From assembly GCF_023277115.1 (NCBI RefSeq), contig NZ_JALQCS010000001.1:62001-126000 (forward strand): a stretch of DNA of 64,000 nt, read 5' to 3'. This document shows positions 1 to 64,000 of this stretch, one piece after another. The position numbers and the translations under genes were made by a program. How positions within the stretch are numbered: the first letter of the stretch is position 1; every line of letters starts with the position of its first letter. The notes beneath the pieces were generated by a model. That model had not been told where the DNA came from. It did not search any database and worked only from the letters and a program-made list of their open reading frames with translations. Origin of the DNA: Acidithiobacillus acidisediminis. GTDB taxonomy: Bacteria; Pseudomonadota; Gammaproteobacteria; Acidithiobacillales; Acidithiobacillaceae.

Positions 1-383
1 TTTATGTCTTTGCCGCCATTATCTTCTTTGCCAGTGTGCTGACGCCCTTCCTCAAACTCTTTGGTCTGAGTTGGTTCCTGATTTCCATACACGGCCACTC
101 GCGGCGCTGGCTGCGTGGCAAAACGATCCTTTTCCGCGTCATCCGCCAAATTGGTCGCTGGTCCCACATCGATGTCTTCACCGTAGCAGTGTTTCTTCCC
201 TTGATGCACCTATCGGGCCTGCTGGCGGTCTATGTGGGAAAGGCATTACCCTTCTTCCTTGCGGTCGTTATCCTTACCATGATCGCCACGGAAATTTTTG
301 ATCCCCGCCTGCTCTGGCAGCAAGTGGACCAACAGGAGCAAGATGAGCTCACCCTCACCCACACCGCAAGCGCAGAATCGTAA
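1..383 (+). CDS. pqiA: PqiA-family intermembrane-transport membrane protein, C-terminal part (5' end outside the window)
   Basis: The reading frame is already open at base 3 and runs to TAA at 381-383, so only the last 126 or so residues are present. PqiA is the inner-membrane partner of the PqiABC lipid-transport system. The visible part has hydrophobic stretches on either side of a basic loop with a GxxSHIDVF-like segment (SHIDVFTVAV), as in the second PqiA domain. The next gene, pqiB, starts inside this gene (41-base overlap), so the two are almost certainly co-translated. Family assignment rests on the hydrophobic pattern together with pqiB and pqiC downstream. The GTG at 36 is internal and not a start. 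Confidence 0.85.
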   Translation, partial: YVFAAIIFFASVLTPFLKLFGLSWFLISIHGHSRRWLRGKTILFRVIRQIGRWSHIDVFTVAVFLPLMHLSGLLAVYVGKALPFFLAVVILTMIATEIFDPRLLWQQVDQQEQDELTLTHTASAES

Positions 384-1995
384 GCCGCGCTGGCCAGGAT
401 TGATCTGGGCGGTGCCCGTTGCGGCGCTGGCCATCGTCGGTTGGCTGGCGTTACGCAGTTATCTCGACCAGGGGCCAACGGTAACGGTGGAGTTCCCGAC
501 TACCGGTGGAATCAAGGCCGACCATACCGTGGTGAAATATCGCGGTGTCACCGTCGGTCAGGTTACCGGTACTCGCCTCGCCAAATCGCTGCAGAAGATG
601 AGCATTACCCTACGCTTCGATCCCTATATGGCCGGCCACTTGGGCAAGGGAACACGCTACTGGATTGCCGGGAAAGAGGTCAATTTCAGTGATCTAAGCT
701 CTCTCAAGTCGATTATTTCCGGTCCCTATATCGGTATTGACCCTCATCCCGGCGTTACCGTACATAAAGTGCTTGGGCTCAGCGAAGAGCCGGTACTGAA
801 GAGCGAACCGAAAGGCTTGACGCTGATTTTGCACAGCAACAGCTTTGACGCCGTGCAACGGGCCGCGCCCATCTTTTACCGCGGCATGCAGATTGGCGAG
901 GTGCGCGGTAAGGCGCAGGCGCCAAACGGCGACAGCTTCCGCATTTATGCCTTCATCTCGCAAAAATATCTGCATTTGATCAATGCCCGCAGCCGCTTCT
1001 GGAACGCCGGCAACATTCGCTTTCATCTTTTGGGCAAGGACTCCGGCCTGCATCTCCCCCCGGACAACGCCATTTTCTCGGGAGCGATCTCGGTAACTAC
1101 ACCGGAATCCGGTGCACCGGCAACAGAAGATATGGATTTTCCGCTGTATCCGAGTGCCGAGGCAGCGCGCTGGGCACCGAGCAAAGATGCGGTCCACTAC
1201 ACCGTGACCATGCCCGGTGGCAGTCAAGGCCTGGATGCAGGTGCCGCGGTATTGCTCGAGGGGAGCCGGGTGGGCAGCGTAACCCAGGTGCATATGGGCT
1301 ACGATCCGCGCCACCATGTACTCGAGACCTTGGTTGATCTGGTTGTCGAGCCACAGAGCATCCCCCTCAGCGAAGGTTCCTGGAACCATCCACGCCAACA
1401 GATGGATGCGATGTTCCGTGCCCTGATTGCCCGAGGGCTGCGTGCCGAATTGAATCAGAATCCGCCGCTGGTCGGCAGCCCGGAAATCTCTCTCGTGATG
1501 CTGCACCGACCCAGTCCGGCGCAGCTGGGGGCCGGAAACCCTGCTCGCATTCCTTTTGTGGCCGGGGGGAGTCTGGCTGGCACCCTGGATCAGGTGAATG
1601 GGATTTTGCGCGAAATCCATGCCCTACCTCTGCCAGAGATCGCCAAAAACCTGCAGGTCACGACCCATCGCATTGCCGCCTTGAGCCAATCCAAAAAGAC
1701 CCAGGAGACCCTGCAACACCTTGCCGCTGCTACCCGGCACCTGGATGCGATTCTTGCCGCGGGGCAAAAGCAGTTGCCCGGTACCTTGCAGCACCTGCAT
1801 GCCGCAAGTGAAGAAGCGCAACACGCCCTGCAGTCCATCCATGGACTTTTGGCTGCAAATGGCAGCGCCGGCAACGCACCGGAGTCAACGACGCTGCCCC
1901 GCACCCTCTATGAGCTGAGCCGAGCTGCCGCCTCCCTGCGCTCCCTCAGCGATTACCTGGACAGCCACCCCAATGCCTTATTGATCGGGAAATGA
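343..1995 (+). CDS. pqiB: PqiB, MCE (MlaD-like) domain intermembrane transport protein
   Basis: This 550-residue protein has one N-terminal transmembrane helix (about residues 15-35, after a basic stretch) followed by three MlaD/MCE repeats. Each repeat starts with a V(K/R)YRG..VG-like turn: VKYRGVTVGQV in the first and FYRGMQIGEV in the second. A helical tail follows from about residue 420. In E. coli, PqiB forms a long periplasmic tube that moves lipids between the membranes; the length here matches (about 546). ATG 343 was chosen because AGGAG lies 5 bases upstream. A longer frame to 298 adds a non-homologous leader inside pqiA. It overlaps the lipoprotein gene by 4 bases (ATGA). Confidence 0.93.
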   Translation: MSSPSPTPQAQNRKPRWPGLIWAVPVAALAIVGWLALRSYLDQGPTVTVEFPTTGGIKADHTVVKYRGVTVGQVTGTRLAKSLQKMSITLRFDPYMAGHLGKGTRYWIAGKEVNFSDLSSLKSIISGPYIGIDPHPGVTVHKVLGLSEEPVLKSEPKGLTLILHSNSFDAVQRAAPIFYRGMQIGEVRGKAQAPNGDSFRIYAFISQKYLHLINARSRFWNAGNIRFHLLGKDSGLHLPPDNAIFSGAISVTTPESGAPATEDMDFPLYPSAEAARWAPSKDAVHYTVTMPGGSQGLDAGAAVLLEGSRVGSVTQVHMGYDPRHHVLETLVDLVVEPQSIPLSEGSWNHPRQQMDAMFRALIARGLRAELNQNPPLVGSPEISLVMLHRPSPAQLGAGNPARIPFVAGGSLAGTLDQVNGILREIHALPLPEIAKNLQVTTHRIAALSQSKKTQETLQHLAAATRHLDAILAAGQKQLPGTLQHLHAASEEAQHALQSIHGLLAANGSAGNAPESTTLPRTLYELSRAAASLRSLSDYLDSHPNALLIGK

Positions 1996-2597
1996 ACATG
2001 GCCTGGATTCGTACTGTCTTTCTTTGTAGCGCCGTCCTTCTGCTCAGTGCCTGCGCCGGTGCGCCCACCGAGTATTTGCGCCTGAGTGCAGAAGGCCCAC
2101 CCTTGGCAACGCAAGGATTGTCCACGAGTCGCGAAATCCTGCTCGTGGATCACGTGCAAATGCCTGCCAGCATCGACCGCCTCTATCTCACGCGTGGGCA
2201 AGGTGAGCAGGGCATGCAGGTTTCGGGACATGTGCGCTGGATTGCACCCCTGGGGGGAATGGCGCAACGGATTCTGGCGGAGGATCTGCGCCGGCAACTG
2301 CCGCAGACGACGGTCTTGCTTACGGGGGCGCCATTGCCGCAGCGGGCGCGGTCGTTGCAACTGCGGGTGGAGGTGCAGGAATTTCTGCCCCTGAGTAGTG
2401 GCGCAGTGGTATTGGACGCTGATTACTTTCTGCTCGATGCGCAACAGCAACTGCGTTACGCCGGGCATTTTCATTACCGTGCCAAGGCTGACGCCAACCC
2501 ACACAGCGAAGCCCAGACCATGAGTGCGGGTATTGCTGCTCTGGCGCACGATATCGCGCAACATCTGGCGGCGGCATACCGCGTACCAGTTCACTAG
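1992..2597 (+). CDS. pqiC: PqiC-like outer-membrane lipoprotein (ABC-type transport auxiliary family)
   Basis: The 201-residue product starts with a lipoprotein signal peptide ending in the lipobox LLSAC, so the mature protein should begin with acylated Cys21. The rest fits the DUF330/PqiC family: a YLRL strand near the start of the mature chain, a VDHVQMP segment and a WI-(A)PLG turn. PqiC anchors the PqiB tube at the outer membrane in E. coli. The ATG overlaps the pqiB stop (ATGA); a second in-frame ATG at 1998 is an equally possible start. Signal-peptidase II processing and outer-membrane targeting are inferred from the sequence only. Confidence 0.9.
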   Translation: MNMAWIRTVFLCSAVLLLSACAGAPTEYLRLSAEGPPLATQGLSTSREILLVDHVQMPASIDRLYLTRGQGEQGMQVSGHVRWIAPLGGMAQRILAEDLRRQLPQTTVLLTGAPLPQRARSLQLRVEVQEFLPLSSGAVVLDADYFLLDAQQQLRYAGHFHYRAKADANPHSEAQTMSAGIAALAHDIAQHLAAAYRVPVH

Positions 2598-2602
2598 AGC
2601 CG

Positions 2603-3313
2603 ATGGCGAGTCCATTACGCGCGGGGTTGGCGCAGGAAGCCCAGTCTCTGGATACGAGGATTGCGATTCCAGATCCTTATTTACGCCCGTTACAGCGAAG
2701 TGATGCCGGGGCAGTACGACAGATCTGTTGCGAAACTGGCTTTTTGGGACAGGACATCGAGCCAATCTGCACCGATCGTGAATTGTTTGCAGCCTTGATG
2801 GTCGATCCCTATCTCGACTATGCCCTGGACTGGGGCATCGTGGCCGAACACGAAGGCCAAGTTGTGGCCTATCTCCTCGGCGCGCCACCGGATTTTGACG
2901 CTTCCGTATTCCGGGTAGCGGCGCAAGCCACCCTGAAAATGCTTGGGCGCGCCGCGGCAGGTAGCTATCGCGACCAACCGCAAACCTTGCACTTTTTGCA
3001 ATGGCTCTTGTTCCGTAGCTATCGCGAACGGCCCTTGCGACCGGCGAGTGCGGCCCATATGCATTTCAATGTGCGTGACAAGGAGCGTGGCCATTTCCTG
3101 GGGCTGCACCTGTGGCAGCAATTCGAGACACTATTGCGGCAACGAGGTGTACCACACTATTACGGCGAGCTCTTTTCCTGGCCTGCACATCGCCCAGAAA
3201 GACCCTACCGACGCTATGGCCTGCAGGTCTACGACCGAGTACCGACCAGCCTCTTCGACCATGCCTGCGATTGCGAGGTCGAAAACATCTGCGTCTACAA
3301 ACGGCTGAACTGA
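2603..3313 (+). CDS. GNAT-like N-acetyltransferase family protein
   Basis: This 236-residue soluble protein starts 5 bases after pqiC. About residues 25-110 look like the N-terminal half of a GNAT fold, with the YLRPLQRSDA entry typical of the family and a strand reading WGIVAEHEGQVVAYLLG. The C-terminal half has the order expected for the acyl-CoA site and last strands (AHMHFNVRDKERGHFLG, then a helix, then PYRRYGLQVYDR). The classical Q/RxxGxG/A loop is only loosely matched (RDKERGHFLG), so activity is uncertain and the substrate is unknown. Being between pqiABC and a lipid-flippase-like gene hints at an envelope role, which is inference. Confidence 0.7.
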   Translation: MASPLRAGLAQEAQSLDTRIAIPDPYLRPLQRSDAGAVRQICCETGFLGQDIEPICTDRELFAALMVDPYLDYALDWGIVAEHEGQVVAYLLGAPPDFDASVFRVAAQATLKMLGRAAAGSYRDQPQTLHFLQWLLFRSYRERPLRPASAAHMHFNVRDKERGHFLGLHLWQQFETLLRQRGVPHYYGELFSWPAHRPERPYRRYGLQVYDRVPTSLFDHACDCEVENICVYKRLN

Positions 3314-3314
3314 G

Positions 3315-4319
3315 GTGGAACTGAATCTCCGCTTCTGGCTCGTCTTGTTTCTCGCGCTGGGAATCTCGTTCGTACCGATCCTCTATTTCATGAATGGCCA
3401 AGCCATTCATCTGATCAGCCAGATCACCCCGCTTCTGCTTCTGGCCTTGACTGGTCTCATGCTATCGAGCTGGTTTTTTGAAGGCCAACGCCTGCGCCTG
3501 GTCTGTGCCGGGGTCGGATTGCGCATTCCTTTGCGTAGCGCCCTGCCTCTGGCCATGGCGGCGGAGTTTGCCGGTGCCGCGACGCCCGCGGCCTCGGGAA
3601 TGGGTGCCGCCTATCTGGTCTTTTTGTATCGCCGTGGCCTCAATGCCGGCACCGCTGCGGCGGTCCTCTTGGCCATCGCCATCACCGACCTGATCTTCAT
3701 GATCTCCATTTTCCTGTTCTCTCTGATCTATCTCCTGCTCTTCGAGAATCGCCTGCCCGACGTGCGAATCATCTTATGGTTCGCCCTGATTACCCTGGTC
3801 ACAGCTGGACTGCTCTTCGCCATTTGGCATTTCGAGCGGCGCCGCATCGTGCGCGTCATTGACCAGCGCTGCTTGCGTTTTTCTCTGTATCAGCGCTACC
3901 GACAACGTATTGTCCTATTTTTCTCCCGCTTTCTCAGGAGCCTAGAACTCTTGCGGGAGCTCAGCTGGCGCCAGCGGGGCATCATCTTTCTCAGTGCGGC
4001 AGGCTACTGGACCCCGCGTTACCTCGTGCTCTGGGCCTTGATGCGATACGTGGGTGGCCAAGTCAGTGTGCCGTATATCATCGTCAGCCAAACCCTGCTC
4101 AATCTCACCTCGCAATTGAGTTTTCTACCCGGTGGTGCGGGTAGTGTCGGAGCGGCTTATGGCCTGCTGTTCGGGAGCACACTGTCGCAGGCAGACATCG
4201 CCTTCAGCCTCCTCGGTTGGCGGCTCTTTACGTACTATTGGTATCTCTTTGTCGGCATGCCGTGGTTCTTCTATGAATGGGGCTGGGGCAAGAATCATCC
4301 CGGCAAACGGCAATCCTGA
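3315..4319 (+). CDS. YbhN/UPF0104-like integral membrane protein (lysylphosphatidylglycerol synthase transmembrane-region family)
   Basis: The product has 334 residues and about eight hydrophobic helices with short basic loops. The middle carries the AAEFAGAATPAASG segment, and the C-terminal part QLSFLPGGAGSVGAAYGLLF; both are hallmarks of the MprF-flippase-like UPF0104 family (the P-G-G-x-G turn). There is no soluble aminoacyl-transferase domain, so this is the stand-alone membrane type. It starts with GTG one base after the previous stop. In E. coli, YbhN is linked with lipid movement between membranes, which would suit a neighbour of pqiABC. Specific substrate unknown. Confidence 0.8.
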   Translation: MELNLRFWLVLFLALGISFVPILYFMNGQAIHLISQITPLLLLALTGLMLSSWFFEGQRLRLVCAGVGLRIPLRSALPLAMAAEFAGAATPAASGMGAAYLVFLYRRGLNAGTAAAVLLAIAITDLIFMISIFLFSLIYLLLFENRLPDVRIILWFALITLVTAGLLFAIWHFERRRIVRVIDQRCLRFSLYQRYRQRIVLFFSRFLRSLELLRELSWRQRGIIFLSAAGYWTPRYLVLWALMRYVGGQVSVPYIIVSQTLLNLTSQLSFLPGGAGSVGAAYGLLFGSTLSQADIAFSLLGWRLFTYYWYLFVGMPWFFYEWGWGKNHPGKRQS

Positions 4320-4371
4320 TCCCCCTGCGTTGGCCAAGACGGCCCCCGTCGCCCTTGCTATCATTGCTGCC

Positions 4372-5475
4372 ATGAGTCGCCCCAATCAAGTCGAAATCTC
4401 CCGCTCTGCGCTCGCGCACAATCTGGCTGTGGCGCGGCAGCATGCGCCCCATGCCCGTGTCATGGGTGCGATCAAGGCCAATGCCTATGGTCATGGCGCC
4501 CCTTTGGTGGCAAGTATCCTTGCCGAAGCCGGCATCGACGCCTTCGCAGTCGCCAGCATCGACGAGGCGGAGGAACTCTACCCCCTGCAACTCCAGCCCC
4601 GCTGTACGGTTTTGGCGGGGCCATTTTCGGCAGCGGAGATCCCCCTTGCCGCCGCCCATGGCCACCGCTTGGTGCTACAGAATTTTGCCCAGTTGCATTG
4701 GTTGCGCGAAAGTCGCTGGCAGCAACCCCTGGAGATTTTCCTCAAGTTCGACAGCGGGATGCATCGCCTCGGCTTTGCCCTTACAGACTTGGCTCAGGTC
4801 TTCACCCTGATGCAGGACAAGCTGGGCGGACCGGTACGGGTGCTCGGTCTGCTCAGCCACCTGGCGCGCGCCGATACTCCGGATGATCCCTACAATACGC
4901 AACAGATCAATGCCTTCCACAGCGCCTGTACAGAATTCGGCGCACACACCCTGGGCGAACACTCCTTGCCCAACTCAGCGGCTATTCTTGCCCTGCCCCA
5001 GGCCCATACGCCCTGGATTCGCCCTGGCCTGCTCCTCTATGGTCTTGCCCCCCTACAAGGGCGTCGCGCCCTGGACCTGGGCCTGCAGCCGGTGCTGCGC
5101 TGGCAGACACGGATCATTGCCGTGCGCGAGCTGGAGGCCGGAGACTGGCTCGGTTACGGCGCCAGTTGGCAAGCCCAGCGCCGTTGTCGCGTCGGGGTGA
5201 TTGCCTGCGGCTATGGGGACGGCCTCGATCGCCGCCTGGGCCTGCTAGAGGCGCCGGTCTTGGTGCGGGGACAGCCAAGTCACTTGCTCGCACGGGTGAG
5301 CATGGACCTCGCCTTCGTCGCCCTCGACGGGATTCCGGCCGAGCTGGGGGATGCAGTGCAAATCCTGGGTGGACACGACCTGCCGCTGGAGGATTGCGCC
5401 CAGGCCCTCGACACGATTTCCTATGAAGTCGGCACTCGCATCGCGCGGCGGGTAGCGCGGATCGTTGTGCCATGA
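4372..5475 (+). CDS. alr: Alanine racemase (biosynthetic, PLP-dependent)
   Basis: It interconverts L- and D-alanine for peptidoglycan. The 367 residues cover the whole family length. Lys35 in GAIKANAYGHG is the PLP lysine, with Tyr39 in the same motif. The C-terminal domain has the GYGASWQA segment holding the second catalytic Tyr and the SMDL motif. ATG 4372 gives the usual N-terminus (RPNQVEISRSALAHNL). An in-frame extension to 4132 would lie inside the preceding gene and has no family resemblance. The gap to the preceding gene is 52 bases and the stop overlaps radA by 4 bases (ATGA). Confidence 0.97.
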   Translation: MSRPNQVEISRSALAHNLAVARQHAPHARVMGAIKANAYGHGAPLVASILAEAGIDAFAVASIDEAEELYPLQLQPRCTVLAGPFSAAEIPLAAAHGHRLVLQNFAQLHWLRESRWQQPLEIFLKFDSGMHRLGFALTDLAQVFTLMQDKLGGPVRVLGLLSHLARADTPDDPYNTQQINAFHSACTEFGAHTLGEHSLPNSAAILALPQAHTPWIRPGLLLYGLAPLQGRRALDLGLQPVLRWQTRIIAVRELEAGDWLGYGASWQAQRRCRVGVIACGYGDGLDRRLGLLEAPVLVRGQPSHLLARVSMDLAFVALDGIPAELGDAVQILGGHDLPLEDCAQALDTISYEVGTRIARRVARIVVP

Positions 5476-6833
5476 GCCGCGAGCGCAGTCTGTATGTCTG
5501 CCAAGCCTGTGGCGCGGCGAGCCCCAAATGGATGGGGCGCTGCGCTGAATGTGGAGCGTGGAACAGCTTGGTGGAGGAGCGTGTAGCGGCGCCAACCCCG
5601 GGCAAAGGCGCACGGGGCAGCAGCGCCTACGCCGTCGCGAGTCCACCGCAGCGATTGGCCGCCGTGCCTATTGCCGAGATTCGTCGACAGAGTAGTGGCC
5701 TGCAGGAACTCGATCGGGTGCTCGGGGGGGGCGTGGTGCCCGGCGCTGCTATTCTCCTTGGTGGTGAACCCGGCATTGGCAAGTCCACCCTGCTCCTGCA
5801 AGCCGCCGCCGGGATGGCGGCCAACGATCCTGTTCTCTACGTAACCGGCGAGGAGTCTGCCGCGCAATTGGCCCTACGCGCCCAGCGTCTGAAGATTGGC
5901 GATCCCGCCATCGAGGTGCTGGCGGAGAATCATCTGGAGAGCATCGAGGCACAGGTGGCCAAACAAACCCCTCGGGTATTACTCATCGATTCCATCCAGA
6001 CCCTGTTCACGGAAAACCTGCAATCGGCGCCGGGCTCCGTCGCTCAAGTACGGGAGTGTGCGGCACGTCTGGTGCGGCTGGCCAAGGCGCAGGCGATCAG
6101 TTTGTGGATGGTGGGCCATGTCACTAAGGAGGGCGCCATCGCCGGCCCGCGGGTCCTGGAACATATGGTCGATACGGTGCTCTATTTTGAGGGTGAGGCC
6201 GGCAGCCCCTATCGCATCGTGCGCGCCATCAAAAATCGCTTTGGCGCAGCCAACGAGCTGGGCGTTTTCGAGATGCAGGAAAAAGGTCTGGAGGAAATCC
6301 GCAATCCCTCCCGCCTCTTCCTCAGTCAGCATCAAAAACCGGTCGCGGGCAGCGTCGTCTTACCCACCCAGGAGGGCAGTCGCAGCCTGCTCGTCGAAGT
6401 CCAAGCACTGGTAACGCCCAGTCCCTTGGCCAACCCGCGGCGCGTCGCCCTGGGTCTCGATCCCAATCGTCTCTCCCTGCTCCTCGCGATCCTGCACCGT
6501 CACGGCGGCAGCTTCCTCTTTGATCAGGATGTCTTCGTAAATATTGCCGGTGGCGTCCGGGTGTTGGAGCCCGCCGCGGACCTAGCCGTCGCCTTGGCGG
6601 TGCTCAGTGCCTTTCGCAACGAGCCGGTGGAAGAGGGACTGGTGGCCTTCGGCGAGTTGGGACTCGCAGGAGAATTGCGCCCTGTAGCCCATGCCGAAAG
6701 CCGCCTGCGGGAGAGTGAAAAACTGGGTTTTCGCAGCGCCATCCTACCCGCCGGCAAGGATTTAACCGGCAGAATCCACCTGCGCCCAGCGCATTCCTTG
6801 GCCGAGGCGCTGCAATCCGCATTCGGCCATTAG
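5472..6833 (+). CDS. radA: DNA repair protein RadA (Sms)
   Basis: RadA is a RecA-like ATPase that drives branch migration of recombination intermediates. The 453 residues show, in order, an N-terminal zinc finger (CQACG...CAECG, residues 10-27), a Walker A motif GEPGIGKST near residue 98, the RadA-specific KNRFG motif near 254, and a C-terminal Lon-protease-like domain without an obvious catalytic Ser. Length and order match E. coli RadA (460). The ATGA overlap with alr suggests translational coupling. Its TAG overlaps the stop of the convergent c-di-GMP gene in a shared TTAG, leaving no room for a terminator between the two. Confidence 0.97.
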   Translation: MSRERSLYVCQACGAASPKWMGRCAECGAWNSLVEERVAAPTPGKGARGSSAYAVASPPQRLAAVPIAEIRRQSSGLQELDRVLGGGVVPGAAILLGGEPGIGKSTLLLQAAAGMAANDPVLYVTGEESAAQLALRAQRLKIGDPAIEVLAENHLESIEAQVAKQTPRVLLIDSIQTLFTENLQSAPGSVAQVRECAARLVRLAKAQAISLWMVGHVTKEGAIAGPRVLEHMVDTVLYFEGEAGSPYRIVRAIKNRFGAANELGVFEMQEKGLEEIRNPSRLFLSQHQKPVAGSVVLPTQEGSRSLLVEVQALVTPSPLANPRRVALGLDPNRLSLLLAILHRHGGSFLFDQDVFVNIAGGVRVLEPAADLAVALAVLSAFRNEPVEEGLVAFGELGLAGELRPVAHAESRLRESEKLGFRSAILPAGKDLTGRIHLRPAHSLAEALQSAFGH

Positions 6834-9697
6834 GCCGGCACCATCTGCACGCTACGCCCCGCATCGCGATGAAAGGCATCGAGCAGTGCCACCGAAAAAC
6901 GTCGATGGCAATCCTCCAGGGCAGCCCAATCGGAACTGTGGATCTTTTCATTTTCCCTGCCGAGGGCGGCAATCAGGGTATGATATTCCCGGTGCAGCAG
7001 CATCAAAATATCATCGTGCTGCACGCCCAACTGTTTCAGACGATGATGCTCTGGGCACTTATGCGCTTCCGCCATGCCGGAAAAATTGATGATTTCCGGG
7101 TTTTGCGTGAATGCCTTTTCCAGGATCTCGAAATGCGTAATGTGTTGTGCGAAACAACCCAGATAACTCCCTGGAGTATTTTCTTCTCCCTGTAAACATT
7201 GGCCAAGAAAATCGTATAAACTTTCGACTGGCATGGGACGAGCAATTGCATAGCCCTGGAAATAACGTACCCCCATAACCGTGAGGGCATCACGAATAGC
7301 CGGACTTTCCACGCCCTCGGCTACCAATTCCACATTCAGGCCGCGGGTGAGATCCAGGATCGACTGTACAAAACGCAGATCCTGCGGGCGCTCCTCCAGA
7401 CAACGCACAAAGCCTTGATCCAGCTTCGCTTTGTCCACCGGAAACTCCTTCAGACGGAGGAGCGAGGAATAGCCACTGCCGATATCATCGAGGGCAATAC
7501 GTAGCCCCGTTGCCTTCAGATCCAGCAGATGATCCATAGCGATCTGATGATCGACAAAGTCGTGACTTTCGAGTATTTCGAGGGTAATACGTGCTGGATC
7601 GACACACGATTCCGCAACAACTCGCTGTATGCCGCGCACGCAAGAGGTTCCCAGGATCTGCGGATCGATGTTGATGGATATCCAATATTGTTGGCCCATA
7701 CGATCGAAAGCCTGCAGATCGGCAATGCCACGTTGCAACATTCGCTCGGTCAATTGAAACAGATCCCGGTCCGTCAATTGCGGCAAAAACTCAGCCGGGC
7801 CCCACACCTTGCCTGCATCATCCACCAAACGCGCCAGGGCCTCCAGACCGACGATGCGTTGCTGCCTTTGATCCCAGATTGGCTGATACCAGCTCTGCAG
7901 CGCGCCGCTACGAAAAAGTTGGCGCAAGGGATACGGGGCCTGAGCGCTGTCTTCCCCATTGCAAAAGGCCCAAGGGTGATTGCGGCTATCCTTTCGGCGC
8001 TTCGCTTCAAACATCGCCTGATCCGCCTCGCGCAACAACAAATCCAGATTGCTGTTGACAGAAAGAGGATAAATACTCACCCCCATACTCACCTGCAGCG
8101 CAATCTGCTCCCCCGACTCCAAAAGCAGTGGCTTTTCGATAGCTAGGTTGATTTTGTGCAGTACGCTCTCTAGCTGAATAACATCGCGCAGCCCTTCCAG
8201 CAACAAGATGAATTCATCACCGCCAATACGCGCAATGCTATCGGTATGCCGTAGGGAGTCCTGCAGACGTTGGGCAACCCGTTGCAATATCGCGTCGCCA
8301 AGATCATGGCCGACACGATCATTGATGCATTTGAAATCATCCAGATCCAGAACAACTACAGCGAGAAGACGCTCATTCCGGTCCGCCCGCGCCCGCGCCC
8401 GGGGGAGTTCTTCTTCCAAGGCCCGCCGGTTCAGCAGATCTGTCAGCGGGTCATGCAGGGCCAGCCTCTCCAGACGCGCCTCGCGCGCTTTCTGATGCGT
8501 CAAATCATGGAAATACCCAATATAATTCGTTACCTTGCCCAAGTTGTCGCGCACCGCACGAATATGCAGAAACTCTGGGAACAATTCTCCATCTTTGCGG
8601 CGATTCCAGATTTCACCCTGCCACTCGCCATCGCGGCGAAGTTTTTCCCACATCACATCGTAAAAACCCGCATCCTGGATTCCCGAGTGCAGGATTTGCG
8701 GGGTCAGTCCCACTATTTCGTTTTCCTCATAGCCCGTCAGCCGGGTGAAGGCACGATTGACACGCACGATGCGCTGTTCTGCATCGGTGATCATGATGCC
8801 CTCCTGCGCCTCGAAGACCTGGGCAGACAGGCGCAACATTTCCCGATATGCATGGGCCTCGCTCACATCGCGCTGCACACTGACAAACTGGCTGATACGG
8901 CCTTGATGATCGCGCACGGGACTGATGGACAAATGATTCCAGAACGGCGTCCCGTCTTTGCGGTAATTCAGCACTTCGCCGTCAAAGGTCTCGCCGGCCT
9001 CCAGATGACGCCGTATACTGGCGATCACCCCCGCCGAGCTCTGCGGCCCCTGCAAGATGCGACAATTCTCCCCAATCAGCTCAGCAAGGCTGTAACCCGT
9101 CATCTCTGCAAAGGCGTTATTGAAAAAGAGGATTTTCTGCGCAGCGTCCGTCAGTAGCACCCCCTCATTGATGGAGCGCAGGGCGGCAGCAAAACTACGG
9201 TCGCGGCCCTCTACCTGGCTCTGAAAGAGAAACTGCGGGAGCGCAGCCGCAATCCCTTCGAGAAGGGCGACTTGCTCTTCCGTCGGCGCCGCGTCCCGAA
9301 AGCTGGTCAGGGCGAAACTCCCCACCACTTGGCCCAAAGGATCGCGAATCGGTGCCGACCAACAGGAGCGAATCTGCAAGGTCTTTGCGAGCTCTCGCAG
9401 GTGCCGCCAGCGCTCGTCATCGCTCGCGTTGCACACCAAGATGGTCTGCCCCGTCAGCACGACGCTGGCGCAAGAACCATTGCCCTCGGCTACGGGCAGC
9501 CCGTCAAACTGCTCGCGAATCTCAGCCGGGAAGCTGGGGGCGGCATAGAGACGCAATGTCTTTTCCGGGCCAAGGAGCATGACAGAAGCTAGGGCGCCTG
9601 GCACCACACGCTCGGCGATCCGGCACAATGATTCTACCAGAGCGCGCGCGGATTCCTCCGCCTCCGGAACTGTAACAGTACACGTGATACCGTGCAT
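6830..9697 (-). CDS. GAF-LOV-PAS-GGDEF-EAL protein: putative blue-light-responsive c-di-GMP synthase/phosphodiesterase
   Basis: This 955-residue cytosolic signalling protein has no transmembrane segment. GAF: about 15-160. First PAS: about 170-285, with the LOV signature GENCRILQGP (Cys212 as photoactive Cys), NYRKDGTPFWN (Asn244 and Asn254) and Gln275 in SVQRDV, the usual FMN contacts. Second PAS: 292-405, no such Cys. GGDEF: 415-580, intact GGDEF at 492-496 and an RHTD inhibitory site just upstream. EAL: 600-835, with E619-A-L, LEILES, DDIGSGYSS, Lys757 and AEGVES all kept. Tail 850-955 is rich in His and Cys (HKCPEHH) and may resemble a zinc-binding CZB domain. Light sensing is inferred from the motif; the balance of synthesis and breakdown cannot be read from sequence. 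Confidence 0.93.
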   Translation of the reverse strand: MHGITCTVTVPEAEESARALVESLCRIAERVVPGALASVMLLGPEKTLRLYAAPSFPAEIREQFDGLPVAEGNGSCASVVLTGQTILVCNASDDERWRHLRELAKTLQIRSCWSAPIRDPLGQVVGSFALTSFRDAAPTEEQVALLEGIAAALPQFLFQSQVEGRDRSFAAALRSINEGVLLTDAAQKILFFNNAFAEMTGYSLAELIGENCRILQGPQSSAGVIASIRRHLEAGETFDGEVLNYRKDGTPFWNHLSISPVRDHQGRISQFVSVQRDVSEAHAYREMLRLSAQVFEAQEGIMITDAEQRIVRVNRAFTRLTGYEENEIVGLTPQILHSGIQDAGFYDVMWEKLRRDGEWQGEIWNRRKDGELFPEFLHIRAVRDNLGKVTNYIGYFHDLTHQKAREARLERLALHDPLTDLLNRRALEEELPRARARADRNERLLAVVVLDLDDFKCINDRVGHDLGDAILQRVAQRLQDSLRHTDSIARIGGDEFILLLEGLRDVIQLESVLHKINLAIEKPLLLESGEQIALQVSMGVSIYPLSVNSNLDLLLREADQAMFEAKRRKDSRNHPWAFCNGEDSAQAPYPLRQLFRSGALQSWYQPIWDQRQQRIVGLEALARLVDDAGKVWGPAEFLPQLTDRDLFQLTERMLQRGIADLQAFDRMGQQYWISINIDPQILGTSCVRGIQRVVAESCVDPARITLEILESHDFVDHQIAMDHLLDLKATGLRIALDDIGSGYSSLLRLKEFPVDKAKLDQGFVRCLEERPQDLRFVQSILDLTRGLNVELVAEGVESPAIRDALTVMGVRYFQGYAIARPMPVESLYDFLGQCLQGEENTPGSYLGCFAQHITHFEILEKAFTQNPEIINFSGMAEAHKCPEHHRLKQLGVQHDDILMLLHREYHTLIAALGRENEKIHSSDWAALEDCHRRFSVALLDAFHRDAGRSVQMVPA

Positions 9698-9997
9698 TTA
9701 GCTTGACCCCACTCCCCGCCACCCGTCCTATTTGCAAGGACTTGCATCATCTTCCAGCATTCTGCCAAGAGTCCCTCTCCACTTCCCTAAGTAGGAAAGC
9801 GGACAAGACTGCCTAGGATGCGGAGACTACCTCTAAATTTTTCTCATCGCAAGCTTACAAGATACTTTGCTATTAGCAGCGCTGCCGAATGGATGGCGCG
9901 CCCTCTCCTAAAAGAAGGTCAGACCCTCACTCGATCTCAATATTTTATTAGGTTAATATTCCCCCCTAACATTACCCCCTATCCTAGGGTGACTTGC
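9698..9997. promoter_or_regulatory. Divergent intergenic region between the LOV c-di-GMP gene and the exporter operon
   Basis: This 300-base gap has no convincing gene. It must hold promoters for both flanking genes. On the plus side an AT-rich block at about 9939-9960 holds two copies of the self-complementary AATATT separated by 10 bases, about 40 bases before the exporter start; it could be a -10 region or an operator. A 10-base palindrome GCAGCGCTGC lies at 9876-9885. An open frame from 9818 continues into the exporter gene but has no protein-like character. The exporter has AGGGTGA at 9985-9991 as a ribosome binding site. Confidence 0.4.
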
Positions 9998-11026
9998 ATG
10001 CGCAGCAAGAAAAAACTCGCCGTCATTATTCTTATCCTGCTGTTGGCAGGCGCAGTGGCCGCTTGGTTTTTTCTGCGCAGCAAGCCCGCGACGAACACCC
10101 TGACGCTCTATGGCAACATCGACATCCGGCAGGTGCAATTGGCCTTCCATGATGCCGGCCGCATCCAGACCTTACTGGTGCAGGAAGGCGACGCGGTACA
10201 CCCGGGCCAGTTGCTCGCCATCCTCGACCCGGCTCGTTTTCAGGATGCCCTGCTCCGCGCCCAGGCGACCCGGGCGGCCCAGCAAGAGACCCTGAACAAA
10301 CTGCTGGCCGGTACTCGTCCGGAGGAAATCGCCCAGGCCCGTGCCCGACTCCAGGCAGCCCAAGCCGTAGTTGCCAATGCTCGTATCACCGCCCAACGCC
10401 AGACGGCCCTCGCCGCCCAGCGCTATGTTTCCCAGCAGAGCGCCGACAACGCCAGTCGGGCCTTGAAGAGTGCACTAGCGGAACTCCAGGTTGCCCAGGA
10501 GGGCTTGGCCCTAGCCCTGCGCGGGCCGCGACAGGAGGACATTGCCGCGGCCCGGCAAAAGCTGCGTGCGGATGGCGCTGCTCTGGCCCTGGCCCAACGC
10601 GAACTGGACGACACCAAGCTCTACGCCCCTGCCAGCGGCGTCATTCAGGACCGCATCCTGGAGCCCGGCGACATGACCAGTGCGGCCACGCCCGCCTTTT
10701 CCCTGGCCCTGGACAATCCCGTCTGGGTGCGGGCCTACCTTCCCGAACCGGAGCTGGGCAAGGTCCGCTTGGGGATGAGTGCCCGGATTTACAACGATTC
10801 CTTTCCGCACCAGAGCTTCGCCGGTTGGGTCGGATTCATTTCGCCCACCGCCGAATTCACCCCCAAGGCAGTGGAAACCACCGAGCTGCGCACCCAACTG
10901 GTCTATCGCGTGCGGATCTATGCCTGCAATCCACAGCATCAACTGCGCCTGGGCATGCCCGTGACCGTCCAGATTCCCCTCCAGGACAATGCGCCCAAGG
11001 AACGCGGCGCAGCTGTCTGCCAGTAG
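9998..11026 (+). CDS. HlyD-family membrane fusion protein of an ABC exporter (YbhG-like)
   Basis: The 342 residues begin with a basic N-terminus and one membrane helix (about 7-26). Then follow the first half of a biotinyl-lipoyl domain (DAGRIQTLLVQEGDAVHPGQLLAILD), an Ala/Gln/Arg-rich coiled-coil hairpin (about 80-200), the second lipoyl half (LYAPASGVIQDRILEPGDM) and a beta-barrel. It should bridge inner membrane and outer channel. ATG 9998 follows AGGGTGA and gives the membrane helix a normal position. It lies 6 bases before the ATPase gene, so the four genes to 14980 form one unit. The exported substrate is not readable from sequence. Confidence 0.92.
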   Translation: MRSKKKLAVIILILLLAGAVAAWFFLRSKPATNTLTLYGNIDIRQVQLAFHDAGRIQTLLVQEGDAVHPGQLLAILDPARFQDALLRAQATRAAQQETLNKLLAGTRPEEIAQARARLQAAQAVVANARITAQRQTALAAQRYVSQQSADNASRALKSALAELQVAQEGLALALRGPRQEDIAAARQKLRADGAALALAQRELDDTKLYAPASGVIQDRILEPGDMTSAATPAFSLALDNPVWVRAYLPEPELGKVRLGMSARIYNDSFPHQSFAGWVGFISPTAEFTPKAVETTELRTQLVYRVRIYACNPQHQLRLGMPVTVQIPLQDNAPKERGAAVCQ

Positions 11027-11032
11027 TCCGAG

Positions 11033-12757
11033 ATGAACACCCCGGCCTTGGCCTTTCGGGAAGTACGCAAGGGCTTCCGCCGCGGCAAGGCGACGGTCTG
11101 GGCCTTGGATGGGGTCAGCCTGGAGATTCCTGCCGGCAGCATTATCGCCCTCCTCGGCCCCGATGGCGCCGGCAAGAGCACTCTGATGCGCCTGGCGGCG
11201 GGCCTGCTGCTGCCGGACCGCGGGGACATCCAGTTCCCCCAGGCAGCAGCAACCGGTGGGGAGGCGGGGACGGGCGTCAGCTATATGCCCCAGCGCTTTG
11301 GTCTCTATGAAGAACTGACGGTACAGGAAAACTTGGATCTCTATGCGGATCTGCAAGGACTGCCCAAGGCCCAACAGGGGCCGCGTCAGGAAGACCTGCT
11401 GCGCTTGGCGGCCCTGGGACCCTTTCGTCAACGCCGGGCGGGTGATCTCTCGGGAGGGATGAAACAGAAACTGGGGGTAATCTGCGCGCTCTTGCGCGTC
11501 CCCCGCCTGATGTTACTCGATGAGCCGACGGTGGGTGTCGATCCCATTGCCCGCCGGGAACTCTGGGAGATCATCAGCGGCCTGCGTGTCCAAGGCATGA
11601 CGGTACTCCTCAGCACGGCCTATTTCGCAGAGGCCGAACAGTGTGACGAGATCATTATCCTGGATCGCGGCAAATTGCTGGTGCAGTGCCCTCCCTCGGC
11701 CCTGCGCCAGCGGGCCGAGGGGCGCTATTTTTTGGTACGGGAGGAAGGTACCCCGCGGCGTTCCTTGCATGAACGCCTGCAGCAGCGCACTGGCGTCCTG
11801 GACGCACGGGTCATCGCCGAGGGCATCCGCGTCCTCTGTGCAAAGCCTGTTCCTCTTCCCGCGGGGCAAGAGCAGTGGCAAGCCGTGCCAGCGCAGGTGG
11901 AAGATGCCTTTGTCGAGCTCCTTGGCCAGGAGGATCCGACCCTGATTGCCAAGGTTTCCTCCACCAAGCCCGTTTCCCCGGCATCAACCGACAAAGAGGT
12001 GATGGTAGAAGCGCAGGACCTGCATAAATTCTACGGTCACTTCGAGGCGGTGAAAGGGAGTACCTTTTCCGTCCAGCGCGGCGAGATCTTTGGCCTGCTG
12101 GGGGCCAATGGCGCTGGCAAGACCACCACTTTTCGCATGCTCTGCGGTCTGTTGCCAGCATCCTCCGGCAGTCTGCGCATTGCCGGCGTCGACATGCGCC
12201 GAGCAACGGCGGCGGCGCGCGCCCGAATCGGCTACGTAGCACAGAAATTCGCCTTGTATGATGATCTGAGCACCCTGCAGAACCTGCAGTTTTTTGCCAG
12301 CGCCTATGGTCTGCGCGGTGCCCGCCGGCGTACCCGTCTGGACTGGGCCCTGCAGACCTTCGCACTGCACGACTATACCGGCGACAATGTCAGTGCCCTG
12401 CCCCTGGGGATCAAGCAGCGCCTGGCCTTGTCCTGCGCCCTGCTGCACGAACCGGCAATACTTTTTCTGGACGAGCCGACCTCGGGGGTCGACCCCCTGA
12501 CGCGCCGTGCCTTCTGGCAGCAGATCCATCAATTCGCCGAGTCCGGCGTCACCATTCTCATCACCACCCATTTCATGGACGAGGCCGAATACTGCGATCG
12601 TCTGGTCCTCATGTCCCAGGGCGAGGTGCTGGCCCAAGGCAGTCCGGCGGAGATCCGCCAACGCTGCATCAGCGCCACGCAGCCCGAGCCGAGTATGGAA
12701 GACGCTTTTATCCAGCTGATCGAAGAGCATGAACAGGCCCTGCGGAGGTCCGCATGA
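11033..12757 (+). CDS. ABC exporter ATPase with two tandem nucleotide-binding domains (YbhF-like)
   Basis: This 574-residue protein holds two ATPase domains in one chain. Domain 1 (about 1-230): Walker A GPDGAGKST, signature LSGGMKQK, Walker B LMLLDEPT. Domain 2 (about 320-560): Walker A GANGAGKTT, Walker B ILFLDEPT. Its signature reads LPLGIKQR instead of LSGGxxQR, so the two ATP sites are probably unequal; this form occurs in the YbhF-type second half. It would power the two ABC-2 permeases that follow (4-base overlap, ATGA). E. coli YbhFSR is tied to drug and cation export; this is only a guide to function here. Confidence 0.93.
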   Translation: MNTPALAFREVRKGFRRGKATVWALDGVSLEIPAGSIIALLGPDGAGKSTLMRLAAGLLLPDRGDIQFPQAAATGGEAGTGVSYMPQRFGLYEELTVQENLDLYADLQGLPKAQQGPRQEDLLRLAALGPFRQRRAGDLSGGMKQKLGVICALLRVPRLMLLDEPTVGVDPIARRELWEIISGLRVQGMTVLLSTAYFAEAEQCDEIIILDRGKLLVQCPPSALRQRAEGRYFLVREEGTPRRSLHERLQQRTGVLDARVIAEGIRVLCAKPVPLPAGQEQWQAVPAQVEDAFVELLGQEDPTLIAKVSSTKPVSPASTDKEVMVEAQDLHKFYGHFEAVKGSTFSVQRGEIFGLLGANGAGKTTTFRMLCGLLPASSGSLRIAGVDMRRATAAARARIGYVAQKFALYDDLSTLQNLQFFASAYGLRGARRRTRLDWALQTFALHDYTGDNVSALPLGIKQRLALSCALLHEPAILFLDEPTSGVDPLTRRAFWQQIHQFAESGVTILITTHFMDEAEYCDRLVLMSQGEVLAQGSPAEIRQRCISATQPEPSMEDAFIQLIEEHEQALRRSA

Positions 12758-13869
12758 ATCGGCAGCGTCTTTTTGCTCTGGTGCGCAAGGAATTTCTGCA
12801 GATCCTGCGTGATCCTTCGGCCATCGCCATCGCCTTCGTCCTGCCGGTGTTCTTGCTCTTCCTGTTTGGCTATGGCGTGTCGTTGAACGCAAAACACGTA
12901 CCCATCGCGGTCCTGGTCGGCCAGACTGACCCCCAGACGAGTGCCTTTGTTGCGGGCCTGCAGGAATCCCCTTATTTCGCTCCCATCCCCCTGCCCGATA
13001 TGCACCTTGCCGTTCAGGCAATGATGCAGCGGCGCGTCGATGGCATCGTCTGGTCACGGGGAGATTTCGGCCGGATGCTGGCGCAGGGGCAGTCGGCGCC
13101 CATTGGCGTCTATGTCAATGGCGAGGATGCCAACAACGCTCGGATCCTCGAGGGCTACCTACAAGGCGTCTGGCAGACCTGGTTGCAGCAGCAGGCCATC
13201 AGCCAAGGCCATCCACTGCTGATTCCGGTGCTGGCCCAGACCCGCATCTGGTTCAATCCCGCCGCCCGGAGCCGCGATTATCTGGTGCCAGGTCTGATTG
13301 CCGTCATCATGACCCTGATTGGTGCCCTACTCACGGCCCTGGTAGTGGCGCGGGAATGGGAACGGGGCACCATGGAGGCGCTGATGGCCAGCCCCGTGCG
13401 CATGGGGGAGGTCCTGTTGGGCAAGCTCATCCCCTATTTCGTCCTCGGCATGGGAGGCATGCTGCTCTCCGTTGCCCTGGCGGTCTGGCTCTTTGCGGTG
13501 CCCCTGCGTGGCAGTTTCTGGCTCCTGCTGGGCTGCTCCAGCCTCTTTCTTCTCGCGTCCCTGGGGATGGGCCTGCTGATTTCCAGCGCTGCCCGCAATC
13601 AATTTGTCGCCGGGCAGATCGCCATTATCGTCACCTTCCTACCGGCGTTCATTCTCTCGGGCTTCATCTTCGATATCGACTCCATGCCCACGCCCATCCA
13701 AGTCATTACCCACCTGGTGGCGGCCCGCTACTTTGTCAGTATCCTGCAAACCCTCTTTCTGGCGGGCAACATCTGGCCGGTTATCCTCTGGAACAGTCTC
13801 GCCTTGCTGCTCATGGCGCTGGCCTTCCTGGGCCTGACCCTGCGTCGCTCCCACAAGAGGCTCGACTAG
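12754..13869 (+). CDS. ABC-2 type permease, first subunit (YbhS-like)
   Basis: The 371 residues match the ABC-2 permease layout: a short cytoplasmic N-terminus reading RKEFLQILRDPSAIAIAF, one membrane helix, a large periplasmic domain (about residues 45-170), then five or so helices. The conserved VAREWERGTMEALMASP segment before the second helix is the coupling region typical of YbhS/YbhR proteins. The start overlaps the ATPase stop (ATGA). A related but distinct second permease follows after one base, so the transporter is likely a heterodimer. Confidence 0.92.
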   Translation: MNRQRLFALVRKEFLQILRDPSAIAIAFVLPVFLLFLFGYGVSLNAKHVPIAVLVGQTDPQTSAFVAGLQESPYFAPIPLPDMHLAVQAMMQRRVDGIVWSRGDFGRMLAQGQSAPIGVYVNGEDANNARILEGYLQGVWQTWLQQQAISQGHPLLIPVLAQTRIWFNPAARSRDYLVPGLIAVIMTLIGALLTALVVAREWERGTMEALMASPVRMGEVLLGKLIPYFVLGMGGMLLSVALAVWLFAVPLRGSFWLLLGCSSLFLLASLGMGLLISSAARNQFVAGQIAIIVTFLPAFILSGFIFDIDSMPTPIQVITHLVAARYFVSILQTLFLAGNIWPVILWNSLALLLMALAFLGLTLRRSHKRLD

Positions 13870-13870
13870 A

Positions 13871-14980
13871 GTGTGGGTGCGTATCTGGGGGCTGATCATC
13901 AAGGAGCTGCTGGTCTTGCTGCGGGACAAGCGCAGTCGCTTCGTCCTCATCGTGCCCCCCGTGGCGCAGCTGCTGATCTTTGGCTATGCCGCCAGCTTCG
14001 ATCTCAATCACATCCCCTATGCGGTCTACAATCAGGATACGGGCATTGCGTCCCGCGAATTGCTGGCGCGCTTTGCCGGCGCTCCCGCCTTCTCCCTGGT
14101 GACACAGGTCCAACGTGAGGCACAGATTGCGCCGCTCCTCAACAGCAAGCAGGCCCTCCTGGTCTTGCGGATAGGCCCCAACTTCACGGCCGACCTTCTT
14201 TCCCGGCGACCAGCGTCTGTCCAGGTCCTGGTCGATGGTCGCAATTCCAATACCGCCGCCCTTGCCCTCACCGACGCCAACAGCATCCTCCTGGCCTTCA
14301 ATGAACACTGGGCCAAGGCCCATGGCTGGGGCCAGCCTCCCGCCCATCTGGTATTTCGCGCCTGGTTCAATCCCAACTTGCTGTCGCGTTGGTTCATCGT
14401 GCCCGGCATCGTCGCCTTGCTCACCCTGGTCGTCACCCTCCTGGTCACCGGTCTTTCCGTGGCCCGCGAGCGAGAGCAAGGCACTTTTGATCAGCTACTG
14501 GTGACCCCGCTCACACCCCTGGAAATCCTACTCGGCAAGTCCTTGCCTGGACTGTTCATCGGCTTCCTCGAAGGGCTGTTCATCGTCTTCGTCGCAGTCT
14601 TCTGGTTTCATATCCCCCTGCGCGGCGAGCTCCCCGCCCTGGCCCTGGGGCTGCTGCTCTTTTTGTTGGCGGCCATCGGCATCGGCCTGACCATCTCGTC
14701 TCTGGCCAGCACCCAACAGCAGGGCTTGCTCGGCGTATTCCTCTTTCTCGTGCCCGCGGTAATTCTTTCGGGCTTTGCCACCCCCATCGCCAATATGCCA
14801 CCCCTGATCCAGGACCTGACCCTGCTCAACCCCATGCGCTATTTTCTCGTGATCGTGCGCGGCGTCTTTCTAGAGGGCGATGGTTTCTCCACTCTCTATT
14901 CCCAATACTGGCCCCTCGCCCTCATTGCCATCCTCTCTTTGGGCTTGGCCAGCTGGCTGTTTCGGCATCGCCTCGGCTGA
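13871..14980 (+). CDS. ABC-2 type permease, second subunit (YbhR-like)
   Basis: The 369-residue permease has the same plan as its neighbour: N-terminal IIKELLVLLRDKRSR, first helix, periplasmic domain, then a helix bundle entered by VAREREQGTFDQLLVTP. It starts with GTG one base after the preceding TAG; no nearer ATG gives a full N-terminus. It is the last gene of the exporter operon. The next gene downstream is convergent, and the 90 bases between them hold no clear hairpin plus T-run. Confidence 0.92.
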   Translation: MWVRIWGLIIKELLVLLRDKRSRFVLIVPPVAQLLIFGYAASFDLNHIPYAVYNQDTGIASRELLARFAGAPAFSLVTQVQREAQIAPLLNSKQALLVLRIGPNFTADLLSRRPASVQVLVDGRNSNTAALALTDANSILLAFNEHWAKAHGWGQPPAHLVFRAWFNPNLLSRWFIVPGIVALLTLVVTLLVTGLSVAREREQGTFDQLLVTPLTPLEILLGKSLPGLFIGFLEGLFIVFVAVFWFHIPLRGELPALALGLLLFLLAAIGIGLTISSLASTQQQGLLGVFLFLVPAVILSGFATPIANMPPLIQDLTLLNPMRYFLVIVRGVFLEGDGFSTLYSQYWPLALIAILSLGLASWLFRHRLG

Positions 14981-15070
14981 GCTGCCACTTTATGGAGTGA
15001 AACTGCCCCATTCGCGCGCCTGATCTGCTCTCCACCGGCGCTGCTGATCGTTCAGCCGCTGCGCTAATTT

Positions 15071-17314
15071 CTAACGAATGGGAACCAGAATGCGCGCAAA
15101 TTCTTCTGCCGGAATCGGCCGGGAGTACAGGTAGCCCTGCTGCCGGTCGATGCCGATGGACGCCAAGGCCTCTGCCGTTTCCTGTGTCTCCACCCCTTCC
15201 GCGACGAGATGCACGCCCAGACCCCGCGCAAGAGACGCCATTCCTTGCACCAGTTTCAGATTCTTCTCTTCTTGCAGAAGTGGCTGAATCAGGGATTTAT
15301 CTAACTTGATTCCCTCACAACCCAACTCATTCAGATTCTGCAGTGCCGCATAGCCGCTACCGAAGTCATCAAAAGCAAACTGTACCCCGGTCTTGCGGCA
15401 CGCCTGCAATAACTGGGCTACGCGGGGGAGTTGAACAAAATCTACCCGTTCCACAATCTCCAGTTGGAGATGTTGAGGCATCACTGCGGAATAGCGCGCA
15501 AGGAGCGAACGCAGTAGGTGCAAGAGCTCTTCCCCCTCTAATTGCACTGCCGCTAGATTGATATGGACATCAATCTGGAGACCGCGGGCGTGCCAATCCG
15601 CAGCCTGGGCAATGGCGGTCTCCAGAATCCAAGCACCCACCTGCCGCATGATCGGCAGACTCTCCAGCAATTCCAGAAACTCCCCCGGGGCGACAATCCC
15701 TTTGCAGGGTGCCAACCCTTTCTCGGGATCCTGCCAGCGAAGCAGGGCCTCCGCCCCGATGATGCGATTCTGCGCGAAGGAGACAATCGGTTGCCAGTAG
15801 AGAACAAACTCCCGTCGTTGCCAGGCCAGGAAGAGGCGGTCGCGCAAAGAGTCTACTATGGCCGGATTGTTCGTATCGGCTGCCACCAGCGAAAAGCGAT
15901 CTCCACCTGCCTGTTTGGCCTGATACATGGCCTTGTCAGCCTGGTGCAAGAGTTCCTCCGGCCCTTCCGACAGAAAGGGATAGAGAACGATCCCCGCGCT
16001 TGCCGAGAGGGATAATCCCCGGCCCTGTGGGGTGGAAAAGCTCCGCCGCGCCGCATCAAGGAGCCGCTGTGCGACACGGTAGGCTTCGCTGACATGAGCA
16101 AGATCCTCGGCAAGCACCACAAACTCATCACCGGCGTAGCGGATCAAGCAGTCCTCCATCCGTAGTGCGGCACGCAGATCTTGTGCGACCGCTTGCAATA
16201 CCTGATCTCCTGTCGCGTGTCCCAATTGATCATTGACCGGTTTGAATCCATCCAAATCCAGAAAGATCAGGGCAAACAGGTGTTGATATCGCATGGCTCG
16301 AGCCATGGCATGGTGAATCCGTTCGATGACTACGCGTCGATTCGGGAGTCCCGTGAGCGAGTCTCGCGTTGCATGCTCTGTCATCTCGGCCTCGAGTTGT
16401 TCTCGATAGAGGTTGGCCGCCAAGAGATCGGCGAGCAAACGCAGATGCTCCCAGTCCCACTGGGGGATCCGTTCCGGAGGCTTGGTCTGGAACCAGGACA
16501 GGACCAAGACACCGCGTACGTTCTCTGATCCGACGCGCAAGGGCAGCGCAAGACTGGCGCGCAGCCCCGCTTCTACGAATGCGGGCAGGGCCTGTGTACT
16601 GGCGGCATAGTCGGACAGATAGACCGGTGCACCCGACTGCAGCGCCGCCCCAGCGCTTCCCTGATCATCCGGAAAGTCTTCCGCAAGCAAGGACTGATAG
16701 CGCGACGAAAGTCCGTGAAAGAACCGGTAGCGTAGCCGATCTGATCCAGACGGCACGATCAATCCGGCACCATCCGCTCCGGCAATTTGGCAAGCCAGAT
16801 CGGCGGCGCGCCGGAAGAAGATTTCCAGATCCGTCTGCTGCAGAAGATCACGCATCGATAATATGGAGGCATGTAACCGTTCTTCTGCAAGGGTCTGGGC
16901 AATCACAAAGTGGCAGGCCTCCAGGAGATCCCAAAAGGGTGCTGGTGGCAGAGAGGATGCGTCCGCGAGATCCCAAAAGACCCGGCGCAAGCTCGTGAAC
17001 AGCCGTAAGAGATCACGATCTGGGAGCAACTGCGCCGATTGCTGCGCGAGCCTTTGTGCTATTGACCGTTGCTGTTGCCAAAAGGCTTCGTCATAGGGGC
17101 CACTGAGTAGGGCATGTAACCAGTCTGATGTGAGCTCTTTGCCGATCAGATCGCAGAGGAAGGAGAGACGGGACGTACATTGCGTTTTCCAGCACTGCAA
17201 GAGTTCCGGTATTCGCGGGATCCAGTGGATGCTCCAGGAGGCAAGGGCAGCTTCCTCTTCGGCCTCCGGGAGGAAAATCCCTCGCTCAGATAAAGCCCCC
17301 ACCGCCGCATTCAT
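15071..17314 (-). CDS. GGDEF-EAL protein with N-terminal globin-sensor-like region and GAF domain
   Basis: The protein has 747 residues and no membrane segment. Residues about 20-135 are helical; the stretch SDWLHALLSGPYDEAFW (63-79) resembles the F-G region of globin-coupled sensors, but the position where the proximal heme His would be expected is not His, so heme binding is doubtful. GAF: about 155-300. GGDEF: about 310-470, motif AGDEF (394-398, Ala for the first Gly) with an RMED inhibitory site. EAL: about 490-740, with E522-A-L, EIVE, DDFGSGYAAL, Lys670 and AEGVET, so phosphodiesterase activity is plausible. The ATG overlaps the stop of the 80-residue gene upstream (TAATG). Confidence 0.92.
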   Translation of the reverse strand: MNAAVGALSERGIFLPEAEEEAALASWSIHWIPRIPELLQCWKTQCTSRLSFLCDLIGKELTSDWLHALLSGPYDEAFWQQQRSIAQRLAQQSAQLLPDRDLLRLFTSLRRVFWDLADASSLPPAPFWDLLEACHFVIAQTLAEERLHASILSMRDLLQQTDLEIFFRRAADLACQIAGADGAGLIVPSGSDRLRYRFFHGLSSRYQSLLAEDFPDDQGSAGAALQSGAPVYLSDYAASTQALPAFVEAGLRASLALPLRVGSENVRGVLVLSWFQTKPPERIPQWDWEHLRLLADLLAANLYREQLEAEMTEHATRDSLTGLPNRRVVIERIHHAMARAMRYQHLFALIFLDLDGFKPVNDQLGHATGDQVLQAVAQDLRAALRMEDCLIRYAGDEFVVLAEDLAHVSEAYRVAQRLLDAARRSFSTPQGRGLSLSASAGIVLYPFLSEGPEELLHQADKAMYQAKQAGGDRFSLVAADTNNPAIVDSLRDRLFLAWQRREFVLYWQPIVSFAQNRIIGAEALLRWQDPEKGLAPCKGIVAPGEFLELLESLPIMRQVGAWILETAIAQAADWHARGLQIDVHINLAAVQLEGEELLHLLRSLLARYSAVMPQHLQLEIVERVDFVQLPRVAQLLQACRKTGVQFAFDDFGSGYAALQNLNELGCEGIKLDKSLIQPLLQEEKNLKLVQGMASLARGLGVHLVAEGVETQETAEALASIGIDRQQGYLYSRPIPAEEFARILVPIR

Positions 17315-17556
17315 TACATTTCCCGCGGCGGAATATCTACAACCCCGGTCTTGGTAGTCCTGGAAGGATCTGCTTCTGTCGAGCGACTATCGGGCTGTGC
17401 ATTTTCCGCAATCATCTGGAGATAGGCCTCCAGCAGCAGGGTATCCAGAATCTGTTCCGGCGGTATTCGCCAACGCTTCGACAGCTCAGCCAGACAATGC
17501 TGACGCCAACGCCGATCCCTTGCTTCGTCGAGGGGAAAGATCCTGCGCCGGGTCAT
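17314..17556 (-). CDS. Small protein of unknown function between PilZ and GGDEF-EAL genes
   Basis: The 80-residue product is not a family I recognise. Residues 1-55 are charged and probably helical (Arg-rich start, then an amphipathic LDTLLLEAYLQMIAE helix); the tail is rich in Ser, Thr, Asp and Pro and probably disordered. There is no signal peptide or membrane helix. It is sandwiched by overlaps: its ATG overlaps the PilZ gene stop by 4 bases, and its stop shares one base with the next ATG. That makes co-translation with two c-di-GMP proteins likely, so an adaptor role is a reasonable guess but no more. Confidence 0.75.
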   Translation of the reverse strand: MTRRRIFPLDEARDRRWRQHCLAELSKRWRIPPEQILDTLLLEAYLQMIAENAQPDSRSTEADPSRTTKTGVVDIPPREM

Positions 17557-18344
17557 AGCACCTGCCCAGAAAAACGATCTCGGGCAGAGTTAACTACCGA
17601 CCGGATCTGCTCGCCCTTCTTACACAAATACAGATGCTCGGCCTTGCGCTTCTGACTCCCCGTGAGCTCGAAATGAATCCCATAGAGGTAGGGATAGAGC
17701 GGGTGCGTGATTCGCTCCTGTCGGGCAATGGTTGCTATGGTTTCACAGGTGCCGCACTCCGGGATCTCGAACTCCACGAGGACCATTTCCCCCGACGCCA
17801 AAATATCCTTGCCCAGCAACAGAGAGGCGCCCCCAGGACTGAAGTCATGGAGCTTTCCATGAATCGTCCGACCATCCTTCTTGCGCATCAGGATATTGCC
17901 TTCGATCTGCACGCGCCGTTGTTGGCGTGCCTGTCGTGCCAGGACTCGCGTCGGGATCTCAAAATACTCTAAGCCTTGAGCGCTATGCTTCCAGTCGGCA
18001 AAGAAGCCGAGAATCTGGGGTCGTGCCAAGCAAAAGAACAAGGGCTTGCGCAATGGAGGCGCCTCTCCCAGCATAGGATTTATCGGCTCCAGGAGGAATT
18101 CGTGCCCCTCCCAACCGCGGAAGTGACAGAGCGTGCCGCTATCGCCAGACTCCGGAGTATAGAAAATCGCACTTTGCCCTTCGGCCAGTCCCAGGTCTTC
18201 CGGACTCGGACGCAGTAGCTCCTCATATCCTGACAAGAAAACCAGGGGCAGGAAGTCGACCAGCGCCAAGCCTCCCCGCTGCGGGAGCAGCAAGGCCAAT
18301 TCAGTATCGTCTTCACTCAGCGACATCACTTTTTCCGGGCTCAT
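17553..18344 (-). CDS. PilZ-domain c-di-GMP receptor with YcgR-like N-terminal domain
   Basis: The product has 263 residues. The C-terminal half is a PilZ domain with both c-di-GMP-binding motifs: RQQRR (Arg140-x3-Arg144) and DFSPGG (Asp167, Ser169, Gly172). The N-terminal 130 residues have the beta-rich look of the YcgR N-terminal domain, but this is a weaker call. In YcgR proteins, ligand binding changes contacts with a motor or secretion machine; no flagellar gene is in this window, so the target is unknown. It is the first gene of a three-gene unit and overlaps the next by ATGA. It starts with ATG 18344; GGAAGGGATG lies just upstream. Confidence 0.85.
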   Translation of the reverse strand: MSPEKVMSLSEDDTELALLLPQRGGLALVDFLPLVFLSGYEELLRPSPEDLGLAEGQSAIFYTPESGDSGTLCHFRGWEGHEFLLEPINPMLGEAPPLRKPLFFCLARPQILGFFADWKHSAQGLEYFEIPTRVLARQARQQRRVQIEGNILMRKKDGRTIHGKLHDFSPGGASLLLGKDILASGEMVLVEFEIPECGTCETIATIARQERITHPLYPYLYGIHFELTGSQKRKAEHLYLCKKGEQIRSVVNSARDRFSGQVL

Positions 18345-18503
18345 CCCTTCCTGCGTGATCTAGCAAGGGTCGAACCTGTTTAAGCCAACATTGTAAGACA
18401 TACGATACATTGTATCATAAATAAGTAACAATCGCCCTACCGCACGTTACGTTATATTAGATACACGAGGGCTTGGTCTAAAGCACAACACAAAGACCCA
18501 TGT
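18345..18503 (-). promoter_or_regulatory. Promoter region of the PilZ / GGDEF-EAL unit with a palindrome over the -10
   Basis: On the minus strand, TGATACAAT (18409-18417) is a good extended -10 (TGn plus TACAAT). It sits within the 13-base perfect palindrome GATACATTGTATC at 18404-18416, and another GATACA half-site lies at 18460-18465. The spacing puts the transcript start about 58 bases before the PilZ gene. No -35 is obvious, as is common for extended -10 promoters. A dimeric repressor bound to the palindrome would block the promoter; the regulator is unknown. Confidence 0.5.
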
Positions 18504-18533
18504 AAAAAAACCAGTAAGAACAAGGCTTACTGG
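18504..18533 (-). terminator. Rho-independent terminator of ssb
   Basis: Read on the minus strand, CCAGTAAG and CTTACTGG form a perfect 8-bp stem (18511-18518 with 18526-18533) with a 7-base loop, followed by seven T residues. It begins 32 bases past the ssb stop. Confidence 0.85.
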
Positions 18534-18565
18534 AGTTTAGTTTACATCTATGGAGCACCTACATC

Positions 18566-19018
18566 CTAGAACGGTATGTCATCATCATCGAATTGCTCCA
18601 CGGGTGCACGCGCGGCACTCTTCGGCGCAGTGGGTGCAGCGCCGTACTGATCGGACTGGCCGTCATCAAAGTTCGCCGTGCCACCACCGCGTCCGCCCAC
18701 CAATTGCAGGCGATCGCCGACGATCTCGGTGGTGTACCGCTCTTGCCCCTCTTTATCGGTCCATTTGCGCGTCTGCAGCCGACCCTCCACATAGGCCATA
18801 CTGCCTTTCTTGAGGTATTCGCCAGCGATCTCTGCGGTCCGCCCAAACAATACCACGCGATGCCATTCGGTGCGCTCTTGCCGATTGCCATCCCGGTCCT
18901 TGAAGGTTTCGGAAGTCGCCAGATTCAGGTTGGCAATTGCCGCACCGCTGGGCTGGTAGCGCATCTCCGGATCGCGCCCCAAATGCCCGAGTAAGATCAC
19001 TTTGTTCACTCCCGCCAT
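18566..19018 (-). CDS. ssb: Single-stranded DNA-binding protein
   Basis: SSB coats single-stranded DNA in replication and repair and recruits partners through its tail. The 150 residues comprise an OB fold (about 1-110, with [15 protein letters not shown] at the start and [15 protein letters not shown] in the middle), a Gly/Ala/Pro linker and the acidic tip DDDDIPF, the normal partner-binding end. ATG 19018 was chosen because AGGAGAG lies 6-12 bases upstream and the N-terminus is canonical; an upstream ATG would add 12 residues. It is divergent from uvrA, as in many gammaproteobacteria. Confidence 0.97.
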
Positions 19019-19099
19019 GTTTTCTCTCCTGACAAGCAAGGACTCCAGCCCCATTACCGCCTATACTACCCCATTCTGATCGACAATGAAGCAAACGGC
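19019..19099. promoter_or_regulatory. ssb-uvrA divergent promoter region
   Basis: These 81 bases separate two DNA-repair genes. TATACT at 19062-19067 could be a -10 for uvrA, and its complement (TAGTAT, 19063-19068) a -10 for ssb, so the two promoters may share one box. No clear -35 and no E. coli-type LexA box (CTG-N10-CAG) is visible. Confidence 0.35.
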
Positions 19100-21931
19100 A
19101 TGGATCATATCGAGATTCGCGGCGCCCGCACTCACAACCTCAAAAATATCAACCTACGCCTACCCCGCGACCAGTTGATCGTCATCACCGGCCTCTCCGG
19201 TTCCGGAAAGTCTTCCCTCGCCTTTGATACCCTCTATGCCGAAGGACAGCGCCGCTATGTCGAGAGTCTCTCGGCATACGCCCGGCAGTTTCTATCGCTG
19301 ATGGGCAAACCCGATGTCGATGCCATCGAGGGACTGTCTCCGGCAATTGCCATCGAACAGAAATCGACCTCCCACAATCCCCGCTCCACAGTCGGCACGG
19401 TTACCGAAATTCACGATTATCTGCGTCTTCTCTACGCGCGCGTGGGCACCCCCTGGTGCTGCGGAGAGCCCATCCAGAGCCAGAGCATTGCGCAAATATT
19501 GGAGCAGATTCTCAGTTGGGAAACGGGTACACGCCTGCTCATCCTGGCGCCGGTACTACGTGATCGCAAGGGCAGCCATGAAGAGGTTTTCCAGGGACTG
19601 CGGGCGCGTGGGCTGGTACGCGCGCGGGTCGACGGACAAATCTATGACCTGGAAGAGGTACCCACGCTGGACCCGAAACGGAAACATCGCATCGAGGCAG
19701 TGGTGGATCGTGTCGTCCTGCGGGAAGATCTGCGTGGGCGACTGGCGGAGTCCCTGGAAAGCGCCATGGCCATGGGGGAAGAGGAAGCGATTGTCGTGCG
19801 CCTGGACGAGGCCAACGAAGGAAGAGACCATTTTTTTTCGGCACGTCACGCCTGTCATCAATGCGGTCGCTCCTTTCCCGCCCTGGAACCACGGCTCTTT
19901 TCTTTCAATAATCCCGCCGGTGCCTGTCCGCGCTGTGACGGTCTGGGCGAAATCAACATCTTCGATCCCCGCCTGCTGATTCCCAATCCTGCCCTGAGCA
20001 TTGCCGATGGGGCGATTGCACCCTGGCGCCAACGTCAGAATGACATCATCCTGGATCTTCTTGCTGCCCTCGCGGAGCGCCTGGGTTTTTCTCTCTCCGG
20101 CCCTTGGGAAGATCTGCCCGCAGATACCCAGCAGATCCTACTGCATGGCTATCCCGAGCCACTCCCGCTGCGAACACGGAAGGGAAAAAACGAAAGCCAA
20201 CGCTACCCTGGCATCATCCCCAGTCTGGAGAGGCGGTTACGGGAGACCCAGTCGCAACTGTTACGTGAGGAAATTCTGCGCTATATGGGGCGCCTGCCCT
20301 GCCCCGATTGTGGCGGTAGCCGCCTACGTCTGGAGGCGCGCATGGTACGCGTCGGAGAACTCGCCCTCCCGGAGCTTTCTGCTCTGTCTATCGAAGCCGC
20401 AGCAGACTACATCGGCAACCTACAGTTGGCGGGAAAGGACGCCGTCATCGCCGAGCGCATTCTGCGCGAGATACGCGACCGGCTGCAGTTTCTCATGGAT
20501 GTGGGTCTGGATTATCTGACCCTCGACCGTTCGGCGGAAACCCTCTCTGGCGGCGAGGCGCAGCGCATTCGCTTGGCGTCTCAGATTGGGGCGGGACTCG
20601 TGGGCGTGATGTATGTCCTCGATGAACCCTCCATTGGCCTGCATCAACGCGACAATGACCGACTTCTACAAACCCTGAAGCGCCTGCGCGACCTGGGTAA
20701 CACCGTCATTGTGGTCGAGCATGATGAGGATGCGATTCGCGCTGCGGACTATGTCGTGGATATGGGACCAGCTGCCGGGGTGCATGGTGGCGAGGTCGTT
20801 GCGCATGGACATCCGGCCTTGATTGCCCGTAGCGCCGAGTCGCTGACCGGACAGTATCTGCGCGGCGACCTCTGTATCGCCACGCCGGAGCGGCGCCGTC
20901 CGCACCATCCCGATCGCCTGCTCCGACTAAGCGGCGCATGCGGGAACAATCTGCAAGGAGTGCAGCTCGAGATTCCGTTAGGGCTGTTCACGGTGATTAC
21001 TGGAGTGAGTGGTTCGGGAAAGTCGACCTTGATCAATGATACCCTCTATCCCGCTTGTTCCCGCCGTCTGATGGGCAGTCACCTGACTCCAGCACCCTTC
21101 GAGCAGATCCTGGGTCTGGAGCATCTGGACAAAGTCATCGCCATTGACCAGAGCCCAATCGGGCGTACCCCGCGCAGCAATCCCGCCACATATAGCGGCT
21201 TGTTCACGGCGGTGCGAGAACTATTTGCCGGCACCACGGAAGCGCGCAGCCGAGGCTACGGTCCCGGCCGTTTCAGCTTCAACGTCAAGGGAGGACGCTG
21301 TGAGTCGTGCGAGGGAGAGGGGGTATTGCGGGTAGAAATGCACTTTCTCCCCGATGTGTATGTCGAGTGTGATGTCTGCCAGGGACGCCGTTACAAGCGC
21401 GAAACCCTGGAGATCCTCTACAAGGGCAAATCCATTCACGACGTCCTGCAAATGACTGTGGAAGAAGCCGCGGAGTTCTTCACCGCTGTGCCGAGCATCA
21501 GCCGTAAGCTCTCCACGCTACTCGACGTTGGCTTGGGCTATGTACGCCTGGGTCAGTCCGCGACCACGCTTTCCGGCGGCGAAGCACAACGGGTAAAACT
21601 CGCCCGTGAATTGTCCCGTCGCGATACCGGCCGCACCCTGTACATCCTGGATGAACCCACCACGGGCCTACACTTCCACGACATCGCCCTACTGCTGTCC
21701 GTCCTGCAAAAACTGGTGGACGCCGGCAATACCGTGATCGTCATCGAGCACAATCTTGATGTCATCAAGACGGCCGACTGGCTGGTCGATCTCGGGCCGG
21801 AGGGCGGCAGCAAGGGGGGGCAAATCATTGCACAGGGCACCCCAGAAACGGTGATGACGCAGAAATCCTCCCATACCGGCTATTATCTCGCGCGCCATGT
21901 TCTGGCAGAGGCTAAAAACAAGAAGGGCTGA
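19100..21931 (+). CDS. uvrA: Excinuclease ABC subunit A
   Basis: UvrA finds bulky DNA lesions and loads UvrB. The 943 residues match the usual 940. Two ABC ATPase halves are present: Walker [10 protein letters not shown] near residue 31 and GVSGSGKST near 640; signature [11 protein letters not shown] in the first half and [11 protein letters not shown] in the second; both Walker B LDEP. Two zinc modules are intact (CHQCG...CPRCDG near 253-280 and CESCEG...CDVCQG near 738-765). ATG 19100 gives the standard [13 protein letters not shown] start; the ribosome binding site is weak. The final codons lie within the hairpin that terminates the opposite rplQ transcript. Confidence 0.98.
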
Positions 21932-21950
21932 GAGCATGCACTCTCAGCCC
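21914..21950 (-). terminator. Terminator of the alpha operon (rplQ), overlapping the uvrA 3' end
   Basis: GGGCTGAGAG (21925-21934) pairs perfectly with CTCTCAGCCC (21941-21950) around a 6-base loop. On the minus strand it is followed by TTCTTGTTTTT (21924 down to 21914), so it fits termination downstream of rplQ. The T-tract and half the stem are uvrA coding sequence (the last codons and TGA). On the plus strand there is no T-run, so it may end uvrA transcription only weakly. Confidence 0.85.
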
Positions 21951-21971
21951 CGGAACAGTACGAACGGCGAA

Positions 21972-22349
21972 TCAGGAAACGCCTTGATTGGCTCCGCGAT
22001 CCACGAGTTCCACAATGGCCAGTGGGGCATTGTCGCCCGCCCGAAAGCCATACTTGACGATGCGTAGGTAGCCGCCCGGACGAGCCTTATAGTGCGGCCC
22101 CAGGTCATCGAACAATTTTACGACCGCAGCGCGATCACGCAGACGAGAGAAGGCAAGACGCCGCCCCGCGACCGTGGGCTCCTTCGCGAGCGTGATCATG
22201 GGCTCGGCAAAACGCCGCAACTCCTTGGCCTTGGGCAGGGTAGTAACAATCCGCTCGTGGGCGAAAAGAGAAACCATCATATTGGCGAACATCGCCCGCC
22301 GATGGCTACTATTACGATTTAGCTTTTTTCCACTATTGCCATGACGCAT
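21972..22349 (-). CDS. rplQ: 50S ribosomal protein L17
   Basis: L17 (125 residues) lies near the polypeptide exit tunnel. The start [20 protein letters not shown] and the core MITLAKEP...[10 protein letters not shown] are family hallmarks; length is normal (127 in E. coli). It is the last gene of the alpha cluster, 29 bases after rpoA, and is followed by a strong terminator. Confidence 0.98.
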
Positions 22350-22378
22350 GACGCCATACTCCCCAGAAAGATGTGAAC

Positions 22379-23389
22379 TTAGTCCGCTTCCACAGCACTC
22401 TTGCTGCCCAGCGGTGGCAGGTTTTCCGGCGGCCAGTTCTGCAGCCGCATCCCGAGGGAAAGCCCTTTCCCTGCCAGTATTTCTTTGATTTCATTAAGAG
22501 ACTTGCGTCCCAGATTTGGTGCCTTCAGCAGCTCCTGCTCCGACTTCTGTACCAGATCGCCGATGTAGAAAATGTCTTCCGCCTTGAGGCAATTGGCCGA
22601 GCGAACCGTAAGCTCGAGATCGTCGACGGTACGCTCCAGCAGCGGCATCAGATCCTCGACCACCGCAACACTGCGGGTCTCCTCGGCTACCGGGGATTCC
22701 GCACCGACGAACACATCCAGTTGCCGCCGCAAGATTCTTGCGGCCTCCTGTACAGCCAACAAAGGCTCGATGGTGCCGTTGGTTTCCACATCCAGCACCA
22801 AGCGGTCCAGATCGGTACGCTGCTCAACCCGCGCACTCTCTACCTGAAAACTTACCCGCCGCACCGGGCTGAAGCTCGCGTCCAGGGCCAGTACGCCGAT
22901 GCGCTTTTCGTGATCCCGCGGCCGCGTTGCCGCTGCTTGGTAGCCACGTCCGAAGTCCAGACGCAGATGCATGACCATCTCCACGTCGCGGGTCAGGGTA
23001 GCAATTACCTGCGCCGGATTCGCGACTTCGACGCCATGCTCTGCCACGATATCTGCCCCGGTCACCGGTCCGGGCCCGCGCTTGCGCACGGTAATCGTCT
23101 GCGCCTCATGGCGATGACTACGTATGGCGAGCTGCTTGAGGTTGAGAAGAATGTCAACGACATCCTCCTGCACCCCTTCCAGACTAGAGTACTCGTGCAA
23201 GACGCCTTCAATTTCAACCTCGGTAACCGCGACCCCTTTCAGAGACGACAAGAGAATCCGCCGCAACGCATTACCCAGGGTGTGCCCAAAACCGCGCTCG
23301 AGAGGGCCCAAGCTGATTCGTGCAGAATGCTCAGCGGTCTTCTCGATTTCATAACTCTGCGGACACAACAGCTCGCCAACTTCAGCCAT
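22379..23389 (-). CDS. rpoA: DNA-directed RNA polymerase subunit alpha
   Basis: Alpha dimerises to start RNA polymerase assembly; its C-terminal domain contacts activators and UP elements. The 336 residues show the N-terminal assembly domain ([23 protein letters not shown] near 28-50) and the C-terminal domain ([17 protein letters not shown]...[15 protein letters not shown]). It starts with ATG 23389 after an AGGATTATTT-like leader and lies 22 bases after rpsD. Confidence 0.98.
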
Positions 23390-23411
23390 AAATAATCCTC
23401 GTTGCTCCGGT

Positions 23412-24038
23412 TTACTTGGAGTAGAGTTCCACCACCATCTGTTCGTTCAGATCCTGCGGCATCTCATCGCGCACCGGGACGGCCTTCACAGTGGCCGTCA
23501 GTGCCTTGCTATCGACGCTCAGCCACTCCGGAAACCCACGCCCCTCGGCTGCCTCGACAGCACCCAAAATCCGCGCATGCGCTTTCGCGCCTTCCGCAAC
23601 TGCAAGAACATCGCCAGCACGCACCTGATAGGACGGAATATCTACCCGCCGCCCGTTCACGGTAACATGACCATGGCGTACGACCTGCCGTGCTTCGGCA
23701 CGAGAGGCACCGAAGCCCAATCGATAGGCGACATTGTCCAGCCGCAGCTCGAGCAAGCGCAGCAACAGTTCACCGGTCACGCCCTTTTTCTGCGATGCCG
23801 TGGCAAAATAGCGCCGAAACTGCCCCTCAAGAACGCCGTAGACCCGCCGTACTTTTTGCTTTTCCCGCAGCTGCGTACCGTACTCGCTAACCCGCCCACG
23901 TCGTTGCCCATGCTGGCCTGGCGCGTAAGCGCGCACGACCACCGGGCACTTATCGGAGAAACATTTTTCGCCCTTGAGAAAGAGCTTCCCACCCTCGCGC
24001 CGACACTGACGGCAACTCGGCCCGGTATATTTAGCCAC
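23412..24038 (-). CDS. rpsD: 30S ribosomal protein S4, zinc-binding (four-Cys) form
   Basis: S4 nucleates 30S assembly and, in E. coli, represses the alpha operon. This 208-residue copy has Cys9, Cys12, Cys26 and Cys31 (SCRQCRREG...EKCFSDKC), a zinc site found in the Thermus and Bacillus stearothermophilus type but lost in E. coli S4. The S4 RNA-binding domain follows ([20 protein letters not shown]). It starts with GTG 24038, seven bases after GGAGG. Confidence 0.97.
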
Positions 24039-24056
24039 TTTTGTACCTCCGGAGTA

Positions 24057-24452
24057 TTAAACGCGCCGCTTCTTGGGCGGACGGCAGCCATTATGGGGGA
24101 TAGGCGTCACATCACGGATACTGGTGATGCGAAAGCCAACGGAGTGCAGCGCGCGTACCGTACTCTCACGCCCCGGCCCTGGCCCACTCACCTCGACGTC
24201 CAGATTTTTGAGCCCATATTCCTGCGCCCGCCGGCCGGCATTTTCCGCCGCAACCTGTGCTGCAAACGGGGTGCTTTTGCGCGAGCCGCGGAAGCCGGAT
24301 CCACCCGCACTGGCCCAAGCCAGCGCATTACCCTGACGATCACTAATGGTGATGATGGTATTGTTAAATGAGGCGTAGATGTGCGCGACGCCGTCAACGA
24401 CATTCTTTTTGACTTTCTTGCGCACGCGAACGTTAGTTTGTGTCTTTGCCAT
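24057..24452 (-). CDS. rpsK: 30S ribosomal protein S11
   Basis: S11 (131 residues) sits on the 30S platform near the mRNA exit. Recognised by [17 protein letters not shown], the [17 protein letters not shown] segment and the basic end [11 protein letters not shown]. Normal length (129 in E. coli), 18 bases after rpsM. Confidence 0.98.
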
Positions 24453-24470
24453 AAGTTTGATCCTTCAACC

Positions 24471-24827
24471 TCAGCGAGCGATGGGCTTGGCTGGGCCCTT
24501 GCGGGTACGGGCGTTGGTCTTTGTACGCTGACCATGAACGGGAAGGCCGCGGCGATGACGAATACCGCGATAACAACCGAGATCCATGAGCCGCTTGATG
24601 CTCATGGTCACCTCACGGCGCAGATCGCCTTCAACAATATACTTGCCGACCTCAGTACGGATACGTTCCAGCTCGCCCTCGCTGATGTCTTTTACCCGGA
24701 TGCCGGACTCCACCTCTGCTGCGGCCAGAATGTCCCGCGCGCGGGTCGATCCAATTCCATAGATATAGGTCAACGCGACACCGATCTGCTTATTATTCGG
24801 AATATTGACACCAGCAATGCGGGCCAT
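24471..24827 (-). CDS. rpsM: 30S ribosomal protein S13
   Basis: S13 (118 residues) is in the 30S head and contacts the P-site tRNA and the 50S subunit. The start [20 protein letters not shown] and the end [14 protein letters not shown] are family signatures. It follows rpmJ after 44 bases, the widest gap within the spc-alpha section, which could mark an extra promoter, though none is clear. Confidence 0.98.
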
Positions 24828-24871
24828 TCCCTACTCCTTCCCATTCATCATGACAAAACCTGACACCCTTC

Positions 24872-24985
24872 TCACCCCTGCCGTTGCTTGTGCCGAGGTT
24901 CGACACAAATTACCCGCACAACCCCGTTGCGACGAATGATCTTGCAATTACGACACAACTTTTTTACCGATGCCCGGACCTTCAT
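24872..24985 (-). CDS. rpmJ: 50S ribosomal protein L36, zinc-ribbon form
   Basis: This 37-residue gene was found by translating the gap between infA and rpsM. It reads [20 protein letters not shown] and continues with [17 protein letters not shown]. Cys11, Cys14, Cys27 and His32 form the zinc ribbon of the C+ type. It begins 11 bases after infA with GGAGG upstream. Length and position (secY-adk-infA-rpmJ-rpsM) leave no doubt. Confidence 0.97.
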
Positions 24986-24996
24986 GGACCGCCTCC

Positions 24997-25215
24997 TTAC
25001 TTGGCGCGATAGGTGATGCGGCCCTTACTAAGATCGTAAGGCGTCATCTCCACGGTTACCTTGTCTCCGGGCAAGATACGAATGTAGTGCATACGCATTT
25101 TGCCCGAGATATGTGCATTGACCACGAATCCATTCTCCAAGCGCACCTTGAAGGTAGCACTCGGCAGGTTCTCTATGACTTCTCCCTGCATTTCGAGAGT
25201 GTCTTCCTTGGCCAT
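24997..25215 (-). CDS. infA: Translation initiation factor IF-1
   Basis: IF-1 (72 residues, exactly the usual size) binds the 30S A site during initiation. It is a single OB fold with the signature start [17 protein letters not shown] and the core [19 protein letters not shown]. It lies 3 bases after adk, so the two are probably co-translated. Confidence 0.98.
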
Positions 25216-25218
25216 CCC

Positions 25219-25875
25219 TTACTCCAAAAAACAGCGAATTCTGTCCGTAACCGCAGCGGTGCTGCCGTTACCATCAACTTCCGCATAGCCCGGCTGCTGC
25301 CGATAGAACGCCACCAATGGTGCCGTTTCCTTTTCGTACACTGCCAGGCGATAGCGTATCACCTCAGGCCGATCATCGTCCCGCTGAAACAATTCTCCAC
25401 CACAACGATCACAACGCCCTTCGTGTTTTGGCGGCTGGAAACGAACGTGGTAGATCGCGCCACAGTCTCGACACACTCGGCGCCCGGATAAGCGCTCAAC
25501 GATCTCTTCACTATCCAGGATAATGTGGATCACATGCGCGATGCCTAACCCGCCAGACGCTTCCAGCAGCGCTTTCAAACCTTCCGCCTGGACGACCGTC
25601 CGAGGAAATCCGTCAAACACAACGCCGCGCGCAGCATCCTCTGCACGCAAGCGCTCCGCCACCACGCCAAGAACCAATTCATCATTCACCAGCGCGCCGG
25701 ATTCCATTACGGCCTTAGCGCGCTTACCCAGTTCGGTACCGGCAGCAACGGAGGCGCGGAGCATATCACCAGTCGAAACGTGAGGCAAGCCTAACTCAGC
25801 GGCAATGACTTTTGCTTGCGTGCCTTTCCCGACACCGGGCGCGCCGAGCAGAATGATATGTCCCGTACCGGCCAT
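25219..25875 (-). CDS. adk: Adenylate kinase with four-Cys zinc lid
   Basis: Adk equilibrates ATP, AMP and ADP. The 218 residues contain the P-loop GAPGVGKGTQ (11-20), the AMP-site DGFPRT near 88-93 and a long LID carrying Cys135, Cys138, Cys155 and Cys158, the zinc-stabilised form common in Gram-positive bacteria; the E. coli LID has no Cys4 site. The gene is inserted between secY (2-base gap) and infA (3-base gap), an arrangement typical of Firmicutes and Actinobacteria and absent from the E. coli spc operon. Confidence 0.97.
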   Translation of the reverse strand: MAGTGHIILLGAPGVGKGTQAKVIAAELGLPHVSTGDMLRASVAAGTELGKRAKAVMESGALVNDELVLGVVAERLRAEDAARGVVFDGFPRTVVQAEGLKALLEASGGLGIAHVIHIILDSEEIVERLSGRRVCRDCGAIYHVRFQPPKHEGRCDRCGGELFQRDDDRPEVIRYRLAVYEKETAPLVAFYRQQPGYAEVDGNGSTAAVTDRIRCFLE

Positions 25876-25877
25876 CT

Positions 25878-27215
25878 CTACCGTTTGCCTTGCTGACCGC
25901 TCTTACGCAGCAAGCCCTCATAGCGGTGCGTGAGCAAATGGCTCTGAATTTGCGCCATGAGATCCATCATCACCACGACCACGATCAATAGGCTGGTCCC
26001 ACCAAAGTAGAAGGGAACGTTATATTCGGTGATCAGGAACTCCGGCAGCAAACAGACCAGGGTCAGGTATATCGCCCCCCACAGTGTCAAACGGCTGAGT
26101 ACCCGATCCATATATTTCGCGGTCTGTTCGCCAGGGCGCAAGCCAGGCACGAAGGCCCCCGATTTCTTCAGGTTATCTGCCGTCTCCCGCGGGTTGAAGA
26201 CCATGGCCGTATAAAAGAACGCAAAGAACACAATGGCCGTGGTAAACACCACGTCGTACAGCGTGGTTCCGGGGCTCAAGGCCTGCCCAAAGCGAGCGAG
26301 CCACTCCATGCCCGGGACATGGGAAAACCAGCCAGCGAGAGTGGCTGGCAACAGCAGAATACTCATCGCAAAGATGGGGGGAATCACACCGGACATATTG
26401 ACCTTCAGGGGCATATGGGTGCTCTGCCCACCATAGATCTTGCGTCCGACCTGCCGTTTTGCATATTGAATCGGGATGCGCCTCTGGGCGCTCTCCATGA
26501 ATACGACAAATGCCAAAACGATCAGCGCCAAGGCAAAAATCGCCAAAGCGAAGAGTGGCTGAAACTGCCCAGTGCGCACCAACTCCAGCATCGTGGCCAA
26601 GGCCTGCGGTAAGCCTGCGACGATGCCGGCGAAAATAATCATTGAGATCCCGTTGCCGATCCCACGCTCGGTAATCTGCTCACCCAGCCACATCAAAAAA
26701 ACCGTACCTGCTGACAAGGTGATGGTGGTGGTGAACAAGAATAACGGACCTGGATCGATGACCACCGGAATACTGCCGCCATGCATCTTCTCAATGGCCA
26801 CAGCAATCCCCAAGCCTTGCAGCAGGGATAGCCCAACCGTGGCATAGCGAGTGTATTCGGTAATCTTCCGCCGACCCGCCTCTCCCTCCTTCTTGAGCTC
26901 CTCGAGCTGCGGCACGACCGACCCGGCGAGCTGAAAAATGATGGACGCGCTGATATAAGGCATGATCCCGAGGGCAAAGACCGTCAGACGGGACAGCGCC
27001 CCTCCGGAAAACATGTTAAACATGCCGAGAATGGTGCCCTGCTCCTGATGGAAAAAGGAGGCCATGGCGGCAGGATCAATTCCCGGCACCGGAATATGGG
27101 CGCCAATCCGAAAAACCAGCAATGCGCCGAGAAGAAAGAGTATCCGCTTGCGCAGCTCGGCGATATTGCCGGCACCTTGTGCCGCATTCCCCAGAGCGCC
27201 GAGACTGCTTGCCAT
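25878..27215 (-). CDS. secY: Protein translocase subunit SecY
   Basis: SecY forms the inner-membrane protein-conducting channel with SecE and SecG. The 445 residues show ten predicted helices; landmarks are PGIDP in the first periplasmic loop, the [11 protein letters not shown]-like loop after helix 2 (here [20 protein letters not shown]) and [19 protein letters not shown] before helix 9. It lies one base after rplO. The partner secE is at 51548-51895 in the same transcriptional direction. Confidence 0.98.
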
Positions 27216-27216
27216 G

Positions 27217-27654
27217 TTATTCCTCTACTTGCCCACCGGCGGCCTCGATGGCACGCCGCGCGCCAGCGCTGACCCGCAGGCCCTTTATCGTAAGTGCGGC
27301 TTCGACTTTGCCCGTGCAGATCACCTTGACGGCATCACAATCGCCCCGCACGAAGCGACGCAGCCGCAATGCCTCGAGATCGACGACGCCACTGATCGCG
27401 GCATTGTGGAGCATATCGAGGGTGACCTCGACTACCGTCGCGGCCCCAGCATTACGAAACCCACGCTTGGGGATGCGCCGCTGCAGCGGCATCTGTCCGC
27501 CTTCGAAACCCACCTTGTGATAGCCGCCAGAGCGAGCGTGCTGCCCCTTGTGGCCACGACCAGCGGTCTTGCCCAACCCACTACCGATACCGCGCCCGAC
27601 GCGCACACGATCCTTTTTTGCACCAGGCGCTGGAGCGATCGTATTCAATTTCAT
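27217..27654 (-). CDS. rplO: 50S ribosomal protein L15
   Basis: L15 (145 residues) is a late-assembly protein in the 50S core. ATG 27654 gives the standard [14 protein letters not shown] start and overlaps the rpmD stop (ATGA); a start five codons upstream lacks support. The Gly/Arg-rich region [19 protein letters not shown] is diagnostic. Confidence 0.97.
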
Positions 27655-27836
27655 GACAATTCTTCCCAACGCAAAAGATATGGAATCTTACGAATCATAC
27701 CACGCACTTCCGGCGAATCGACCAGCTCAACACTGTGACCCGTTCGCCGCAGTCCGAGACCACGGACCGTGGCGCGATGTTTTTCGGTGATCCCAATGAG
27801 ACTGCGGACCAAGGTCACCCGTAGCGTCTTACTCAT
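27651..27836 (-). CDS. rpmD: 50S ribosomal protein L30
   Basis: L30 (61 residues; 59 in E. coli) is recognised by [20 protein letters not shown] and [16 protein letters not shown] 27836 was chosen over a longer frame because it gives the usual length; the gene overlaps the rpsE stop by 8 bases and rplO by 4, so it is tightly coupled to both. Confidence 0.96.
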
Positions 27837-28362
27837 CGCCAGTACTCCCTTGCCCACGAATTTCTTTCAGGGTCTTTCCCCGTTTCATGGCAATCGACTG
27901 CGGCGTTGCCAGCTTGGAGAAGGCATCAAAGGTCGCGCGCACCACATTGATGGGATTATTCGACCCGAGAGACTTGGCGACGACATTGCGCAACCCAACC
28001 GCCTCACAGACCGCGCGCATGGCGCCGCCCGCGATGACTCCACTACCCTCTGGAGCCGGGCGCAGGATGACGCGCGCCGCACCGTGGCGTCCCTCTACTG
28101 GGAAAGGAATCGTGCCGCGCATGAGGGGTACCTGGGTCAGATAGCGCCGTGCCTGATCGGTGGCCTTCTGAATACCGGCGGGTACTTCCTTCGCCTTGCC
28201 TCGTCCGAAACCAACTTTACCATCGCCGTCGCCGACCACCATCAGAGCGGCGAAGCCGAATTGACGCCCACCCTTGACGACTTTAGACACGCGATTGATG
28301 TGAATAAGCTTTTCCAACATCCCATCACTGGGTTGCTGGCTGTCGCGATTCTCTCTTGCCAT
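27829..28362 (-). CDS. rpsE: 30S ribosomal protein S5
   Basis: S5 (177 residues) lines the mRNA entry tunnel and affects decoding accuracy. The double-stranded-RNA-binding-like N-terminal domain carries [20 protein letters not shown]; the C-terminal part has [15 protein letters not shown]. Normal length, 12 bases after rplR. Confidence 0.98.
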
Positions 28363-28374
28363 GCTGATGCTCCG

Positions 28375-28728
28375 TCAGAAGGACAGGCCGCTTTCGCGGG
28401 CTGCCTCGGCGAGGGCCTTGACCCGGCCATGAAAACGATACCCGCTGCGGTCAAAGGCAACCTCAGTGATACCGAGACCCTTCGCCTTCTCGGCTACCCG
28501 CTTGCCAATCAGTGCAGCACTTTCGGCATTACCACCATTTTTGACGCTGCTGCGCAGATCCTTCTCCGCCGAGGAGGCCTGGGTGAGTACGCGCCCCTGG
28601 CTGTCGTCGATAATCTGGGCGTAGATATGCTTTCCAGAACGAAATACCGCAAGGCGCAGTTTGCCTTGTGCGGCGATCCGCGCGCGGGTTTTGCGAGCCC
28701 GCCGGAGACGACTGATGTTCTTGTCCAT
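28375..28728 (-). CDS. rplR: 50S ribosomal protein L18
   Basis: L18 (117 residues) binds 5S rRNA. The start MDKNISRLRRARKTRARI is canonical, which favours ATG 28728 over a start five codons upstream; GAGGGA precedes it. The YRFHGRVKALAEAAREAGL-like end (here AARESGLSF) is typical. Confidence 0.97.
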   Translation of the reverse strand: MDKNISRLRRARKTRARIAAQGKLRLAVFRSGKHIYAQIIDDSQGRVLTQASSAEKDLRSSVKNGGNAESAALIGKRVAEKAKGLGITEVAFDRSGYRFHGRVKALAEAARESGLSF

Positions 28729-28739
28729 TCCTGATTCCC

Positions 28740-29264
28740 TCACTTCTTCTTGGCTTCTTTGCGCCGAACCTGCTCACCGGAGTAGCGAACACCTTTCCCC
28801 TTGTAGGGTTCTGGCGGACGATACGCGCGGATATCGGCAGCAACCTGGCCGACAAGTTGTTTATCCGCACCCCGGATGATAATTTCCGTCTGCGTCGGCG
28901 TCTCGATGGTGATCGATGCCGGCACCGGATACTCGACCGGATGCGAGAACCCCAGACTCAGCCCCAGGGTCGTACCCTTGGCCTGGGCGCGATATCCAAC
29001 GCCAATGATTTCCAGCTTGCGTTCAAAGCCCTGGGATACGCCAAGCACCATATTCGAGAGCAGAGCACGGGTTGTTCCAGCGTGGTGAACGACCTCTGGT
29101 TGCCAAGTCAGGTTGGCACTATCCCCGTCGACGTGAATTTCGACACCGCTTTGCAGCGGCATGGTAAGCTGACCCTTTGGCCCTTTGACAATGACCTGAC
29201 CGGCATCGATCCGTACTTCGACGCCCTTCGGTAGGCTCACTGGTTGTTTCGCTACGCGTGACAT
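28740..29264 (-). CDS. rplF: 50S ribosomal protein L6
   Basis: L6 (174 residues; 177 in E. coli) lies near the factor-binding site. Two similar alpha-beta domains; signatures are [16 protein letters not shown] at the start and the end [20 protein letters not shown], which is strongly conserved. It lies 9 bases after rpsH. Confidence 0.98.
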
Positions 29265-29273
29265 AGACCCTCC

Positions 29274-29669
29274 TTACGCAACCACGCAGAGCACTTCACC
29301 GCCGATACCCTCGGCCCGTGCTGCGCGATCGGTCATGATGCCCCGAGACGTGGATACTATGGCGATCCCGTACCCGTCGCGTACCCGCGGCAGTTCCTGC
29401 GCGCCGCGATAGATGCGAACGCCCGGCCGGCTGATCCGCCGGATCTCGCTGATCACGCCTTCACCGGCATAATACTTCAACGTAATACGCAAGCTCGGAT
29501 GACCCGCCAGCGTATCGTCGGCGACCTCGGCAATGTACCCTTCTTCCAGCAGCACCCGCGCAATCGCTCGCTTCAGTTTGGAGGCTGGCACCTGGACAAA
29601 GTTCTTCCCTACTGCCTGCGCATTACGAATGCGGGTCAGCATATCTGCGATAGGATCTGTAATACTCAT
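29274..29669 (-). CDS. rpsH: 30S ribosomal protein S8
   Basis: S8 (131 residues) binds the central domain of 16S rRNA and, in E. coli, autoregulates the spc operon through an mRNA site near rplE. Signatures: [17 protein letters not shown] at the start and [14 protein letters not shown] near the end. Whether the spc feedback site is kept near 29874-30419 was not resolved by eye. Confidence 0.98.
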
Positions 29670-29676
29670 CTTGCCC

Positions 29677-29862
29677 TCACCAACTGCTCTTCACGACGCC
29701 GGGGATATTGCCAGCCGACGCATGCTTGCGTAGGCAAAGACGGCAGAGTCCAAACTTGCGATAGTAACCATGCGCACGCCCACAAAGCTGGCAGCGGTGG
29801 TATGCGCGAACCCGAAACTTAGGCGTCCGAGCCGCCTTGGCGATCATTGATTTCTTGGCCAT
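29677..29862 (-). CDS. rpsN: 30S ribosomal protein S14, short zinc-binding form
   Basis: This S14 has 61 residues with Cys24, Cys27, Cys40 and Cys43 (CQLCGR...CRLCLR), i.e. the short zinc-type S14 (type Z). Most gammaproteobacteria, including E. coli, have a 101-residue form without the cysteines. It lies in the standard place between rplE and rpsH. The chain starts [15 protein letters not shown] and is complete. Confidence 0.97.
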
Positions 29863-29873
29863 AGCGAATCTCC

Positions 29874-30419
29874 TCAGGCGCGGAACGGCATTTTGAAGGC
29901 CTTCAGCAAGCCCAACGCCTCAGCGTCATTCTTGGCGCTGGTGGTAAAGGTAACGTCAAGACCGCGCAGTCGGTCGATCTTGTCGTATTCGATTTCTGGA
30001 AAGATGATCTGTTCCTTGACACCCATGGAATAGTTCCCGCGCCCGTCAAAAGACTTCGGTGACAGGCCACGAAAATCGCGAATGCGCGGGATCGCCACGC
30101 TCACCAGACGATCCAGAAATTCGTACATCCGCTCACCACGCAGGGTCACCATGCACCCGATCGGATAGCCATCTCGAATCTTGAACGCCGCAACCGATTT
30201 GCGCGCCTTGGTCACCACCGGCTTCTGACCCGCGATCCGCGTCATGTCGCCTACCGCCGCCTCGAGCACCTTCTTGTCTCCAACGGCCTCACCCACACCC
30301 ATGTTGAGGGTGATCTTCTGTAGGCGCGGTACCTCCATGATGCTCTTGTAGCCAAACTCCTGCATCAGGCGCGGAACGATCTGCTCCTGATACGTTTTAT
30401 GCAATCGTGCTTCATTCAT
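29874..30419 (-). CDS. rplE: 50S ribosomal protein L5
   Basis: L5 (181 residues) binds 5S rRNA and touches the P-site tRNA. Recognised by the segment [20 protein letters not shown] and the later [15 protein letters not shown] loop. Normal length; 12 bases after rplX. Confidence 0.98.
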
Positions 30420-30431
30420 TCCCTGTTACCC

Positions 30432-30752
30432 TCAGTGCTTGGCCAGATGTTCGCCGTTGCCCTTGAACACGCGAACCTTGCTGCCATCTTCGAGGAAGGT
30501 ATAACCGACGCGATCCGCCTTGCCCGTCGTGGGGTTGTAGACCGCGAGGTTCGACAGATGAATCGGCGCTTCTTTCTCGACGATTCCGCCGCCATTACCC
30601 ATACGATCAGGCCGCTGGTGCCGCTTGATCATGTTGACTTTCTCTACGATGGCGCGATTTTCCTCAGGAAGGACGCGCAGAACCTTACCCCGCTTACCCT
30701 TATCCTTCCCGGCGAGTACTACCACCTCATCGTCCTTGCGAATCTTGCTCAT
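30432..30752 (-). CDS. rplX: 50S ribosomal protein L24
   Basis: L24 (106 residues) starts 50S assembly and later lies by the exit tunnel. KOW motif: [20 protein letters not shown] 30752 has TAGGAG six bases upstream; a TTG two codons earlier is less likely. Gap to rplN is 9 bases. Confidence 0.97.
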
Positions 30753-30761
30753 ACGCAACTC

Positions 30762-31130
30762 CTACAACACTTCTGGGGCGAGCGAGATGATCTTCATAAA
30801 ATTGGCGCCACGCAGCTCGCGAGTAACCGGGCCAAAGATGCGAGTGCCGATGGGCTGCAACTGATTGTTCAGTAGCACCGCGGCATTATTATCAAAGCGA
30901 ATGACGGAACCGTCCTCGCGCCGCACACCCTTGCGCGTGCGTACAATCAGCGCATTGTACACGTCGCCTTTCTTCACCTTACCCCGGGGGGCAGCATCCT
31001 TGATGCTAACCTTGATGACGTCACCAATGTCGGCATAGCGGCGATGCGAACCACCGAGCACCTTGATACACATTACCTCCCGCGCGCCACTGTTATCCGC
31101 AACGGCGAGTCGACTTTGCATCTGAATCAT
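30762..31130 (-). CDS. rplN: 50S ribosomal protein L14
   Basis: L14 (122 residues, the usual length) forms part of an intersubunit bridge. It starts [19 protein letters not shown] and ends [18 protein letters not shown], both classic. ATG 31130 overlaps the rpsQ stop (ATGA); a longer frame upstream lies wholly in rpsQ and is rejected. Confidence 0.98.
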
Positions 31131-31402
31131 GGGGTGACTCCTTCCGCGATCGCGTGAGTGACGACGGAAACCAAGCGCCAGGTCTTGGTTCTGGATAGGG
31201 GGCGACATTCTTCGATGCGCACCGTATCGCCAATTTGGCACTGATTTTCCTGGTCATGGGCGTGGAATTTCTTGGAACGCCGAATGTATTTCTTGTAGAG
31301 CGGATGCTGGATGCGCCGCTCCACCAGCACCACGATGGTCTTATCCATCCGGTTGCTAACGACGGTCCCGACCAGACTACGGGGATTCTGTTCCGTGCTC
31401 AT
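31127..31402 (-). CDS. rpsQ: 30S ribosomal protein S17
   Basis: S17 (91 residues) binds the 5' domain of 16S rRNA. Core: [20 protein letters not shown], then [21 protein letters not shown] 31402 overlaps the rpmC stop by 4 bases; the longer frame to 31558 runs through rpmC and is not used. Confidence 0.97.
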
Positions 31403-31596
31403 TGGCTCACCTTCGCCTTCTTCGTAATCTCGGTGCGTACCCGCGCGATGTCGCGCCGAACGCCACGTAGCCGTGCGGTCTTTGCCAACTGCCCAGTGCC
31501 ATGCTGCATACGCAGTTTGAATTGCTCTTCCAGCAACTCCAGAAGTCGTGCCTGGCAATCGCTCGCCGATAACGTACTCAAATCTTGTCCCTTCAT
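31399..31596 (-). CDS. rpmC: 50S ribosomal protein L29
   Basis: L29 (65 residues) sits at the exit tunnel beside L23. Two helices with the conserved [20 protein letters not shown], and [12 protein letters not shown] at the end. Coupled by ATGA overlaps to both rplP and rpsQ. Confidence 0.97.
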
Positions 31597-32009
31597 CCCA
31601 TCACCCGCCGTTCCACTACGATGGTCTGCACCGGCAACTTGGCGGCGCCAAGACGCAGTGCCTCGCGGGCAACTTCTTCGGTCACCCCTTCCATCTCATA
31701 CAACACCTTACCGGGCTGGATCAGCGCTACCCAGTATTCCGGGTTTCCCTTTCCCTTACCCATACGAACTTCTGCTGGCTTCTTGCTGATCGGCTTGTCG
31801 GGGAAGACCCGCACCCAGATGCGGCCGCCACGACGCACGTGACGATTGATGGCACGACGAGCGGCCTCGATCTGGCGCGCCGTAACCCGTCCGCGGGTCG
31901 TCGCCTTCAGTCCATAGTCGCCGAAGCTCACCTTGTTACCCCGCGTAGCGAGGCCGCGGTTGCGCCCCTTATGCTGCTTGCGAAACTTGGTCCGTTTAGG
32001 TTGCAACAT
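31593..32009 (-). CDS. rplP: 50S ribosomal protein L16
   Basis: L16 (138 residues) supports the A-site tRNA elbow. It starts [19 protein letters not shown] and has the [20 protein letters not shown] segment and [12 protein letters not shown] loop, which carries the arginine hydroxylation region in E. coli. ATG 32009 is used; a GTG one codon upstream is a minor alternative. AGGAGAG precedes it. Confidence 0.98.
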
Positions 32010-32020
32010 CACCGCTCTCC

Positions 32021-32683
32021 TTACTTCTGCCCGGCGCCAGCGCTAGCGGCGCTGCTCCACTCCAGAATCTCACCTTTGAAGATCCAGACCTTGACACCGA
32101 TGATGCCGTAGGTGGTCTTCGCTTCTGCAAAGCCATAATCAATATCCGCGCGCAAGGTGTGAAGCGGCACACGACCCTCACGGTACCACTCGGTCCGAGC
32201 GATTTCCGCACCACCCAGGCGACCGGCGCAATTGATCCGCATGCCCTGTGCACCGAAGCGCATGGCATTGGTTACCGCACGCTTCATCGCGCGCCGGAAC
32301 ATGACGCGACGCTCCAACTGTTGCGCCACATTTTCGGCAACAAGCTGCGCATCCAGCTCTGGCTTGCGAATCTCTTCGACATTCACGTGCACCGGAATGC
32401 CCATGCGCTTCTGCACTTCAGCGCGCAGATTTTCGATGTCCTCGCCTTTCTTGCCGATCACGACACCCGGACGCGCCGTGTGCAACGTGATCCGCGCACT
32501 GCGCGCCGGCCGCTCCACCGTAATTTCGGAAATCGCAGCGCCACTCAGTCGTTTGCGAATGAAGTCACGAATACGAATATCTTCTAGCAGCTTGTCCCGG
32601 AAATCTGCCTTGCCGTACCAGCGGGAATTCCAATTCTTAATGATTCCCAGACGCAGTCCGATTGGATTGGTTTTTTGTCCCAT
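32021..32683 (-). CDS. rpsC: 30S ribosomal protein S3
   Basis: S3 (220 residues) is part of the mRNA entry helicase. Start [21 protein letters not shown] domain with [17 protein letters not shown]-terminal domain with [20 protein letters not shown]. Normal length (233 in E. coli), 11 bases after rplV. Confidence 0.98.
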
Positions 32684-32694
32684 GCTTTCCTCGT

Positions 32695-33027
32695 TTACTG
32701 TTCGGCGACGACGATGGTGATATGGCTGGTGCGTTTCAAGATCCGCGTTCCGCGCCCCTTGGCACGCGCTGCGAAGCGCTTCAGCACCGCACCCCCGTCG
32801 ATCATGATCGACTCCACAACCAACGCGTCTACGTCTGCGCCCTCATTGTTCTCTGCATTCGCGATCGCCGATTCCAAACATTTGCGAATGGGCAGAGCCG
32901 CTTTCTTCTGCGTAAAACGAAGAATATCCAACGCCTTGTCCACCGGCTTTCCACGCACCAAATCTGCGACCAGCCGGGCCTTCTGCGGGGACATCTGCAA
33001 ACCTTTCAATACCGCCGTCGATCTCAT
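32695..33027 (-). CDS. rplV: 50S ribosomal protein L22
   Basis: L22 (110 residues) lines the exit tunnel with its beta-hairpin loop ([19 protein letters not shown]). ATG 33027 gives the usual length; 13 upstream in-frame codons overlap the rpsS end and are not part of the family. Macrolide-resistance-type changes in the loop are not seen. Confidence 0.97.
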
Positions 33028-33037
33028 CTCACAATCC

Positions 33038-33313
33038 TCAACGTTTGGCTTTCTTATCAGCGACATGGCCCTTAAAGGTCCGTGTCAGCGCAAACTCGCC
33101 GAGCTTGTGGCCAACCATATTTTCGTTGACGACCACCGGAATATGTTGCTTGCCATTGTGGACGGCAAAAGTTAGCCCAATGAAATCGGGAGTAATAGTA
33201 GAACGACGCGACCAGGTCTTGATGGGCTTGCGGCTGTTGCTTGCCTGCGCCTCTTGAACCTTCTTGTCGAGATGCTGGTCCACGAAGGGACCTTTCTTGA
33301 TGGAACGTGGCAC
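33038..33313 (-). CDS. rpsS: 30S ribosomal protein S19
   Basis: S19 (91 residues) is in the 30S head and contacts the A-site tRNA side. The chain [18 protein letters not shown] needs a GTG start at 33313; GAGG lies 8 bases upstream. A TTG at 33337 would add eight acidic residues that the family lacks. End: [14 protein letters not shown]. Confidence 0.96.
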
Positions 33314-33333
33314 GACGAATTCCTCTTCCCTGA

Positions 33334-34158
33334 TCAAGACTTCCGGCGGCGAACAATCATGCCGCTGGTGCGTTTGTTACGGCGGGTACGGTAGCCCTTG
33401 GTCGGCTGTCCCCAGGGCGATACCGGATGACGCCCCCCGGAAGTCCGCCCTTCACCACCACCATGGGGATGGTCCACTGGGTTCATGGCGACACCCCGAA
33501 CAGTAGGCCGTACACCGCGCCAACGCGTCGCACCGGCCTTACCCAACTGCCGCGAGCCGTGCTCATCGTTACCGACAACTCCGAGCGTGGCGCGGCAGGA
33601 TACATGAATTTTGCGCACCTCGCCAGAGCGCAGTCGCACCTGGGCGTAGTCGCCTTCACGGGCCATCAGTTGTGCCGAAGCACCGGCAGAACGCGCAATC
33701 TGGCCGCCTTTTCCGGGGCGAAGCTCGATGTTGTGAATCACGCTACCCACCGGGATCTTACGCAATGGCATACAATTGCCCGGCTTTACCGGTGTATCAT
33801 CCCCAGACAACAAGGAGTCCCCCGCCTGCACGCCCTTAGGCGCCAGGATGTAGCGCCGCTCTCCATCTGCATAGCAGAGCAGCGCGAGGTGCGCGCTACG
33901 ATTGGGGTCATACTCGATGCGTTCGACCTTGGCTGGGATATCAATTTTGTTGCGACGGAAATCCACCACCCGATAATGCTGGCGATGACCACCGCCGGCG
34001 TGGCGCCGGGTGACCCGTCCGTGATGGTTCCGACCACCAGTATGCGACTGACTTCCGGTCAGCGCCTTGACTGGGGCGCCTTTGTGCAATTCTGGAGTGG
34101 TGACCTGGATGACGAAGCGCCGCCCTGCCGAGGTTGGTTTTGTGCGTACGAGAGCCAT
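33334..34158 (-). CDS. rplB: 50S ribosomal protein L2
   Basis: L2 (274 residues) is needed for subunit joining and peptidyl transfer. Signatures: [20 protein letters not shown] and the C-terminal [21 protein letters not shown] loop that includes the functionally important His. Normal length (273), 18 bases after rplW. Confidence 0.98.
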
Positions 34159-34176
34159 ATATTTCCCCTATTCCTC

Positions 34177-34470
34177 TCAGCCGATGCCAAGGTCGATGCT
34201 GTTGCCTTCGGCGAGGCGCACATACGCCTTTTTCCAGGCCGAACGACGCCCCTGGTGCCGCCCCATGCGCTTTGGCTTACCGTCATAATTCAACGTCTGC
34301 ACCGAGAGGACATTGACTTGAAACAGCTTTTCGACGGCGGATTTGATCTCGGCCTTGGTGGCATCACGAGCAACGCGGAAAGCATACTGATTAGCAGCCT
34401 GGGTTTGCATGGTGCTTTTCTCGCTCACCACTGGGGCCAACAGGACGAGGTACTGGCGTTCACTATTCAT
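34177..34470 (-). CDS. rplW: 50S ribosomal protein L23
   Basis: L23 (97 residues) is the docking site for trigger factor and SRP at the tunnel exit. Signatures: [13 protein letters not shown] and the loop [21 protein letters not shown]. Its ATG overlaps the rplD stop (ATGA). Confidence 0.97.
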
Positions 34471-35084
34471 CCGTACACCTCAGCAAATTTATTCGCCGCA
34501 GCGGCATCCATCAGGACTCGGCCGTAGCGCAACAAGTCCGCTGGGCCAACGTCTTGCCACTCCGCCACTCCGACGTGGGGAAAGTTGCGCAAGGACAGGA
34601 AGAAATTCACCGGTGCCTCTGCCAGCACGACGAGCACGTCATCTCCACCTGCTGCCTGGAGCCACGTCCGCCCGTGCTCAGCCTTGGGTTCGGCAAAATC
34701 TTCTGCGACGATGATCTGCAAGCGATCGTGGCGCAACAACTCGGCGAGAGCGCTGCGCATTGCGCCTGCCCACATCTTTTTGTTCACTTTCTGCTTGTAG
34801 CTCTGCGTGCTACCCGGAAATGCCCGACCGCCGCCGCGCCAGATCGGACTGCGAATGCTGCCCGCGCGAGCGCGACCGCCGCCCTTTTGCTTCCACGGCT
34901 TACGGCCACCACCACGAACCGCGGCGCGATTCTTTTGCACTGCCGTTCCACTGCGCAGACCAGCCAATTGGGCAACGACGACCTGGTGCAACAACGCCTC
35001 GTTGTAGGGAGCAGCGAAGACAGCGTCTGCCAGCTCGACCTTCTCGCCCTTTCCGCTGCTCACATGAATACTGTTGACTTCCAT
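34467..35084 (-). CDS. rplD: 50S ribosomal protein L4
   Basis: L4 (205 residues) lines the exit tunnel; in E. coli it also represses the S10 operon through a leader upstream of rpsJ. The tunnel loop reads [19 protein letters not shown]. Because rpsJ here overlaps tuf by one base there is no room for that kind of leader, so L4 feedback of the E. coli type is unlikely. Confidence 0.97.
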
Positions 35085-35098
35085 TTAACTACTCCCTT

Positions 35099-35731
35099 TT
35101 AGCCGCGCACCGCGGGACGCAGCAAGACATCGCCGTCATTAGCGCCGGGAACACTGCCCTTTACCATGACCAGACGACGCTCCGCATCCACTCGCACCAC
35201 TTCAAGGTTGAGGGTGGTCACCTGCTCATTTCCGAGCTGACCCGCCATCTTCTTACCCTTGAAAACCCGTCCCGGAGTTTGGCGACAACCTATGGAGCCC
35301 GGCGCCCGGTGGGACAAAGAGTTACCATGGCTGGCGCGGTTACTGCGAAAATTGTGGCGCTTGATGGCACCAGAAAAACCCTTGCCCTTGCTGATTCCGG
35401 TTACGTCGATGAGCTGACCGATAGTGAACATATCCAAGGGCAACTGCTCGCCTACTTGATAAGAACCGGACTCATTCAGACGAAATTCCCGCAGAAAGCG
35501 GCGCGGTTCCACGGCAGCCTTTCGAAAATGCCCGGCCATTGCCGAACTCAGCCGCTGCGGGCGTACCGAACCCACCCCAACCTGAACCGCCTCGTAGCCA
35601 TCTGTATCCGCGCTCTTCACTTGGGTAATGGTATTTTCCGCGAGGTGAATGACGGTGACGGGAACTACCTTACCGCCCGCCTCCGCGATCCGCGTCATGC
35701 CCACTTTGCGACCTATCATACCGATCGTCAT
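35099..35731 (-). CDS. rplC: 50S ribosomal protein L3
   Basis: L3 (210 residues) reaches the peptidyl-transferase centre. Signatures: [10 protein letters not shown] near the start, and [20 protein letters not shown] with the conserved Gln that is methylated in E. coli. 10 bases after rpsJ. Confidence 0.98.
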
Positions 35732-35741
35732 TTTTCTCTCC

Positions 35742-36049
35742 TTACAGCTTGATCTCTACATCAACACCCGCCGCAAGGTCGAGCTTGATGAGCGCGTCAA
35801 CGGTTTTATCGTTGGGGTCCAGGATATCCAGCAAACGCTTGTGGGTGCGCTGCTCGAACTGGTCGCGGGCATTCTTATCCACATGCGGTGAGCGTAAGAC
35901 CGTGAAACGCTCGATTTTGGTCGGGAGCGGAATCGGTCCGCAGACGCGAGCACCCGTGCGCCGCGCCGTCTCGACAATCTCTGCTGCAGAGATGTCCAGC
36001 ATGCGATAGTCGTAGGACTTCAAGCGAATACGTATCTTGGAACCTTCCA

Positions 36050-36050
<1 letters not shown>
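35742..36050 (-). CDS. rpsJ: 30S ribosomal protein S10 (NusE)
   Basis: S10 (102 residues) works in the 30S head and as NusE in transcription antitermination with NusB (also in this window, at 57212). Core: [28 protein letters not shown], and [16 protein letters not shown] 36050 shares one base with the tuf stop (TGATG). Confidence 0.97.
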
Positions 36051-37240
<1,190 letters not shown>

Positions 37241-37262
37241 GAAACACTTCTCCCGTTACGAC

Positions 37263-39362
37263 CTAGCGCTGACTTTTCTTGACGATAGCCTCGGCGACGT
37301 GCCCAGGCACTTCCATATACTTCTCAAACTGCATACTGTAGGTGGCTCTGCCCTGCGAGAGAGAACGCACCGTCGTGGCATAGCCAAACATCTCGGCCAA
37401 TGGAACCTCCGCCTTGATGACCTTGGCCCCTGCCTCGTCGTCCATACCCTGCATGACGCCGCGGCGACTGTTGATATCACCAATGATGTCGCCCATATAT
37501 TCTTCCGGGGTAACGACCTCGACGGCGAAAATCGGCTCCAGCAGCACCGGATTCGCTTTCGCGGCGCCCGCCTTGAAACCCATCGAACCGGCAATCTTGA
37601 ACGCCGCCTCAGAGGAGTCGACGTCGTGATAGGAACCATCGAAGATGGTGACTTTGACATCAACCACCGGGAAGCCGGCGACTATACCACCTTCCAAAGC
37701 CTCTTGCACGCCCTTTTCCGTCGGCCCGATGTACTCTTTGGGTACAACACCACCAACGACGGCATTCTCAAACTGGAAACCGGAGCCCGGCTCCAGCGGC
37801 TCCAAGCGCAGCCAGACGTGTCCATACTGACCGCGCCCACCGGACTGCCGCACAAACTTACCCTCAGATTCGACAGACTTCCGGATCGTTTCGCGATAGG
37901 CCACCTGCGGTGCACCCACCGTCGCTTCGACGTTGAACTCCCGCTTCATCCGATCGACGATAATCTCCAGATGCAACTCACCCATACCGGAAATGATGGT
38001 CTGCCCTGACTCCTGGTCGGTGCGCACCCGAAAAGAGGGATCTTCCTGGGCCAACTTGCCCAAAGCGATACCCATTTTTTCCTGGTCGCTCTTGGTCTTG
38101 GGTTCTACGGCAACGTGAATGACCGGTTCCGGAAACTCCATCTGTTCCAGAATGATGGTCTTGTCCATATCGCAAAGGGTGTCGCCGGTATAAGCCGTCT
38201 TCAAACCTACCGCCGCGGCGATGTCCCCTGCCAGAACCTCTTTGATTTCTTGCCGCTCATTGGCGTGCATCTGCAAGATACGTCCAATACGCTCGCGCTG
38301 ACCACGACCGGGGTTGTAGACCGTTGAACCAGCATTCAATACGCCAGAGTAGACGCGGAAAAAGGTGAGCTGACCGACAAAAGGATCCGTCATGATCTTG
38401 AATGCCAGGGCAGAAAACGGCTCACTGTCACTAGCAGCACGGCTCATTTCGGCACCGGTATCGGGATCCGAGCCCTTCACCGGCGGAATGTCCACCGGTG
38501 AGGGCATATAATCCAAAACAGCGTCCAGCATTGCCTGCACGCCCTTATTCTTGAACGCGCTGCCACACAATACCGGGACCAATTCACTGCCAATCGTGGC
38601 CTTGCGGAGAGCGACCTTCAGTTCCTCGACGGAGATCTCCTCTCCTTCCAGGTACTTCATCATCAGCTCTTCATCGGTGTCACAGATCGCCTCGACCATC
38701 GTATGGTGGGCAGCCTGCGCCGCTTCCTGGAGCTCTGCCGGAATTTCTTCCTCGACAAAGGTCGTACCTTGCGTCGCGTCATCCCAGTTGATCGCCTTCA
38801 TCTTCATCAGGTCGATCACCCCACGGAAACGCTCCTCCTCGCCGATTGGCAACTGAATCGCTATGGCATTGCCCTTGAGCTTGCTGCGAATCTGCTCTAC
38901 CACGCGCTGAAAGTTGGCGCCTTGACGATCCATCTTGTTGACGAAGGCCATGCGCGGCACGCCGTACTTATTTGCTTGGCGCCACACGGTTTCGGACTGC
39001 GGTTGCACGCCACCTACGGCACAAAAAACCGCTACCGCACCATCCAACACCCGCAGCGAACGTTCCACCTCGATCGTGAAATCGACGTGCCCGGGGGTAT
39101 CGATGATGTTGATGCGGTGCTCGGCACGCTTGGCATCCATACCCTTCCAGAAGCAAGTCGTAGCCGCAGAGGTGATGGTGATCCCGCGCTCCTGTTCCTG
39201 CGCCATCCAGTCCATGACCGCAGTACCCTCGTGTACCTCACCAATCTTGTGGGAGACACCCGTGTAAAACAGGATACGCTCGGTGGTAGTGGTTTTGCCG
39301 GCATCGATGTGGGCCATGATGCCAATGTTGCGATATCGCTCAATAGGGGTTGTGCGCGCCAC
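37263..39362 (-). CDS. fusA: Elongation factor G
   Basis: EF-G (699 residues) drives translocation and, with RRF, ribosome recycling. G1 [10 protein letters not shown] (residues 17-26), G3 DTPGHVDF, G4 NKMD. Domain IV has the [15 protein letters not shown] segment and its tip. Length matches the family (704 in E. coli). It follows rpsG after 33 bases in the str cluster. Confidence 0.98.
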
Positions 39363-39395
39363 GAATTCGTCCTTGCAGTTGCCGTGCGAAAAGAG

Positions 39396-39866
39396 TTACC
39401 AGCGAAAATGCGAGAAGGCCTTATTGGCCTCGGCCATACGATGCGTTTCCTCACGCTTGCGCACTGCATTGCCACGGTTTTCCGCCGCCTCAAGAATCTC
39501 GGCCGCCAGACGGTTGCCCATGGATTTCTCATTACGCTTGCGCGCCGAATCACGCAGCCAGCGCATGGCCAACGCCATCCGTCGGTCGGAGCGAATTTCG
39601 ACCGGCACCTGATAGGTGGCACCGCCGACGCGGCGACTTTTTACCTCGACCACCGGGCGGACATTGTCCAGCGCCTTGCGGAAGATCTCCATGGCATCAG
39701 CCTTGCTCTTTTCTGCCACGATATCCAGGGCACCATAGACAATTTTTTCTGCGACGCTCTTTTTCCCGTCCCGCATCAGCACATTGGCAAATTTGGCTAG
39801 CACCTCTTCCTTGTACTTGGGATCTGGCAGAACTATCCGTTTGGGCACTTCTCTACGTCTTGGCAT
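39396..39866 (-). CDS. rpsG: 30S ribosomal protein S7
   Basis: S7 (156 residues) nucleates 30S head assembly and in E. coli represses the str operon through the rpsL-rpsG gap. Start [17 protein letters not shown]; core [14 protein letters not shown]. The gap to rpsL here is only 28 bases, shorter than in E. coli, so that feedback site may be absent. Confidence 0.98.
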
Positions 39867-39894
39867 CGATGCAACTCCTTAGAATCGGTAACCC

Positions 39895-40266
39895 TTACTT
39901 GGGCCGCTTGGCGCCGTACTTCGAACGCCGCTGCTTGCGATTCTTGACGCCAGCGGTATCGAGCGTGCCGCGAATGATGTGATAACGCACACCGGGAAGA
40001 TCTTTCACACGACCGCCGCGAATCAGGACGACCGAGTGTTCCTGCAGGTTATGCCCTTCGCCAGGAATGTAACTGCTGACTTCGTAGCCATTCGTCAACC
40101 GCACACGAGCGACCTTACGCAACGCAGAGTTTGGCTTCTTTGGCGTCGTGGTATACACGCGGGTACAGACCCCCCGCTTCTGCGGATTCGCCTCAAGGGC
40201 CGGTACCTTGCTTTTGGCAACCGGTGCCTTGCGCGGCTTACGGACCAACTGGTTCAGTGTGGGCAT
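39895..40266 (-). CDS. rpsL: 30S ribosomal protein S12
   Basis: S12 (123 residues) monitors decoding. ATG 40266 gives [15 protein letters not shown]; upstream in-frame codons lie in a hairpin region and are rejected. The streptomycin-relevant lysines are wild type ([11 protein letters not shown] and [13 protein letters not shown]). GGAG lies 5 bases before the start, directly beside the T-run of a hairpin. Confidence 0.98.
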
Positions 40267-40275
40267 AACTTCTCC

Positions 40276-40306
40276 AAAAACGAAGGGCGGCACGCCAGCT
40301 GCCGCC
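40276..40306 (-). terminator. Hairpin plus T-run between rpoC and rpsL (terminator or attenuator)
   Basis: On the minus strand GGCGGCA (40306-40300) and TGCCGCC (40292-40286) form a perfect 7-bp stem with a 7-base loop, followed by CTTCGTTTTT (down to 40276). It could end or reduce rpoBC transcripts entering the str cluster. The T-run directly adjoins the rpsL ribosome binding site, so it may also act on translation. Confidence 0.55.
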
Positions 40307-40373
40307 AATGAGAGCGCGCATTTTATGGATGCGCGCCAGAACTGTCAAGAAAGATCAGAGGGCTGCGTTGGCC

Positions 40374-43300
40374 TCACTCTGCACTAACGCTCTCCGCTTC
40401 CGCCGTTACCTCGACGTCGGTCAGGCTTTCACCACGATTACGCCGCCGCCGATGCTCGTGATAGGCAAGCCCGGTTCCCGCTGGCACCAAACGTCCAACA
40501 ATGACGTTTTCCTTGAGCCCGCGCAGATCATCGACCCGGCCGGAGACGGCTGCCTCCGTCAAGACCCGCGTCGTCTCCTGGAAACTGGCGGCAGAAATGA
40601 AGGACTCGGTAGACAGACTCGCCTTCGTGATCCCGAGCAGCATGGGAGTGAAACGTGCAGGCTCTTTACCAGCGGCTTCGAGCACGGCATTTTCCTCTTC
40701 CACCCGGGCCCGGTCGACCTGGTCCCCCGTGATGAAGCTACTGTCACCAGCATGGTTGATTTCGACCTTGCGCAACATCTGCCGCAGGATGACTTCGATA
40801 TGCTTGTCGTTGATGCGCACGCCTTGCAAACGATAGACGTCCTGCACTTCGTCAACGATGTAGTTGGCCAAGGCCTGCACCCCAAGGACGCGCAGAATGT
40901 CATGAGGCACTGGCTGCCCTTCCACCAGAGGTTCACCGGGGCTAACCCGCTCCCCTTCGTACACGGTCACGTGCCGGCCCTTGGGAATCAGATACTCGTG
41001 CGTCTCCCCATTTTCGTCGGTGACCAATAGACGCTGCTTACCCTTGGTGTCTTTGCCAAAGCCGACAATGCCGTGATGTTCCGCTATGATGGCATAGTCC
41101 TTCGGACGCCGCGCCTCGAACAGTTCGGCAACACGGGGTAGACCACCAGTAATGTCGCGGGTCTTACTGGTACCCACGGGCAGACGCGCGAGGGTATCGC
41201 CAGGCTGCACCTGCGCCCCGTCCTGTACCGCGATAATTGCCCGCGGGGGAAGGTAATAGCGCGCCGGGAGGTCGGTACCCGGCAACTTGAGGTCCTTACC
41301 CTTGGCGTCCTGCAACAGAACGACGGGACGCAGGTCGCGGCCGCTGGCGGGACGCTGCTTCGGATCAATGACCGCCTGAGTGCTGAGACCCGTGATTTCA
41401 TCACTCTGGGAGATAACGCTCTGCCCTTCAATCGCGTCCTGCAGGGAGACCGAACCGGCGATTTCACTGACGATGGGTCGGGTGTGCGGATCCCACTCGG
41501 CAATCCGCTTGCCTGGATTCACCGCCTCGCCATCCTGCACCAATATCGTCGCGCCGTAGGGCACCTTGTAACGCTCCTTCTCGCGCCCCTGCTCGTCGGT
41601 AACCGCGATTTCGCCGTTACGCCCAACCACCACGTGACGTCCACTCGGATGTTCGACCGAGCGAAGATTGCTATGGAAACGGATCAGGCCCCCTTGCTTG
41701 ATGTCAATGCTGCTCTGCGCCGCTGCTCGGCTAGCCGCACCACCAATATGGAAGGTACGCATGGTGAGCTGGGTTCCCGGCTCGCCAATAGACTGGGCGG
41801 CAATTACACCGACTGCCTCGCCCGCGTTGACCAGGTGGCCCCGGGCCAGATCACGACCATAGCAAAGGGCACAGACCCCATGGCGCGACTTACAGGTCAG
41901 AGGGGAGCGGACTTTGAGCGCATCGACACCGAGGTCATCCAACTGACCGAGCAACTGCTCGGTGAGCAGGGTGTTCCGTGCAATGGCCACCTCACCCGTA
42001 TTCGGATGCAAAATATCTTCCGCGGTTACCCGGCCCAGCACACGCTCGCGCAGCGGTTCGACGACCTCGCCACCCTCGACCAGCGCCATCATGGGCAGTC
42101 CGTCTTCCGTGCCGCAGTCGTGTTCGACGACCACCAGATCCTGGGTGACGTCGACCAGACGTCGGGTCAGATACCCGGAATTCGCCGTTTTCAACGCCGT
42201 ATCGGCAAGGCCCTTACGCGCACCGTGGGTGGAGATAAAGTACTGGAGAACATTCAGCCCCTCGCGGAAATTCGCGGTAATGGGCGTTTCGATGATGGAG
42301 CCATCGGGCTTGGCCATCAGTCCGCGCATACCGGCAAGCTGACGCAACTGGGCGGCGGAGCCACGGGCCCCGGAGTCGGCCATCATATAAATCGAGTTGA
42401 AGGAGACTTGCTCGGTTTCCTTGCCGTCCGCGAGGGTGACCTTCTCCTTGCTCACGCGGTCCATCATCGCCTTGGCAACCTCATCCGTTGCCCGCGACCA
42501 GATATCGACGACCTTGTTGTAGCGTTCGCCCTCGGTGACCAAGCCGGAGGTGTACTGATCCTGAATGGTCTTCACCTCATCTTCCGACCGCGCCAGGATG
42601 GTATCCTTTTCTGGTGGCGTCACCATGTCGCCGGCGCCAAAGGAAATGCCAGCCCGGGTCGCCATGCGATAGCCGGTATACATCAACTGGTCGGCAAACA
42701 CGACCGTGTCCTTCACTCCCAAGGTGCGGTAACAGGTGTTAATCAGCTCGGCAATGGCCTTCTTCTTGAGCACGCGATCGATCACCGAGAAGGGGAGCCC
42801 CTCGGGCAGAATATCGCTCAAAAGCGCGCGCCCCACGGTAGTCTCCACGCGTTCACCGCGGAAGCGCATGGTGACGCGGGCGTGCAGGCCGACCTCTCCG
42901 TTGTCATAGGCGCGGCGCGCCTCGGCGCTATCCGCGAAACGCATACCCTGGCCCTTCGCATCCAGCCGCTCCTGCGTCATGTAGTACAGGCCCAGCACGA
43001 TGTCCTGGGAGGGGACGATAATCGGCTCACCGTTCGCTGGACTGAGGATGTTGTTGGTAGACATCATCAGGGTGCGCGCCTCGAGCTGTGCCTCCAGGGA
43101 AAGAGGCACATGCACCGCCATCTGATCACCGTCGAAGTCGGCGTTGTACGCTGCGCAAACCAGCGGGTGCAGCTGGATGGCCTTGCCCTCGATCAGCACC
43201 GGCTCAAAGGCCTGAATACCCAAACGGTGCAAGGTCGGGGCACGGTTGAGCATCACGGGGTGCTCGCGAATGACCTCTTCGAGGATATCCCAGACCTCGG

Positions 43301-44522
43301 GCTTTTCCGATTCCACCAGACGCTTGGCTGCCTTGATCGTGGTCGCCAGCCCGCGCTCCTCTAACTTGTTGAAGATGTAGGGTTTGAACAGCTCCAGGGC
43401 CATTTTTTTCGGCAGCCCGCACTGATGCAGACGCAATTCTGGTCCGACGACAATCACCGAGCGACCGGAATAATCGACGCGCTTGCCGAGAAGATTTTGC
43501 CGGAAACGACCCTGTTTCCCCTTGATCATATCCGCAAGAGACTTGAGCGGACGTTTGTTCGGCCCGGCGATGGCGCGTCCACGGCGACCATTGTCGAGCA
43601 GGGCATCCACCGCTTCCTGCAACATGCGCTTTTCGTTGCGCACGATGATGTCCGGCGCCTTGAGCTCCAACAAACGCTTGAGGCGATTGTTGCGATTGAT
43701 GACGCGGCGATAGAGATCGTTCAAATCGGAGGTCGCAAAGCGTCCCCCATCCAGCGGCACCAGAGGACGCAGATCGGGTGGCAGAACGGGCAGGACTTCC
43801 AGAATCATCCACTCCGGACGATTCCCGGAGCTCACGAATGACTCGAGAATTTTCAGGCGCTTCGCCAGCTTTTTTGTCTTGGTATCAGAGTTGCTGGCCA
43901 GAAGCTCCTCGCGAATCTGCTCGATTTCGCTTTCCAGGGGAATACCCTTGAGCAACTCACGGATACCCTCGGCGCCCATCATGGCCTGGAACTGATCGCC
44001 ATAGGCCTCCAGGGCATCGAGATACTGGTCTTCGCTGAGAATCTGGCCGCGCTGCAGGTCCGCGACCCCGAGGTCGACATCGGTGACGACATAGGCCTCG
44101 AAGTACAGAACCCGCTCAATGTCGCGCAGCGGCATATCCAGAATCATACCCATCCGGCTGGGCAGAGATTTGAGGAACCAGATATGCGCCACCGGGCTGG
44201 CCAGTTCGATATGTCCCATCCGCTCGCGTCGCACCCGCGCCTGGGTCACCTCGACGCCACACTTCTCACAGACTACGCCGCGGTGCTTGAGCCGCTTGTA
44301 CTTACCGCAAAGGCACTCGTAGTCCTTGATTGGACCAAAGATCTTGGCGCAGAACAGCCCTTCGCGCTCGGGTTTGAAGGTGCGATAGTTGATGGTTTCG
44401 GGTTTTTTGACTTCGCCGAAGGACCATGAGCGGATCTTGTCCGGTGAGGCAATGCCGATGCGAATGGCATCGAACTCTTCCTGCCGATCATTCTGCTTGA
44501 AAAGCTTGAGGAGATTATTCAA
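40374..44522 (-). CDS. rpoC: DNA-directed RNA polymerase subunit beta-prime
   Basis: Beta-prime (1382 residues) carries the Mg2+ site [12 protein letters not shown] (about residues 460-471), the N-terminal zinc site [20 protein letters not shown] and the second zinc site [13 protein letters not shown], plus the trigger loop region [16 protein letters not shown]. The length is close to E. coli (1407). It starts with TTG 44522: the canonical NNLLKLFKQ start follows, AAGGAAGAG lies just upstream, and there is no nearby ATG or GTG. The gap to rpoB is 33 bases. Confidence 0.98.
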
Positions 44523-44555
44523 GTGACTCTTCCTTATCCGAAGCCTGCGGATATC

Positions 44556-47500
44556 TTAGACGGACTGTTCCAGCTCGATGTCGATGGACAGGGAGCGCAG
44601 CTCCTTCAACAGCACGTTGAAGGATTCCGGCATCCCCGCATCCATGCGGAAATCGCCTTTGACGATGGACTCATACATTTTACTGCGGCCGGAGACGTCG
44701 TCGGACTTGACCGTCAGCATCTCCTGCAAGGTGTAAGCGGCGCCATATGCTTCCAACGCCCAGACCTCCATCTCGCCAAAACGCTGACCGCCAAACTGGG
44801 CCTTACCACCGAGGGGCTGCTGCGTGACCAGACTGTACGGTCCGGTGGAGCGCGCGTGCATCTTGTCGTCCACCAAATGGTGCAGCTTCAACATATAGAG
44901 GTAACCCACGGTCACCGGACGATCGAAGGCCTCACCACTGCGCCCGTCGTAGAGGGTGACCTGCCCGCTCCGCGGCAGACCCGCGAGTTCCAGCATGTCG
45001 CGAATATCCTCCTCAGCGGCACCATCGAAGACTGGGGTTGCCATCGGCACGCCATTGCGCAGGTTGTGCGCCAAGGCGAGGACTTCCTCGTCATTGAGAC
45101 TATCAATATCTTCCTTCTTGCCAGAGCGATTGTAGATCTCTGTCAGGAAGGCGCGCAGTTCCGCCATCGCTCTTTGCTGATCGAGCATTTCGCCGATACG
45201 CTTGCCAAGACCCTTGGCCGCCCAGCCCAAATGCGTCTCCAGGATCTGTCCGACGTTCATACGCGAGGGCACGCCGAGGGGATTGAGAACGATGTCGACG
45301 GGCGTTCCATCGGCGAGGTAGGGCATGTCCTCGACCGGGACGATCTTGGACACCACACCCTTATTTCCATGCCGACCGGCCATCTTGTCACCTGGCTGCA
45401 ACTGACGCTTGACCGCCACGTGCACCTTGACCATCTTCAGCACACCAGGGCTAAGGTCGTCCCCTTGCGTCAATTTACGGCGCTTTTCTTCTAGCACCGC
45501 ATCAAGGCGTTCCCGCTGTTGCTCGAGCTGGGCGCGGATCTGTTCCAGGGCCTCATTGCTCTCTTCACTGCGCAGACGGATATCGAACCAACGATCCCGC
45601 GCCAAGTCCTTTAGGTAGGTCTTGGTAATTTTCGCACCCGCCGCGAGTCCGGCCGGACCGCCTTCTGCGACCTTGCCCAACAGCAGGCGCTCGATCCGTT
45701 GGTAGGTGTCCGACTCGAAGATGCGGTACTCGTCCTGGACGTCCTTGCGGATCTTTTTGAGCTGCTCCTCCTCGATGGCCTTGGCGCGGGCATCCTTGTC
45801 AATGCCATCGCGGGTAAAGACCTGTACATCGATCACGGTGCCGTACATGCCCGCCGGCATGCGCAGCGAGTTATCTTTTACGTCCGACGCTTTCTCACCA
45901 AAGATGGCGCGCAGCAGTTTTTCTTCCGGCGTCAGCTGCGTCTCCCCCTTGGGGGTCACCTTGCCGACCAGAATGTCGCCGGGCGCGAGCTCGGCACCAA
46001 TCACCACAATCCCCGATTCATCGAGGTGGCGCAGGGCCCCTTCCGACACGTTGGGAATATCGCGCGTGATTTCTTCCGGCCCCAGCTTGGTGTCCCGGGC
46101 ATAGACCGGGAATTCCTCGATGTGAATCGTGGTATAGCGATCTTCTGCTGCCACGCGCTCGGAAATCAGGATGGAGTCCTCAAAGTTGTACCCATTCCAC
46201 GGGGTAAATGCCACCAGAATGTTCTGCCCCAAGGCCAACTCGCCCAACTCCGTGCTCGGGCCATCGGCGAGAACATCACCACGGGCCACCTCATCACCCA
46301 CCGTAACGATCGGCTTCTGGTTGAGCGTGGTATTCTGGTTGGAACGCGAATACTTGACCAGGTTGTAGATATCCACGCCGGGTTCACCTGGCTGGGTCTC
46401 CTCGTCATTGACCCGTACGACGATACGCGCGCCGTCGACACTATCCACTACGCCACCGCGGCGTGCGGTGATGGCCGCACCGGAGTCGATGGCCACCACA
46501 CGCTCCATCCCGGTACCGACCAGGGGCGCGTCGGAACGCACCGTGGGCACCGCCTGGCGCTGCATGTTCGAGCCCATGAGGGCGCGGTTGGCATCGTCAT
46601 GCTCAAGAAAAGGAATCATGCTGGCCGCCACGGACACGATCTGGCGCGGCGAGATATCCATCAATTGCACTTGATCCGGAGCCACCAGGAGCGTCTCACC
46701 CTTGTGGCGACAGGAAACCAGATCGTCCAACAGATGATTGTCAGGACTCAGAGGCGAGTTGGCCTGAGCGATCACATAGTGACCTTCATCGATGGCCGAG
46801 AGATAAATGACCTCATCCGTTGCCTGGCCGTTGATAACCTTGCGGTACGGCGTTTCGAGGAACCCATAGCTGTTGGTACGGGCAAAACAGGCGAGACTGT
46901 TGATGAGACCGATATTGGGACCTTCGGGTGTCTCAATCGGGCAGATACGGCCGTAATGGGTGGGGTGCACGTCACGCACCTCGAAACCAGCTCGCTCACG
47001 GGTCAGGCCGCCCGGCCCAAGCGCCGAGACACGCCGCTTGTGGGTCACCTCGGAGAGCGGGTTGGTCTGATCCATGAACTGGGAGAGCTGGCTGGAACCG
47101 AAGAATTCGTTGACGACCGCAGCAATCGGCTTGGCGTTGATGAGATCCTGCGGCGTCAGGCCCTCGCTCTCCGCCAAGGCAAGACGGTCCTTTACCGCCC
47201 GTTCGACGCGCACCAAGCCCAAGCGGAACTGATTTTCCATCAGCTCGCCCACAGAACGCACGCGCCGGTTACCCAAGTGATCGATATCGTCGATTTCGCC
47301 AATGCCATTGCGCAGGTCTACCAGAACCTTCATCACGGCAATGATATCTTCGTTGCTCAGGACACCGGGACCGGTAATCTCTTCGCGACCGACACGACGA
47401 TTGAACTTCATCCGCCCGACCTGGGAGAGATCATAGCGATCGGCACTGAAAAACAGCCCCTGGAACAAGGTCTGTGCAGAATCCTTGGAGGGTGGCTCGC

Positions 47501-48644
47501 CCGGGCGCATCAAGCGATAGATCTCGATTTGCGCCTCGTGGGCATCGCGTGCCGTATCGATCCGCAGGGTCTCGGAGATGTAGGGTCCCCGATCCACTTC
47601 GTTGATGAACAACGTCTCAATTTGCAACGGCGCCATCTGCCGCAGTTTTTTCAGTGCCTCGTCGTCAATGAGGTCATTGGCCTGGAGCACCAACTCGCCG
47701 GTTGCCGTATCGAGCATATCCCGGGCAAGAACCTTCCCGAGCAGGAAGGCCTCCGGCACCTCCACTTCGATACTCTCGCCAAGTTCCTGCAGCTGGCGCA
47801 CATGCCGCGCGGTAACGCGCTTGCCCTTGGCCACCAGGATCTCACCGCTCTGTGGGTGGGTAATATCGAAAACGGCGATATCTCCCTGCACCCGCGCCGG
47901 ACGAAGCTGATAGAAGATCTGCGCCCCTTCGATACGGAACACTTCCGTATCAAAGAACATGCCGAGCACGTCCTCAGTACTATATCCCAACGCGCGCAAC
48001 AAGGTCGTCGCTGGGAGCTTACGCCGACGGTCGATCCGCGCGTAGAGGTGATCCTTCGGATCAAACTCGAAATCCAGCCACGAACCCCGATACGGAATGA
48101 TGCGCGCATTGAACAGGAGCTTGCCTGAGGAATGCGTCTTGCCTGCGTCATGCGCAAAAAATACCCCCGGAGAGCGGTGCAGCTGCGAGACGATCACCCG
48201 CTCGGTGCCATTGATGATGAACGAGCCGTGCTCCGTCATCAGGGGCAATTCCCCCATGTAGACGTCCTGCTCCTTCACATCCTTGATCCGCTTGGCCCCC
48301 GTGCTGTCATCCTTCTCGGAGAGGGCAAGGCGGAGACGAACACGAAGCCCAGCGCAATACGTCGCACCGCGCTGATGGCATTCCATCACGTCGAAGACCG
48401 GGCGCTCCAGACGATAGCTCACGTAGTCCAGACGCGCATTACCGGAATAGCTCTCCATCGGGAAGAGCGAGCGGAATACCGCCTCGAGGCCCGTATCGCT
48501 GCGCGCCGGCGCTGGTGTATCGGCTTGGAGAAACTCGCGATAGGAATCCATCTGGGTTGCCAAGAGATAAGGCACCGGAAGGATACTTTGGCTGTTACCA
48601 AAGTCTTTACGAATCCGCTTCTTTTCCGTAAAAGAGTAGGCCAT
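44556..48644 (-). CDS. rpoB: DNA-directed RNA polymerase subunit beta
   Basis: Beta (1362 residues; 1342 in E. coli). The rifampicin region is wild type: [18 protein letters not shown] then [20 protein letters not shown]. Start: [16 protein letters not shown]. The C-terminal clamp part has [20 protein letters not shown]. It is preceded by a strong hairpin in the 112-base gap after rplL. Confidence 0.98.
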
Positions 48645-48708
48645 GAGTGCTCCGCGCGACGATCGCTAGAATACGAACCAGAAAGACGGCATGCCGCCAA
48701 TAATGAGG

Positions 48709-48733
48709 GGCTGACGGCCAAAGGCCGCCAGCC
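48709..48733 (-). terminator. rplL-rpoB intergenic hairpin (attenuator candidate)
   Basis: Minus strand: GGCTGGCGGCC and GGCCGTCAGCC pair over 11 bp (one G-U) around TTT. There is no strong T-run after it (CCCTCATTATT). E. coli has a partial terminator at the same place that lowers rpoBC relative to rplJL; this hairpin is a good positional match. Confidence 0.6.
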
Positions 48734-48756
48734 TATTTGTGCTCAGGAAAGAAATC

Positions 48757-49146
48757 TTATTTGATTTCTGCCTCGGCACCAGCTTCCACCAACTGCTTCT
48801 TGATATCCTCGGCCTCGGCCTTGGCAACACCCTCTTTGACGGGCTTCGGAGCGCCATCCACCAAATCCTTGGCTTCTTTCAGACCAAGCCCGGTAATGGC
48901 ACGCACTACCTTGATGGTATTGACCTTGTTGGCACCAGCACTGGTGAGGATAACATCGAACTCTGTCTGCTCCTCTGCCGCAACAGCACCATCCGCGGCG
49001 CCACCGGCAGCGCCAGCAGGAGCGGCAACGGCAACGGCTGCCGCAGATACACCAAACTTCTCTTCCATGTCCTTGATCAGCTCGGAGAGCTCGAGGACGG
49101 TCATGCCAGCGATGGCATCCAGGATTTCTGCTTTCGATAAAGCCAT
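48757..49146 (-). CDS. rplL: 50S ribosomal protein L7/L12
   Basis: L7/L12 (129 residues) forms the stalk that recruits translation GTPases. The N-terminal dimer domain ([20 protein letters not shown]), an Ala/Gly-rich hinge and the C-terminal domain ([20 protein letters not shown]) are all present. It follows rplJ after 30 bases. Confidence 0.98.
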
Positions 49147-49176
49147 GATCTTGTTACTCCTAAAGAATATTACGAA

Positions 49177-49695
49177 TTAAGCTGCCTGATCGCGCACCGC
49201 CGCGAGGGTACGGACAAAACGTCCGGGAACCTCATTGAGGGTACGCACAAAGGTGGAAATGGGTGCCTGCATGGTGCCCATGAGCTTGGCCAGCAATTCC
49301 TCCCGCGAGGGCATCTTGCTGAGCTGCTGGATGGCTGTTGCATCCATCAACTTGGCTCCCAAGGCACCACCAGTGATGACGAGCTTGTCATTGCCTTTGG
49401 CGAAATCCGTTAGGACTTTGGCCACTGCCACCGGGTCCTCGCTTGCAGCGAAAACCAATGGGCCGGTCAACAACGATTCCATCACCGCAAAGTCAGTACC
49501 CGCCAGCGCACGCTTGAGCAGGGTATTTTTCACCACCTGCACATGCACCGACTGCTTGCGTGCCGCGACCCGCAGCGCCGTCATCTGAGCCACGCTCAGA
49601 CCCCGGTACTCTGCTACGGCCATGGCCTGGGCACCAACCAACTTGGCTTGCAGGGCAGCAACCACCTGTTCTTTATCAGCGAGTTTCAGACTCAC
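49177..49695 (-). CDS. rplJ: 50S ribosomal protein L10
   Basis: L10 (172 residues) anchors the L7/L12 stalk. Core: [17 protein letters not shown] and [11 protein letters not shown]; the C-terminal helix binds L7/L12 dimers. It starts with GTG 49695; GGAGG lies 9 bases upstream. The 146-base leader is probably the L10 feedback site. Confidence 0.97.
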
Positions 49696-49841
49696 GTATT
49701 GCTACCTCCAGTTGGACAGAGGCGGCCAGAAAATCCTGGCGCGCCGTCGCCTACGCAGGGTGTAGGTTTTAAGGCCGAGGCCCCCTACGGTCTTTGAACG
49801 CCGGCTTGCGCCGACACACCCCACCGTGATGGTGGAATTCC
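49696..49841 (-). promoter_or_regulatory. rplJ leader (L10-L7/L12 autoregulatory region, putative)
   Basis: This 146-base gap between rplA and rplJ is too long to be only a spacer in this packed operon. On the minus strand it can form several hairpins, e.g. CCACC/GGTGG (just after rplA) and CCTAC/GTAGG in the middle. Position and size match the L10 leader of other bacteria, where L10-L7/L12 binds and represses rplJL. The kink-turn was not modelled. Confidence 0.55.
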
Positions 49842-50531
49842 TTATAGTCCGGCCGGATCCACGGCAACGCCGGGACCCATGGTCGGATTGACACTGATTT
49901 TACGAATGTACACGCCCTTGCTGGTCGCGGGCTTCGCCTTTTTCACGCTATCGAGGAGGGCGAGAAAATTCGCCTGCAAATCTTCGACAGAGAACGACGC
50001 CTTGCCAATGCTGCTGTGCACAATGCCGCCCTTGTCGGCGCGGTACCGCACCTGACCACCCTTGGCATTCTGTACTGCCGTGCGCACATCAGCGGTCACG
50101 GTGCCCACTTTTGGGTTGGGCATCAAGCCACGCGGCCCAAGGACCGGCCCCAAGGCACCAACGACCCGCATGGCGTCCGGTGTGGCAATGACGACATCAA
50201 AATCCATCTGCCCCGCCTTGACCTGCTCGGCTAGGTCTTCCATCCCCACCAATTCGGCGCCAGCATCCTTCGCCTCGTTCGCCTTCTCGCCCGTAGCGAA
50301 AACGGCTACGCGCATGGTTTTTCCCGTGCCCTTGGGCAACACGACGGCTCCGCGTACCACCTGATCCGACTTGCGAGGATCGATGCCCAGGCCGATGGCA
50401 ACGTCTACGGACTCCGGAAACTTCGCTGTTGCGGTTTGCTTCACCAGAGCCAGAGCCTCTTCCAGCACGTAGCGCTGATTACGATCGATCAAGGCACGGG
50501 CAGCAACAACACGCTTCGATTTCTGTGCCAT
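49842..50531 (-). CDS. rplA: 50S ribosomal protein L1
   Basis: L1 (229 residues) forms the mobile stalk at the E site and in E. coli represses rplKA. Signatures: [20 protein letters not shown] and [20 protein letters not shown]. It lies 3 bases after rplK. Confidence 0.98.
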
Positions 50532-50534
50532 GTT

Positions 50535-50963
50535 TTAGCCCTCCACCGTCAGGCCCATACTGCGGGCCGTACCACGAATACTACGCTTGGCTGACTCGAG
50601 ATCTTCGGTATTCAAGTCTGGTAGCTTGGTCTTGGCGATCTCTTCCACCTGCGCTTCGGTTACCTTACCCACCTTGTTGGTGTTCGGGCGCCCACTGCCC
50701 GACTGCAAGCCGGCTGCCTTCAGCAGCAGCACCGGCGCCGGCGGCGTTTTGACGATGAAACTGAAGCTTTTATCCGCATATACCGTAATCACCACCGGCA
50801 GCGGCAGGCCTGGCTCGATACCCTGGGTTTGCGCGTTGAATGCCTTGCAGAACTCCATGATATTCAAGCCCCGCTGACCCAGTGCCGGGCCGATAGGGGG
50901 ACTGGGATTGGCCTGGGTGGCCTTAACCTGGAGCTTGATGTAGCCCGTAATTTTCTTTGCCAT
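50535..50963 (-). CDS. rplK: 50S ribosomal protein L11
   Basis: L11 (142 residues, exactly the usual length) forms the GTPase-associated centre and is needed for RelA activation. Signatures: [20 protein letters not shown] and a C-terminal RNA-binding domain ending in RSMGLTVEG. It lies 48 bases after nusG. Confidence 0.98.
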
Positions 50964-51011
50964 TACGACTCCTCGAGGTGCAAACGCCCGCAGGCTCCCT
51001 CACGCAGTGAA

Positions 51012-51545
51012 TCAGATCTTTTCGACCTGACCGAAATCCAGTTCCACCGGGGTGGAACGTCCAAAAATGGTGACGGAGACGCGCAATTTGCTTTTTTCGA
51101 AGTTTACTTCTTCGACAACGCCGTTGAAGTCCTTGAAAGGGCCTTCGATCACCCGCACCTGCTCTCCCGCCTCGAAGGTAAACTTGGGGCGTGGCTTCTC
51201 CACGCCTTCCTTGATGCGCTCCAGGATTGCATCGGCCTCGGCCTCGGTGAGAGGGTGCGGTTTGCCCACGCTCCCCCCCACAAAACCCGTTACCCGCGGA
51301 GTATTTTTGACCAAGTGCCAGGTCTGGTCGTTCATTTCCATCTGCACCAGCACATAGCCGGGGTAGAACATACGCTGCGATGTGGCTCGCTGGCCATTGC
51401 GCATCTCCACGACTTCCTCTACCGGAACCAAGATCTCACCAAACTGATCGGCAAGCCCTTCGCGCCGGGCGCGCTCTCGGATCTCCCCCTGCACCCGCTT
51501 TTCAAAACTGGAAAATGCATGCACCACATACCAACGCATTGCCAT
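51012..51545 (-). CDS. nusG: Transcription termination/antitermination factor NusG
   Basis: NusG (177 residues) binds RNA polymerase and links it with Rho or the ribosome via S10. NGN domain: [16 protein letters not shown] at the start, [10 protein letters not shown] later; C-terminal KOW domain: [23 protein letters not shown] 51545 follows GGAGG and lies 2 bases after secE; a longer frame runs back into secE and is rejected. Confidence 0.98.
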
Positions 51546-51547
51546 GA

Positions 51548-51895
51548 CTAGGCGCCTCCCAACGCAAAACGGACGACCGCCAGCAAGGCCAGATCCACCA
51601 ACCACAAAAACAAGGCAATAACGATGATCAACCCAAGGATCACCGCAGTGCTGCGCAACAACTCTGGGCGACTCGGCCAGACCACCTTGCGCAGTTCGAC
51701 GTAGGACTCACGAAAAAACTGTACCAGCGCTGGCGCGCCCTCGCTCCAGGCAAAGAACAGAAGTGCCAGCAGGAGACCAAGGATCAACGCAATGCTGGGT
51801 ACGTACGCGCCGAAACGAAGCGGTACCAGAAAATAGGCGAGCACCCCCAAGGCGGCGAATGAGGCCGCTACATAGAGTTTCACTTTCTCTGACAT
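51548..51895 (-). CDS. secE: Protein translocase subunit SecE
   Basis: SecE (115 residues) clamps SecY. It has the three-helix proteobacterial form: helices at about 8-27, 35-50 and 85-110, with the conserved amphipathic segment [20 protein letters not shown] before the last. It precedes nusG, as usual, and follows tRNA-Trp by 19 bases. Confidence 0.97.
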
Positions 51896-51914
51896 GAATG
51901 CCGCTTCCTAAAAA

Positions 51915-51990
51915 TGGCAGGGCAGGAGGGGCTCGAACCCCCAACCTGCGGTTTTGGAGACCGCTGCTCTACCAGTTGAGCTACTGCCCT
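51915..51990 (-). tRNA. tRNA-Trp (anticodon CCA)
   Basis: 76 bases including encoded CCA. The acceptor pairs AGGGCAG with CTGCCCT, the anticodon loop reads CTCCAAA, and the T arm has GGTTCGAGCC. It lies between tuf and secE, so it is probably cut out of the same transcript. Confidence 0.97.
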
Positions 51991-52002
51991 GCAGAAACAT
52001 AG

Positions 52003-52022
52003 GGCGGCCGATCCTGGCCGCC
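52003..52022 (-). other. Hairpin between the second tuf and tRNA-Trp
   Basis: GGCGGCC and GGCCGCC form a perfect 7-bp stem with a 6-base loop, 40 bases after the tuf stop. There is no T-run on the minus strand (CTATGTTTC follows), so it may be an RNA-processing or stability element rather than a terminator. Confidence 0.45.
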
Positions 52023-52062
52023 GTCACCAGTGGCCACCCGCAGGCAGCCAAAGCTTCCCAAC

Positions 52063-53253
<1,191 letters not shown>

Positions 53254-53293
53254 TCAGAAGACCCTCTTCAATCAAAAGCGACCCTAAACAAAA

Positions 53294-53369
<76 letters not shown>

Positions 53370-53375
53370 CGAACT

Positions 53376-53449
<74 letters not shown>

Positions 53450-53468
53450 ACGACCGAAGTCGGCAATC

Positions 53469-53553
53469 TGGTGGAGGGGGGAGGATTCGAACCTCCGAAG
53501 GCAGAGCCGTCAGATTTACAGTCTGATCCCTTTGACCGCTCGGGAACCCCTCC
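53469..53553 (-). tRNA. tRNA-Tyr (anticodon GTA)
   Basis: 85 bases including CCA, with the long variable arm of class II tRNAs. Acceptor GGAGGGG pairs with CCCCTCC, anticodon loop CTGTAAA. First gene of the tRNA-tuf transcript, about 8 bases from the predicted transcript start. Confidence 0.97.
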
Positions 53554-53567
53554 AGCGGTAGCGGCGA

Positions 53568-53596
53568 ATTATCCCTGCGTCGCCCGGGGCTGTCAA
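53568..53596 (-). promoter_or_regulatory. Strong sigma-70 promoter of the tRNA-tuf operon with GC-rich discriminator
   Basis: Minus strand: TTGACA (53596-53591), 17 bases, GATAAT (53573-53568). Between the -10 and the start of tRNA-Tyr the sequence is TCGCCGCTACCGCT, a GC-rich discriminator typical of promoters shut down by ppGpp in the stringent response. Confidence 0.85.
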
Positions 53597-53688
53597 GGCT
53601 TCTGCTCGGCTAAAAGATCAACGATAAAGGTAATTTTCTCAACCCTCCGTGCCTCCACCGGGAGGAACCGAGATAGGGGGCAAAAACC

Positions 53689-53731
53689 TTGACAGCGTTG
53701 TCGAATTACAACATTCTTGCCGTTGTTGTAA
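53689..53731 (+). promoter_or_regulatory. ompA promoter with overlapping inverted repeat
   Basis: TTGACA at 53689-53694 is a good -35; the -10 about 17 bases on is poor (near CATTCT, 53712). A perfect inverted repeat TTACAACA (53706-53713) and TGTTGTAA (53724-53731) with a 10-base spacer covers the -10 and start region, and a further GTTGT half-site is at 53697-53701. This fits a repressor site or an alternative promoter element; the regulator is unknown. Confidence 0.5.
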
Positions 53732-53790
53732 AAATACCGCTGCCCTGATTACGCTGCGGCTCTAAATTTGGTATTGAGGAGGGTATTGCA

Positions 53791-54438
53791 ATGTCGAACA
53801 ATCTGCGTCTAACGCTGGCCGTGTCTTTGGCAGCGTTTGTCAGTTCCGGGGTGGCACTGGCCAGCACCAACCCCTATGAAGGCTACGCCGTCACTGCCCA
53901 GGGTGCTCCCATAGTCACCGCCAAGGGCCAATGCGTGCGTGGCGGACGTCCAGAGTCGGATGGCCCTGCCCCAGCGTACTGCGTACCGCCGAAGCCGGTA
54001 GCAGTCGCGCCAGCCCCTGCACCAGCGCCAGCTCCGGCACCCATCGCCCCAGTGGAGCAGACCGTATTGGTGAGTAAGCCCATCACCATCACCGGCATCA
54101 ACTTCAAGTTCAATTCCTACAAGCTTCTGGACCATGATATCCGCGTTCTGGACGAGGTCGCAGATTTTGCCAACAAACATCCGGATGCCGTTCTCGATGT
54201 CAATGGCTACTGCAGTAAGGTTGGCACCTATGCCTATAACCTGAAGTTGTCGCAGCAGCGTGCCAATAGTGTGGCGCAATATCTTGAGCAGCACGGCGTC
54301 AGCCGCAGCCGGATGGTACTCAAGGGCCATTCCTACAATGATCCAGTGGCCAGCAACGCCACCGCGCAGGGGCGTTTCTTGAACCAGCGTGTGGAGATCA
54401 ACAGTAGTATCAAGGTGGAAAAAACGATTACCAAATAA
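53791..54438 (+). CDS. OmpA-family peptidoglycan-binding outer-membrane protein
   Basis: This 215-residue envelope protein has a signal peptide (1-24, cut after VALA), a short domain with two Cys (Cys48, Cys64) likely to form a disulfide, a Pro/Ala hinge (66-88) and a C-terminal OmpA-like domain (about 95-205) with VLDVNGYCSK, a QRANSVAQYLEQHG helix, and NQRVEI at the end. There is no eight-strand barrel, so it resembles the short RmpM/class 4 type rather than full OmpA. GAGGAGGG lies 7 bases before the ATG. It is a single-gene unit with its own promoter region and terminator. Confidence 0.9.
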   Translation: MSNNLRLTLAVSLAAFVSSGVALASTNPYEGYAVTAQGAPIVTAKGQCVRGGRPESDGPAPAYCVPPKPVAVAPAPAPAPAPAPIAPVEQTVLVSKPITITGINFKFNSYKLLDHDIRVLDEVADFANKHPDAVLDVNGYCSKVGTYAYNLKLSQQRANSVAQYLEQHGVSRSRMVLKGHSYNDPVASNATAQGRFLNQRVEINSSIKVEKTITK

Positions 54439-54458
54439 CGTTCGCTTTTTCCGTCTCC

Positions 54459-54481
54459 GGGCCCCAATGGGGCCCTTTTTT
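54459..54481 (+). terminator. Rho-independent terminator of the OmpA-family gene
   Basis: GGGCCCC and GGGGCCC (54459-54465 with 54469-54475) form a 7-bp all-GC stem with loop AAT, followed by six T. It lies 20 bases after the stop codon. Confidence 0.92.
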
Positions 54482-54517
54482 GGTCCTATTCCGCACTAGC
54501 CATGCTAGAATCCGGCC

Positions 54518-56203
54518 ATGCGCCAATCCTACCTCCGTTCCCTGCGTATTTTCGAGATCACTCGTGTTCTGGTCCGCTATCGGCTGGACGAACTACTCTA
54601 CTATCTTCCTCTTCTCAAACCCTATCAGGCGCTGCTCAAGCTGAACCCCGCGCGCTGGGTCATGCCAAAACCGGAGGGAAGCTTTGGTGCTCGTCTGCGT
54701 CTAGCCCTGGAAAGCCTCGGTCCGACCTTTATCAAGCTCGGTCAAATGCTCTCGACCCGACGCGATCTGTTGCCGGAAGAAATCACTCGGGAATTGGCCA
54801 AGCTGCAGGATGCCGTGCCGCCATTTCCATCGGAACAAGCCTGGCAGATCATTGCAGCGTCATTAAAGAAGCCGGCGACGGAGCTCTTCGCGGAGCTGGA
54901 GGCGGAACCCGCAGCGGCTGCCTCGATCGCCCAAGTACATTTCGGTCGGCTACTGGATGGCCGCGAAGTTGCCATCAAGATCCGGCGGCCGGGCCTGCGC
55001 CGTATCATTGATCAGGATCTCGGCATCCTTGCGTGGCTGGCCGATCTGGCAGAGCGTTACTCTCAGGAAGGGCGGCGCCTGCGCGTGCGTGCAGTGGTGT
55101 CCGAGTATGCGAAGACCCTGCGTGGTGAACTGGATTTTTTACAGGAGGCGGCCAACGCCAGCCAGTTGCGGCGAAATTTTGCGGCGGAACCGGAGCTGCT
55201 CTATATCCCGGAAATCTTCTGGGACTATTGCAGCGAGGAGGTGCTGGTGATGGAGCGCATCCGCGGCATTCAGATTGGTCAACTTGATGCCCTGCGCGCT
55301 GCCGGGATCAATTTCGATCAGCTGTCGCGCCGTGCTGCAGAAATCTTTTTTCGCCAGGTTTTTCGCGATTCGTTCTTTCATGCCGACATGCACCCGGGCA
55401 ATATCTTCATCGACCCGAGCAATGGTCGCTTCATTGCCGTTGATTTTGGCATCATGGGTAGCCTGGACGAAGCCAGTCAACACTATCTGGCGGAAAACAT
55501 GGTTGCCTTCTTCAACCGCGACTATCGGCGAGTGGCCGAGGCGCACATTGAAGCCGGTTGGGTGCCCCCAGAAACCAATGTGCAGGATTTCGAGACCGCC
55601 ATTCGCGCCATCGCCGAGCCCGTTTTCCAAAAGCCGTTACACGAAATCTCGGTAGCCCAACTGTTATTGCGGCTTTTCCAGACCACGCGACGCTTTCAAA
55701 TGCAAACCCAGCCACAGCTGCTACTCTTGCAAAAGACCCTGGTCAATGTCGAGGGGATTGCGCGGGAGTTCAATCCCACATTGAATATCTGGGAGGTGGC
55801 AACCCCACTGCTCCGTACTTGGCTGAATCGACAACGCGGGCCGCAGGCGTGGTGGAGCCAAATTCAACGCCATGCGCCGCAGTGGGGCCTGGTACTACCC
55901 GAACTGCCGGAACTGGTGCACAGTCTGCTCCAGCAAGCGCAACGGGGGGAACTCGAAGTACCGGTACGGAATGAGGAATTGGAAGGTATACGGCGCGAAC
56001 TGCGGCACGGTCTGCGACGTTTGGCCTGGCTAACCAGCTCCGTCATCGTACTCATGGGACTGGCGCTGATCGCGGCCGTGGAGGGAGATCTGAGCGCGAT
56101 GATTCTGGATATTCCCGTGTGGCTGTGGTTGTTGTTTCTGCCGCCGTTGGGCTGGGCAGTCAGTCGCTGGTTTCAGGCAGTATTCATTCGCTCCCACCCG
56201 TAA
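54518..56203 (+). CDS. ubiB: UbiB, ABC1/ADCK-type atypical kinase for ubiquinone biosynthesis
   Basis: UbiB supports ubiquinone synthesis, probably by ATPase-driven access to lipid intermediates. The 561 residues have the family's KxGQ motif (Lys73, Gly75, Gln76 in FIKLGQMLSTRRDLLP), the Ala-rich loop AAAASIAQVH, the catalytic HADMHPGNIFI and the VDFGIMG metal site, plus two C-terminal membrane helices (about 507-555). Length close to E. coli (546). Its start is at ATG 54518, close after the preceding terminator; lapA follows after 17 bases. Confidence 0.96.
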   Translation: MRQSYLRSLRIFEITRVLVRYRLDELLYYLPLLKPYQALLKLNPARWVMPKPEGSFGARLRLALESLGPTFIKLGQMLSTRRDLLPEEITRELAKLQDAVPPFPSEQAWQIIAASLKKPATELFAELEAEPAAAASIAQVHFGRLLDGREVAIKIRRPGLRRIIDQDLGILAWLADLAERYSQEGRRLRVRAVVSEYAKTLRGELDFLQEAANASQLRRNFAAEPELLYIPEIFWDYCSEEVLVMERIRGIQIGQLDALRAAGINFDQLSRRAAEIFFRQVFRDSFFHADMHPGNIFIDPSNGRFIAVDFGIMGSLDEASQHYLAENMVAFFNRDYRRVAEAHIEAGWVPPETNVQDFETAIRAIAEPVFQKPLHEISVAQLLLRLFQTTRRFQMQTQPQLLLLQKTLVNVEGIAREFNPTLNIWEVATPLLRTWLNRQRGPQAWWSQIQRHAPQWGLVLPELPELVHSLLQQAQRGELEVPVRNEELEGIRRELRHGLRRLAWLTSSVIVLMGLALIAAVEGDLSAMILDIPVWLWLLFLPPLGWAVSRWFQAVFIRSHP

Positions 56204-56220
56204 TCAGGAGAAGCTGAGAC

Positions 56221-56571
56221 ATGTGGATGATTTTTTCTTTGCTGATCGCCGCCCTGGCCGTAGTCTTTGCGGTGCAAAATAATACCCCCAGCACCGTGCG
56301 TTTCTTCGCTTGGGAATTTCAGCAGTCGGCAGGAGTGATTGTGCTGATCGCTTTTGTTGCTGGGGTCATTGCCAGTGCGATTTTCTACTTCCCCACCCAC
56401 TTGCGTAACCGTTGGCGCATTCGTAAGCACGGCAGGCATATCAGTGATCTAGAGGCGAAGCTTGCCAATGAACAAGGCCGCCGACAGACGCTGGAACAGG
56501 AACTGGCCAAGGGTACAGAGATCAGGAAAGAGGAAGCGCCGGACAGCCCTTCCTCGGGACAGGAACCCTGA
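56221..56571 (+). CDS. LapA-domain (DUF1049) small inner-membrane protein
   Basis: The 116-residue protein has two membrane helices (about 3-20 and 38-60) with the family motif FAVQNNTPSTVRFFAW between, then a cytosolic helical tail (about 75-100, coiled-coil-like) rich in Glu and Lys. LapA in E. coli works with LapB to control LpxC and so LPS synthesis; no lapB is visible here, so this role is inferred. AGGAG precedes the start. Its TGA lies in a palindrome shared with the convergent gene. Confidence 0.85.
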   Translation: MWMIFSLLIAALAVVFAVQNNTPSTVRFFAWEFQQSAGVIVLIAFVAGVIASAIFYFPTHLRNRWRIRKHGRHISDLEAKLANEQGRRQTLEQELAKGTEIRKEEAPDSPSSGQEP

Positions 56572-56572
56572 T

Positions 56573-57130
56573 TCAGGGCGTGACGGCGGTTTTGTCCGCT
56601 ACGGCGTGGAGGTTTTTCTGCTGCCACTTCTCGAGCACGCCGAGATTGGTCTTTGCCTGCGCAACACCCCGTTCCGCCGCCATTTTCCACCAGTAGGCCG
56701 CTTTCTGGAAATCCTGCTTTACCCCGATGCCTTGGTAATAGAGATTGCCCAAATTATATTGGGCCGAGGCAACATTCTGATCCGCCGCCCGCTGCCACCA
56801 GTAGGCCGCTTGGGCGTAGTCCTGCTTCAATCCTTGGCCAAAATAATACTGCATGCCCAGATTGTATTCCGCCTTACCATAGCCATGCGCCGCAGCCTTC
56901 TCAAACCATTGCGCTGCCAAGGCATAATCTTGCGGCACGCCATCTCCCAGGGCACAACGCGTACCAATACTATTTTCCAGCTTGGCAGTAGTCAGCACGG
57001 CTGGTGACGTAGTGGCCGAGTCCTCGAGGGACGACTGACTGAGGGTGCCTGCCCACGCGGATACTGACACTGCTGCACTGAAGCCCAAAAATACCGGAGC
57101 CGCAACGATAAATTTCGTCCAATTTCCCAT
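56573..57130 (-). CDS. Exported Sel1-repeat (SLR) protein
   Basis: The 185 residues start with a signal peptide (about 1-27, AWA-G). Three Sel1-like repeats follow (about 60-165), each with the A..W/Y(W)..AA..G...A..NLG pattern, e.g. AAYWWQRAADQNVASAQYNLG. Such repeats form a helical protein-binding scaffold. A periplasmic protein-protein role is likely but partners are unknown. The C-terminus ends one base from the convergent lapA-like gene. Confidence 0.88.
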   Translation of the reverse strand: MGNWTKFIVAAPVFLGFSAAVSVSAWAGTLSQSSLEDSATTSPAVLTTAKLENSIGTRCALGDGVPQDYALAAQWFEKAAAHGYGKAEYNLGMQYYFGQGLKQDYAQAAYWWQRAADQNVASAQYNLGNLYYQGIGVKQDFQKAAYWWKMAAERGVAQAKTNLGVLEKWQQKNLHAVADKTAVTP

Positions 57131-57211
57131 AATTGCCTCGACAGAAAACCCTGATAGTCAGAAGGTTACAATAAAAACCTCATGCATGGCTATAGGTGAA
57201 ATCGACAAGCC
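57131..57211. other. Short gap between nusB end and the Sel1-repeat gene start
   Basis: These 81 bases should hold a promoter for the Sel1 gene and the end of the rib-nusB transcript. AGGTT/AACCT could form a weak 5-bp hairpin; no strong terminator or promoter is seen. Confidence 0.3.
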
Positions 57212-57667
57212 CTACGTATCGGCGGGATTTTGCTCCGCCATCCGCCAACGCCGCGCGAGTTGATCCAATACCCCATTGATAAAGCGGTGCCCCTGCTCCG
57301 CGCCGAAGGCTTTGTCGAGTTCGATCGCCTCATTGATGATCACGCGATAGGGCGTCTCCGGCAGCGAATGTAATTCGAAGGCGGCCAGGCGCAGGATCGC
57401 ACGCTCCACTTCGTTGACCTCGCTCTCCCAGAGCCGTTCCTGCAGGGCCGCGGCGATGGCGGGATCCAGCGCCTCAATTTGCCCACAGAGCGCCGTCCAG
57501 ACTCGGTCGAAAAACGCGGTATCGGCGTTCGCCAGCCGCTCCGGCTCAGCGTGGAATTGCGCCGCCAGTTCGGCACAGGGGGTCGGGTTCATTTGCCATT
57601 GATACAATGCTTGTACCAAAGCAATACGAGCCAAACGCCGCCGGCTGGGAGTACGTGCTGGCTCCAT
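57212..57667 (-). CDS. nusB: Transcription antitermination factor NusB
   Basis: NusB (151 residues) binds boxA RNA with S10 in rRNA antitermination. All-helical; signatures: RRRLARIALVQALYQWQMN near the start and the ETPYRVIINEAIELDKAFG segment. ATG 57667 shares its A with the ribH stop (TGATG), the coupling used between several genes of this operon. ribH-nusB linkage is widespread in bacteria. Confidence 0.96.
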   Translation of the reverse strand: MEPARTPSRRRLARIALVQALYQWQMNPTPCAELAAQFHAEPERLANADTAFFDRVWTALCGQIEALDPAIAAALQERLWESEVNEVERAILRLAAFELHSLPETPYRVIINEAIELDKAFGAEQGHRFINGVLDQLARRWRMAEQNPADT

Positions 57668-58134
57668 CACAGACGTTTGAGGAGTTGGACCATCTCCATT
57701 GCCGTCAGGGCTGCATCAAAGCCCTTGTTGCCGGCTTTGGTGCCCGCCCGTTCGATGGCTTGCTCGATACTGTCCGTGGTGAGGATGCCGAAAATGACGG
57801 GCACGCCGGTATCCAGACCGACTTGCGCGATACCTTTCGCCGCCTCACCAGCAACGTAGTCGAAGTGTGGCGTACCTCCACGGATCACTGCGCCGAGACA
57901 GAGCACAGCCGAGAACTTGCCCGAACGTGCGATCTTTTGTGCGAGAAGGGGAATTTCGTAGGCGCCAGGGCTGTAGATCACCTGGATTTGCTCTTCCGTC
58001 GCGCCGTGGCGTTTCAGACCGTCGATGGCCCCTTGCTCCAGCTGCTGGGTAATAAAACTATTGAACCGCGATACCAGTAGGGCATAACGCTCGCCAGCAC
58101 CAACCTGGAGGGTACCTTCAATATGCTCGATCAT
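57667..58134 (-). CDS. ribH: 6,7-dimethyl-8-ribityllumazine synthase
   Basis: RibH condenses the ribityl-aminouracil with dihydroxybutanone phosphate in the penultimate step of riboflavin synthesis. The 155 residues match the family; the active-site stretch [21 protein letters not shown] includes the catalytic His. It overlaps the ribB-type gene by ATGA. Confidence 0.97.
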
Positions 58135-59264
58135 GGGTGTTTTCCTGTTTCGAGAAAGGGAAGTTGACCGACGATTTCGAGCCCGAAACCGCCAATACCA
58201 CGATACTGAAACTGACTGTCACTGAGCACCACCGCTTGATGCACGCCGAGATCCGTAAGGATCTGCGCACCGATACCGAAGGTCCGCAAGATGCGGTGGG
58301 AGTCGCCGCTTTGACCCGGCCCCTTGGGACGCGCTGGTAACTCGGCAATTTGCGCGCGCAAGGTTTCCGCGTCCTCTGCGTGCTGCAGGTACACCAAGAC
58401 GCCTGCCTCTTCCTGTGCCAAACGCGCCAGCGCCTGGGAAACGGGGCCTTGCGCACCGAGAAAGAGATCCGTGAGGGCTTTTCCCACCTGCACCCGCACC
58501 AGGACCGGCTCTTCGCGGGCCGCAGGATTTCCCTTGACGAGGGCAAAGTGGGTCTCTCCCGAGATCCAGTCCCGATACAGATGCAAGGTAAATTCGCCCC
58601 ACGGGGTCTGCCAAGGACCACTCCCTTCGTGCCGCACAATACGCTCGCGCTCGAGCCGATAGCGAATGAGATCGGCAATCGTCCCCAACTTCAGCGCATG
58701 GCGCGCCGCATAGGGCAAGAGGTCTGGGAGACGCGCCATCTCGCCGTTTTCGTTGAGGATCTCACAGATGACGCCGGCCGGCTTGCAGCCCGCCAGGCGC
58801 GCCAAATCCACTGCCGCCTCCGTATGGCCGGCACGTACCAATACCCCACCCGGCTGCGCTGCCAACGGAAAGATGTGGCCGGGCATGACGATGTCCTGGG
58901 GGCCGGCATCGTCGGCAATGGCCGCTTGGATCGTCGTGGCTCGGTCGGCAGCGGAGATGCCGGTGCTCACTCCCCGTGCCGCCTCGATCGAGACGGTGAA
59001 GGCGGTACCCAGTTGCGCGGTATTGTGGCGGACCATCTGCGGCAGTTGCAGCTGCTCACAGCGTTCTTGCGTCAAGGGTAAGCAGACGAGGCCACGCGCC
59101 TCGCGCACCATGAAATTGATGGCATCGGGTGTGGCGTGCTCTGCTGCCAAAATCAAATCGCCCTCGTTTTCGCGATCCTCGTCATCCATCAAGATGACCA
59201 TCCGGCCGGCGCGAATCTCTGCCAAGATTTCTTCTGTGGAGCTGATCCTGCGTTCTTCCGTCAT
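58131..59264 (-). CDS. ribB: 3,4-dihydroxy-2-butanone-4-phosphate synthase fused to an inactive-looking GTP cyclohydrolase II-like domain (RibBX type)
   Basis: The 377 residues: RibB domain at about 8-205 with the acidic loop [11 protein letters not shown] and the [13 protein letters not shown] motif, so DHBP synthesis from ribulose 5-phosphate is expected. The C-terminal 170 residues are RibA-like, but where RibA has its three zinc Cys (C-x10-C-x-C) there is none ([19 protein letters not shown]), so GTP cyclohydrolase activity should be absent. Such fusions have been described as RibBX. A true ribA is then expected elsewhere in the genome. ATG 59264 shares one base with the ribE stop. Confidence 0.94.
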
Positions 59265-59917
59265 CAACGGTATCCTTTCGCTGCCAAGCTTGCAGCATCG
59301 AGACGCGATTCTACCTTGCTTCGCCCCCCGTCGACCATGAGGCGCTCGAGGTAGCGCGCCAGAAGGTCCACTTCCAGGTTCAGGCGTTGCCCGGGCTTCC
59401 AGTAGCGTGCGGTGGTCTGGGCCAGACTGTGGGGGATCAGATTGAGATCGAAGCCATCTTCCTGCAACGCATTGACGGTGAGGCTGATGCCATCCACACA
59501 GATACTGCCCTTGCCGGCGATATAACGCCGCAACTCCGCTGGCACCTGCACTCGATAGACTTGGGAGCGGCCCGCCGGACGCGCCTGCAGCAGCGTTCCC
59601 ACACCATCGACATGGCCAGCAACCAGATGCCCTCCCAAGCGATCCGCCAGGCGCAGGGCCTTTTCCAGATTGACTGGAGCGCCAGGACTCAGGTCACCGA
59701 GAATGCTGCGCTGGAGGGTTTCCAAAGAGACATCGACAGCGAAACGTTCTTTTTCCAGCGCCACTGCCGTCAGGCACACCCCGGAAACGGCAATGCTGTC
59801 GCCCAACTGCAGATCCGCCAAATCGAGGGCGCCAGCGGCAATCCAAAAGCGCTGATCGCCGCCTACATGCTCCCGCTTCTGCAGCGTGCCCACCGCCTGG
59901 ATGATCCCAGTAAACAT
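59264..59917 (-). CDS. ribE: Riboflavin synthase alpha chain
   Basis: It dismutates two lumazines into riboflavin. The 217 residues show the two similar half-domains: [10 protein letters not shown] with GDSIAVSGVCLTAV in the first, and HLVAGHVDG with KGSICVDGISLTVN in the second. Start ATG 59917 shares one base with the ribD stop. Called ribE or ribC depending on the naming scheme. Confidence 0.97.
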   Translation of the reverse strand: MFTGIIQAVGTLQKREHVGGDQRFWIAAGALDLADLQLGDSIAVSGVCLTAVALEKERFAVDVSLETLQRSILGDLSPGAPVNLEKALRLADRLGGHLVAGHVDGVGTLLQARPAGRSQVYRVQVPAELRRYIAGKGSICVDGISLTVNALQEDGFDLNLIPHSLAQTTARYWKPGQRLNLEVDLLARYLERLMVDGGRSKVESRLDAASLAAKGYR

Positions 59918-61035
59918 CAGATTGCCTCCCGACAGAGATAGCGCAACTTTACGTCCGCGCCCAGTGCGAGATTTTCCAGCAAGCGCCAGCGCGGAACCTC
60001 GCTGAGTCGCGCAACCGGGCCAAGCTCGGCAAAGGGACGGGCATCCCGCCCCAGAAGTAATGGGGCATAATACAGCAGATATTCGTCCACCAGATCAGCG
60101 GCCAAGAGACTACTGGCCAAACGCCCTCCCGCCTCCACCAGAACCTCATTGATTTCTTCTTGCACCAGAAGCTGCAGCAAAGCCGGGAAATCGACGCCGA
60201 TTCCAGAATCTGCCGCAGGAAGAGCGAACAAGCGCGCGCCAGCAGCCAAAAGTTGATTTGCGTTGGCGCTATCATCCAGATCCTGGCGATGCACGACCCA
60301 AGTAACGCCTGGGCTGCGCAAGACCGCTGCCGTGGGAGGGGTGCGCAATCGACCATCAAGAATGATTTTGACTGGATAGCGCAGGAGCTTCTCCTCCATG
60401 CGTGGCGCAAGGCGGGGGTCATCGGCCAGCACCGTCCCCACCCCAACCAGGATCGCACTGGCCTGCGCCCGTTCCCGCTGCACATCGGCCCGCGCCGTTT
60501 CGCCGGTCAACCATTGACTCTCGCCGTTGGCCAATGCCACCTTGCCATCCAGACTGCTGGCCTGTTTGATTCGTATCCATGGGCGCTGGGCGCGCATCCG
60601 TTGGAAGAAACCGCGGTTCAGCCAAATGGCCTGCTCCTCCAGGCAGGACTGCACCACGCTGATACCAGCGGCACGCAGACGCGCGATCCCTGCACCACGC
60701 ACCAGGGGATTGGGATCGACGGTGGCGACCACCACGCGCGAGATACCAGCGGCAATCACCGCGTCATTGCAGGGCGGCGTGCGACCCTGATGACTGCAGG
60801 GCTCAAGGGTTACATACAAAGTCGCCCCCCGTGCTCGCGCCCCTGCCTCCTGCAAGGCAAAGACTTCAGCATGGGCGCCGCCCGCCTGATGGTGTGCCCC
60901 TCGCCCGATCACCTCGCCGTCACGCACGACCAATGCGCCGACCCGGGGATTCGGATGCGTGCTGAATAGCCCCTGCTGCGCCAGCGCAAGGGCCGCGCGC
61001 ATAAAATCGCGATCGCTTTGATCCGTGTCACTCAT
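59917..61035 (-). CDS. ribD: Bifunctional riboflavin biosynthesis deaminase/reductase
   Basis: RibD performs the second and third steps of the pathway. The 372 residues: N-terminal zinc deaminase (about 8-150) with HAE (His55, Glu57) and PC-x8-C (Cys80, Cys89); C-terminal NADPH reductase (about 155-372) with [22 protein letters not shown] 61035 gives a normal length; ATG 61038 is adjacent. It overlaps the nrdR end by 8 bases; a longer frame through nrdR is rejected. Confidence 0.96.
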
Positions 61036-61510
61036 CATCAACGCGTTCGTCTTTTCGTTCTGGATCCAGCAGGGCCTGGATTTCGCTATTGAAGGCATGC
61101 AGATCATCGAAACGGCGATACACCGAGGCAAAGCGCACATAGGCAACCGGATCTAGATCGCGCAGGGCCGCCATCACCAAATCACCAATATGGCGTGCTG
61201 GAATTTCTCGCTCTGCCTGACTACGAATCTGTTTCTCGATCTCGCGCAGGGCGAGATCGATCTTCGCCATCGGTACTGGGCGCTTGCTCAGTGCCCGTTG
61301 CAAACCCGCCAGGAGCTTCTCTTGCCGATAGGGTTCCCGCCGACCATCCGCCTTGACCACCATGGGAAAGGCCAAGTCCGCCCGCTCGAAGGTGGTAAAG
61401 CGCTGGCCGCAGGCAGGGCACTCCCGTCGTCGACGCACGGATTCGCCATCATCGGCGATACGCGAGTCGACGACGCGGGTATCCTCATGCGCGCAAAAAG
61501 GGCAGTGCAC
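61028..61510 (-). CDS. nrdR: Transcriptional repressor NrdR
   Basis: NrdR senses ATP/dATP and represses ribonucleotide reductase genes. The 160 residues show the zinc ribbon (CPFC...CPACG, residues 3-34) and an ATP-cone (about 46-136) with [18 protein letters not shown]. It lies 2 bases after glyA; the glyA-nrdR-ribD order is widely conserved. No nrd gene or obvious NrdR box is in this window. Confidence 0.97.
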
Positions 61511-61512
61511 CT

Positions 61513-62757
61513 TTAGCCATAGACCGGAAAACGCCGGCAGAGATCCACGATACGGCTCTGAACATTGTTCACCGCCGCCGCATCCGCATGGGCGTCCAGA
61601 ACATCGGCGATGGCTGTGCCGAGGATCTCCATCTCTGGCTCGGCAAAGCCGCGAGTGGTAGCCGCAGGGGTACCAATACGAATGCCACTGGTGACCGCCG
61701 GCGGGCGGACATCGAAGGGCACCGCATTTTTGTTTACCGTGATGTTGGCATTGCCCAGGGCTTCCTCCGCCTCCTTTCCCGTCACCTTCTCGCCCAGATC
61801 AAGGAGAAAGAGATGATTATCGGTGCCACCAGAAACGGCCTGATACCCTCGCCCCCCCAGAACCGACGCCAGTCTTTGCGCATTGCGAATCACCTGCGCC
61901 TGGTAGCTCTTGAACTCCGGCTGCAGGGCTTCCTGAAATGCCACCGCCTTGCCCGCAATGACGTGCATCAATGGCCCGCCCTGAATACCGGGGAAAATGA
62001 GGGAATTGACCTTCTTCGCGTATTCTTCCCGGCAGAGAATCAAGCCACCGCGTGGGCCACGCAGGGTTTTGTGGGTGGTGGTGGTGACAAAATCGGCGTG
62101 CGGTACCGGACTGGGATGCAGCCCTGCCGCCACGAGCCCGGCAATATGCGCCATGTCCACCAGCAAATAAGCGTCGATGCTGCGTGCGATCTCGCCGATC
62201 CGCGCAAAATCAATGATCCGCGAATAGGCGCTGGCCCCCGCCACAATCATTTTGGGACGCTCCTGCTCCGCCTGCGCCGCCATGGCGTCGTAATCGATGC
62301 GCCCATCTTCGCGCCGCACACCGTAGGCCACGACATCGAAGACCTTACCCGACAGATTCACCTTGGCGCCATGCGTCAGATGTCCACCATGGGCCAGACT
62401 CATACCCATGATCTTGTCGCCCGGCTTGAGCACGGAGAAATAGACTGCCTGATTGGCCTGGGAGCCGGAATGCGGCTGTACATTCGCATGTTCGGCACCA
62501 AACAATTCCTTGGCACGATCAATGGCGAGCTGTTCGACGATGTCGACATACTCACAGCCACCATAGTAGCGCTTACCGGGGTAACCCTCCGCATATTTAT
62601 TGGTAAGCACAGAACCTTGTGCCGCCATCACCATGGGGCTGGTGTAGTTTTCCGAAGCAATCAATTCAACATGGTCTTCTTGCCGAACCCGCTCCTTTTC
62701 CATGGCTTGCGCCAGGGCAGGGTCGAAATCGGCAAGGCGCTGGGAGGAAGAGAACAT
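61513..62757 (-). CDS. glyA: Serine hydroxymethyltransferase
   Basis: GlyA interconverts serine and glycine with tetrahydrofolate, the main one-carbon source. The 414 residues: PLP lysine in [26 protein letters not shown] near the start, [11 protein letters not shown]. Length matches (417 in E. coli). AGGAG lies 5 bases before the ATG. First gene of the unit that runs through nusB. Confidence 0.98.
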
Positions 62758-62854
62758 GGGGACTCCTGAGTCTAGAATTTTTCCTGGCCGAACAGTAGCA
62801 AGTCGCTGCCGTCAGGCTCAAGCGCAAAATCTGCAGTCTTCGCATGAAGGAGAT

Positions 62855-63640
62855 TCAACTGGTTCGCACCTTCTGCGGCTGCACCTGCAACACCGGTAAC
62901 TGCAGCGCCTTGCTTTCCCGCTTGCGCCGTGGCCGCTGTTTGTTGGCAAAAATGTCTTCGTAGGCCACATAAACGATCGGCGGCCCCAAGACCCAGACGA
63001 AGAGTGCAAGCCAGACCTGCGCAGGCAAAGGCAGAATCACACTGGCGATGAGGAGAATTGCCCAGAGGGCAATCAACGGATCGCGCAACTCCTGGCGAAA
63101 CAGCAATGCCAAGGTGGTCTCCACTTCGGCTTCGATCCAGCCATGCCCTTTATGTAACGCCAAGGCCACGCCAAAAAATGCCGGGGAGAACCAAAAGTAC
63201 GGCGTCATAGCGAGATCTGTGAGGCGCTCACTGAAACCCATCCACCAGCCCCAGAAGCCCGGTTCCTGCCCAATCTGCCAATTCCCCTGCACCCCACTGA
63301 GAAGGGCACCGAGCAGCACCGTTTCGCGCCCAAACTCAAAAAGCAATCCAAAGAGGGTAAGGATCATACCCCACAAAATTGCCACCCCCAAGGCATGACG
63401 CAGCTGCTCCCAGGAGTAGTCCTGACCATCACAGCGACCGGCGAGATAGAGCCCACCCAAGAGCCCCAGCGGGGCCAGACCATACATCAGCCAGAATGGC
63501 AACGGTAGAGCGGTGAGGGCCAAGGGCAGAAGCAGAAAGCGCGCCCAACGCCCCGGATGATCGCGCACGATCTCGGCGCCACCTCGCACCCAGCTTTCCA
63601 TACGCTGCAGCCATTGCTTGGCCAAACCATAGCCCTCCAT
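62855..63640 (-). CDS. Integral membrane protein of unknown function
   Basis: A 261-residue protein with about six hydrophobic segments, the first after a basic amphipathic start (about 35-65), then others near 80-120, 140-165 and 195-225, and a very basic cytoplasmic tail (KQRPRRKRES). It is rich in Trp, Leu and Gly. I do not recognise the family. ATG 63640 is preferred; a TTG at 63673 would add 11 residues. It is divergent from the partial gene at the window end and lies 97 bases from glyA, so it may or may not share glyA's transcript. Confidence 0.75.
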   Translation of the reverse strand: MEGYGLAKQWLQRMESWVRGGAEIVRDHPGRWARFLLLPLALTALPLPFWLMYGLAPLGLLGGLYLAGRCDGQDYSWEQLRHALGVAILWGMILTLFGLLFEFGRETVLLGALLSGVQGNWQIGQEPGFWGWWMGFSERLTDLAMTPYFWFSPAFFGVALALHKGHGWIEAEVETTLALLFRQELRDPLIALWAILLIASVILPLPAQVWLALFVWVLGPPIVYVAYEDIFANKQRPRRKRESKALQLPVLQVQPQKVRTS

Positions 63641-63652
63641 CGCCGTTCTCTT

Positions 63653-63681
63653 TTGACATTCTAGTGAAGGCAAGCTACAAA
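63653..63681 (+). promoter_or_regulatory. Sigma-70-like promoter upstream of the last partial gene
   Basis: TTGACA at 63653-63658, 17 bases, TACAAA at 63676-63681. Perfect -35, fair -10 with ideal spacing. The transcript would begin near 63688, which favours ATG 63724 over the GTG at 63664 as start of the following gene. Confidence 0.55.
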
Positions 63682-63723
63682 CTCAAAGAAATATGGGATC
63701 TTGAGAATGACGCCGTGCAAGAA

Positions 63724-64000
63724 ATGCCAGCCTTTCGTGAGCAGGTGCGACGCGCCCACGCCCAACTCATTCACCAAGTCGTATCTGCCTGTCACAATGC
63801 AGATCTCCGCCCGGCGCTGCAAGAAAGCCTGCGCGTCGCTCGGGCCAATGGTTGGGGTAGCCTGGCCGAACGGCTGGAACGGCTATTGGCGGGCGAGCGC
63901 GACGAAGCGATCTTGCTCGGCCTGGATGATGAGGATCGTATCGTCGTGGAAACCGTGCTGCAGGGCTTGCAGGACCCTGGCTCGTTGCCCAACCCTCAAA
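63724..64000 (+). CDS. Hypothetical protein, 5' part (continues beyond the window)
   Basis: The plus-strand frame is open from ATG 63724 (or GTG 63664) to the window edge, about 92 residues. It is soluble and helical: PAFREQVRRAHAQLIHQVV, then LQESLRVARANGWGSLAERL and a Leu/Asp/Glu-rich stretch. No family recognised. Codon third positions are GC-rich like the neighbours, and a good promoter lies upstream. The antisense frame at 63792-63992 is judged a shadow. Confidence 0.55.
   Translation, partial: MPAFREQVRRAHAQLIHQVVSACHNADLRPALQESLRVARANGWGSLAERLERLLAGERDEAILLGLDDEDRIVVETVLQGLQDPGSLPNPQ

Follow-up and report, generated by a model that had tools for sequence, protein, structure and literature searches.

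The 64,000-nucleotide stretch of the Acidithiobacillus acidisediminis genome analysed here (the window) holds, at positions 6830–9697 of the minus strand, an open reading frame that codes for a 955-residue protein with the domain order GAF-LOV-PAS-GGDEF-EAL and a further C-terminal domain. Pfam searches with the whole protein located a GAF domain (residues 15–152; positions 9242–9655), two PAS stretches, the best at residues 178–280 and the second from about residue 298, a GGDEF domain (residues 413–570; 7988–8461) and an EAL domain (residues 591–821; 7235–7927). The last 124 residues (832–955; 6833–7204), which bear His and Cys, matched no Pfam family. HMM, PDB, tree, residue and model comparisons delimit the first PAS as a LOV domain of residues 165–290 (8828–9205), and Pfam, HMM and residue comparisons place the second PAS, with its FAD-type signature, at residues about 298–402 (8492–8806); all of these features lie on the minus strand. 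Within the GAF domain, Cys76 and Cys112 are conserved in all eight sequences compared.

A sequence-only reading of the window had called the first PAS a LOV domain with a photoactive Cys, and HMMs, residue rules, tree and predicted fold all agree. Residue 212 is indeed a Cys, encoded by TGT (9062–9064, read from 9064 to 9062 on the minus strand), and sequence and conservation predict it to be the adduct-forming residue. The motifs GENCRILQGP, LNYRKDGTPFWN and SVQRDV that were named with it, including Asn244, Asn254 and Gln275, are likewise present. When residues 165–290 alone were scored, the blue-light kinase and YtvA models gave 116 and 113 bits, and the general PAS model TIGR00229, NifL and DosP gave 77, 66 and 49 bits, respectively; in this profile comparison, which had been suggested as a check, the LOV models are ahead of the non-LOV PAS models by about 36–50 bits. 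Among the 60 of 170 PDB matches listed, the best by phmmer was the solved, Cys-bearing LOV domain of Chloroflexus aggregans (E of 1e-31). This value and those of the LOV HMMs (about 1e-32 to 1e-33) exclude a chance similarity. The next kind of match among the same 60 was the FAD-type PAS of MmoS (3ewk; 2.8e-29), so close behind that the PDB sequence search taken alone is not lopsided.

The residues are more telling than the sequence search. Arg213 and Arg229, which we take to be the two FMN-phosphate Arg residues, are both present; Arg229 stands at the Fα position, where 19 of the 22 domains grouped as other PAS have Trp (this group includes L076, L103 and L142, which branch with the LOV domains in the tree and lack the Trp). 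A role for two Arg residues at the FMN phosphate has been stated for the light-regulated enzyme SL2 (PMC8846402). Under the published rule that a LOV domain keeps at least eight of nine conserved residues (Dietler 2022; PMC9098866), the first PAS keeps eight, the miss being Phe to Ile, and also has the strand-I Gln275. It contains the published LOV search pattern [NS]-x2-[FPGHSA]-x4-[GEQR]-x(9,11)-C (PMC4844311), and its adduct-Cys motif, of the GXNCRFLQ type, reads GENCRILQ with that single change of Phe to Ile. None of the 22 other PAS domains satisfies the eight-of-nine rule or the search pattern; the rule alone is also satisfied by three of nine Cys-less LOV-like domains. The statement in the earlier reading that all standard FMN contacts are kept goes slightly too far: the core-motif Phe is replaced by Ile, the Gly that normally stands two residues before the Gln is replaced by Ser, and the A–B loop lacks three residues.

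The tree groups the domain with LOV as well, and its predicted fold is nearest to LOV structures. Rows for the tree were chosen by skipping ten duplicate loci and excluding hits that span fewer than 86 query residues (164 hits to 160 rows, to which two rows from the window were added); exclusion of rows below 38 bits then reduced 162 rows to 134. In this quick tree (134 rows, 140 columns, computed without bootstrap), 115 LOV-type domains, the window's among them, are split from 19 others with an SH-aLRT of 99. An AlphaFold2 model of the LOV domain was built from 68 sequences, the window plus 67 of 81 references; rows holding X were already excluded, and 14 near-duplicate, Cys-less or poorly aligned references were removed by hand. 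The model has a pLDDT of 95.0. Foldseek gave 643 hits at E <= 0.001, and the 50 listed all belong to LOV entries, led by 9vf7 with a TM of 0.96. In VIA-align the best LOV entry gave a Z of 21.9 and NifL a Z of 18.8. NifL is thus nearly as near, and we did not use the fold to discriminate: by itself it does not separate LOV from FAD-PAS, and the residues do. These data support the first PAS as a true LOV domain by sequence, with its predicted adduct residues intact and with GGDEF and EAL domains, also intact, in the same chain.

The A–B loop sets this LOV domain apart. In the alignment, five residues separate the Thr and Ile landmarks of the first two strands in the window's domain, versus eight in ordinary LOV rows; rows L041 and L093 are cut by the alignment at this loop. 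The Cys-bearing rows of the tree comprise 26 short-loop domains, including the window's, and 59 long-loop domains, and the short-loop ones derive from the window's family, Betaproteobacteria, Nitrospirota, Leptospiraceae and Planctomycetaceae. At the residue after the Cys, the place of the first phosphate Arg, 12 of the 26 have Arg (the window's domain among them), three have Lys and 11 have another residue. The eight-of-nine rule holds for 12 of the 26, the window's again among them, versus 53 of the 59 ordinary LOV domains; by these residues, the short-loop set taken together resembles LOV less than the ordinary set does. Members of the window's group have Ser in place of the usual Gly two residues ahead of the Gln, and the relative in G001 has Ala; Ser or Ala is found at this place in the ordinary-loop rows L095, L102 and L104 also. 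Among the 60 of 170 PDB matches listed, the LOV ranges that start before the loop are one to four residues longer than the query's, and only MmoS aligns with no difference. The same 60 include no solved structure of the short-loop group; 16 of their ranges start after the loop and are uninformative on this point. The short-loop domains do not form one clade in the tree (five changes), yet an AU test does not reject such a clade (p = 0.252), and in the same tree the branching order among the short-loop groups has SH-aLRT support of 82–85. For these reasons we claim the loop as neither ancestral nor derived.

The second PAS is of another kind. As the earlier reading had noted, it lacks a Cys at the LOV place, where its sequence is GLTPQILHSG. 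Its HMM scores are reversed relative to those of the first PAS (DibA 140, NifL 70 and the same two LOV models 52 and 54 bits). Its alignment shows Trp350 (8648–8650, minus strand), the Fα Trp of FAD-binding PAS domains, and Asn365 (8603–8605, minus strand), the flavin-binding Asn; both are invariant among the seven sequences in which the second PAS is present. This Trp and Asn pair is described as the signature of FAD-PAS domains (PMC10468136), and residues 298–402 carry it. Thus, the second PAS, which sits directly before the GGDEF-EAL unit, looks like an FAD redox sensor, and redox may consequently act through it rather than through the LOV domain. This division of roles is not certain, as PASd of RmcA, a flavin PAS without the LOV Cys, has been linked to both light and redox (PMC8846402).

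Pairing with such a PAS is confined to the short-loop LOV domains in our alignment-based count. A Trp-PAS follows 11 of 25 short-loop LOV domains, the window's excluded, versus none of the 59 ordinary ones (Fisher p = 2.4e-7, with rows that are not independent). The window's own group supplies six of the 11, and the rest are L044, L046, L048, L049 and L050, of which three come from Rubrivivax. The relatives compared were the best 80 of at least 538 found with residues 1–290 as the query, so their choice was independent of the second PAS.

The output motifs are intact, as the earlier reading had claimed. The GGDEF domain, a putative diguanylate cyclase, has its signature (8210–8224) and the RxxD inhibitory site, RHTD (8240–8251). 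For the EAL domain we used a catalytic list that we take to be the E of EAL, N, E, DD, K, E and Q; all are present, and phosphodiesterase activity is predicted. The best HMM for the whole protein was phosphodiesterase DibA, at 508 bits, below that model's cut-off of 980. In RmcA, GTP at the GGDEF domain is described as activating the EAL domain (PMC12540587). The intact EAL motifs, the DibA match and this GTP activation together lead us to expect phosphodiesterase as the main activity, and the protein is most likely a c-di-GMP phosphodiesterase in the main. The C-terminal domain is common to other GGDEF-EAL proteins of the family. Among 18 sequences of it, one His is invariant, one Cys is present in at least 90% and other His residues are less conserved (CZB zinc sites have three His and one Cys). 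We considered CZB as its identity, and Pfam gives no support: residues 832–955 do not match CZB (PF13682), which is also not among the families listed for the 18 members; four CZB matches lie elsewhere in the genome. A single-sequence model of the domain was poor (pLDDT 46). As a side observation, the genome encodes many GGDEF-EAL proteins that have a C-terminal domain in common, which recalls the GGDEF-EAL-CZB set described in PMC6416229.

Full or partial copies of the gene are found in four genomes of the same genus (G007, G003, G002 and G001) and in two of another genus of the family (G013 and G010); G025 holds a variant copy without EAL and with the core RYCTILQ. Cys212 is kept in all seven relatives compared (eight of eight sequences with the window's), at LOV domain identities to the window's of 53–74%, and its codon is TGT in the window and TGC in each of the seven. 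Counted over the window's sequence and those of six relatives, with the variant-core row (L012) excluded, 47 of 126 LOV columns are invariant. Among these are seven (Asn211, Cys212, Arg213, Gln216, Asn244, Asn254 and Gln275) of eight residues that we take to be the key LOV positions (hypergeometric p = 0.004); the eighth, Arg229, is His in G013. The Gly that is Ser here is not one of the eight; AsLOV2 numbering served as reference. The relative in G013 has VGDEF in place of GGDEF, and the gene in G002 is split by an insertion. Next to the gene lies radA in the window, G007, G003, G002, G013 and G010. On the other flank lie ssb and uvrA in G007 and G003, whereas the window's gene is separated from these two by genes for an exporter, a GAF-GGDEF-EAL protein and a PilZ protein. 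This pattern suggests that the gene was inherited within the family, not acquired recently. A plasmid search with the whole protein gave at least 5000 matches, and all those listed have less than 60% identity.

The genome of the host (2.81 Mb, four contigs) matches the RuBisCO large subunit at 456 bits and has nine PilZ matches, and we regard the organism as probably a mineral-oxidising chemolithotroph. The earlier reading had seen no other light gene. This holds within the window for LOV, BLUF, PHY and photolyase, the families for which the whole genome was searched. These searches gave no BLUF and no PHY match; two photolyase-family matches do lie elsewhere in the genome, and this family is found in all eight genomes of the genus. 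LOV-like matches at 1e-16 are present in 20 of the 31 genomes of the order that were searched. In the loci inspected, at least 11 genomes have Cys-bearing forms, which belong to the group described here in G000, G001, G002, G003, G007, G010, G013 and, as the variant, G025, and to other proteins in G004, G019 and G022. A Cys-less LOV-like paralogue (Leu at the Cys place, Met in two rows; Asp for the second Arg) is present in at least 15 genomes, and the window's genome has two, close together. In all 18 rows of this paralogue GGDEF is present and in none is EAL found downstream; the Cys-less paralogues are one group in the tree, with a support of 99.

Proteins of this general kind are known. 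About 18% of bacterial LOV proteins are reported to carry GGDEF or GGDEF and EAL (PMC4844311), so the fusion itself is not news. SL2 of Synechococcus elongatus, a LOV-GGDEF-EAL protein, hydrolyses c-di-GMP when light-activated (PMC8846402). It resembles the window protein in having LOV upstream of GGDEF-EAL, with a phosphodiesterase active in the light state; it differs in its phototrophic host and in a LOV domain that is called canonical, and the window protein adds the GAF, the FAD-type PAS and the C-terminal domain. RmcA of P. aeruginosa and AxDGC2 of A. xylinum also place an FAD-PAS with a flavin-binding Asn before GGDEF-EAL, under redox control (PMC12540587). PASd of RmcA, however, lacks the LOV Cys (PMC8846402), and the accessible descriptions of both proteins mention no separate, neighbouring Cys-bearing LOV domain. 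LOV-GGDEF cyclases of the MsLadC type (8c05) likewise couple LOV to GGDEF, with a Z of 20.6 to the window model, but are described as LOV-GGDEF couples (PMC12805367), without EAL or a second flavin PAS. RprR of Ralstonia pseudosolanacearum combines LOV (GRNCRFLH), further PAS domains, GGDEF and EAL in one protein; it differs in having a periplasmic Cache domain and showing little effect of blue light, the effects in vitro being minor and mostly rprR-independent (PMC12802281). The nearest single domains, 6rhg of C. aggregans in sequence (among the 60 of 170 PDB matches listed) and 9vf7 of Meiothermus ruber in structure (among the 50 of 643 Foldseek hits listed), come instead from histidine kinases, and their aligned ranges are two to three residues longer than the query's. 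The window protein therefore appears to be of a known kind, with the short LOV loop and the FAD-PAS partner as its new features and an unexpected host. Our literature searches found nothing on a LOV domain in Acidithiobacillus or on LOV photoreceptors in acidophiles, with a listing possible in subscription journals or in the Glantz 2016 LOV census, and no paper that has a photoreceptor of Acidithiobacillus as its topic, as judged by title. The word LOV is absent from the main text of a c-di-GMP survey of acidithiobacilli (PMC6416229).

The reading that we favour, and consider reasonably probable, is that of a multi-input c-di-GMP enzyme, mainly a phosphodiesterase, in which an FMN-LOV light sensor and an FAD redox PAS are combined before the output. 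The LOV domain would bind FMN, and blue light would drive formation of a flavin–Cys212 adduct. Gln275 would pass the change to the β-sheet and then, via the following helix, to the second PAS, which would itself bind FAD as a redox sensor of the AxDGC2/RmcA type. Because the FAD-type PAS sits directly on the GGDEF-EAL unit, light and the cell's redox state may be combined before output. Domain order, residues and their conservation, predicted LOV fold and tree position are direct results of the analysis, from which we infer FMN and FAD binding, the photocycle, the sign of the response and the mainly phosphodiesterase output; light control of c-di-GMP is likely here. A more tentative extension, which we hold with low confidence, is that the protein is a two-flavin gate in a CO2-fixing mineral oxidiser, with an FMN-LOV of a distinct short-loop lineage in tandem with an FAD-PAS, through which light and redox jointly set c-di-GMP, and that the short-loop group, whose loop is as long as that of FAD-PAS domains and which carries the LOV Cys, is an early branch linking both flavin PAS families.

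The LOV domain might instead bind flavin and sense redox or oxygen in the dark, the response to light being incidental. A host with RuBisCO that is probably a mineral-oxidising chemolithotroph would suit such a sensor, the PAS domains of acidithiobacillus c-di-GMP enzymes are mostly assigned to oxygen and redox (PMC6416229), RprR has light-independent roles (PMC12802281), and the family is rich in Cys-less LOV-like paralogues. A site used only for redox needs no Cys, however, yet the Cys is present in eight of eight sequences of the group, and the presence of photolyase-family matches throughout the genus (eight of eight genomes) suggests that these organisms are exposed to light; we judge the dark role unlikely. 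The short loop and the change of Gly to Ser raise a different prospect, that of a degenerate LOV domain which binds flavin weakly or has none and serves as a dimerisation PAS. Single phosphate-binding residues are lost in relatives and in other short-loop domains, and the eight-of-nine rule holds for only the 12 of 26 short-loop domains noted above. The window's group nevertheless keeps its pocket residues while most of the domain varies, ordinary-loop LOV domains also have Ser or Ala at the Gly place, and the LOV fold is predicted with confidence, so that degeneration seems quite unlikely.

That the first PAS is an FAD redox PAS of the NifL or MmoS kind, with a coincidental Cys, would fit the second place of MmoS among the 60 of 170 PDB matches listed, its alignment without a loop difference and the Z of NifL to the model. 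Against this, the Fα Trp is replaced by Arg229, eight of the nine LOV residues are kept, NifL is about 50 bits behind the LOV models and the tree split has a support of 99. We rejected an FAD-type PAS with a convergent Cys on residues, HMM scores and tree, and we regard the coincidental Cys as very improbable.

For a light input through c-di-GMP there is a precedent in Qipengyuania flava, in which light is reported to act, via c-di-GMP, on thiosulfate (sulfur) oxidation (PMC10267684). The tandem of a short-loop LOV domain and an FAD-PAS offers a testable case of two flavins that may read light and redox in one protein. If the favoured reading is true, it would mean a light input to c-di-GMP in probably mineral-oxidising autotrophs, whose PAS domains have mostly been assigned to oxygen and redox.

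The GAF domain of the LOV protein contains two cysteines, Cys76 (in GSC; codon at window 9470-9472, reverse strand) and Cys112 (in CWS; 9362-9364, reverse strand), both of which are kept in all eight sequences compared. The protein ends in a domain of ~120 residues with a conserved Cys and His (window 6833-7204, reverse strand), for which Pfam gave no match. Alignment of 18 sequences revealed that this C-terminal domain is common to other GGDEF-EAL proteins of the family, and its His/Cys order recalls the CZB zinc domain.

The EAL part of the LOV gene copy in G002, a genome of the same genus, is split by a ~2.3-kb insertion (locus L148, about 10030-12351). In L010, a relative from another genus of the family (G013), the LOV domain has His where the second phosphate Arg would stand, and GGDEF has become VGDEF, so that the cyclase of this protein may be weakened.

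The window's own genome also encodes two neighbouring LOV-like-GGDEF paralogues (L002 and L003; G000:C1, about 1507000-1510000), in which the core, GLKILQGP, carries Leu for the Cys, the second phosphate Arg is replaced by Asp and both Asn residues are retained. In the tree, these paralogues fall in a family-wide Cys-less group of 18 rows (SH-aLRT support 99). A separate Cys-less line (support 99) is formed by L069 and L096, LOV-like domains of Methylohalobius and Methylothermaceae genomes with an ordinary, eight-residue A-B loop and Pro at the Cys position (NPRLLQGP, SPGILQGP). Further Cys-bearing LOV-like domains with the short loop occur within the window's family (L128, L130, L022 and L123), where they reside in different large GGDEF proteins and have the core GRDCKFLQAP or GRNCRLLQGP.

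Between the LOV gene and ssb/uvrA lies a block (window 9818-18344), lacking at the corresponding place in the congeneric genomes G007 and G003, that encodes HlyD and ABC proteins, a GAF-GGDEF-EAL protein (15071-17314) and a PilZ protein (17553-18344). Thus, with the latter two, further c-di-GMP genes adjoin the LOV gene.
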